Virus record (IMG/VR): IMGVR_UViG_3300047548_000478
Coordinates: 1 to 33,912 of that record
Length of the DNA: 33,912 nucleotides
DNA from: a virus
Strand: one strand, 5' to 3'
Part shown: one piece after another, positions 1-33,912 of the stretch
Layout of the letters: every line of letters starts with the position of its first letter
Numbering within the stretch: the stretch's first letter is position 1
Translations under genes and position numbers: made by a program
Notes under the pieces: generated by a model
The model's input: the letters and a program-made list of their open reading frames with translations, nothing else
Databases searched by the model: none
Told to the model about the DNA's origin: nothing

Positions 1-69
1 ATATGCCTGTGGACGCTGTGCGTCTGCTCGCGGCCTCTGGCCACCACCCAGCATTTCTGATGCTGCCGG

Positions 70-216
70 CTTGCATAGCGTTGGGCGTGGATGCGCCCGA
101 GTAAGCTGTGCTCTGTTCCCTCTTGCATAGCGTTGGGCGTGGATGCGCCCGAGTAAGCTGTGCTCTGTTCCCTCTTGCATAGCGTTGGGCGTGGATGCGC
201 CCGAGTAAGCTGTGCT
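70..216. repeat. Three tandem copies of a 52-bp hairpin-bearing repeat
   Basis: Copies begin at 70, 122 and 174 with an exact 52-bp period. Copies 1 and 2 look identical; the third matches for about 43 bp (174-216) and then diverges. Each unit contains GGGCG-TGGATG-CGCCC, a short hairpin that extends to about 8 pairs if G-T wobbles are allowed. The array lies in the non-coding leader 1-253, directly upstream of the first plus-strand gene. There are no unique spacers, so it is not a CRISPR. Possible roles are iterons of an origin, a protein-binding array or repeated RNA hairpins; the sequence does not decide. Nothing else recognisable was seen in 1-69 or 217-253. Confidence 0.9.
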
Positions 217-253
217 TTGCTACTTGCCTGTATTGCTATGAATGGAGGACGCG

Positions 254-832
254 ATGAACGTGGAACAACTCAAGGAAGCCGACCCGCGTAGGTTTGATAA
301 GGAGTATCAGAAATGGCTGTATAACGCGTTAGACTACGACTGGTGGGACTGTGTGTACGAGCAGTTCCAAGAGGACTGCAAAACCTATGGGTTTGACATA
401 GACCTGAGACGTAAGTACTTCAGCCTGGGGTATTGCCAAAGTGACTACGCGTCATTCGAGGCATCCATTGACTTCCCTGTCTGGATGACTAAGCACGGCT
501 ACGATCAAAAGTATCTAGCGTTGTTGTTAGATGTAAAGGAGTATGGGGGGAACTCTATATACCGCGGCCACCGAGCATGGGTGAACTTTGACTACCGCCC
601 GGGGTACTGCAATCCTTCTGGCGTCTTTTCGGACCTGCCGGTCGAGGCATGGGACGCTCTTTGCGAAGAGCAGTGGGCGGCCGAGAACTGGGAGCAGCTG
701 CTGCTTGAGACCTGCAAAGCGTTGGAAGCCGACCTATACAGTAGGCTGCGTGATGAGTATGAGCACCTTACCAGTGAAGATGCTTTCGTGGATAGTTGTA
801 TGGCTGATGAAATTGAATTCGACGAGGAGTAA
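254..832 (+). CDS. Conserved phage protein of unknown function (acidic, Trp/Tyr-rich)
   Basis: This gene encodes a 192-aa acidic protein. An in-frame ATG exists at 242, but a GGAGG ribosome-binding site at 244-248 sits 5 nt before the ATG at 254, so 254 is chosen as start. The protein begins MNVEQLKEADPRRFDKEY and carries YDWWD near residue 30 and a very acidic C-terminus (ADEIEFDEE). It looks like a family of about 190-aa phage proteins often found in early regions, with no known function. No membrane segment or catalytic motif is visible. It is the first gene after the 52-bp repeats and heads a run of closely spaced plus-strand genes. Confidence 0.8.
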   Translation: MNVEQLKEADPRRFDKEYQKWLYNALDYDWWDCVYEQFQEDCKTYGFDIDLRRKYFSLGYCQSDYASFEASIDFPVWMTKHGYDQKYLALLLDVKEYGGNSIYRGHRAWVNFDYRPGYCNPSGVFSDLPVEAWDALCEEQWAAENWEQLLLETCKALEADLYSRLRDEYEHLTSEDAFVDSCMADEIEFDEE

Positions 833-833
833 C

Positions 834-1091
834 ATGAAATATATTGTCACGCTTGACGGCCGTAAGATGATCTTTACGGATGCGCAGCTAACCACGCTTA
901 TTGATCTACTTGACGAGGTACCCATCCTCACGGAAGAATACATCGGTACAGGTAAAGGCGACGACGGAGGCGCGTACAAACTACATATCCGAAAGCTCAA
1001 AGTGGAGAGCGATCTAACTGTTAGAACTATGTCCGATAACCGATACCAAGCACTTCTTCTCAAAACCAAACTGTACGACGAATCCAAATGA
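834..1091 (+). CDS. Small hypothetical phage protein
   Basis: This gene encodes an 85-aa protein beginning MKYIVTLDGRKMIFTDAQ. The start at 834 is supported by GAGGAG at 824-829, inside the end of the previous gene, and by only 1 nt between that gene's stop and this ATG. The stop overlaps the next start as ATGA (1088-1091), which suggests translational coupling. The N-terminal YIVTLDGRKM pattern looks like a short beta hairpin. No family was recognised. Confidence 0.7.
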   Translation: MKYIVTLDGRKMIFTDAQLTTLIDLLDEVPILTEEYIGTGKGDDGGAYKLHIRKLKVESDLTVRTMSDNRYQALLLKTKLYDESK

Positions 1092-1978
1092 ACACTGAAC
1101 TCATCTCTGGCGTGGCACGCGCCGCAATGCTGGTCTCTTTCAACGTGTCCATGTACTCCGGCCGCAAGCAGGACAAGCAAACGCAGGCCGAGGTGGTGCA
1201 GGCCAAGGGCAGTGGTTCCTCCCGAGCCGCGTCCGTCTACAAGTCGCTGTTTGCTGATTGCGCTGAGCTGGACAACATTGTAAAGTTTCAGGCTCGGGCC
1301 CGGGCCCGGCACTATCAGCTGACGCTGCCGTGGAATGATGGCGGCGCGCGTCTCCTCCCAACTGCGGCTCTCATGGACTACAAAGCGGAAATGAACCGGT
1401 ACTCGGACGAGTTTGACCTGCTGGTCAGCGCGTTCCTCGACAAGTACGACACCCTGGTCGCCGCGGCCGCGTTCAAGCTGGGCACGTTGTTCGACCGCGA
1501 CGAATACCCGCTGCGCGACGAGGTGGCTCGCAAGTTCCGGTTCAATCTGGCATTCTCCCCCCTCCCTACGTCTGGCGACTTCCGCCTGGACATTGAGCAC
1601 GAGGTGCAGCAGGAACTTGCCAGCCAGTACGAGAAGCGCATGCACCAGCAGCTGGCGCAGGCACAGCAGGACGCGTGGGACCGGATGCATACGGCACTCA
1701 GCCGGCTCAAGGACCGGCTCACGCTCAACGAGGACGGCACCCGCCGTACGTTCCACGAGACCACGGTGACCAACGCGCAAGAGCTTTGCAGTGCGCTGAC
1801 GTCGCTTAACGTCACCAACGACCCGCGTCTGGAGAGTGCCCGGCGCCAACTTGAGGAGGCCATGATCGGGGTCGACCCGAAGGAGCTGCGCAAAGAAGAG
1901 AGCGTGCGACTCCAGACCTTGCACAAGGTCAATTCCATCTTGGACGCATTTGATTGGGGCACTGCTGATGCAGACTGA
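1088..1978 (+). CDS. DUF3150-like phage protein
   Basis: This gene encodes a 296-aa protein. It resembles the DUF3150 family: a small N-terminal region, then an alpha-helical core with an LPWNDGGARLLPTAAL segment around residues 79-94, a helical FLDKYDTLVAAAAFK stretch, and a YPLRDEVARKFRFNLAF segment near 140-156. These proteins are common in phages and plasmids, sometimes beside MoxR/CobS-type AAA ATPases, but no such partner is seen here. Their biochemical role is unknown. The start overlaps the previous stop by 4 nt (ATGA). The C-terminal half (about 170-285) is rich in Gln, Glu and Arg and probably coiled coil. The family assignment comes from recalled sequence pattern, not a search. Confidence 0.7.
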   Translation: MNTELISGVARAAMLVSFNVSMYSGRKQDKQTQAEVVQAKGSGSSRAASVYKSLFADCAELDNIVKFQARARARHYQLTLPWNDGGARLLPTAALMDYKAEMNRYSDEFDLLVSAFLDKYDTLVAAAAFKLGTLFDRDEYPLRDEVARKFRFNLAFSPLPTSGDFRLDIEHEVQQELASQYEKRMHQQLAQAQQDAWDRMHTALSRLKDRLTLNEDGTRRTFHETTVTNAQELCSALTSLNVTNDPRLESARRQLEEAMIGVDPKELRKEESVRLQTLHKVNSILDAFDWGTADAD

Positions 1979-2219
1979 AACTCCAACCACGCTGTGCCGG
2001 TATCAGTCGAACCACATCAAGTGGTACCTGAATACCTATGGCCCAGCAACCTATGTACACACTGCTGACGGCAAGCTAGGCACAGAGCCTGATTGGCTGA
2101 AGACTGTGATGAACGTAGCCAGAGCCGGTGGCAACTTAGTGTGCATGCCTGACGGGAACACAATGCTTATGTGGTTCTACGTAGACAAAGACAAACAACT
2201 TGTGAGGTTCAAACTATGA
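1968..2219 (+). CDS. Small hypothetical phage protein
   Basis: This gene encodes an 83-aa protein starting MQTETPTTLCRYQSNHIKWY. The chosen ATG (1968) overlaps the preceding stop by 11 nt; an upstream in-frame ATG at 1950 would lengthen the overlap and is less likely. The C-terminus (MLMWFYVDKDKQLVRFKL) has an alternating hydrophobic beta pattern. No family was recognised. It overlaps the next gene by 4 nt (ATGA at 2216-2219). Confidence 0.65.
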   Translation: MQTETPTTLCRYQSNHIKWYLNTYGPATYVHTADGKLGTEPDWLKTVMNVARAGGNLVCMPDGNTMLMWFYVDKDKQLVRFKL

Positions 2220-2419
2220 TGAAAATTCTCAACCCATTCCGAAAGCCAAGCGCTGTGATGCTGGCACAGGCCGAGCTAGAAGAATCCGAGCGCCAGTTGC
2301 TCGGAGCGAAAGCCGCGCAGGAGTACGCCAAGAGCATGGCTACCTACCACGAGTCGAAGATCAAACGTCTCAAGGCATACATACGTGAGTGCCATGAGGA
2401 TACCGAAGCAGCCGAATAA
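2216..2419 (+). CDS. Small coiled-coil phage protein
   Basis: This gene encodes a 67-aa protein that begins MMKILNPFRKPSAVMLAQ and continues as one long charged helix (residues about 15-60, rich in Glu, Ala, Lys and Arg). The NPF-K-P start followed by a single helix ending in IKRLKAYI is a pattern I recognise in small proteins of many proteobacterial phages, all of unknown function. Two ATGs are adjacent (2216 and 2219); the first overlaps the upstream stop. An oligomeric coiled coil is the likely structure. Confidence 0.65.
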   Translation: MMKILNPFRKPSAVMLAQAELEESERQLLGAKAAQEYAKSMATYHESKIKRLKAYIRECHEDTEAAE

Positions 2420-2437
2420 CCAACTGGAGTAATCAAC

Positions 2438-2770
2438 ATGAAACGCATCATCACCGCCATCGCCTTCGCCCTGTCCACTACGGTCACGTTCGCCGTTGAG
2501 CTTCCGTGTGAATCAATCGCAAGTACGGCCCGCACTGTCATGGACGCCCGCCAGAGCGGCGTGGCACTGAGCAAAGTGCTGGCTATCGTGGACCAGTATC
2601 CGGACACGAAGACGCTCATGCGCCAGATCGTTCTGGACGCCTACTCCAAGCCGCGCTACAGCAGCGAGGAGTTCCGCCTGCGTGAGACCGAGGAGTTCGG
2701 AAACACCTGGGAGATCGCCTGCCACAAGGCCAACAGCGCCCCGTCGAAGAAGGGAGCTAGCAATGTGTAA
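2438..2770 (+). CDS. Exported small phage protein with signal peptide
   Basis: This gene encodes a 110-aa protein with a clear Sec signal peptide: MKR, a hydrophobic core (IITAIAFALSTTVTFA) and a likely cleavage after TFA near residue 19. The mature part has two cysteines (about residues 24 and 99) that could form a disulfide in the periplasm. The remainder is helical with no recognised motif. ACTGGAG lies just upstream of the ATG. Similar exported small proteins occur in early regions of Burkholderiales phages. A role at the host envelope, for example superinfection exclusion, is possible but only inferred from export. Confidence 0.7.
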   Translation: MKRIITAIAFALSTTVTFAVELPCESIASTARTVMDARQSGVALSKVLAIVDQYPDTKTLMRQIVLDAYSKPRYSSEEFRLRETEEFGNTWEIACHKANSAPSKKGASNV

Positions 2771-2897
2771 CCGAGAGTGCCGCCAAGGGCGCGACTGCCA
2801 CTGTGGCCCGCAGTCCAAGATCGTGAACGGCCTAGCTGCCCTGATCTGGCTCGTGTGCTTCTTTGCTGTCGTCTCCATCCTGTGGGGGCTGTGGTGA
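2763..2897 (+). CDS. 44-aa membrane microprotein with Cys-rich N-terminus
   Basis: The ATG at 2763 follows GGGAG and overlaps the end of the exported-protein gene by 8 nt. The 44-aa product has a cysteine-rich start (MCNRECRQGRDCHCGP) followed by one transmembrane helix (LAALIWLVCFFAVVSILW, about residues 25-42). The in-frame reading extends further upstream, but only this start has a ribosome-binding site. It is probably a single-pass inner-membrane peptide. The four cysteines could bind metal or form disulfides. No family was recognised. Confidence 0.55.
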   Translation: MCNRECRQGRDCHCGPQSKIVNGLAALIWLVCFFAVVSILWGLW

Positions 2898-2986
2898 CAC
2901 TCTACGCCCACCCCGTTCCGGGGTGGCCATTCCCGCAATGGCTGCCCTACCCATACACAAAACCGTTAGAGGATGCACCATGGTGA
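2894..2986 (+). CDS. Possible 30-aa microprotein (GTG start)
   Basis: A GTG at 2894 overlaps the previous stop as GTGA. It opens a 30-codon frame reading VTLYAHPVPGWPFPQWLPYP, a Pro- and Trp-rich peptide, and ends 6 nt inside the next gene. Its stop-start overlaps on both sides match the style of neighbouring genes. It is very short and has only a weak GGGGGCTG purine stretch upstream. It may instead be the leader of the next gene. Confidence 0.3.
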   Translation: MTLYAHPVPGWPFPQWLPYPYTKPLEDAPW

Positions 2987-3561
2987 ACCCAATACTGACC
3001 GATGACGAGCTTATCGACGCAATTCGCAAAGCGGGGCTTCGAGTGATCGGACCTCACAAAAGTCTTTCACGCGCAGTCGAAGCGGCTGTGCTGGCCAAGC
3101 TGGCGCGGCAGGCCGACCGCCAGCGAGTGCCGGCTGAGGACAGCCCCGCAGTCTGTGATGCCTACGAGCGTATCGACCGCTTCCTCAGAAACAACCTTGG
3201 GGATGAGGATTACGCCGACTACTCGCACGATCTTGACTTGCTCGTCGCCGCCCCCGAAGCGCCAGCGCAGGCCAGCGCAGTAGATGACGACTACAAGGGT
3301 TGGTACTGCGCCCACTGCCAGCGAGGTGTTGACGCACGGGAAGTCACGTACAGCGAGCAGCACGAGGCATGCGGTCGGTTCATTACGCACGACAGACCGC
3401 CAAAGGTCGAGGCCAGCGCAGTGGATGAGCGCGCAGCGTTTGCGGCGTGGGTGGCGGATTACGCGCTACGTCACGAGCCGAACTACAGCAAGGCCACGGA
3501 AGACGACTGTTGGGCCGCATGGCAAGCCCGCGCCGCGCTGGCGCAGAAGGGCGGCAAATGA
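2980..3561 (+). CDS. Ea22-like accessory protein with zinc-finger-like centre
   Basis: This gene encodes a 193-aa protein. The ATG at 2980 is preceded by AGAGGA, which favours it over upstream starts. Residues about 109-131 contain CAHC, then H and C ligands (CxxC...HxxxC), a probable zinc ribbon. Low-complexity Ala/Glu linkers flank it, with the phrase 'QASAVDD' and 'EASAVDE' repeated on either side. The C-terminal part (AFAAWVADYALRHEPNY..CWAAWQARAAL) is typical of modular Ea22/Eaa-like early phage proteins built from swappable cassettes. No function is established. It overlaps the next gene by 4 nt (ATGA). Confidence 0.6.
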   Translation: MVNPILTDDELIDAIRKAGLRVIGPHKSLSRAVEAAVLAKLARQADRQRVPAEDSPAVCDAYERIDRFLRNNLGDEDYADYSHDLDLLVAAPEAPAQASAVDDDYKGWYCAHCQRGVDAREVTYSEQHEACGRFITHDRPPKVEASAVDERAAFAAWVADYALRHEPNYSKATEDDCWAAWQARAALAQKGGK

Positions 3562-3806
3562 GCCGCGACGAGATCATCAATATGGCGCGGGAATCTGGCC
3601 TTGTCAGCGATTCCTACGTTTATGACAGTACAGACGAAGCTGACTGGAAAGACATTGAACGCTTCGCCGCCCTGGTGGCCGCAGCAGAGCGCGAGGCGTG
3701 CGCGCAGGTGCTTAATGAGAACGCCAAGCTGTGCGTGAGGAACAAACTGCTACGCGAAATCCTTGAGGCAAACGCCGACGCCATCCGTGCACGAGGTGCA
3801 GCATGA
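3558..3806 (+). CDS. Small accessory phage protein
   Basis: This gene encodes an 82-aa protein starting MSRDEIINMARESGL, followed by an IERFAALVAAAEREACA helix. This opening (MxRxEIIxMAREAG...FAxLVAAxEREAC) is widespread in Burkholderiales phage early regions, often as a module fused to Ea22-like tails. The function is unknown. It overlaps both neighbours by 4 nt (ATGA), so it is probably translated by coupling. Confidence 0.65.
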   Translation: MSRDEIINMARESGLVSDSYVYDSTDEADWKDIERFAALVAAAEREACAQVLNENAKLCVRNKLLREILEANADAIRARGAA

Positions 3807-4075
3807 GCAATCAACCTGAAGCCCTGCGGTGGGCTGATGTTTTGGTGCGCGATGTGGGCAACCAACTGGTCAACAGAAAGCAAGCCGCCGCCGAACTGCG
3901 CCGCCTGCACGCAGAAGTTGAGGCAAGCGACCGCAACCTGTGCGATCTGACCGACAACCTGATCAAAGCCGTTGCATTGCTGCGGCAGGCCCATGAAGCC
4001 CTGGAAACCGACGACTGGCAGAAGAAGTTGCAGGCCAGCATTGACATCAAGAAGCACTTGGAGAGTGGCACATGA
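3803..4075 (+). CDS. Small helical accessory phage protein
   Basis: This gene encodes a 90-aa protein starting MSNQPEALRWADVLVRD. It contains the module AAAELRRLHAEVEAS, which recurs in the 4185-4463 protein (EAELRRLHAEN). The two genes therefore probably share an exchangeable cassette. The rest is an amphipathic helix consistent with a coiled coil. Start and stop both overlap neighbours by 4 nt. Confidence 0.65.
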   Translation: MSNQPEALRWADVLVRDVGNQLVNRKQAAAELRRLHAEVEASDRNLCDLTDNLIKAVALLRQAHEALETDDWQKKLQASIDIKKHLESGT

Positions 4076-4188
4076 CGGAGATTGAGAAAGTCTCATGCTG
4101 GTTGAGGATTTTGTTGTACTTGCTGCTCGCTGTTACGTGGTTTCACGTCGGGCTTTTTGTTTTTCTATTCGTTAAGGGGCAGATATGA
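4072..4188 (+). CDS. 38-aa single-pass membrane microprotein
   Basis: ATG at 4072 overlaps the previous stop (ATGA), and the TGA at 4186-4188 overlaps the next ATG (4185). The product begins MTEIEKVSCWLRILLYLLLA and continues with a second hydrophobic stretch (VGLFVFLFV), so it has one long or two short membrane helices. The exact fit between two coupled genes without a gap is the main evidence that it is translated. Its base composition is noticeably more T-rich than its neighbours, as expected for a membrane peptide. The function is unknown. Confidence 0.6.
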   Translation: MTEIEKVSCWLRILLYLLLAVTWFHVGLFVFLFVKGQI

Positions 4189-4463
4189 CAAAAGACAACG
4201 AAGCCGAACTGCGCCGCCTGCACGCCGAGAATAAAGAACTGCGTGAAGCCAACGAAGCCTTCGGAAAACGCCAAGAGTGGTGGAACAGCAGGATGGCAAA
4301 CATGGAAGCAGAGAACGAGGCCAAGGACGTCCTGCTGCGGCAGGCGTGGGCTGTCATTAGGTGGCAGTGCTTCGGAGAGTGCAGAACGGATGGAGTCGAA
4401 GGGCTACCAACCCCAAGTGAAATCGACGCCGCTATTCGCCAACACCTAAAGGAAACCAAATGA
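4185..4463 (+). CDS. Small coiled-coil accessory phage protein
   Basis: This gene encodes a 92-aa protein. Residues about 5-55 form a Glu/Lys/Asn-rich coiled coil beginning MTKDNEAELRRLHAENKEL. It shares the AELRRLHAE element with the gene at 3803-4075. The end (TPSEIDAAIRQHLKETK) is another common terminal module. No enzymatic motif is seen. It is coupled to both neighbours by ATGA overlaps. Confidence 0.65.
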   Translation: MTKDNEAELRRLHAENKELREANEAFGKRQEWWNSRMANMEAENEAKDVLLRQAWAVIRWQCFGECRTDGVEGLPTPSEIDAAIRQHLKETK

Positions 4464-4942
4464 GAAAACGAAGCAAGTACAGACCCAAGCCTCAGTATGT
4501 CAACCCAGTGGCTGCCGTTGTCGAGAAGCTCACCCCTGTGACTGAGCACGATACGGAGTTCGCGAGTGGCGTACAGCTCAAGAACCACGCGGCCATGACT
4601 GCGCTCATTCAGGGGCATGCAACACGCAAGGACATGGACATCCTGATCGCGGTGTACAACATCATGGAGGCGCTGCGGATCAACGAGGTGTGCGCCCCTC
4701 TGAAGGAAGAGGTCAAAGCCGCAGGCGTTGCGCTGGAGTCCCTGGCGCACCGCGCGGCCCGCACGGGGCGCTTCGTCCCTGCAGGGCCTGAGATCAAAGC
4801 CCTGAACCTGCTGCTGGAGCTGCACGACGAGATCATGCCCGGGGTCACTGTCCAGATGCTGGACGACGCCTTGAGCACCGCGCGCCGCCTGGAGCCCACA
4901 GCACGCAGACTGCCTACATACAAACCGGAGGTGACCGCATGA
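4460..4942 (+). CDS. Conserved phage protein of unknown function
   Basis: This gene encodes a 160-aa protein. It has a basic N-terminus (MRKRSKYRPKP) followed by an all-helical body. I recognise the form (basic RKRSKYKPK start, then VQLKNHAAMTALIQGHAT and an NIMEALRINEVC helix) from other proteobacterial phages, where it is uncharacterised. The basic start could contact nucleic acid; this is inference. It overlaps the previous and next genes by 4 nt. Confidence 0.7.
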   Translation: MRKRSKYRPKPQYVNPVAAVVEKLTPVTEHDTEFASGVQLKNHAAMTALIQGHATRKDMDILIAVYNIMEALRINEVCAPLKEEVKAAGVALESLAHRAARTGRFVPAGPEIKALNLLLELHDEIMPGVTVQMLDDALSTARRLEPTARRLPTYKPEVTA

Positions 4943-5187
4943 GCGACAGAGACCCTATCTGGGACGCAATGAAGCAGCGCAGCAAAGCCAAATTCGATTC
5001 TGATCGGCAGATGTTTCTAGCGAACGCAATTGCTGACGACGATGGCGGGTGGACTAAGCATACGGAGTGGCACTGGTCCCGCACCGTGCATGGAGAGCGG
5101 CTTGACTACTGGCCTAGCCGGAAAAAGTTTCAGTGGAGGAACAAGGTCATGCGGGGCGACGTAATGAAAATAGTGCGGGGCGAATAA
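4939..5187 (+). CDS. Conserved small phage protein of unknown function
   Basis: This gene encodes an 82-aa protein. Its C-terminal half, with GGWTKHTEWHWSR, then LDYWPSRKKFQWRNKVM, is a recognisable pattern found in small early proteins of many phages. The dense aromatic and basic residues suggest a compact fold that may bind nucleic acid or a host protein. No function is known. The start overlaps the previous stop by 4 nt, and the stop overlaps the next start as TAATG. Confidence 0.7.
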   Translation: MSDRDPIWDAMKQRSKAKFDSDRQMFLANAIADDDGGWTKHTEWHWSRTVHGERLDYWPSRKKFQWRNKVMRGDVMKIVRGE

Positions 5188-5483
5188 TGAACACCATCGC
5201 CAAACTCACCATCACCCGCAGCGGGTATCTGATCGAGCTCACCGAGCTAGGCAAGCAGCTTGCGCCCGGAGAATACGAGCTTGTTCCAGTGCAGCAGGAG
5301 CCTGCGGCGTGGATTCTCAGGTCTGGAAGAGCGCGCTGGGTGGAGCTTGAAGACCCTGCCGCGGCCTCTGCCCTGCCAAAAGGGACAACGGCTATCCCGC
5401 TGTATACCCACCAAGCTACGCCCAAATTCACAAATCCCAACAAGGAGGAGGCCGATGCGCCGACCGAGACACGCCGTGACTGA
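5187..5483 (+). CDS. Small hypothetical phage protein
   Basis: This gene encodes a 98-aa protein starting MNTIAKLTITRSGYLIEL. The start shares an A with the previous stop (TAATG). The first 40 residues look like a beta sheet (LAPGEYELVPV). The middle (EPAAWILRSGRARWVELE...IPLYTH) is another cassette common in modular early phage proteins. The last 9 codons overlap the following gene. Confidence 0.6.
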   Translation: MNTIAKLTITRSGYLIELTELGKQLAPGEYELVPVQQEPAAWILRSGRARWVELEDPAAASALPKGTTAIPLYTHQATPKFTNPNKEEADAPTETRRD

Positions 5484-5853
5484 CGCCCTGCTGGCTACCC
5501 TGCAGGAGTTCGGGCCCATGACTTCTTTGGAGGTCTGGGAGCACAACAAAGACATCCCCCGTGCCGACCTGCGCAAGGCGCTGGCGCGTCTGGCTGAGCC
5601 AACCAAGCAGGCCCCACAGCGAGTGCACATCAGCGGGTGGACCCGCGACGCCGAGGGGTACCGCACCTACCTGCGCCCGATCTATTCCGCGGGCCCGGGT
5701 GACAACGCAGAGCGGCCGCCGGCCATCACCCGCACCGAGATCGCACGCAACTGGCAGCGCAAGCGCAGGACCAAAATCCGAACGAACTTCGTGTTCAATC
5801 TCGGCACGCCGCTCGACGTGCTTACCATGAAGCGCCTTGGGGGTGGGGTGTGA
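5455..5853 (+). CDS. Winged-helix-like phage protein, copy 1
   Basis: This gene encodes a 132-aa protein. GGAGGAGG directly upstream selects the ATG at 5455. Residues about 8-55 (DALLATLQEFGPMTSLEVW...LRKALARLAE) fit a winged helix-turn-helix, followed by a wing-like RVHISGWTRDAEG. The C-terminus ends TNFVFNLGTPLDVLTMKR. The 6056-6448 protein has the same order of elements (FGPTTPTELA, RVYIADWVYDLEG, TQNFVFNLAL), so the two are paralogs. DNA binding, and thus regulation of phage or host genes, is inferred. Similar proteins in phages are annotated only as hypothetical. Confidence 0.7.
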   Translation: MRRPRHAVTDALLATLQEFGPMTSLEVWEHNKDIPRADLRKALARLAEPTKQAPQRVHISGWTRDAEGYRTYLRPIYSAGPGDNAERPPAITRTEIARNWQRKRRTKIRTNFVFNLGTPLDVLTMKRLGGGV

Positions 5854-5966
5854 GGCTCTGCCCACTATGCTCTTGCCGCAAGCCATTCCCCGGGCCCGGC
5901 TGGGTCATTCGGCGCGTCAACAACCTGCGGACATGGGTCTGCGACGCCCACAAGTTAAGGAGCTAA
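5850..5966 (+). CDS. 38-aa zinc-finger-like microprotein (GTG start)
   Basis: A GTG at 5850 overlaps the previous stop as GTGA. The 38-codon product has a CxxC pair at residues 4 and 7 (CPLC, with a further C at 9) and a C31-x2-H34 pair, which together make a plausible zinc knuckle. The next gene's AAGGAG ribosome-binding site lies inside its last codons (5957-5962). Similar short CxxC...CxxH proteins occur in phage early operons. The reading is short, and the evidence is the overlap and the ligand spacing. Confidence 0.45.
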   Translation: MRLCPLCSCRKPFPGPGWVIRRVNNLRTWVCDAHKLRS

Positions 5967-5967
5967 C

Positions 5968-6063
5968 GTGTACGAGTTTCTGTGGTTCGCCGGCGGGTTT
6001 GCATCCGGCCTTGGGTTCGTCGCCCTAGTTGTCCATTACATCCTCAAGTCGTTCCATGACTGA
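5968..6063 (+). CDS. 31-aa membrane microprotein (GTG start)
   Basis: A GTG at 5968 is preceded by a good AAGGAG at 5957-5962 (5-nt spacing). The product, beginning VYEFLWFAGGFASGLGFVAL, is a single transmembrane helix with a short basic tail. Its end overlaps the next ATG by 8 nt. The strong ribosome-binding site has no other start to serve, which supports translation. The function is unknown. Confidence 0.5.
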   Translation: MYEFLWFAGGFASGLGFVALVVHYILKSFHD

Positions 6064-6448
6064 CAAAAAACCATACGGGTACTACCCGGCGCAGATCGAA
6101 CGGTATCTGCAGGATTTCGGGCCCACCACGCCCACCGAGCTGGCGCGTGCATTCGGGACAGAAGTCCGCACCATATCTAGCATCCTGTGCCGCATGAAGA
6201 CCGAGACCCCGCAGTGCCGCAAGCGGGTCTACATCGCCGACTGGGTCTATGATCTGGAAGGCGCGCGCCGGTACCCCCGGCCGCGGTTCGCGCTTGGCAA
6301 CGCACCCGATGCACAGCGCCCGAAGGCCAGCCCCAGGCTGAACAAGCAGCGATGGGCTGAAAACAAACGTGCACGGCTAACACAGAACTTCGTGTTTAAC
6401 CTAGCCCTGCGTCCTAACGTGTACCACAAAGCAAATCATGAGCATTGA
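6056..6448 (+). CDS. Winged-helix-like phage protein, copy 2
   Basis: This gene encodes a 130-aa paralog of the 5455-5853 product. Residues about 12-50 (IERYLQDFGPTTPTELARAF...ISSILCRMK) form a helix-turn-helix with the second helix around 'GTEVRTISSIL'. The segment RVYIADWVYDLEGARRYPRP is the probable wing, and the basic C-terminal part ends TQNFVFNLALRPNVY. The N-terminal helix-turn-helix is more convincing than in copy 1. The two copies are separated only by two microprotein genes, which suggests local duplication and divergence. A DNA-binding role is inferred. Confidence 0.7.
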   Translation: MTDKKPYGYYPAQIERYLQDFGPTTPTELARAFGTEVRTISSILCRMKTETPQCRKRVYIADWVYDLEGARRYPRPRFALGNAPDAQRPKASPRLNKQRWAENKRARLTQNFVFNLALRPNVYHKANHEH

Positions 6449-6878
6449 CAGCATTGAACTCTGGCACAAGCGTGCGCGCCCAACCCCGACCGACCGGGAT
6501 TTTCAGACTCAGTTAGGTTGCCATCTCGAAGAGTTAGTCGAGATGTTAGTATGCCTGCGCGGCACAGACGCTGCAGACACCGCTTGGCTGGACAGCCTTG
6601 CTAACAAAGCCGAGCTGGTGGCGAGTGGCCTGAAGAGCGGAAGCATCCGGGTCTCCATCGTTGACCGCGACGGGTTCCTCGACTCGCTTGCCGATCAGAT
6701 CGTGACCGCCGTCGGCACGGGTCACTGCGCTGACATGCAGACCGCCACTGCCGTTCAGCGGGTCAATGAGTCAAACTGGACAAAGTTCGACGAGAATGGA
6801 CAGCCCACGTTCGACGCCAATGGCAAGATCATGAAGCCCGCTACGTACCGCGCACCAAACCTAGAAGGACTTTACTGA
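6438..6878 (+). CDS. MazG-like NTP pyrophosphohydrolase
   Basis: This gene encodes a 146-aa protein of the all-alpha NTP pyrophosphohydrolase (MazG / phosphoribosyl-ATP pyrophosphohydrolase-like) group. Visible elements are CHLEELVEML near residues 28-37 (the ExxE-type metal ligands), DSLADQIVTAVGTG around 75-88 (the second acidic helix), and the phage-typical tail RVNESNWTKFDENGQP followed by GKIMKPATYRAP. The family hydrolyses nucleoside triphosphates to monophosphate and pyrophosphate. In phages it may clean the nucleotide pool or lower alarmone signalling. It sits with the DUF3310 gene at the start of the nucleotide/replication block. The start overlaps the previous stop by 11 nt. Confidence 0.8.
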   Translation: MSIDSIELWHKRARPTPTDRDFQTQLGCHLEELVEMLVCLRGTDAADTAWLDSLANKAELVASGLKSGSIRVSIVDRDGFLDSLADQIVTAVGTGHCADMQTATAVQRVNESNWTKFDENGQPTFDANGKIMKPATYRAPNLEGLY

Positions 6879-6879
6879 T

Positions 6880-7131
6880 ATGGCTAACCCGTTAGATGTT
6901 CAAGTGGCTGGCGGCCACTACAAAGGCAAGCGTATCCAACCCGTCGAGTACATCTCGGCTAACAACCTAAACTTCCTTGAGGGCTGCATCGTCAAGCGGA
7001 TTACCCGCTGGCGTGACAAGCCTGCCGAACACCGTTTCCAAGACCTTGAGAAGATCAAGCACGAAGTCGACCTGTTGATAGAGATGGAGAAGCGGTATGG
7101 CAACGACGCCGGAAGCCAAAGTAAAAGCTAA
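6880..7131 (+). CDS. DUF3310 nucleotide-kinase-like protein (T7 gp1.7 family)
   Basis: This gene encodes an 83-aa protein matching the DUF3310 pattern: VAGGHYKGKRIQPVEYISAN, then LNFLEGCIVKRITRW, then DLEKIKHEVDLLIEME. T7 gene 1.7, a nucleotide kinase acting on dGMP and dTMP, contains this domain, so a role in dNTP supply is likely. The canonical 'VVKYxxRxxxK' core is here IVKRITRWRDK. AAGGA lies about 11 nt before the start. The gene overlaps the VRR-NUC gene by 35 nt. Confidence 0.85.
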   Translation: MANPLDVQVAGGHYKGKRIQPVEYISANNLNFLEGCIVKRITRWRDKPAEHRFQDLEKIKHEVDLLIEMEKRYGNDAGSQSKS

Positions 7132-7471
7132 GGTGCACGCAGCCCTCAAGGCTGCTGGTGCATATAGTGTCAACTATATAGGTGGAATGTACGCCGCCAA
7201 CGGTACGCCAGACATTCTGGCGTGCCTGCACGGCAGGTTCGTTGCCATCGAGGCCAAGGCCGGCAAGAATAAGCCCACCGCCCTGCAGATTCAGGCGCTT
7301 CGGAAAATCGACGCCGCGGGCGGGCTTGCGCTGGTCATCAACGAGACCGGCTTGGACTACCTGACGGAGTGCCTCAATGACATCCAAAACGCCCGATCCA
7401 ATTACCACCTTCATTGCACAGCATCAACGAAAGCCCTCCTCGGAGGAGCTGGAGAGAGCGAAGACTCTTGA
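7097..7471 (+). CDS. VRR-NUC domain nuclease
   Basis: This gene encodes a 124-aa protein. Residues about 5-95 are a stand-alone VRR-NUC nuclease, a PD-(D/E)xK relative. It has the basic helix KVKAKVHAALKAAGA, the metal site GTPDILACLHGRFVAIEAKAG (PD then ExK) and the conserved Q in TALQIQALRKID. Such single-domain enzymes cut structured DNA and are common in phage replication modules. GGAG lies upstream of the ATG. The last 30 residues (after about LNDI) are read through the overlapping 7377 gene and look non-conserved. Confidence 0.85.
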   Translation: MATTPEAKVKAKVHAALKAAGAYSVNYIGGMYAANGTPDILACLHGRFVAIEAKAGKNKPTALQIQALRKIDAAGGLALVINETGLDYLTECLNDIQNARSNYHLHCTASTKALLGGAGESEDS

Positions 7472-7595
7472 GCGCCGACGCAAGCGCTACGCCAAAAAGA
7501 CCAACCTCAACTGGAGAGATGTAGATGACGACCGAGACCGAGATTTCCGCATTCACGACCCTGCTGATTACACGTCTCCAAACAACCTTCGATGA
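7377..7595 (+). CDS. Possible overlapping small basic protein
   Basis: A 72-codon frame starts at 7377, preceded by GGAG at about 7366-7369. It overlaps the VRR-NUC gene by 95 nt and the next gene by 71 nt. Its N-terminal 45 residues (for example KPSSEELERAKTLERRRKRY) look like a real basic helix, while the tail is a read-through of the next gene's start. Part of its frame (7472-7524) is not covered by another gene. It could be a true small nucleic-acid-binding protein, but the double overlap keeps confidence moderate. Confidence 0.45.
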   Translation: MTSKTPDPITTFIAQHQRKPSSEELERAKTLERRRKRYAKKTNLNWRDVDDDRDRDFRIHDPADYTSPNNLR

Positions 7596-7929
7596 TTTCG
7601 TGGCGCCTAAAGGAAAGCTGGGCCCGCTGCTGCGCGGGCTAGAGGCCGTGCGCAACGGAAACCCCCCTCCCGCCCCGTTTTCCCTGCTTCCGAAGCACGA
7701 GCTAGAGGCGATCAAAGCCGCGTACAACAAGGCACTGCTGGCCCAGTTCGAGGTGCAACTCGTGCGGGTACTGGCTGGGGACCTGCCACAGTGGAAAGAC
7801 CCAGTATCACCGGATACGGCCAACTTGCTTAGCCGCTACGAGGAGGTTGACTATGTAGGGCTGATGCGGGCAAAACAGATGATGACCGACTACGCTAGGC
7901 AAGCTGGCCTTATGGGAAAGCAGTTCTGA
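7525..7929 (+). CDS. Hypothetical phage protein
   Basis: This gene encodes a 134-aa protein starting MTTETEISAFTTLLITRLQT, with GGAGAG upstream. It is mostly helical with a proline-rich turn (GNPPPAPFSLLP) in the middle and AAYNKALLAQFEVQLVRVL as a likely amphipathic helix. No family was recognised. It lies between nuclease genes of the replication block. It is followed by a short AT-rich gap (7930-7963) before the HNH gene. Confidence 0.7.
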   Translation: MTTETEISAFTTLLITRLQTTFDDFVAPKGKLGPLLRGLEAVRNGNPPPAPFSLLPKHELEAIKAAYNKALLAQFEVQLVRVLAGDLPQWKDPVSPDTANLLSRYEEVDYVGLMRAKQMMTDYARQAGLMGKQF

Positions 7930-7963
7930 TGCCGGGTATTACTATTCTTATAGAACCCTAACT

Positions 7964-8470
7964 ATGAGTGCTAAAAATACCGAAGCAACTTTTTGGGCTC
8001 GTGTCAACCGTGGCGCCCCATACGATTGCTGGGAGTGGGAAGGCGCGATAACTAGCAGCGGATATGGGAATACCTCTTGGCATGGAGCTAGGGTGCAAGC
8101 GCACCGACTAGCCTACTTTTTGGCTGTCGGGGGTATCGAGTTGAAGACTGGATTTAGGGACGCCGGGGTCGCAAAGGAGTATCAGAAATTTGTGCTGCAC
8201 AGATGCGATAACCGACGGTGCTGCAATCCGGCACATTTGTTCCTCGGGTCTATGCGGGATAACCAAATAGACGCTTACTCTAAGGGTAGGAGGGAGCAGC
8301 CTAAGAGCATGCACGTAAACGCCAAAATACCAGCTGCAGAAGTGTCCCGCATTAGGAGTAGGTACAAGGAGGGCGGTATAACGCAGAAGGCGCTAGCCTC
8401 TGAATACTCAGTGTCGCAGGTATCCATCAGTTTGATACTCCGCAGAAAAACCTACAAGGACGTAGAGTAA
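7964..8470 (+). CDS. Free-standing HNH homing-type endonuclease
   Basis: This gene encodes a 168-aa protein of the HNH_3 type common in phages. It opens FWARVNRGAPYDCWEWEGAI, then GYGNTSW, AHRLAYFLA, the ββα-metal core VLHRCDNRRCCNPAHLFLGS and MRDNQIDAYSKGR. A C-terminal helix-turn-helix (TQKALASEYSVSQVSISLIL) probably gives site recognition. The base composition is more AT-rich and uses rarer ATA and CTA codons than its neighbours, as expected for a mobile gene. It ends with TAATG shared with the DNA polymerase start, so it has inserted precisely before an essential replication gene, where such nucleases often sit. Confidence 0.9.
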   Translation: MSAKNTEATFWARVNRGAPYDCWEWEGAITSSGYGNTSWHGARVQAHRLAYFLAVGGIELKTGFRDAGVAKEYQKFVLHRCDNRRCCNPAHLFLGSMRDNQIDAYSKGRREQPKSMHVNAKIPAAEVSRIRSRYKEGGITQKALASEYSVSQVSISLILRRKTYKDVE

Positions 8471-11199
8471 TGCCAGAATTAGTTACAGTAGATGCGGAAA
8501 CGTTTTACTCACGAGATTTCAGTCTAACCAAGCTGACTACCGAGGCATACGTACGCGACAGCAGGTTCGAGGTCATCGGCGTGGCTATCAAGATCGGAGA
8601 TGGGCGTACTACGTGGTACCCAAAGCCAGAAGTAGCCGGAGCCATCGAGAGTATCGACTGGTCGGACAAGCTGGTGCTGGCGCAGAACTGCGCCTTCGAC
8701 GCGGCCATCCTGGCGTGGCGCTACGGCGTCAAACCGTTGGCTTGGCTGGACACGCTTGGCATGTCGCGCGCGCTGTTTCCGCACGAGAAGTCGCACAGTT
8801 TGGACGCGCAGGCCAAACGCATGGGGGTGGGTACCAAGGGCACTGAGGTGCACAACGCGCTTGGCATGCGGTATGAGGACTTCACCCCGGCGACGCTGGC
8901 TCCGTATGGCGCCTACTGCAAGAACGACGTTGAGCTGACCTACGGCCTATTCCAGCGCTACATGGCCATGGGCTTCCCCAAGCAGGAGCTCAAACTGATC
9001 GACATGACGTTGCGCATGTTCGTGGAGCCCGTGCTGAAGCTAGACGCAGACCTGCTGACCAAGCATTTGGTGGAGGTACGGTCACGCAAGCGAGAACTGC
9101 TGGAGCGGGTGCGCGACAACATGCTGGCCAACGCCGACCCGGACTACATAGCCACGGTGTTCTCCGAAGGCACGGAGGGTATCAAGAAGCTGCTGATGAG
9201 CAACGAGAAGTTTGCCGCTGCCCTGCAGTCCCTCGGCGTCGACCCACCGCGCAAAGTAAGCGCCACCACGGGCAAGGAGACCTGGGCGTTTGCCAAGACC
9301 GACGAGGCATTCAAAGCTCTGGAGGAGCACCCGAGCGAGGAGGTGCAAGCACTGGTGGCTGCGCGGTTGGGCAACAAGACGACGCTAGAGGAGACCCGCA
9401 CGGAGCGGTTCATTGATATGGCGCGCCGCGGCGCGTTCCCGGTGCCCCTGCGGTACTACGGAGCACACTCCGGTCGTTGGTCTGGCCAGGACGCCGTGAA
9501 CATGCAGAACCTTCCCTCCCGCGGTCCCAACGCCGGCGCCATCAAGAAAGCCATATTGCCCCCGGATGGGCACGTGATGATCGACTGCGACTCCGCGCAG
9601 ATCGAAGCGCGAACCCTGGCGTGGCTGGCTGGGCAGGACGATCTGGTGCAAGCGTTCCGCGACAAGCAGGACGTTTACAAACTCATGGCGTCGAAGATTT
9701 ACGGCGTGCCAGTGGAGGAAGTCACCCCATTGCAGCGGCAAGTCGGAAAGACCGTGGTGCTTGGGGCCGGCTACGGCGTCGGGCACGTAAAACTACAAGG
9801 GTTCCTGAAGGTTCAGGCCAAGGTCGAAGTTAGTCTGTCGGAGGCCAAGCGCATCATTGACACATACCGCGCGGCGGCCCCAAGGATCACGGAACTGTGG
9901 GCGCGCTCCGGCGACGCGCTGCGCGCGCTGATGATGGGTCAGGAGATGCCGATTGATGTACCCGGGCTGGTTCGTGTTGTACCCGGGCAGGGCCTGACGC
10001 TGCCAAGCGGGCTGTGCATTCAGTACCCAGAGCTGCGCGCGGTGACCGGCAAGGATGGCAAACGCGAGCTGGTGTACACGTCGAAGGGGCTGCCCGTCCG
10101 GATCTACGGCGGGAAGTGCTTAGGGGCAGACACAGAAGTTCTGACTCCTAGGGGCTGGGTGCCGATCGTATCCGTAGCAACCGACGACAAAGTCTGGGAC
10201 GGTGTGGAATGGGTAAATCATTCCGGGTTGACGTTCCAAGGTTATAAGCCTACCATCGTACTGAACGGGGTCCGTATGACCGAGGACCACGAAGTTCTTA
10301 CTAACTACGGGTGGCGAGATGCATCATCGTGCGAAGGACTATACGGGGCAGACTTTTGGATGCCTGACGGCAGTGAGGTACGCGGGGGCCGAACGGCGTT
10401 CCATCTGGGAGTTCCAGTGCCGATGCGGGGCGCGCGTAACCCGGACGGCGATAGACGTGGAGAAATATGCGAAGCGTGGTGGAAATTCGTCTTGCGGCTG
10501 CGCAGTCGGGGAAAAAAGTGCTACGCACGCGATGTCGAACCACCCAGCGTATTGGGTTTGGAGGTCAATGCGAGACCGCTGCAAGCTACCTTCGCATCAG
10601 GCGTGGCACAACTATGGAGCGCGTGGGATAACGGTATGCGCAGAGTGGGAGAAGTCGTTCGAGCGGTTTTGGCAGGACATGGGCTCTACATATCAGCCTG
10701 GGCTCACGCTGGATCGGAAAGACAACAACCTGGGATACAGCCCAGAAAACTGCCGCTGGGTGTCTATGGCCGTGCAAGCCGGGAACCGAAGGAACTCGCT
10801 CCCAGTGGACATCCGCAAGGCGCACGAGTTGACGGGGGTGCCGAGGTCTACACTGGAATTCCGATGGAAACGCGGCCTGTCTATGACCTCCTCAACGCCG
10901 GACCCAGATCGCGGTTCGTGGTCCGAGGTTCTTCGGGCCCGTTCGTAGTCCACAACTGCGTCGAGAACTTCACGCAGGCCATCGCGCGGTGCATCGTGGC
11001 TGAGCAGATGCTGCGCATATCCAAGCGGTACCCAGTGGTGCTGACGGTGCACGACGCTGCAGCAATCGTGGCGCCGGAGGCAAAGGCCGACGAGGCACGG
11101 GCCTACGTGGAGGAGTGCATGAGCTGGAACCCTGCCTGGGCGCAAGGGCTGCCACTGGCCTGCGAGTCTGGGGTTGGAGCGAGCTACGGCGACTGCTAA
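8470..11199 (+). CDS. Family A DNA polymerase with 3'-5' exonuclease, interrupted by an intein
   Basis: This gene encodes a 909-aa precursor; removing the 280-aa intein leaves a 629-aa polymerase. The exonuclease motifs are DAE at residues 8-10 (Exo I), QNCAFD ending at D77 (Exo II) and YCKND at 149-153 (Exo III). Polymerase motif A is DCDSAQIEAR (372-381), and motif B is RQVGKTVVLGAGYG (423-436). Motif C is VHDA (860-863), where the usual HDE glutamate is Ala; the metal-binding Asp is kept. The intein lies between YGGK (546-549) and CVENFTQAIAR (830-840). AAGGA stands 9 nt before the ATG. It is the replicative polymerase of the phage; activity requires protein splicing. Confidence 0.95.
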   Translation: MPELVTVDAETFYSRDFSLTKLTTEAYVRDSRFEVIGVAIKIGDGRTTWYPKPEVAGAIESIDWSDKLVLAQNCAFDAAILAWRYGVKPLAWLDTLGMSRALFPHEKSHSLDAQAKRMGVGTKGTEVHNALGMRYEDFTPATLAPYGAYCKNDVELTYGLFQRYMAMGFPKQELKLIDMTLRMFVEPVLKLDADLLTKHLVEVRSRKRELLERVRDNMLANADPDYIATVFSEGTEGIKKLLMSNEKFAAALQSLGVDPPRKVSATTGKETWAFAKTDEAFKALEEHPSEEVQALVAARLGNKTTLEETRTERFIDMARRGAFPVPLRYYGAHSGRWSGQDAVNMQNLPSRGPNAGAIKKAILPPDGHVMIDCDSAQIEARTLAWLAGQDDLVQAFRDKQDVYKLMASKIYGVPVEEVTPLQRQVGKTVVLGAGYGVGHVKLQGFLKVQAKVEVSLSEAKRIIDTYRAAAPRITELWARSGDALRALMMGQEMPIDVPGLVRVVPGQGLTLPSGLCIQYPELRAVTGKDGKRELVYTSKGLPVRIYGGKCLGADTEVLTPRGWVPIVSVATDDKVWDGVEWVNHSGLTFQGYKPTIVLNGVRMTEDHEVLTNYGWRDASSCEGLYGADFWMPDGSEVRGGRTAFHLGVPVPMRGARNPDGDRRGEICEAWWKFVLRLRSRGKKCYARDVEPPSVLGLEVNARPLQATFASGVAQLWSAWDNGMRRVGEVVRAVLAGHGLYISAWAHAGSERQQPGIQPRKLPLGVYGRASREPKELAPSGHPQGARVDGGAEVYTGIPMETRPVYDLLNAGPRSRFVVRGSSGPFVVHNCVENFTQAIARCIVAEQMLRISKRYPVVLTVHDAAAIVAPEAKADEARAYVEECMSWNPAWAQGLPLACESGVGASYGDC
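10117..10956 (+). other. Intein in the DNA polymerase (in-frame splicing domains)
   Basis: These 280 codons correspond to residues 550-829 of the polymerase precursor. Block A starts at Cys550 (CLGADTEVLTPRGWVPI). Block B is GVRMTEDHEVLTNYGW with the TxxH residues T604 and H607. Block F begins RPVYDLLNAGPRSRFVV at about 802, and block G is FVVHN followed by Cys830 as the +1 extein residue. Cys1, penultimate His, terminal Asn and +1 Cys are all present, so class 1 splicing should work. Joined exteins read YGGK-CVENF, the expected continuous polymerase motif. Residues about 617-799 match no known intein endonuclease in this frame and are rich in Arg, Gly, Ala and Pro. The DNA there encodes an HNH enzyme in another frame. 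Confidence 0.93.
10319..10948 (+). CDS. HNH endonuclease nested in the intein in the +1 frame
   Basis: This gene encodes a 209-aa protein read in a different frame from the polymerase. The N-terminus (DYTGQTFGCLTAVRYAG, then CRC at 34-36 and CGC at 59-61) matches the zinc-ribbon opening of phage HNH proteins. Residues 79-159 carry the characteristic core: VWRSMRDRC, YGARGITVCAEW, FERFWQDMG, LTLDRKDNNLGYSPENCRW and QAGNRRN. Residues 166-187 form a C-terminal HTH (ahelTGvprsTlefRwkrGls type). Its ATG lies directly after intein block B, with a weak GGTGG upstream. Its TAG (10946-10948) lies 8 bp before the intein end. The last about 20 codons overlap blocks F and G. It probably acts as the homing nuclease of the intein, expressed as a separate protein. 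Confidence 0.88.
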   Translation: MHHRAKDYTGQTFGCLTAVRYAGAERRSIWEFQCRCGARVTRTAIDVEKYAKRGGNSSCGCAVGEKSATHAMSNHPAYWVWRSMRDRCKLPSHQAWHNYGARGITVCAEWEKSFERFWQDMGSTYQPGLTLDRKDNNLGYSPENCRWVSMAVQAGNRRNSLPVDIRKAHELTGVPRSTLEFRWKRGLSMTSSTPDPDRGSWSEVLRARS

Positions 11200-11227
11200 A
11201 CTGCACGGGCACTTTAAAAGGAACTTC

Positions 11228-11887
11228 ATGAAACTAGCCCATTCGTACTCATCAATCAAGCAGTTTGACACGTGTCCTAGACAGTACAACGAAGTACGCA
11301 TACTCAAGAAATTCAAGTCCAGTGAAACCGATGCAACTCGGTATGGTACGGAGGTACACAAATCGTTGGAGCTCAACTTGATGGAAGGCCAACCCATTCC
11401 AGACAAGTTCAAGCAGTTCGAGCGGTTTGTGGCGCCCCTGCGCGGCTTGACCGGCACCATGCTGTGCGAGCAGAAGATGGGTATCCGCGCGGACTTCTCG
11501 CCGTGCGACTTCTTCGACCCCGAGGTGTGGTTCCGCGGCGTGCCGGACGTGCTGGTAGTGAACGGAGAGACGGCGCGGGTCGGGGATTGGAAGACCGGCA
11601 AGTCCAGCCGGTATGCTGACACGGCCCAGCTTGAGCTGATGGCTGGCATGGTGTTCGCGCACTATCCGGACGTGCAGCGCGTCAAGGGCGCCCTGATCTT
11701 CTTGGTGGCTAACGACGTGGTGAAGGCCGACTATACGCGCGACCAGTTTGCTGAGATCATGTCGAAGTGGGCAGGCAAAGCCTCGCAGATCGAGGCCGCC
11801 GTGGAGTCTGGTGTGTGGAACCCGCGCAAAGGGCCCCTGTGCAAGTTCTGCCCGGTGTCTGCAGACGTCTGCGAATTTAAGGAGTGA
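11228..11887 (+). CDS. PD-(D/E)xK nuclease, Cas4/RecB-like with Cys cluster
   Basis: This gene encodes a 219-aa protein. The chosen ATG follows AAAAGGA; an upstream in-frame start at 11174 would overlap the polymerase end. Nuclease motifs are visible in order: SYSSIKQFDTCPRQY (helix with the first Cys), GTEVHKSLE (motif I His), GVPDVLVV (PD), GDWKTGKSS (the D/ExK motif) and a Q in AQLELMAGM. The end, CKFCPVSADVC, supplies three more cysteines, as in Cas4 and AddB nucleases that bind an Fe-S cluster. It is likely a DNA end-processing exonuclease for replication or recombination. The next gene follows after 19 nt. Confidence 0.85.
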   Translation: MKLAHSYSSIKQFDTCPRQYNEVRILKKFKSSETDATRYGTEVHKSLELNLMEGQPIPDKFKQFERFVAPLRGLTGTMLCEQKMGIRADFSPCDFFDPEVWFRGVPDVLVVNGETARVGDWKTGKSSRYADTAQLELMAGMVFAHYPDVQRVKGALIFLVANDVVKADYTRDQFAEIMSKWAGKASQIEAAVESGVWNPRKGPLCKFCPVSADVCEFKE

Positions 11888-11906
11888 GCCATGGAAGGAA
11901 GTGGAT

Positions 11907-12161
11907 ATGCCTAGGAACCCCCGCGACTACCAGAAGGAGCGGGCCTACGACGGCAAGCCCGAAGTCAAAGCCAAGCGCGCGGAGCGCAACCGCGCCCGCC
12001 GAATGTACGAGAAAGAGCACGGCGACCTGCCGAGCTCCGTAGACGTAGACCACAAAAAGCCTTTGGCCAAGGGTGGCACGACCAAACTCGGCAACCTACG
12101 TGCTGTGCCGGCGGCCAAAAACCGCTCGTTTGCTCGCACCAAAACCGCTCGGATGAAGTAA
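11907..12161 (+). CDS. Small HNH-type nuclease
   Basis: This gene encodes an 84-aa basic protein starting MPRNPRDYQKERAYDGKP. It has the shortened HNH pattern VDVDHKKPLAKGGTTKLGNL followed by AAKNRSFARTK, a form common in phage replication modules. GGAAGGAAG upstream supports this start. The conserved DH, GG and N positions are present; the final metal His of the classical motif is not obvious, so catalysis is not certain. It is the third HNH protein within 4.2 kb and follows the Cas4-like gene closely. Confidence 0.8.
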   Translation: MPRNPRDYQKERAYDGKPEVKAKRAERNRARRMYEKEHGDLPSSVDVDHKKPLAKGGTTKLGNLRAVPAAKNRSFARTKTARMK

Positions 12162-12223
12162 ACTGACCCTGCCGGCGGCTTCTCGCAGTTGCCGTTGGTA
12201 TCTCCTTTGGGTTGAGACTTTTT

Positions 12224-12254
12224 GGCTCGGTAGTTTTACTACCGAGCCTCTTTT
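12224..12254 (+). terminator. Rho-independent terminator
   Basis: A perfect 11-bp inverted repeat (GGCTCGGTAGT at 12224-12234 and ACTACCGAGCC at 12238-12248) with a 3-nt loop is followed by TCTTTT. It lies between the small HNH gene and the helicase gene, in the 106-nt gap 12162-12267, and is oriented for plus-strand transcripts. A possible weak promoter (TTGAGA at 12212, 17-nt spacer, TTTACT at 12235) overlaps it and could restart transcription of the helicase; this part is speculative. Confidence 0.85.
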
Positions 12255-12267
12255 CCGTACGCGTACT

Positions 12268-13848
12268 ATGCAAATCATTGAAAACCGTGCACTCCAATTC
12301 GTCACACGCAAAGCTGACCAGATCACTGCCCTCATACCAAAATCTAAAATACTCGACAGAAAAGACGACAAGGCAAAGGTCCTAGTGGACTGGAGCCACG
12401 AGGCATGGCAGCTGCTGCGCAACCTGGGCATCAAGAACGTGCCGCACCCGATCACGGGCCGGTACAAGTGGCCGGGCATCTACTCGCCGTTCAAGCACCA
12501 GATCGAGACCGCTGAGTTTCTTGTAGCTAACCCTAGGTGTTACTGTTTCAACGAGGCCGGAACCGGAAAGACTAACGCAGCCGCATGGGCATCTGACTTC
12601 TTGCTTAGCAAAGGGTTGGTTAAGCGGGTGCTGATAGTGTGCCCGGTATCGATCATGGACACCGCGTGGCGCGCGGACCTCTTCAGAACGCTGATGCACC
12701 GCAGTGTGGGTATAGCGTCGGGCACGCGTCCGCAGCGAGAGGCCGTCATTCGCAGCAACTACGAGTTCGTCATCATCAACTTCGATGGTGTGAAAGTGGT
12801 GCTAGACGCTCTGCTGGAGGGTGGCTTCGATCTGGTAATCATTGACGAGGCGACAGCAGTCAAGAACGCGCAGACCGAGCGGTGGAAGGCGCTTAGTGCA
12901 GTGTGTAAGCCCGGGGTACGTGTTTGGGCTATGACCGGCACGCCGGCCGCGCAGTCTCCGCTCGACGCCTACGGGCTGGCAAAGCTCGTTCGGCCCGAGT
13001 CCGTGCCGAGGTCGTTTACGTTCTGGCGCACTTTGGTGATGAACAAGATCACGCAGTTCAAATGGGTGCCGCGGCCAGAAGCCAAGCAGATCGTGCATGA
13101 GGCGCTGCAGCCGGCCTTGCGATTCACCAAGGAAGAGTGCCTGGACTTGCCGGACCTGCTGTTCACCTCGCGCGAGGTACAGCTGACGCCTCAGCAAACC
13201 AAATACTACGACACGATCAAGCAAAATATGGTGGCCCTAGCTGCGGGCGAAGAGATCACTGCGGCTAACGCAGCGGCGCTAATCAATAAGCTCCTTCAAA
13301 TTTCTCTAGGCGCGGCGTACACGGACACTAAAGATATTATTGAGTTTGACATAAGCAACCGCGTAGACGAGCTCATGGACATCATCGCTAGCACTAAAAA
13401 CAAAGTGCTAGTATTTGTACCATACCGGCACGTCACGACAAAACTGGAGGCCGAGCTCAACGCCCGCATCGTCAAGCTGATCGGCGACCAGCCGGAGTCG
13501 TATCAAGTAGCTCATATCCATGGGGGTACGCCTGCGGGCCAGCGCGCGGAGATCATCAAGAACTTCCAGACCGAGGACACCGTGAAAGTTCTATTGCTGG
13601 CCCCGGCAGCCGCCGGGCACGGCATCACTCTCACCCGGGCGGATCAGATCGTCTGGTGGGGGCCTACGACGTCGGCCGAGCTGTATCTGCAGTGCAACGC
13701 CCGAGCGCACCGCGCGGGGCAGCGCAATTGCGTAACCGTCACGCACCTGCAGGGCAGCCCCGTGGAGAAGCGCATGTACGCCGCCTTGCAAAACAAGGTC
13801 AGCGACCATGTCGACTTGGTCGAGCTCTACAAACAGGAGATCGCTTGA
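12268..13848 (+). CDS. SNF2-family DEAD-like helicase
   Basis: This gene encodes a 526-aa superfamily 2 helicase of SNF2 type. Motif Q-like SPFKHQIETAEFL lies near residue 73. Motif I is NEAGTGKT with Lys101, motif II is IIDEAT (D193, E194), motif III is MTGTPA near 222, and motifs V and VI are AGHGITLTRADQIVWWGP and QCNARAHRAGQ in the C-terminal RecA domain. SNF2 proteins translocate on double-stranded DNA. In phages they are thought to help replication, recombination or displacement of bound proteins. There is no clear ribosome-binding site before the ATG, which lies only 13 nt after the terminator T-tract. The stop overlaps the -35 of the next promoter. Confidence 0.93.
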   Translation: MQIIENRALQFVTRKADQITALIPKSKILDRKDDKAKVLVDWSHEAWQLLRNLGIKNVPHPITGRYKWPGIYSPFKHQIETAEFLVANPRCYCFNEAGTGKTNAAAWASDFLLSKGLVKRVLIVCPVSIMDTAWRADLFRTLMHRSVGIASGTRPQREAVIRSNYEFVIINFDGVKVVLDALLEGGFDLVIIDEATAVKNAQTERWKALSAVCKPGVRVWAMTGTPAAQSPLDAYGLAKLVRPESVPRSFTFWRTLVMNKITQFKWVPRPEAKQIVHEALQPALRFTKEECLDLPDLLFTSREVQLTPQQTKYYDTIKQNMVALAAGEEITAANAAALINKLLQISLGAAYTDTKDIIEFDISNRVDELMDIIASTKNKVLVFVPYRHVTTKLEAELNARIVKLIGDQPESYQVAHIHGGTPAGQRAEIIKNFQTEDTVKVLLLAPAAAGHGITLTRADQIVWWGPTTSAELYLQCNARAHRAGQRNCVTVTHLQGSPVEKRMYAALQNKVSDHVDLVELYKQEIA

Positions 13849-13874
13849 CCGTTTGAAACTTCACAATGTATAAT
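13845..13874 (+). promoter_or_regulatory. Sigma70-type promoter
   Basis: TTGACC at 13845-13850 and a perfect TATAAT at 13869-13874 are separated by 18 bp. The site lies in the short gap after the helicase gene, 27 nt before the ATG at 13902, whose AAAGGA ribosome-binding site follows. It is the best consensus promoter found in the window. It probably drives the downstream SSB-like and primase-helicase genes with host RNA polymerase. Confidence 0.75.
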
Positions 13875-13901
13875 TAGACCCACTAACCCAAAGGAACAAA
13901 A

Positions 13902-14300
13902 ATGGACGCTGACAAGCTCGTCAAGGCCTACATCAAGATTCGCACCGCGAAGGAAGAACTGGTCAAGAAGCACGAAGAAGAGCTGGCCAAGCTGCAGGAG
14001 CAGATGGCCGTTATCGAAGCCGAGCTGCTGGAGCTCTGCAAAGAGACCGGCCAAGACGGGGGCAAGACCCAGTTCGGCACCTTCACCCGCACCGTCAAGA
14101 CGCGCTACTGGACAAATGACTGGGGCAGCATGTACCAGTTCATCTCCGAAAACAACGCGCTCGACCTGCTGGAACAGCGTTTGCATCAAACCAACCTCAA
14201 GCAGTTTTTGAAGGACAATCCTGATAAGATGCCCGCTGGTTTGAATGCTGACTCCAAGTATTCAATCCTCGTAAGGAGAGCAAAACCCCAAGTGCCTTGA
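13902..14300 (+). CDS. Conserved phage protein with coiled-coil N-terminus
   Basis: This gene encodes a 132-aa protein. Residues 1-50 form a charged coiled coil (MDADKLVKAYIKIRTAKEEL then helices rich in Glu and Lys). The second half has the pattern FTRTVKTRYWTNDWGSMYQF, LLEQRLHQTNLKQFL, NPDKMPAGLNADSKYSILVR. I recognise this arrangement in uncharacterised proteins from many phage replication modules. Its shape is loosely like Gam-type DNA-end-binding proteins, but I cannot assign that function. It is the first gene after the 13845-13874 promoter, with AAAGGA upstream. Confidence 0.75.
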   Translation: MDADKLVKAYIKIRTAKEELVKKHEEELAKLQEQMAVIEAELLELCKETGQDGGKTQFGTFTRTVKTRYWTNDWGSMYQFISENNALDLLEQRLHQTNLKQFLKDNPDKMPAGLNADSKYSILVRRAKPQVP

Positions 14301-14344
14301 ATCTCAACCCAACCCACAACCCAAACCAACTGCAGCTTACAAAC

Positions 14345-14590
14345 ATGTTCACCATCGAAACCAACATCCCCGTCCCCGCTCGTGCCTCTGGCGGCAAAAT
14401 CCTGTACCCCTTCGCTTCGATGCAAGTGGGCGACAGCTTCCTGGCCACCTCCGAGCTGCCCATCACCCCCGAGCACCGCCGTCGTATCTCTGCAGCCACC
14501 GCTGCCTATGCGCGTCGCAACCCGAGCCTGGGCGTGAAGTTCTCTGTTCGTTCCACCGAGCAGGGCCTGCGCGTCTGGCGCGTGGCTTAA
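14345..14590 (+). CDS. Small phage protein of the 'VRVWRV' type
   Basis: This gene encodes an 81-aa protein starting MFTIETNIPVPARASGG. A TTG at 14297 could extend it by 16 residues, but the added residues are Asn- and Pro-rich and non-typical, so the ATG is preferred. The pattern YPFASMQVGDSF, then a helix, then FSVRSTEQGLRVWRVA is shared with the 18938-19171 protein. Many phages encode such a small alpha/beta protein in the replication block, of unknown function. No strong ribosome-binding site is visible. Confidence 0.7.
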   Translation: MFTIETNIPVPARASGGKILYPFASMQVGDSFLATSELPITPEHRRRISAATAAYARRNPSLGVKFSVRSTEQGLRVWRVA

Positions 14591-14600
14591 GGGGTATAAC

Positions 14601-14840
14601 ATGAGCGAAGCCCAACGCCCCCTTACGTTCGGTGAAAAAGCCGTAGGTCTCACGTTCAACCCCAGCAACGATCCTACTGTGCAAGCCATCAAACAAAAGT
14701 TTGCCGATGTGATCGACGAAATTCACGAGCTCCGCACCAATCAACCCAACGCTGAAATCGCGCGCATGGCGAGCATCGCTATCACTGAAGCGCAAACCGC
14801 GCAGATGTGGGCGGTAAAAGCCGCCACGTGGTCCAACTAA
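14601..14840 (+). CDS. Helical-hairpin protein, candidate Acb2/Tad1-like
   Basis: This gene encodes a 79-aa protein with AAGGGG upstream. It reads TFGEKAVGLTFNPSNDPTVQ, then two helices: IKQKFADVIDEIHELR and IARMASIAITEAQTAQMWAV, ending KAATWSN. This 'AITxxxxAxMWAVKAxT' helix pair is widespread in phages. To my recollection it is grouped with the Acb2/Tad1 hairpin fold, whose studied members bind cyclic (oligo)nucleotide signals and block CBASS or Thoeris defence. The link is remembered pattern, not a computed match; a plain structural or replication role is possible. Confidence 0.55.
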   Translation: MSEAQRPLTFGEKAVGLTFNPSNDPTVQAIKQKFADVIDEIHELRTNQPNAEIARMASIAITEAQTAQMWAVKAATWSN

Positions 14841-14861
14841 CCTATCCAATCCTGTCAAATC

Positions 14862-15761
14862 ATGAGCAACATCACTCTTTTCAAGCAAGGCGGCTCCGTC
14901 GTTCCCGATTACCTGCGTGAGGTCGACGAGACCACGAAGCTGCTGGCTGGCAACAGCGGCGGCAAGCAGATTTCCATCAAGGGCGGCGTGTGGCGAATGA
15001 TCGTCGGCGGTGAAGAGGTGGCCAAGAACGAGGACCGTGCGATGAATTTCGTCGTCCTTGCCGCGGCCCCCAAGGTGCACCGCACGTTCTTCATGGAGAA
15101 GTACGAGGACGGCAAGACCATTGACCCAGCCTGCTGGTCCGCTGATGGCGTGGCGCCCAACGAAGAAGTGCCGGCGACTACCCGTCAGAGCAGTGCTTGC
15201 GCCACCTGCAAGCAGAACATCGCGGGGTCTGGTGAAGGCAACAGCCGCGCGTGCCGGTATAGCCGCCGCCTTGCAGTGGCGCTGGAGAACGACATCTCGG
15301 GCAACGTCTACCGCCTGCAGCTGCCGGCCAAGTCGATCTTCGGCAAACCCGAAGGCGAGAAGATGCCCCTGGATGCTTACGCCAAGTTCTTGGCTGGCCA
15401 CGGCGTGCCGATCACCGGCGTGGTCACCGAGGCTCGCTTCGACACCAGCGAAGCTGTGCCAGTCCTGAAGTTCCGCGCCGTGCGCTCTCTCAGCCGCGAG
15501 GAGTGGGAAGAGGCTAAGGCCGCAGCCAAGACCGACGACGCCCAGCGCGCCATCGAGTTCAAGATGGTCGTGAAGCCCAAGGACGGCAATGGCATGGCAG
15601 CCCATGCTCCGGCAGCAGCACCTCGCGCAGCAGCCCCCGCAGCTTCTGACGACATTCCTGAGCCGACCAAGCGTTCCACCCGTAAGGAGACGGCAGCTAC
15701 GCCGGCGCCTGCCGAGGATCGCGCAAAGGCGGTGCTGGACGAGTGGGCTACGGATGACTAA
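14862..15761 (+). CDS. Candidate single-stranded DNA-binding protein
   Basis: This gene encodes a 299-aa protein recognisable as a common phage replication-module protein. It has GGKQISIKGGVWRMIVGGEE, then NEDRAMNFVVLAAAPKVHRT, a likely zinc site CATC...C in CATCKQNIAGSGEGNSRACR, and LPAKSIFGKPEGEKMPLDAY. The C-terminus is a long Ala/Pro-rich linker (about 245-285) ending in an acidic tip (DEWATDD). That body-linker-acidic-tail layout is like single-stranded DNA-binding proteins such as T7 gp2.5. The function is inferred from this layout and from the position before the primase-helicase gene. Confidence 0.65.
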   Translation: MSNITLFKQGGSVVPDYLREVDETTKLLAGNSGGKQISIKGGVWRMIVGGEEVAKNEDRAMNFVVLAAAPKVHRTFFMEKYEDGKTIDPACWSADGVAPNEEVPATTRQSSACATCKQNIAGSGEGNSRACRYSRRLAVALENDISGNVYRLQLPAKSIFGKPEGEKMPLDAYAKFLAGHGVPITGVVTEARFDTSEAVPVLKFRAVRSLSREEWEEAKAAAKTDDAQRAIEFKMVVKPKDGNGMAAHAPAAAPRAAAPAASDDIPEPTKRSTRKETAATPAPAEDRAKAVLDEWATDD

Positions 15762-16008
15762 GGTCAGTCAACGGGGCTACGACACAAACGTAGCAAAGAA
15801 GGTGCTGGGGGTCTCCCCCAGCTCCGCAGTGATCCGACTCGGACACTTCTGCGTGGTCAACAACATTTCTGCTGCCCACGTGGCCTCGCGGCTGGGAGTT
15901 TCCAGAACTACGGTGTATTCGTGGTTCACCGGTACCCACACCGCGAGGCCGAAAGCAGAAGCGTTGGCTGCAAAGCTGCTTGCCGAGTTACAAGCTCAAC
16001 TGCAATAA
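15754..16008 (+). CDS. Small HTH DNA-binding protein
   Basis: This gene encodes an 84-aa protein. The ATG at 15754 overlaps the SSB-like gene's end by 8 nt. Residues about 37-60 (NISAAHVASRLGVSRTTVYS) are a typical helix-turn-helix, followed by WFTGTHTARPKAEALAAKLL, as in small Cro/XRE-like phage regulators. It probably represses or times phage transcription. The structured intergenic element 16018-16085 lies immediately downstream. Confidence 0.75.
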   Translation: MTKVSQRGYDTNVAKKVLGVSPSSAVIRLGHFCVVNNISAAHVASRLGVSRTTVYSWFTGTHTARPKAEALAAKLLAELQAQLQ

Positions 16009-16017
16009 TCCTTCGCT

Positions 16018-16085
16018 CTGGGGGATAGGCCCGGCTGATCCCCGGGTGACAAGGCGGGACACGGGACCGCTTCCCCCAGATTTTT
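16018..16085 (+). ncRNA. Structured RNA element / possible attenuator
   Basis: The gap 16009-16113 holds a three-way-junction-like fold. Outer stem CTGGGGGA (16018-16025) pairs perfectly with TCCCCCAG (16072-16079). Inner hairpin CCCGG (16030-16034) pairs with CCGGG (16042-16046). Inner hairpin GCGG (16054-16057) pairs with CCGC (16067-16070). ATTTTT follows (16080-16085), as in an intrinsic terminator. It could end upstream transcripts, attenuate the primase-helicase gene, or be a small phage RNA. It lacks a tRNA T-loop and a hammerhead core. Confidence 0.55.
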
Positions 16086-16113
16086 ACCCGCTCCTCGACC
16101 CCCGTGAGGTACC

Positions 16114-18960
16114 GTGATCGACTTCTTTCAGTCCGTACTGCCTTCGTCCGGCTCCTACTGCATAGTAGGAATCAATCAGGGACGACTCAGGCACAGCTTC
16201 TACAACTCGCTGGAAGCCGCAGAAGACCGGGCAACCGCGCTTGACGCCGCCGGCGTAGACGCCTACTTTGCCCTCGCTACCTTTGACCAAGAAAGCCGTA
16301 AGGCGGAGCATTCTGTAGCCCTGCGTTGCTTCTTCGCCGACATTGACTGCGGCCCCAACAAACCATACCCGGATCAAGCAGCTGCCGCTGTCGCGCTGCG
16401 TGCGTTCCTTACGGCGTCTGGGCTGCCCGAGCCGACCGTTGTGAACTCTGGTGGTGGCTTGCATGTGTACTGGCCGCTCACCGAAGACCTGCCCACCGCC
16501 ACGTGGAAGCCAGCCGCCGAGGCGTTCAAGCGCCTGTGCGTGCAACACAAGCTGGCTATCGACCTCTCCTGCAGCGCCGACGCTGCCCGCATCCTGCGCG
16601 TTCCTGGCACCAACAACTACAAGCAAGCCACGCCGCGCCCCGTTCAGATCATCTCAGCTGGCAAGCCGACCGCATTCTCGGAGCTCCGCAAGCTCCTGCC
16701 GGCCGTGGCCGACCTTGCCATCGCCAGCTCGTTCGGAGTCGACGAGACCACTAAGGCCATCGCCACAGGCGAACTGCCGCCCAGCAGCTTCGCCAAGATT
16801 GTGCGCCGCAGCATAAAAGGCAGCGGGTGCGCGCAGATCGCGCAGGCTGTGACCGAGGCAGCCACCCTTGAGGAGCCGCTATGGCGCGCGGCGCTGTCTA
16901 TTGCCTGGAACTGCGAGGACGGCAGTCGTGCGGTGCACAAGCTGTCGCAACCCCACCCGGAGTACAACCCTGAAGACACAGTGGCCAAGGCCGAGCGCCT
17001 GACTGGAAAGCCGTACACCTGCGAGTGGTACCGCCTGAACAACCCCTCCAAGTGCGAAGGCTGCACCCACAAGGTGACCAGCCCGATCGTGCTGGGCACG
17101 TTCATCCCCGAGGCCAAGACCGACGATGACGGCGCTGTGCCTGTGCAGGCACCGGTCGAAGCGCTCCATGACGGCCAAGTGCAGTTCGTGGACGTCAAGA
17201 TTCCTCCCCTGCCAAAAGGCTTCTTCCGCGGCGAGAACGGTGGCATCTACATCCGCAAGCTCGGCGACGACGGCGAAGAGGAGCACATCGAGGTGTATGC
17301 CCACGACCTCTACGTGACTGAGCGTTATTACGACTCGGACGAGAGCGGCGACGGCGACGGTGAGCTGGTGTCTATCAACCTGCACTTGCCGCAAGATGGC
17401 TTGCGCCGGTTCTCTGCCCCGCTCACAAGCCTGTTCTCCACGGACAAGCTGCGGGACACCCTTGTCAAGCACGGCGTCGTTATTTACGGTAAGCAAGTAG
17501 GATTAGTCATGGCATATCTAGCGGCATCAGTTAGCAAACTGCAATCTAGTGTGCGGTCTAGCCGCACTCGCAATCAAATGGGGTGGACCACCGAAAACAC
17601 GTTTGTGGTCGGTGAGTTGGAATACACGCCGTCCGGCGTCACGCTCGCGCCACCCGCAAGCGGCATCCGGCAACTCGCCCCCAAGTTCCACCAAAAGGGC
17701 ACGCTGGAAGAGTGGAAGACCGTGATCGACTTCTACAACCGCCCGGGCATGGAGCTGCACGCCTTTGCCTTCTTCGTCGGCGCCGGCTCTCCGCTTCTGC
17801 AGCTGCTGAACAACCAGCAGGTTCGCGGCGCCGTGGTCAACTTGGTCTCCAACGGGTCGGGCACTGGCAAGACCACAGCCCAGATGGCCATCAACTCGCT
17901 TTACGGGCACCCCAGCGAGCTCTTGATGACGCAGAACGATACGTTCAACGCGAAGCTGCACAACCTCGGCATGCTCAACAGCCTGTGCATGACGGTGGAC
18001 GAAATCACCAGTGAGACACCTGAGCGGCTGTCGGCGCTCGTCTACGGCGCAACTAGCGGCCGCGCAGCGCACCGCATGGAAGCCCAGTCGAACAAGCTGC
18101 GCAACAACAAGACCACGTGGTGCACCATCATGGTCACGTCGAGCAACGCCGTGCTGTCAGAGGCGATTCTGGTGCACAAAGCCGCGGCCGACGGTGAGCT
18201 CAAGCGGATCATTGACCTGCACATGCCGACCCCGTCGGACGTTACGAAGCAAGAGTCGGACCTCGTGTTCCGCAAGCTGGGCTACAACTACGGGGTCGCC
18301 GGCCCGATCTTCATTCAGCACGTCGTTGCCAACCGCGACGAGGTGTGCCGGCAGCTGGAGTCCCTGCAGGTCAAGCTGGATCAGGCGATGGGCCTGGAGC
18401 GCAGTGACCGGTTCTACTCGGCGACGTTCACCGTGGCGATGATGGCGGCGCGCATCATGGAGCGCCTGGGCCTGCACTCGATCGACATCAAGCGGGTGTT
18501 CACCGCCGCTATGGCCGCAGTGGCTGCCAACAAAGAGAGCTCATCCAAGGCCGTCGGGCAACCGCAGGCGCTGGCGCTGGAGACCCTGTCTCAGTTCATC
18601 ACGCAGAACGTCGGCAACACCCTGGTCATCAACAGCGAGGCCAGCAATACCGCTACGGTGGACATGCCGCGCGGCCCGCTGCGCATCCGGTACGAGCCCG
18701 ACACGCAAGAGATGGTCATCGTGGCCTCCGACCTGCGTAGCTTCTTCGTGGACCGCCGCGTGGACTTCCGCAGCAGCATCCAGCAGTTCATCAACATGGG
18801 CGCGCTCAAAGTCAGCAAGGAAGGCTCCCCAACCATGACGCGTAGGCCAGCCGCCGGCGCCCACGGTTCGCTGAAGGGCGCTCCGACCCGGTGCTACGTG
18901 TTCAATGCAGAAGTTCTCGGCGTGCAGAAGCTGCTCGATGACGAATCCGAAGCTGAATGA
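16114..18960 (+). CDS. Primase-helicase (AEP-type primase plus DUF927-like helicase)
   Basis: This gene encodes a 948-aa protein with a GTG start behind GAGGT. The N-terminal third is an archaeo-eukaryotic-type primase: FFADIDCG with D76 and D78, SGGGLHVYWPL with H117, and DLSCSADAARILRVPGTNNY around 150-169. A Cys-containing segment (CEWYRLNNPSKCEGCTH) follows near 303-319. The C-terminal half is a DUF927-like helicase: MGWTTENTFVVGELEYTPSG, Walker A SNGSGTGKTT with K586, Walker B CMTVDEIT with D629 and E630, and ATSGRAAHRMEAQ downstream. It should prime and unwind DNA for the family A polymerase. The end overlaps the next gene by 23 nt. Confidence 0.9.
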   Translation: MIDFFQSVLPSSGSYCIVGINQGRLRHSFYNSLEAAEDRATALDAAGVDAYFALATFDQESRKAEHSVALRCFFADIDCGPNKPYPDQAAAAVALRAFLTASGLPEPTVVNSGGGLHVYWPLTEDLPTATWKPAAEAFKRLCVQHKLAIDLSCSADAARILRVPGTNNYKQATPRPVQIISAGKPTAFSELRKLLPAVADLAIASSFGVDETTKAIATGELPPSSFAKIVRRSIKGSGCAQIAQAVTEAATLEEPLWRAALSIAWNCEDGSRAVHKLSQPHPEYNPEDTVAKAERLTGKPYTCEWYRLNNPSKCEGCTHKVTSPIVLGTFIPEAKTDDDGAVPVQAPVEALHDGQVQFVDVKIPPLPKGFFRGENGGIYIRKLGDDGEEEHIEVYAHDLYVTERYYDSDESGDGDGELVSINLHLPQDGLRRFSAPLTSLFSTDKLRDTLVKHGVVIYGKQVGLVMAYLAASVSKLQSSVRSSRTRNQMGWTTENTFVVGELEYTPSGVTLAPPASGIRQLAPKFHQKGTLEEWKTVIDFYNRPGMELHAFAFFVGAGSPLLQLLNNQQVRGAVVNLVSNGSGTGKTTAQMAINSLYGHPSELLMTQNDTFNAKLHNLGMLNSLCMTVDEITSETPERLSALVYGATSGRAAHRMEAQSNKLRNNKTTWCTIMVTSSNAVLSEAILVHKAAADGELKRIIDLHMPTPSDVTKQESDLVFRKLGYNYGVAGPIFIQHVVANRDEVCRQLESLQVKLDQAMGLERSDRFYSATFTVAMMAARIMERLGLHSIDIKRVFTAAMAAVAANKESSSKAVGQPQALALETLSQFITQNVGNTLVINSEASNTATVDMPRGPLRIRYEPDTQEMVIVASDLRSFFVDRRVDFRSSIQQFINMGALKVSKEGSPTMTRRPAAGAHGSLKGAPTRCYVFNAEVLGVQKLLDDESEAE

Positions 18961-19171
18961 CCTGCAGGTGCTCAACATCTTCGGGGCGGATTACTTCATA
19001 GACTGGCCCCGACTGCAGCGGGGCATGTCGTTCTTCCTCCCTACAACAGCTACGGCTAGGCAAGTGCAAACCGCGCTGCGGCCGGTGGCTACTGCGTTCA
19101 ACTACGAGTTTGCGACCCGACCCCGGTGCGAGTATGGGCGCTACGGGGTCAGGGTCTGGCGCGTTCGTTAG
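18938..19171 (+). CDS. Small phage protein of the 'VRVWRV' type, second copy
   Basis: This gene encodes a 77-aa protein starting MTNPKLNDLQVLNIFGADYF. It overlaps the primase-helicase end by 23 nt. Its layout GMSFFLPTT, a helix with QTALRPVATAF, then GRYGVRVWRVR resembles the 14345-14590 protein, so they are likely diverged paralogs. It is the last plus-strand gene. Its stop overlaps the stop of the convergent 2019-aa gene by 4 bp. Confidence 0.7.
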   Translation: MTNPKLNDLQVLNIFGADYFIDWPRLQRGMSFFLPTTATARQVQTALRPVATAFNYEFATRPRCEYGRYGVRVWRVR

Positions 19172-22100
19172 AGCTGTGCGGCGGCCCGCAGCTCGCGCAG
19201 CGGGAAGTCCTTGAGCAGCTCGGTCTCGGCAGCCTCCAGCTCCTGCAGCAGCTCCATCTTCTGCGCCCCAGTCAGCTCAGTCGCCGGCGCGGCGTTCACC
19301 GCGCGCTTCTCGCGCCGAATCTCAGCCAGGGTGCGGGCGGCGTCCTCGACGGTCTCGACCACTGCCAGACGGGCAGCAACCTTCTCATCCTGGGTGTAGC
19401 CTTCCAGCAGCTGCGGAGCGCGGCGCTCCAGGGCGTCGGACGTCACCTTGACCTTACGCACAGCGTCGCGGAGCTCGAAGAAGTCGGCCTCCAGGCCGGA
19501 CTCGTTGCTCTTGGTGACCACCGCGCCGAGACCTGGGAACGACGCCACCGCGTCGCGGAAGGTCATGTCCGCGCGCTCGACTTGCCCCACTGGGCCCAGC
19601 AGGAAGTTGGTGGCGTACAGCGCGAGCCCGCCGACAGAGCCGAAGTACCCGCGGATGACATGGTCCAGCGCGATCGGCGAGACGTTGTCCCGGCCGAACA
19701 TGGGCGCCAGCGCCTTGGACAGCTCCGACGTGCTGTCGTTGTACTGCATGAACTTTTCCTGCTGCGCCTCGTAAGGGCCGATCAGCGCGCGCTTCGTGAA
19801 GAAGTTGTAGTTGGTCGCGACTTCAGCAGTCGGCTTGAGCACTTGCGGCACCGCGGTCGGGCTGAGCACCGTATCCAGCAGGGCGTCACGCATGGCCTTC
19901 TTGAACTTGGCCGGGTCAGTCGTGCCGTTGTCCACCAGCGTGTTCCACAGGTACTCGCCAGTGATTTTGGGCATCAGGAACACGTCAGGGCGCAGCGGGA
20001 TGCCGACGCCGAGACCCGGCACGAGCAGCATCCGGTCCCGCTTGTAGGCAGGGATTTCCTCGTACTCGTCGTCGCCGCTCACCAGCGCCGCGTAGACAAA
20101 CGACATGGCCATCGTGGCTGCCGTCATCTGGGCCAAGGTCTTGAAATGGTCCGCACGCTGCGTCGGCGACAGGCCCTCTCCAGTAGCCGTTTTGGCAACC
20201 ACGTGGGTGGCGGCCAGATACGCGTTGAAGAACGGGATTAGCTGCGCGGCAACCGTCAAGGTGCCGCTGCGGCCGCGGTAGCGGAAGTTGATGATGTCCG
20301 CCGCCTTCTTCATGGCCTCTGCGCGGCTCAGGCCCTGCTCCAGCGAAGCCTCGTAGACCGCTTGCCGCACCGCGTTGTCCGACGCCATGGAGATATGGTG
20401 CAGTGCACCAAGCACTCGCTGTTTGAACCCAGGTGATCCCTTCACGCCGGCCGCCACCTCGAAGTCATTACGCCGAGTCGCCGCAGAGGCGTCTTTCTGG
20501 CCGGCGATACCGTAGCGGCGCAGCGCCTCGTGGGTCTGGCTGGTTCCTCGCAGGGTCTTGACGAACTCCTTGACCGCCCGTGCCGGAATGGTCATCGCGT
20601 AGCGCGGCTTCAACCCCGACGTGAACATCGCAGCGAACGAGTCTTGCGGCACCTGAAGCACCGGGAACAGGGGGAACAGCACCACGCTTTGGCGCAGCAC
20701 GTTCGCAGTCTTGGTGGCCCAGTTCAGCGCTGGAATGGCTACACCCTCCATGCCTTGGAAGGCTTCCAGCACACCCGGGGTCTTGACGTCAAAGTAGTGC
20801 ACGCGGCCGTCCCGGTACACGCGCGCCACGTTCATGCCGCGCTGCGGGGCTTCCACCTTCTCGGCTAGCCCGGTTTCCTGCAGAGCATCCAGCATGTCCG
20901 ACGCCTTGCGGTTGCGCACGCCGCGCTCCACAGCGTATCGGGTCCAGCGGATCGTGTTGTCAAAGATGTCAGCCACAGGGCGGGTGGAGCCCTTCATGCG
21001 CTTGTCTGCCTGCACCATGAAGCTGGACATGAACTCCTTGGGCCCCTTGCCGGCTTCGGCTTGCTCGTCGCGGTAGAACGGCACGTAGGCTGCGCGGTCC
21101 AGCAGAGCGTCGGCTTCTTCGCGGGAGTACATCCCGCTCTCAACCATCAGGTCCAGCGTATTGCCACGGATGCCGTCCCAAATCTTCGTGGCTTCGCGCA
21201 GCTCAGGGATCGTGTTGTAGAGCTCCAAGCCGCGGCGGACTTCGTCCGGAGTGCGCTGCAGCAGTTTGACTCGCTCTCGCGTGGCTTTGGCAGCCGCCTT
21301 GTTTCCGGCAGCCTCTTGGCGCGCCGCGATGTTCTCCAGGCGGTTGTTCTCGTCGTTCAGGGCCTGCGTGCGCGCCGCCTCGGTGGCAAAGTGCCACATG
21401 CGCTCCACCTCAGCGGTATCGAGCCCGTACTTTTGCGCGATTCCAGCGAATTTGGCCGACAGGTTGTTGAAGTTGTACTGCGACTTGACCGTCTTCCAGT
21501 TGTGCGTCTCGGCGTCATAGCGCGCGGCTCCGTCAGACATGTACTGGTCGGCGAAGTTATCGCTGTGCACAGCAGCGTGCGTAGACACGCGCAGCAGCAT
21601 GTCAGTGACCTGCGGGGAGGTCATGTTGGCAGCGATCGCAGCGCGGCGAACTTCGCTCTGCAGCGTAGCGTCCGTGGACCACACGAGGTTACTGAACCGG
21701 TTGTAGATGTTGCGGGCCGACTCCCGCAGCGAGCGGGTGGCCTGTTGCGGGTTCTGCAGCGTGCTGGTGATCGCCTCGCGCGCCTTTTGCGTCAAGGTCG
21801 GGTCCGGCTCTTGGGGCTTGCCGAGCGAGTCCGCCAGCTCACGTGCGCGCTGTGCGGGGGCAGCAAGCGACTGGCTCGCCGGCGCGCCGCCCACCTGCGG
21901 GGTATCGAACCATGCGTCAGCCGCGCCAGGGCCCATGGCGTCGAGGAACTTTGCCACCGACTCCGCAGGTACGTATTTCTTGCCTTGCACGGCTGCCGCC
22001 AGCTTGCGCAGCTGAACCGCCAGCGCCGAGAAGAATCGCTCCACCAGACCGACCGGCTTTTCCGACGTGGTTGCCCAACGGGACGTGTTGTCTGCAAACC

Positions 22101-25100
22101 ATTCCGCAAAGCTCTTCCAGTACGACGACAGATCATCAGCTTGGAGAACCTGCGGGGTCTTGGCGATAGTTTCTGCCGCAGACTCGCGGTTACGCAGGCT
22201 GTCGATCAAATCTCGGGCCGACTTGCCTTTGGTACTACGGAGCCACTGCTCAAACTCTTTCTTGACCGCCGCTTTGGTGGCCGCAGGGGCGTTGTTGTAC
22301 GCGACCTTCTCAATCAGGTGCCCAAGCTCGTGCGTCAGCACTTCAATAGTGCGCGCTTCCGACATACCGGGCTTGACCGAAATGTAAAAGTCTTTTTTGT
22401 CCCGCCCAAACTGGCGAACCGATCCGTTCTCATTGGCATCTAGCCCAGCCGACATTGCAGAGTAGTACGGGCCGTACAAGTTGTAGGCAGCTTGGCCTTG
22501 GCGCGCGGCGTCAGGATGCAGCAAAAAGACCCGTACGCGGCCTAGCCCCATGGCCTGCATAAGGTCAGCCAAGTACGCGGTGTACCTCGGGTCTACGTCT
22601 GCGGTCGCCGCCACATTACTAACGGCTCCAGTAAATGGGCCGTCGGGAGCTGCCGCCGCCGCGTCCGCCTGAGCCTGCACGTCAGAAGCCTTAGCCTTCA
22701 GCAGCTCTGCGCGCTCGTTAGCCGAGAACAGGTCGCCCGTGTACGACTCAATGTCCATGCGCGTGCGCAACCCGCCGTCGCGTTTGACGCCTACATAAAC
22801 AGCACCGCCGGTAAACGCGCTGTACCCGCGCACGAGGGCAACCGCTTCGGATACAGGAATGACTACACCGCCGAGGTCTTTGGCGTGCCCAGCAACCCAG
22901 GAGGAATCAATCGGTGCAGGAGCGGGGGGCTCGACGGGCGCAGGGGGCTCGACGGGCGCAGGGGGCTCGACCGGAGCGCGGGCTGGGGTAGGCTCCGAGG
23001 TGGGTGCCGGAGCAGCCTTAGCGCGCGGCTTGCGCGGAGCCCGCAGGTCCAAGGCCTCCTGTGCCGACTTGGCGCGCGCGACGTCTGGCACCTGCCTCCA
23101 GGCGTCGGCCAGCTGTGCTTGGCGTTCTTGCTCCGCACGCTGCGCTGCGGCGCGCTCCATGTCGGCTTGATACCCAACGGGCTCGGGGAATAGCGGCAGC
23201 TGGCCGCCAACCGGCACGGGCGCCGGCAGCTCGAAGTCTTCTGCCGCACTGGCTTCCGCCGGCTGGGCCTCGGGCTCCGCCCGACGGGCCGCACGGGCCC
23301 GTGCTTCCGCGGCTCGCAGCGCCCGCTCGAACTCCGCCACCGGCATCATCTTGGCCACAAAGTCGCCGACAGCTTCGTTGTCCGGGTCGCTTGGCGTCTG
23401 CTGTACACGCACCAGCTCGTCCATGGCCGCGTCGAACTCAGCCTGAGTAGTGGCCGTCTGCAGCGCGCTTAGTGGAGCGGGAGTACCTCCCGCCACTGCA
23501 TTGTCTGCACCAGCAGGTTGCTCACCAGCTCCCACTCCGGCCCCGTCAAGTGGCTCAGCTCCGGCGGCACCGGCAGCTCCGGGTCCTCCATCGCTAGGTA
23601 CGCCCACGCCAAACTCAGCTGTTGGTCGTTGATCCTCTGGCTCAGGTCGAAGTGCACTTCCAGCGGGCGCTGGAGCGGGTTCTGGGTAGATCGTGTCAAA
23701 GATATCTCCACGGACAAGTTGGCGTTTGCCGACAAACTCGTCGCGCCGTGCGCGAGCCTCCGCCGGGTCGAGGTTCAGGATGCCAGACAAGAATTCCTGG
23801 CCGCGTTTGGTCTTGGCCCAGTTCAACGTGCTGGGGGGCAGGACGTCTTCGGTCAAGCTCGGGTGCGTTAGCAGCTCCGGCTTCTTGCGCTTGGTAGGCT
23901 CCGGGATGTTGTCTGGTTGCGGTGCAGCAGAAGGCCCCCCGAGGTCCATAGGCTCGGCCGTAGTCGGCATGCCAGCAGGAGTGCGGCGCAGCGGCAGCCG
24001 CATTTGGCCAGCGGTTTCGAGGTCTGCCGCAGTCGGCGCCGTCGGCTCGGGCTCTGGCTGCACAGGCAAAGTGCCCGGCATACCCATACCGCCGAACTCC
24101 ATCTGCTGGGGCTCGGTCGCGGCAAACGCGCTGGTGCGCGCCATCTCGGCATCCATGGCCTCTTGCGCAGCGCGGGCGCGTTCGGTTTCCACCGCCGACT
24201 TGACCTGCTCACCTTGCAGCTTACGGATGGCTTCGATTTCGGCGCGCTGCGCGGGCCCGACCGGCTGCGCGAGAATGGCCTGCTTGCGCTTTTCCAGTTC
24301 TTCGTACGTGAGAGCGGCGAGATCAGCTTCAGGCACCGGTTCGGGTTCTGCAGTGCGCGCTGCCTGCTCCGCAGCCCGGGCGGCTTCTCGCTCCCGTTGC
24401 GCTACGTCCTCGGCAGTTTCCGCCGGAGCAGCGGGGGCTGCGCCGCGCGCGCGGCGGCCAAGAGCCAAGTCCAGCACGCCTTGTGCGATCGCACCGACGG
24501 CGCCGCCGTAGGCAGCCTGCTCGCCAAGCCCCTCGATCAGCTGCTGCTCAGGCTTGTAAACGCCTTTGGCAATCAGGTTCTGTGCGAAGCCCGACGCGGC
24601 TTCCTGCGCGGCTTCTTCTCCGCCGGCCAGCAGTGCGCGCTTGACCAGCTGGACGCCAGTGGCCGTGACATCGGGCGGCAGGCGGCCGACGATGCGGAAC
24701 GGCGCGAACACTTCCAAGGCGCCAGGAATGATGCCGAGGCCGGTTGCGGCCGCGCGCTCTTCTGCCGTGGCACCCGCTTGCTCTGCGCGCGTGCGGGCCT
24801 CTCCGGCACCAGCCCCGATACCAAGGGACGCTGCAGCGGCCATGCCCGGCAGACCGAACGGTGCCGCCGCCAGGATAGGGATCAGGGAGCCGCCGGCTTC
24901 GCCGAGCTTGCGGCCGATCGTTTGCTCGTACCCAGGAGCGGCAGCGAAGGGCGCCTTAGCAGCGCCGGCCACATCGGCAATGCCTTTGCGGACCGCGGGT
25001 TCGTACTCATCAGGCAGTAGGGCAGACGCGCCGATCGCGGCTTGCTCAACCAGACCCACCGCGCCGGGCACGAGGCCCTTGAACGCCTCTTTGACTTGAC

Positions 25101-25227
25101 CTCCGACGGTTGGCTGCGGCGCGGATGCCGCCAGCATCCGCTTTACCGCTGCCTGAATGACGCTGGGTGGCGTGCCATCAGGGAATTCAAGGATTCGTCC
25201 ATCTGGCAGCTGCGCCTCAATCGTCAT
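19168..25227 (-). CDS. Polyvalent giant virion protein with metallopeptidase motif and LPD38-type region
   Basis: This gene encodes a 2019-aa protein. It begins MTIEAQLPDGRILEFPDGTP, an opening I recognise from large phage polyvalent proteins, then has a long Ala/Gly hydrophobic helical stretch (about 95-250). Glu/Ala-rich linkers and VEPPAP repeats (about 750-768) follow. A zinc metallopeptidase motif THELGHLIEKVA lies at about 965 (H966, E967, H970). Residues about 1500-1780 (VVLFPLFPVLQVPQDSF...INFRYRGRSGTLTVAAQLIP) match the large polyvalent protein domain LPD38. Such proteins are packaged and injected with the DNA to counter host functions. GAGGG precedes the ATG. It is the last gene of the virion operon. 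Confidence 0.82.
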   Translation of the reverse strand: MTIEAQLPDGRILEFPDGTPPSVIQAAVKRMLAASAPQPTVGGQVKEAFKGLVPGAVGLVEQAAIGASALLPDEYEPAVRKGIADVAGAAKAPFAAAPGYEQTIGRKLGEAGGSLIPILAAAPFGLPGMAAAASLGIGAGAGEARTRAEQAGATAEERAAATGLGIIPGALEVFAPFRIVGRLPPDVTATGVQLVKRALLAGGEEAAQEAASGFAQNLIAKGVYKPEQQLIEGLGEQAAYGGAVGAIAQGVLDLALGRRARGAAPAAPAETAEDVAQREREAARAAEQAARTAEPEPVPEADLAALTYEELEKRKQAILAQPVGPAQRAEIEAIRKLQGEQVKSAVETERARAAQEAMDAEMARTSAFAATEPQQMEFGGMGMPGTLPVQPEPEPTAPTAADLETAGQMRLPLRRTPAGMPTTAEPMDLGGPSAAPQPDNIPEPTKRKKPELLTHPSLTEDVLPPSTLNWAKTKRGQEFLSGILNLDPAEARARRDEFVGKRQLVRGDIFDTIYPEPAPAPAGSALRPEPEDQRPTAEFGVGVPSDGGPGAAGAAGAEPLDGAGVGAGEQPAGADNAVAGGTPAPLSALQTATTQAEFDAAMDELVRVQQTPSDPDNEAVGDFVAKMMPVAEFERALRAAEARARAARRAEPEAQPAEASAAEDFELPAPVPVGGQLPLFPEPVGYQADMERAAAQRAEQERQAQLADAWRQVPDVARAKSAQEALDLRAPRKPRAKAAPAPTSEPTPARAPVEPPAPVEPPAPVEPPAPAPIDSSWVAGHAKDLGGVVIPVSEAVALVRGYSAFTGGAVYVGVKRDGGLRTRMDIESYTGDLFSANERAELLKAKASDVQAQADAAAAAPDGPFTGAVSNVAATADVDPRYTAYLADLMQAMGLGRVRVFLLHPDAARQGQAAYNLYGPYYSAMSAGLDANENGSVRQFGRDKKDFYISVKPGMSEARTIEVLTHELGHLIEKVAYNNAPAATKAAVKKEFEQWLRSTKGKSARDLIDSLRNRESAAETIAKTPQVLQADDLSSYWKSFAEWFADNTSRWATTSEKPVGLVERFFSALAVQLRKLAAAVQGKKYVPAESVAKFLDAMGPGAADAWFDTPQVGGAPASQSLAAPAQRARELADSLGKPQEPDPTLTQKAREAITSTLQNPQQATRSLRESARNIYNRFSNLVWSTDATLQSEVRRAAIAANMTSPQVTDMLLRVSTHAAVHSDNFADQYMSDGAARYDAETHNWKTVKSQYNFNNLSAKFAGIAQKYGLDTAEVERMWHFATEAARTQALNDENNRLENIAARQEAAGNKAAAKATRERVKLLQRTPDEVRRGLELYNTIPELREATKIWDGIRGNTLDLMVESGMYSREEADALLDRAAYVPFYRDEQAEAGKGPKEFMSSFMVQADKRMKGSTRPVADIFDNTIRWTRYAVERGVRNRKASDMLDALQETGLAEKVEAPQRGMNVARVYRDGRVHYFDVKTPGVLEAFQGMEGVAIPALNWATKTANVLRQSVVLFPLFPVLQVPQDSFAAMFTSGLKPRYAMTIPARAVKEFVKTLRGTSQTHEALRRYGIAGQKDASAATRRNDFEVAAGVKGSPGFKQRVLGALHHISMASDNAVRQAVYEASLEQGLSRAEAMKKAADIINFRYRGRSGTLTVAAQLIPFFNAYLAATHVVAKTATGEGLSPTQRADHFKTLAQMTAATMAMSFVYAALVSGDDEYEEIPAYKRDRMLLVPGLGVGIPLRPDVFLMPKITGEYLWNTLVDNGTTDPAKFKKAMRDALLDTVLSPTAVPQVLKPTAEVATNYNFFTKRALIGPYEAQQEKFMQYNDSTSELSKALAPMFGRDNVSPIALDHVIRGYFGSVGGLALYATNFLLGPVGQVERADMTFRDAVASFPGLGAVVTKSNESGLEADFFELRDAVRKVKVTSDALERRAPQLLEGYTQDEKVAARLAVVETVEDAARTLAEIRREKRAVNAAPATELTGAQKMELLQELEAAETELLKDFPLRELRAAAQL
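22925..22978 (-). repeat. 18-bp tandem repeat encoding VEPPAP
   Basis: Two exact copies and one degenerate copy of an 18-bp unit (GGGGGCTCGACGGGCGCA on the plus strand at 22925, 22943 and 22961) encode repeated VEPPAP hexapeptides in the 2019-aa protein. It forms a stiff proline-rich linker just before the region that leads to the metallopeptidase motif. It probably expands and shrinks by slippage. Confidence 0.85.
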
Positions 25228-25234
25228 AAAACCC

Positions 25235-27784
25235 TCACTGGATCATGTTGCCTTGCGCGTCGAACTTGATACGCGTAGTAGATTGCGAGTTTACTGCAGA
25301 GGCTGGCGTTTCGGCACCCTCTGGGCCCAGCGCAGCCAGCTGAGACCGCAGTCGGGCTTGCTCCGCCTGCAGCTCGGCCTTCTTAGCTTTGTCCTCGGGA
25401 CGGAACACGTTTTTGTACTGGCCCAATTGACGGTCGACCGACGCGAGCTGCGCGCTGATGCGCAGCCGCGCTTCTTTGGTGCCGGCAAGGGCGGCGGTGC
25501 CGGATGCTCCGCGGCCCGACGTGTAGATACCAGCGACGCGCTCGGCGCTGGCCTGCGCCTGTTTTGCCAGACGCTCTTTGACTTGCGTCTCGTACAGCGT
25601 CTTGTTGTCTTCGCGAGTGGCGGTGTACCCGAGGTCTTTGGCCAGCGTAGCGGTCTCCCGCAGGGCGGCAGCTTCCAGTTTGCGCTCTTGCGACTTGAGC
25701 TCGCGGCGCTCTTTGCCGGTCGCCATGTCTTCCTGGCGGCGCAGGTCTGCAATCTTGTCCAGCGTGTCGTTGAGTGCGTCGCGGCGCTCGGCGATCTTCT
25801 CCATCTGCTTGGTGTAGGCCACGCGGCCCTGCATGGCCCCCTTGCCGATGTTTGCAATCGCGTTCGGAGACTCTCCGCTCAAGATGGCGAAGCCAGCTTC
25901 GATCCATGCGCTGCGTTCCGCTTCCTTCTCCTTCCCGCCAAGGGCTCCTAGCTCCTCTTTGGCACGGGCTTCGCGCTCGCCGCCGAGCGGCTTGCGGGCA
26001 GCTACTTCAGCTTCAAAGTCTTCGCGGGCGGCACGCGCGGCGTCTTGCTCGGCTTTCTGCGCTGCAGCCGTGCCCTCTTCGACCTTCTTGCGCTCTTCAG
26101 CGACGCCTCGGTTGAGAAGCTCGCGGTCGGACATGGCCTGCGCGGCCGGAGCCAGCCCGGCAATACCGGCAGTGCGCGGAGCGCCAGACGCTGCCACGGG
26201 GGCGGCAGTGGCCTTGGGTACCGAGGCCGCGTCAGTGATACCGGCAACAGACGGGCCGCGCTGGAGTTTGGCCATCTCGGCGTCGACTTCCGGTTGAGCT
26301 TCGGGCGGAAGCGCCGTGGTAATACCACTCATTGCAGGGCCGCGCGCCAGCCGCGCATCTTCGGCAGGGCTCACGCCACGCTTGGCTTGCTCAGCCTTGA
26401 TGGCTGCGTCGATACCCGACGTATCAGACCCGGCGGCCACATACCGCTGGCGGGCGGCCAGCAGGCTCTCCAACGTATCGCCGCTAAACAGCGACTTCAC
26501 AGCGTCAAGCAAACCGCCGCTGTTTTCGTACGGGCTGCGGGTTTCGCGGTACATCCACGGCACATACCCACCGTCTTGGAACGCCACCACACCGCCGTCG
26601 GCGAACATCTCTTCCGGCACGTCCAGCGCCATCAGGCCGGCCATGACCTCATCGGCAACCGTGCGCTCTTCCTGCGGGGGCTGCACTTGGCGCGCGGCGG
26701 CTTGGCGCAGCTGCTGGCGGTCCATCATCTCTTTTTCAGCAGCGAGGCGTGCCAGCGTCGAGATGGTAGGCGCCTGCGCGCGCTCGGCCAGTTGCTCGTC
26801 ACCAAGCAGACCGGTGATGCCGCCCTCCGCGTAGCCGGTAATCTCCCCGCCCTCGGCCTTCGACAAACCGTAAGCGAGCGTGCCCAGGCCGGCAACCGTC
26901 TGCAGTGGAGATGTAGGAGCGCCGTAAACCGACTGAGTCACCGAAGAAGTGAGCGGCGCCGTGCCGCGGATCGCGTCGAGCAGCAGGGCTTGCTGCTGGT
27001 ACGGATACTGCTGCTGGGCTTGGAAGTCGGCGTAACGTTGGCTGAGGATGTCCTGCATGGCCTGACGCTGCTGGGCCCCCAACTGCTGTTGCTGGGTGGT
27101 GATGTCCATCTGCTGGCCGAACTGCTGACCACCAAGCGTGCCCAGAACACCGGCACCTTGCAGAGCGGTCTGCAGACCCTGCAGCCCCAGGCCGGCGCCG
27201 AACTGGCGAGACTGCTCAAGGCGCTGCTGCTCATCGGAGAACATCTTGGCCGCTTGGTCGTACGCAGACTGCAGGCCGCGGGCCTGAATGTCGCCCTTCT
27301 GCAGGGCCAGATTTCGCGCAGCTTCCGCGTCCATGATGGCTTGTCGGCTGCCGCCGAACGCGCCGGCGCGCACCGCCTGCGCACCACGCTCAGTACCGGC
27401 GATCTGGGCCTGCCGCTCCGCTTCGCGCTGCTGGATGTCAACCACACCCTGCATGTACGGCGACATGTAGGCGCCCATCTGCGAACCGAACTGACCGGTC
27501 TGGTATGGAGAGAACTCAGTGCCGAGCCCGCCTAGCGCCGCCAGCCCGGCAACGCCGGACGCTTGGCCAATCTGAGGGGCCACCGTTTGTTGGCCGGCAG
27601 CCTGGAACGCCTGCTGCTGCAGGGGGCTGAACTGAGCAATTCGCTCGCCCGTGTACGGCTGGTACGGCTGCTGGGTCAGAGCTTCCAGCTTGCCGAACGA
27701 CTCCAGCATTGGCTGCTTGAGCCAATCCGGAATGGTTTTCTGCTCGACCGTTTGCGTAGTAGGCCCGCTGCTACCGCTATCCAT
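25235..27784 (-). CDS. Large internal-virion-type structural protein
   Basis: This gene encodes an 849-aa protein. The N-terminus (MDSGSSGPTTQTVEQKTIPD, then residues to about 300) is Gln/Ala-rich with 'YQPYTGERIAQFSPLQQQAF', typical of phage structural proteins. Gly-rich motifs AEGGEITGYAEGG and FADGGVVAFQDGGYVPW lie near 325-420. Residues about 560-790 are predicted coiled coil, rich in Ala, Glu, Lys and Arg. Similar layouts are found beside LPD-type giant proteins in podovirus-like genomes, so an internal or ejected virion role is likely. It lies 7 nt upstream of the 2019-aa gene and overlaps the preceding gene by 8 nt. Confidence 0.7.
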   Translation of the reverse strand: MDSGSSGPTTQTVEQKTIPDWLKQPMLESFGKLEALTQQPYQPYTGERIAQFSPLQQQAFQAAGQQTVAPQIGQASGVAGLAALGGLGTEFSPYQTGQFGSQMGAYMSPYMQGVVDIQQREAERQAQIAGTERGAQAVRAGAFGGSRQAIMDAEAARNLALQKGDIQARGLQSAYDQAAKMFSDEQQRLEQSRQFGAGLGLQGLQTALQGAGVLGTLGGQQFGQQMDITTQQQQLGAQQRQAMQDILSQRYADFQAQQQYPYQQQALLLDAIRGTAPLTSSVTQSVYGAPTSPLQTVAGLGTLAYGLSKAEGGEITGYAEGGITGLLGDEQLAERAQAPTISTLARLAAEKEMMDRQQLRQAAARQVQPPQEERTVADEVMAGLMALDVPEEMFADGGVVAFQDGGYVPWMYRETRSPYENSGGLLDAVKSLFSGDTLESLLAARQRYVAAGSDTSGIDAAIKAEQAKRGVSPAEDARLARGPAMSGITTALPPEAQPEVDAEMAKLQRGPSVAGITDAASVPKATAAPVAASGAPRTAGIAGLAPAAQAMSDRELLNRGVAEERKKVEEGTAAAQKAEQDAARAAREDFEAEVAARKPLGGEREARAKEELGALGGKEKEAERSAWIEAGFAILSGESPNAIANIGKGAMQGRVAYTKQMEKIAERRDALNDTLDKIADLRRQEDMATGKERRELKSQERKLEAAALRETATLAKDLGYTATREDNKTLYETQVKERLAKQAQASAERVAGIYTSGRGASGTAALAGTKEARLRISAQLASVDRQLGQYKNVFRPEDKAKKAELQAEQARLRSQLAALGPEGAETPASAVNSQSTTRIKFDAQGNMIQ

Positions 27785-28226
27785 TTAGGTGCTCCTTACG
27801 GTACTCATCGTACCGTTCGTAAAAAACTGCTTTCCACATTTTAGGGATGACGGTTTTGGCTTGCTCCGCCCCTACGCATACGTGGATAGCGTACGCAATG
27901 ATGTTTCCAACTGCATACCGCAGGCCGTGCGCGATCTCTATGCCGTGCGGGTCTTTCTCCCGTTCAAACTGGTTGGCAGCCTCGTACGAAGAGACCACCA
28001 CTAGCCACATCGGCAAGATCGCATCCTGAACCCGGCGGTAGAACGGATTGGCAGGCAAGTACACGAGCGTGGTTAGAAACGCGTGATTGATCTTATCTTC
28101 GCAGACATCTTTGTCTTTGTCGACCAGATCGTCCCAGATATGGCCGAGGTTGACCAGCAGCCGGTACATGTTGAGGGCGTCTTGGTTGCCCCCAAACCAT
28201 TCGATGTCGCCGGCTTGCCAGTTCAT
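27777..28226 (-). CDS. Small helical phage protein with DDxxDxD motif
   Basis: This gene encodes a 149-aa all-helical protein. The ATG at 28226 overlaps the preceding stop (TGATG); the TTG three bases earlier is less likely. It contains GHIWDDLVDKDKDV near residues 28-41, an Asp-rich motif reminiscent of the DDxxD metal site of isoprenoid synthases, followed by NPFYRRVQDAILPMW and EAANQFERE. I have seen this pattern in phage virion/lysis regions but know no function. A second Asp-rich motif, needed by true isoprenoid synthases, is not obvious, so enzymatic activity is doubtful. Confidence 0.7.
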   Translation of the reverse strand: MNWQAGDIEWFGGNQDALNMYRLLVNLGHIWDDLVDKDKDVCEDKINHAFLTTLVYLPANPFYRRVQDAILPMWLVVVSSYEAANQFEREKDPHGIEIAHGLRYAVGNIIAYAIHVCVGAEQAKTVIPKMWKAVFYERYDEYRKEHLNG

Positions 28227-29749
28227 CAAACCACCGCTTTCGGGTTAACCGGGCGCTGCTGCGTCGATTTGCCGTGCGCAGCCCGACGGACTTTCTCCAT
28301 CATCGCGTACAGCTTCTTGGCACCGCCGATGCGCTTCACGGTCTCGGGCGGCACATACGCTTCACCGTCGGCCACGCGCGCAGGCTGCTTACCCTCGATT
28401 GAAGTGGGGATCGAATCCGACAGGCCATCGCCAGGGCCCTTGATTGGCTTCACGTCGCCAAGGCGCTGCGCCAGCGCGCGGAGGCCGGCATCGGTGCTTC
28501 CGTTGCCCAAGGCGCTAACCACGTCTGCGGGGATCACAAAGCCGCCTTTGGCCATGCCGCCCTCTGCAAGCTGCACGTAGCGGCCAGACGACTGCTCGTA
28601 GCGATACCGAGGGCGCTCGTCTGCCTTCGGCGCCAGCAGGCCGGTTATTCCGGCCATTTGCCCTGCGTCGTCAACGGCGCCAGCGGGCTGCTGGGAGCCG
28701 CCGTACATCTTGAAGTTCCGCGACCGAAGCGGGTCAAAACGGCTTTGCGTGGTGACCGCAGGGGTGGCAGGGGCCGCGGCCGGCGCGGGAGCCGCGGGAG
28801 CAGCGATAGCTGCTGCGCGGTCGACTGCTGCAGTGGTGACCGGAGACGTGGCGCTACGCCCCATCAGATACTCATACGCTTCGCGCGACGCGCCGCTCAG
28901 CTTGTCGTCGGTGCTGCCACCGTCGGCCATCCGGACAAACTCAGGACGGAAGTAGGTGCGCTCAGACGTCATGGCGCTGCCAGGGTCCTGCAGGCCACCG
29001 GTGTAGCCCGGACGGTATTCATACCGCATACGCTCGGTGTCGTCTTCCTGCGGAGCCGGCGTGGTCGGCTGCATGCCAGCCAGGACTGGCGCAGCGATAC
29101 CATAGCCAGCTTTCATAAGTCCGCTGGTGCCGCCGATGTTTTGCATGAACGCCCCGCGGCCAGCCTCCGTGCCGAGCCCAGCGATGCCAGCTTTAAGTTG
29201 GTCAGTCGGAGCCATGCCCATGAAGCCCTTAGTGGCGTCGATCGCGGCCAGCGACTGCGCGTTCGCAGCGCCGCCGAGCATACTCTCATTGACCATCTGG
29301 CTTGCAACCGGGTCGAACGCCGGGAGGCCGGTAGCCGCGGAGCCCGCGGCGGCTTGCGCCCCTTGAGCCGCAAAGTCTTGCGCCGCTGCGGCACCAGACC
29401 CGGCAAGGCCAGCACCCAAACCAGCACCGCCGTAGGCGCCGAGGCCCGCCATGATGCCCTTGCTGAGATCGCCGGACGCCAGTGCGGTGCCACCACCGAC
29501 AATGCCCGCAGCGGCGAGCGGGCCGACGCCCGGGACAAAGCTCAGGCCAACGCCGAGCAAAGTCGGCAGCAGGTTGTCGAGAAACCCGGCTTCAGGAAGG
29601 CCCGTTTTAGGGTTCACGGTGAGCGAGCCACCGCCGGCCTTGGCGAGCGCCTGCAGCCCATTGACCTCGCGCGGGGTCATGTGGATAAGGACCGTGTCGT
29701 CGCCACGGCCTTCAGACTGTACGACTTTGGCTAGTTCCTGCAGGCTCAT
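28226..29749 (-). CDS. Hydrophobic/glycine-rich virion-associated protein
   Basis: This gene encodes a 507-aa protein. The ATG at 29749 has AAGGA 10 nt upstream; a TTG at 29767 is an alternative. Residues about 55-130 (FLDNLLPTLLGVGLSFVPGV, then Ala/Gly-rich helices) look membrane-active. The C-terminal part has GGFVIPADVVSALGNGSTDA and GPGDGLSDSIPTSIEGKQPA, then AYVPPETVKRIGGAKKLYAM, a module repeated in many phage structural proteins. Expected roles are an internal capsid or ejection protein that helps DNA cross the host membrane; this is inference. It overlaps the following gene as TGATG. Confidence 0.7.
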   Translation of the reverse strand: MSLQELAKVVQSEGRGDDTVLIHMTPREVNGLQALAKAGGGSLTVNPKTGLPEAGFLDNLLPTLLGVGLSFVPGVGPLAAAGIVGGGTALASGDLSKGIMAGLGAYGGAGLGAGLAGSGAAAAQDFAAQGAQAAAGSAATGLPAFDPVASQMVNESMLGGAANAQSLAAIDATKGFMGMAPTDQLKAGIAGLGTEAGRGAFMQNIGGTSGLMKAGYGIAAPVLAGMQPTTPAPQEDDTERMRYEYRPGYTGGLQDPGSAMTSERTYFRPEFVRMADGGSTDDKLSGASREAYEYLMGRSATSPVTTAAVDRAAAIAAPAAPAPAAAPATPAVTTQSRFDPLRSRNFKMYGGSQQPAGAVDDAGQMAGITGLLAPKADERPRYRYEQSSGRYVQLAEGGMAKGGFVIPADVVSALGNGSTDAGLRALAQRLGDVKPIKGPGDGLSDSIPTSIEGKQPARVADGEAYVPPETVKRIGGAKKLYAMMEKVRRAAHGKSTQQRPVNPKAVV

Positions 29750-29781
29750 GGCGGGATTATCCTTCAATCAAGTTGGTTCGG

Positions 29782-30924
29782 CTACTGCTGTGCTTGGGTT
29801 ACGTTGAGAACGATCGCGGGTGCGGCCGGGGCGAACGCCGTTGACGCTACGCTGCTGACCGACACAGCCGTGCTGTCCGATGCGAATGCCAGCTCTACGT
29901 ACTGGTTGGCCCCAAGCGAAATCGTTTCTTGCAGTGTCAGCGGCAGGTATCCGCTGTTAATGTCCGTGGTCAGGATGCGCGCGGAGTTCGGTACCGCGGT
30001 ACCGTTTTTCTTGAACCACACCCAAACCGCTTTCTGCGAGGAACTACTGCTGGTCAACTGTAAGTTGGCATCGAAGCGGTATAGCCCAGACTGCGGCACT
30101 ACGATACGCGACGCCGGACTGCCGATCACCACGCCATTGCTGATCTGGGTATTGGTGAACGTCAGCAGGTACTCGGTGTTAATAGCCACGGGAGACTGAC
30201 TGTCCGTCTTGGCAAACGTCCCGTAATACTGCATCTGCTGCACCGTGGGGCGCACAAAAATTTCACCGACCGTGGCGCTAACCGCTACCACGGCGGCCAC
30301 AGGCACGACGTTGTTCGGCGCCGTCGGCTTGATGTTCGTAAACCCACCAGCCACCGTTGGGCTAGCGTACAGAATGTCTCCGACGCTCCAAGTCTCCCCG
30401 TACGGCGCACCAGTCGTGTTCAGGTCTCGGACGTTCCCCCAGACTGTGCAGTACCCCTTCTGGCCAGAATCCGGCAGCTCGTGGGTCATTACGCCAAGCA
30501 CGTACAGAGACGGCGACGCGCCGTCAGCCAAGTAAGGGGCGACCTGCAGCGTGCTCAGAGCGCCGGCGCCAGCAAAGCCTACCAAGGAGCCGTTAGGGAT
30601 AGTCGACCCAGTACTATTCTCTACCCGCGCGTATGTCTCTTGACCAACTTGCTGGATGACGCCGTAGTCCATCCCGATCTGCAGGGTCTGGTCGGCCGAA
30701 CTCCAGCCAACCCGAGCTAGCTGAGCTGGGTAAGTAGCCGTCTCGTTGAAGTCTACGTAATCAAACGGTCCGCGCACCGGTCCCAGCGCCACGTCAAGCG
30801 CGTCGTCAAGCTGGTTGAAGTACAGCCGCAGAATGTTGTTGAGCTGGTCGTGGTACCGACGCTCGAACGCGATCGGAGCCACCGGCAGCGCCGGTGCTTG
30901 GGGGCCATTGACTCGTGTGACCAT
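29782..30924 (-). CDS. Tail/appendage protein with C1q-like C-terminal domain
   Basis: This gene encodes a 380-aa protein. The ATG at 30924 lies 2 nt after the preceding stop; a TTG at 30930 is possible. The N-terminus (about 20-60) is a helical FERRYHDQLNNILRLYFNQL stretch typical of attachment regions. The middle is beta-rich. The C-terminal about 140 residues (TFAKTDSQSPVAINTEYLL, IVVPQSGLYRFDANLQLTS, AVWVWFKKNGTAVPNS, QYVELAFASDSTAVSV) form a jelly roll of the C1q/TNF type used by tail fibres and spikes for receptor binding. It probably helps recognise the host surface. Confidence 0.8.
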   Translation of the reverse strand: MVTRVNGPQAPALPVAPIAFERRYHDQLNNILRLYFNQLDDALDVALGPVRGPFDYVDFNETATYPAQLARVGWSSADQTLQIGMDYGVIQQVGQETYARVENSTGSTIPNGSLVGFAGAGALSTLQVAPYLADGASPSLYVLGVMTHELPDSGQKGYCTVWGNVRDLNTTGAPYGETWSVGDILYASPTVAGGFTNIKPTAPNNVVPVAAVVAVSATVGEIFVRPTVQQMQYYGTFAKTDSQSPVAINTEYLLTFTNTQISNGVVIGSPASRIVVPQSGLYRFDANLQLTSSSSSQKAVWVWFKKNGTAVPNSARILTTDINSGYLPLTLQETISLGANQYVELAFASDSTAVSVSSVASTAFAPAAPAIVLNVTQAQQ

Positions 30925-30926
30925 AT

Positions 30927-32852
30927 TCAACGCCTGCCACTAGGCCGCACATCAATTGACGGCACACCAAGTTGCCACTGCGTGCCAAGCGTGTCAGAAC
31001 TGACCCGCAAAGACATCTGCCGGCCGCGAACTCGGACGTACACGATTTCGGTGAACTGCTGGACCGTGTAGCTCTTCTCGAAGTTGTAGTTGTTCACGCT
31101 GGTGACCGCCGGGTCCTCTGATGGGCCGTAGTCAGCGCCAGGATTCTTACGCGGGCGAACAGTGAAGTCTGCAGACGGCGTGCCGGCAGTCGAGCCGTCG
31201 AACGTCAGGTCAGGAACAATACGCCACACGAATCCGTACCGATGCCCGTCGTCGATATTGAAGTCCGCAGACTGCACGTAGCAGCTGATCGGAGTGGGCG
31301 GGTTAGTGGTGCCGTCGTCCGTGCCGACTTCGTGGTTGATGAGCTGCCCGTTGTAGCCCGTAGCCACAGGGGTGTTGCGCAGCGCGGAGTCAAGCCATGC
31401 AGTGCGGGCCAAGCTGCCATACGCCCAGGTGTTCTCGACGTAGTTGAAGATGACGTACTTGTCGACCGTGGTCGAGCCGGACGAGCAGTAATACCACCAG
31501 ACTTCGTTGAAGCCCTCGTTGGTACCGGCGTGCACTTGATACGCTTGGTCCCGGTCTAGGTCATCGAACACATATGACCAGACGGAGCACGGCAGCGTTT
31601 CCACCCGACCGGTGTACACGTAGAACTTGTCTACGCCCATCCAAAACACGTTGCCGGCCGTCTGGATTGCCGCGCGCGGGCTCATGATCGACACGTTGTC
31701 GGCAAGGAGCTGGAACCCCCACACGTATGGAGGGCCGAGGTATTGGCCAGAGTACAGCGCCGCATCGGTCCACACCAAGAATTCCTGCCGGGTCTGCACC
31801 TCGGCCACGATCTGCGACCCGCGGCTCAGCCGGTACCCGCCAGCTTGGTTCGTGATCGCCGGCGTCCATACGGCGTAGTTTTCTTGGTCTGACCACCGGA
31901 TCAGCAGCGGGTCTTGCGTAGCGGAACCCAGGTCGTTGCAGCCAAACGCCATCACGAACCGCGAAGTGTCCGACACGTCCACTATGTTGGCGACCGTCGG
32001 GCAGTCTGCATCCGTCTGGTACAGCCCACTGCTGGTGGGCGAGAGGCGCTGCGCGCGGTCAAACACCGACGGGTTTGCGTTCGGCACCCACATGTAGAGA
32101 GCCCCGCCGCGCGGGTTAAGCATCAGGTACTCGCCATAGTTTGCCTGCGACCACAGCCGCAGCTGCTGTGATACCCCAACGCCAGACATAGACGGCAAAC
32201 CCCAACCAACAACGCCCCAACCTCCGGCACCCCACCCAGTACCTACGGTGTACACGTCCCCACCGGTAGTGATCTGATACGTGAAGGTAGCGGCGCCCGT
32301 CGTGCCGCTGGATGTGGCCGCAGTGGGTACCGTGATGGTGTACGTGGCGCTGTCAATGACAGTGACCTGATGCTCCGCGTTTAGCTGCGCAGCAGGAACA
32401 CCGTTGACGGGGCCGGCAACGCCAGAAATCGTCACAAAGTCGTTGGTCTGCGCCCCGTGCCCGGCGTCGGTCACCTGCACCACTGCGGAGCCCGATACCG
32501 TCGTGAACGCGTTGCTAGCCACCGTAGCCGTTCGGCGCAGGGGAGTCACATCATGTAGCAGGCCGCCAGCCGAGTTCTGTACGTAGTATTTGAGGTTGGT
32601 GCCGATAGCCAGCAGGTTTTGAGCGCCTAGCGACTGCCAAGACCACATAGCGCGGGCTACGCCCCAAAACGCGCCTGCAGGAGGCTGCAGAGTCGCAGCA
32701 GCCGTAGCGCCGTCAAGCGCCCACCCTCCGATTTTTTCGGGCGTACCCGATCGGAAACGAATCTTGTCGCAGTCGAACCAAGACCCCTCCGCGGCCAGCG
32801 TAGTCGATCCGCGCTGGATTCCGGGCTTCAGGGCTAGTTTTTTCAGCGGCAT
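30927..32852 (-). CDS. P22 gp10-like DNA-stabilisation / tail hub protein
   Basis: This gene encodes a 641-aa beta-rich protein starting MPLKKLALKPGIQRGSTTLA, a start seen in podovirus stabilisation proteins. It has GSWFDCDKIRFRSGTPEKIG next, then repeated aromatic beta blades (for example NLLAIGTNLKYYVQ, FVMAFGCNDLGSATQDPLLI and VFWMGVDKFYVYTGRVETLP). These suggest the beta-propeller found in packaged-DNA stabilisation proteins that close the portal vertex. A Ser/Thr-rich insert (about 110-190) looks like an added Ig-like domain. GAGGAC precedes the ATG. The stop lies 2 nt before the tail protein's ATG. Confidence 0.75.
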   Translation of the reverse strand: MPLKKLALKPGIQRGSTTLAAEGSWFDCDKIRFRSGTPEKIGGWALDGATAAATLQPPAGAFWGVARAMWSWQSLGAQNLLAIGTNLKYYVQNSAGGLLHDVTPLRRTATVASNAFTTVSGSAVVQVTDAGHGAQTNDFVTISGVAGPVNGVPAAQLNAEHQVTVIDSATYTITVPTAATSSGTTGAATFTYQITTGGDVYTVGTGWGAGGWGVVGWGLPSMSGVGVSQQLRLWSQANYGEYLMLNPRGGALYMWVPNANPSVFDRAQRLSPTSSGLYQTDADCPTVANIVDVSDTSRFVMAFGCNDLGSATQDPLLIRWSDQENYAVWTPAITNQAGGYRLSRGSQIVAEVQTRQEFLVWTDAALYSGQYLGPPYVWGFQLLADNVSIMSPRAAIQTAGNVFWMGVDKFYVYTGRVETLPCSVWSYVFDDLDRDQAYQVHAGTNEGFNEVWWYYCSSGSTTVDKYVIFNYVENTWAYGSLARTAWLDSALRNTPVATGYNGQLINHEVGTDDGTTNPPTPISCYVQSADFNIDDGHRYGFVWRIVPDLTFDGSTAGTPSADFTVRPRKNPGADYGPSEDPAVTSVNNYNFEKSYTVQQFTEIVYVRVRGRQMSLRVSSDTLGTQWQLGVPSIDVRPSGRR

Positions 32853-32861
32853 AGTGTGTCC

Positions 32862-33557
32862 TCACGCGAACGCGGCGAGTGCTTCGTTATACAGGTCTGC
32901 GCGCGCCGATAGCCCAATGGTACCGCCATTGATGCGTATCGTCATAGCTTTCACATCGCCGGTGTCGGCAAGCTCGTTTAGCTTGTTGACTGACCAGAAC
33001 CAGCCAGCGGATAGCGCTGCGTTGACCGGCAGGAGCAGGCGGTCGGGTTCGGTCACAAAGTCCTCACCCAGCGCGCGGCCGCACGCGGTGTAGTTGTTTC
33101 GACCGGTTAGCTGCTTGAGCCCGCGGCCGCGAAATTTCCACCCATCCCCAGACTCTTCCGTGCCGTTGCCCATGCGGTTGGAGTACACCTTGTTGGCGAT
33201 CATCTCCGGCCGGCGCTGGATCAGTTTAGCCATGTCATTGGGTAAGTTACGCCCGCGCGAGTCTTTCAGGTAGTTACCGGCCATGTCGCGCTGCGCAAAG
33301 CGCGTCGGCCACGTGGATGCAAGACCCACTGCCGAGTAGTTCAGGTTCTCTTCGAGGCGCACGAGCCCGGCCGACTCATGGCCAATCTGGCTCAAGAACG
33401 CCGCAATCCGCCGCGGACTGGTGATGTCGTAGGCCTTGCAGGTACCTTGCAGGAACGGCAAAAAGATGGCCGCTTGGGAAAGCGGCGCACCGGTGGCCAG
33501 AGCCACTTGTTCAGCAGTCAGCGGGATCACTTGGGTCGTTTGTCGTAGATCGACCAT
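32862..33557 (-). CDS. Endolysin, GH19 chitinase-like lysozyme
   Basis: This gene encodes a 231-aa glycoside hydrolase family 19 lysin. The core has RRIAAFLSQIGHESAGLVRL with catalytic Glu61, EENLNYSA with the second catalytic Glu near 70, then NKVYSNRMGNGTEESGDGWK and FRGRGLKQLTGRNNY, the conserved substrate loop. It cleaves the peptidoglycan glycan backbone at the end of infection. No signal peptide is seen, so it needs the holin encoded immediately upstream, whose gene it overlaps by 31 nt. Confidence 0.93.
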   Translation of the reverse strand: MVDLRQTTQVIPLTAEQVALATGAPLSQAAIFLPFLQGTCKAYDITSPRRIAAFLSQIGHESAGLVRLEENLNYSAVGLASTWPTRFAQRDMAGNYLKDSRGRNLPNDMAKLIQRRPEMIANKVYSNRMGNGTEESGDGWKFRGRGLKQLTGRNNYTACGRALGEDFVTEPDRLLLPVNAALSAGWFWSVNKLNELADTGDVKAMTIRINGGTIGLSARADLYNEALAAFA

Positions 33558-33694
33558 GCCACGCCTGCGGCTGCAGCAGCACCGCCCACGATGGCGTCAA
33601 CGTCGGCGCCGTCAATACCGTATTTCATGGCTGCCGCGCCAGCGATGGCGGTCAGAATGTGGCGAACAAGCGCTGCAATGATAGTTGCGTTCAT
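33527..33694 (-). CDS. Holin
   Basis: This gene encodes a 55-aa membrane protein starting MNATIIAALVRHILTAIAGA. The first helix runs about 4-22 and the second about 32-49 (AIVGGAAAAAGVAWSIY), with a basic DKRPK tail. This LVRHxLTA...G...W(S)x layout matches small phage holins of the Pam3 gp28 type. AGGAGT lies before the ATG. It forms holes in the inner membrane so the overlapping endolysin can escape. Position and form agree with a holin-endolysin cassette. Confidence 0.8.
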   Translation of the reverse strand: MNATIIAALVRHILTAIAGAAAMKYGIDGADVDAIVGGAAAAAGVAWSIYDKRPK

Positions 33695-33706
33695 AATTAC
33701 TCCTAG

Positions 33707-33912
33707 TTACGTGATTGAGCCTAGCCGGGTTCCAGTAGCTAGCCAAGTGATATTGGCGTTGCCAACAACCGCGGCGCCGGCTGCGCCGCCTGCATACGGT
33801 CCGACGGTGGTAACCGTGTTAACCCCGATACCCTTGGCGGCGTTGTTCCCTGCAGTGCCGGCCTGCCCCCAGCTACCACCAGCGCCGCCAGACCCGCCCG
33901 TTACGTTAGGAA
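33707..33912 (-). CDS. C-terminal end of a glycine-rich tail protein (partial)
   Basis: The minus-strand frame that stops at 33707-33709 is open to the window edge. Its visible 68 codons are Gly/Ala/Asn-rich (for example TGGSGGAGGSWGQAGTAGNN) and end NANITWLATGTRLGSIT. This is typical of the distal glycine-rich end of phage tail or receptor-binding proteins. The start lies beyond the window. It lies just before the holin gene, 12 nt upstream. Confidence 0.75.
   Translation of the reverse strand, partial: PNVTGGSGGAGGSWGQAGTAGNNAAKGIGVNTVTTVGPYAGGAAGAAVVGNANITWLATGTRLGSIT

Follow-up and report, generated by a model that had tools for sequence, protein, structure and literature searches.

Inteins in phage DNA polymerase genes that appear to carry their homing endonuclease as a separate gene in another reading frame

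In inteins, an endonuclease in the frame of the host protein is the rule. The locus described here, within a 33,912-nucleotide viral sequence (IMG/VR record IMGVR_UViG_3300047548_000478; this whole stretch of DNA is called the window), raises the question of how an intein and a nuclease can share the same DNA in two different reading frames and of whether both are real. We consider it highly probable (about 0.9) that the inserted segment is an intein, functional to all appearances, and that its homing endonuclease is encoded as a gene of its own in a different reading frame, and we infer splicing, production of the HNH protein, target cutting and homing. The features of the locus are the following.

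8470-11199, + strand: family A DNA polymerase (PolA) ORF of 909 aa, frame open throughout.
8470-10116, + strand: N-extein of the family A DNA polymerase, ending in ...RIYGGK (PF00476, 1.5e-35; PHROG 17, 1.8e-88).
10117-10956, + strand: intein of 280 aa, Cys1...His279-Asn280, then Cys+1 (residues, RecA intein match, Hint fold).
10117-10158, + strand: intein block A (CLGADTEVLTPRGW), from sequence; omega of blocks A-B 0.19 [0.14-0.24].
10267-10302, + strand: intein block B (GVRMTEDHEVLT; T55, H58), from sequence; T55 and H58 invariant; the profile match is to structures of PI-MtuI (RecA intein).
10309-10314, + strand: GGGTGG, Shine-Dalgarno-like site for the HNH start, in intein Gly-Trp codons (duplex energy -5.3 kcal/mol).
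10319-10948, + strand: HNH endonuclease gene of 209 aa, ATG...TAG, in the +1 frame inside the intein (PHROG 374, 1.6e-59; AlphaFold2 model; omega 0.21).
10357-10872, + strand: the overlap in the intein frame, a stop-free spacer predicted to be disordered (pLDDT about 45; omega about 1; 0 stops in 121 inteins).
10873-10956, + strand: intein blocks F and G (RPVYDLLNAGPRSRFVV...FVVHN; pLDDT 95-97; omega 0.23 [0.15-0.36]).
10957-11199, + strand: C-extein (CVENFTQAIAR...VLTVHDAA...) with motif C inside (PHROG 7766, stretch 830-901).

The first-pass annotation of this DNA had proposed an intein with splicing blocks A, B, F and G in an open polymerase frame, and its coordinates hold in every respect. 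Along the polymerase, Cys550 is encoded at 10117, T604 and H607 lie within block B, and VYDLL of block F stands at intein residue 255; His-Asn precedes Cys830, the intein ends at 10956 and the insertion site is YGGK/CVEN, a conserved site in PolA of which intein-free alleles exist. Cys1, T55, H58, H279 and N280 are retained across the 86-88 aligned inteins (invariant in 86 relatives), and Cys+1 is present in the window. An AlphaFold2 model of the intein (86 sequences) displays a Hint fold, confidently predicted in two separate parts with a disordered middle between them, with pLDDT values of 88-98 for residues 1-80, 95-97 for residues 251-280 and about 45 for residues 90-250. Foldseek returned inteins or Hint relatives in 41 of 43 matches, the best PDB matches being mini-inteins; the best E value is only 1.5e-3, a score diluted by the disordered middle. 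Pfam and PHROG profile searches of that middle in the intein frame matched no family and no endonuclease, as had been anticipated, and the fused in-frame endonuclease of canonical large inteins is absent from the window, where the HNH gene is in the +1 frame. Conserved residues, fold and the purifying selection described below together lead us to predict protein splicing.

The HNH ORF takes up 75% of the intein DNA and, as had been claimed, is wholly enclosed by it, its TAG ending 8 bp short of the intein end; blocks F and G are mostly double-coded with the last HNH codons, which the first reading had also noticed. Its protein matches PHROG 374 over residues 3-189 (E 1.6e-59) and contains a CxC...CxC zinc site (C34, C36, C59, C61), an LDRKDNN...ENCRW core and a C-terminal helix-turn-helix. 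The AlphaFold2 model has a mean pLDDT of 91.2 and matched many phage HNH proteins in BFVD, and a fold search against the PDB gave nothing significant. The core is linked weakly in sequence to I-HmuI (E 0.023), the LDR of the former aligning with the VDH of the latter, so that an Arg replaces the catalytic His of I-HmuI throughout the family. Nuclease activity is consequently not guaranteed. The Arg form is common in free-standing HNH relatives too, and we therefore regard it as a family trait that does not exclude the protein from PHROG 374.

Other genes of the window deserve mention in their own right. A second, free-standing HNH gene (PHROG 1872/59; 7964-8470) lies directly upstream of the polymerase, overlapping its start in a TAATG. 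Downstream of the polymerase, the 3' part of an ORF at 11748-12161 resembles a small HNH protein (VDVDHKKPLAKGG...NLRAV), and a PHROG search of the downstream part gave no family. On the - strand, at 19168-25227, a 2019-aa ORF bears weak similarity to a virion RNA polymerase family (PHROG 2206, 1.3e-7) and adjoins an ORF resembling DNA ejection proteins.

That the layout recurs had been missed, and it is here that the earlier description must be amended: the arrangement stands as described, and it belongs to a widespread class. When each frame was searched separately by tblastn, both led to the same phages at the same place, namely Shewanella phage SFCi1, Caulobacter phages GB2A, RW, RLK and KcrB, and APSE-1 to APSE-7, with identities to the window of 30-37% in the intein frame and 43-46% in the HNH frame. 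A second group, comprising Jerseyvirus Ent1 and Pseudomonas phage MR14, has its intein at a different PolA motif and its HNH gene in +2. Viral and bacterial collections were then scanned and all reading frames classified with HMMs; this screen of related phage and prophage DNA yielded 121 distinct inteins with an out-of-frame HNH gene, 107 in +1 and 14 in +2. Their host genes are PolA (at two motifs), SNF2-type helicases and one terminase large subunit (L110). The layout also occurs in IMG/VR contigs, one of which (L007) holds an identical copy of the window element, and in prophages of Alicyclobacillus, Novosphingobium, clostridia and Arsenophonus. Five PolA genes contain two nested inteins each (L243, L248, L253, L276 and L282); within the first four, one HNH gene is in +2 and the other in +1. 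The intein at 861-1781 of L282 occupies a group-B-like site with its HNH gene in +1 and groups loosely, on a very long branch, with the +2 HNH proteins, possibly reflecting a change of register. A decayed HNH gene in the first intein of L280 appeared possible by eye and received no support from the HMM search.

How improbable an open second frame is can be gauged from the codons themselves. Across the HNH domain the intein frame contains no stop in 121 of 121 inteins. If synonymous codons are drawn at random for an unchanged HNH protein, each +1 intein is expected to contain 7.2 stops under host codon usage and 6.2 when the gene's own codons are permuted; the corresponding values per +2 intein are 3.5 and 2.7. 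HNH genes outside inteins, which served as a control list, do not keep the second frame open, and the zero-stop entries of that list are duplicate or truncated copies of nested loci. The identical copy of the element in a second contig and the 121 inteins with zero stops argue that the layout in the window is due neither to chance nor to a sequencing frameshift.

Selection was partitioned by sorting the changes in 19 independent pairs of +1 inteins according to their effect in both frames; the figures apply to +1 inteins, since the +2 group supplied three pairs only and was not relied upon. The HNH frame is under purifying selection (dNN/dSN 0.21 [0.18-0.25]; dNS/dSS 0.16 [0.10-0.26]), while the overlap read in the intein frame evolves neutrally (dNN/dNS 1.22 [1.08-1.36]; dSN/dSS 0.93 [0.63-1.39]). 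Omega for the same 19 pairs is 0.19 in blocks A-B, 0.23 in blocks F-G, which are partly double-coded, and 0.25 in the upstream extein. These partitioned values, from a comparison that the first-pass annotation had itself suggested, indicate that the splicing parts and the HNH protein are each maintained and that the polymerase-frame reading of the overlap is held only to remain open.

Clues that support independent translation of the nuclease come from its start. In 104 of the 107 +1 cases an ATG, GTG or TTG occupies one of a small set of fixed positions (mainly 0, -15 and -12), and the start codon is where the alignment of the HNH proteins begins. The family mean of the anti-Shine-Dalgarno duplex energy is -6.8 kcal/mol vs -2.4 kcal/mol for control ATG/GTG triplets of the same genes, and for starts at position 0 the Shine-Dalgarno sequence falls within the codons of the intein Gly-Trp motif. 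Gly-Trp itself accounts for part of the purine signal but not for the codon bias, the Gly codon before the start being GGA in 38 of 99 cases vs 575 of 4679 extein Gly codons (p 7e-11). No RNA structure was detected at the HNH start (z 0.40). Conservation of the start and its Shine-Dalgarno site, in conjunction with an omega of 0.21, leads us to predict a free HNH protein and current HNH function in most members.

Against this background, other explanations can be weighed. Ribosomes might shift frame after block B instead of initiating internally, yielding a fusion of the N-intein to HNH in which the nuclease is an alternative C-terminus of a truncated precursor. The HNH frame of the identical copy (L007) is open for 39 nt upstream of its ATG, and a shift there would reach HNH, but the restriction of ATG/GTG starts to a few fixed places with strong Shine-Dalgarno sites, the beginning of the alignment at the start codon and the need for two kinds of shift to serve the +1 and +2 registers make this reading very improbable. 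An insertion acting at the RNA level, that is, an intron bearing an HNH ORF in which the intein-like frame is incidental, might be entertained because phage introns often contain HNH genes of this type. It would, however, leave unexplained a complete set of Hint residues under purifying selection, a confident Hint fold and a frame open in every one of the 121 inteins; moreover, an Rfam search of 9800-11250 at E values up to 1 gave no match and found no group I intron catalytic core, and we give the intron hardly any credence. Less probable still is a sequencing or assembly frameshift masking an in-frame fusion of intein and HNH. One relative (L041) was scored as having an in-frame HNH, and its intein frame is broken near block A by an apparent, and probable, indel; against this, 121 distinct inteins, drawn from isolates, metagenomes and prophages alike, keep both frames open, neither is interrupted in the window, and no in-frame intein-HNH fusion was found among the relatives classified. 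The 121 conserved cases rule out an in-frame fusion disguised by such an artefact, and with the overlap of the intein frame corresponding to no known domain, neither of the outcomes that the first-pass annotation named as refuting its proposal was encountered.

The alternative to be taken most seriously, although we still judge it improbable, is that the intein splices while homing has been lost, with the HNH protein a dead or merely DNA-binding passenger. In its favour are the family-wide Arg at the position of the catalytic His of I-HmuI, two inteins that remain open around a broken HNH gene (L276, L042) and one around an HNH gene cut short (L131). Constraint on the HNH frame and on its start and Shine-Dalgarno site speaks against it, as do the patchy occurrence of the element among close polymerases and the usual presence of the Arg form in free-standing relatives. 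A splicing-competent intein with a separate, overlapping HNH gene, as first proposed, is the prediction favoured by the doubly open frames, the selection pattern, the AlphaFold2 models and the start sites.

With an intein and a separate HNH gene as the preferred reading, expression of the locus may be pictured as follows. Ribosomes in the polymerase frame would produce the 909-aa precursor, in which blocks A/B and F/G would fold as a Hint domain, the intein excising itself and the exteins being joined into a 629-aa polymerase; the overlap in this frame would act solely as a disordered, stop-free linker. Other ribosomes would initiate internally, at the ATG at 10319, with the GG-rich Gly-Trp codons of the intein serving as a Shine-Dalgarno site, and release a free 23-kDa HNH protein. 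This protein presumably cuts intein-free polymerase alleles near YGGK/(V/L)EN, whereupon repair would copy the intein together with the HNH gene. As to origin, a free-standing HNH gene of PHROG 374 type probably inserted out of frame into a mini-intein, in the stretch separating block B from block F, and such insertions perhaps happened more than once.

The distribution of the elements bears on this history. Group A PolA inteins sit in three registers of one motif, GGK|CVEN (10), GGKL|CEN (27) and GGKLVEN|CxQ (54). Approximately 30 polymerases, 64-80% identical to the N-extein segment of the window, have no intein and read YGGK-VVEN or similar, and the partner of the window polymerase in the extein tree is intein-free (L313). 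One empty polymerase (L288, 1197-1199) has Cys at +1 (YGGK-CVEN), a position taken by Val, Leu or Ala in all the other empty relatives; this Cys could be either a scar of loss or the mark of a permissive ancestor. Mini-inteins without HNH also occur (L129, L130). Judged from sequence, patchy occurrence, broken HNH genes and mini-inteins are compatible with a homing cycle; patchy presence suits repeated loss as well as homing. The HNH proteins of group A form one clade (support 95 in FastTree, 87/57 in IQ-TREE), outside which FastTree places those of group B and the terminase case. By the approximately unbiased (AU) test, one clade holding all nested cases is not rejected (p 0.098), for which reason we leave repeated origin of the nested layout as likely; at minimum, the frame register has changed.

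By their anatomy the elements are true inteins, outside the canonical in-frame class. They share with canonical large inteins (LAGLIDADG or in-frame HNH; PI-SceI, PI-MtuI) a homing endonuclease lodged between blocks B and F of a Hint domain; that endonuclease is there an in-frame domain of one polypeptide and here a separate protein in another frame. They share with group I introns containing endonuclease genes (I-HmuI in SPO1) a separately translated endonuclease inside a self-splicing element, but those introns splice as RNA, whereas splicing here is predicted at the protein level, so that the whole nuclease gene must be stop-free in a second frame. In APSE-1, GenBank annotates P46 as an HNH protein overlapping polymerase P45, truncated and without an intein; in the Ent1 PolA intein the splicing domains are annotated and the nested HNH gene is not. 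A total of 163 records are at least 80% identical to the Ent1 HNH; in the 12 Jerseyvirus-type matches listed among them, only polymerase or intein is annotated at the matching place.

A 2025 preprint by Gosselin, Arsenault and Gogarten (bioRxiv 10.1101/2025.01.02.630785) on actinobacteriophage inteins with non-canonical architecture reportedly concerns, to go by its title, unusual intein layouts, and may anticipate part of the nested layout. The published out-of-frame HNH insertions found in the literature searched are only the ShiLan domain and Pacc40, which lie in mycobacteriophage DNA methylases (Arsenault, Gosselin, Gogarten 2025, PMC11855218). These too are patchily distributed mobile insertions that leave the host frame stop-free, encode HNH in another frame and are proposed to use internal initiation, yet they lack splicing blocks, are classed by their authors as neither intein nor intron, and stay in the host protein (PMC11855218). 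The elements described here are not of that kind: the nuclease gene is carried by a true intein with a full set of blocks, their hosts are PolA, SNF2 and TerL, and their starts have clear Shine-Dalgarno sites.

Collectively, and with rather more confidence than doubt, we propose that phage composite inteins make up a large, previously unnamed class, spanning three or more host genes and two relative frames, in which the gene for the homing endonuclease is autonomous, overlaps the intein and has a ribosome binding site of its own; they would be the protein-splicing counterpart of composites of introns and homing endonuclease genes, having formed repeatedly when free-standing HNH genes invaded mini-inteins out of frame. 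Textbooks treat the intein endonuclease as an in-frame domain, and nested elements depart from that. With the nuclease uncoupled from the intein, its dose would be set by its own start site, and the splicing domain is freed from having to house a folded insert, the price being a nuclease gene that avoids stops in a second frame. Such HNH genes go unannotated in many phage genomes, and the different registers, broken copies, mini-inteins and empty sites offer material on how composite mobile elements form and decay.
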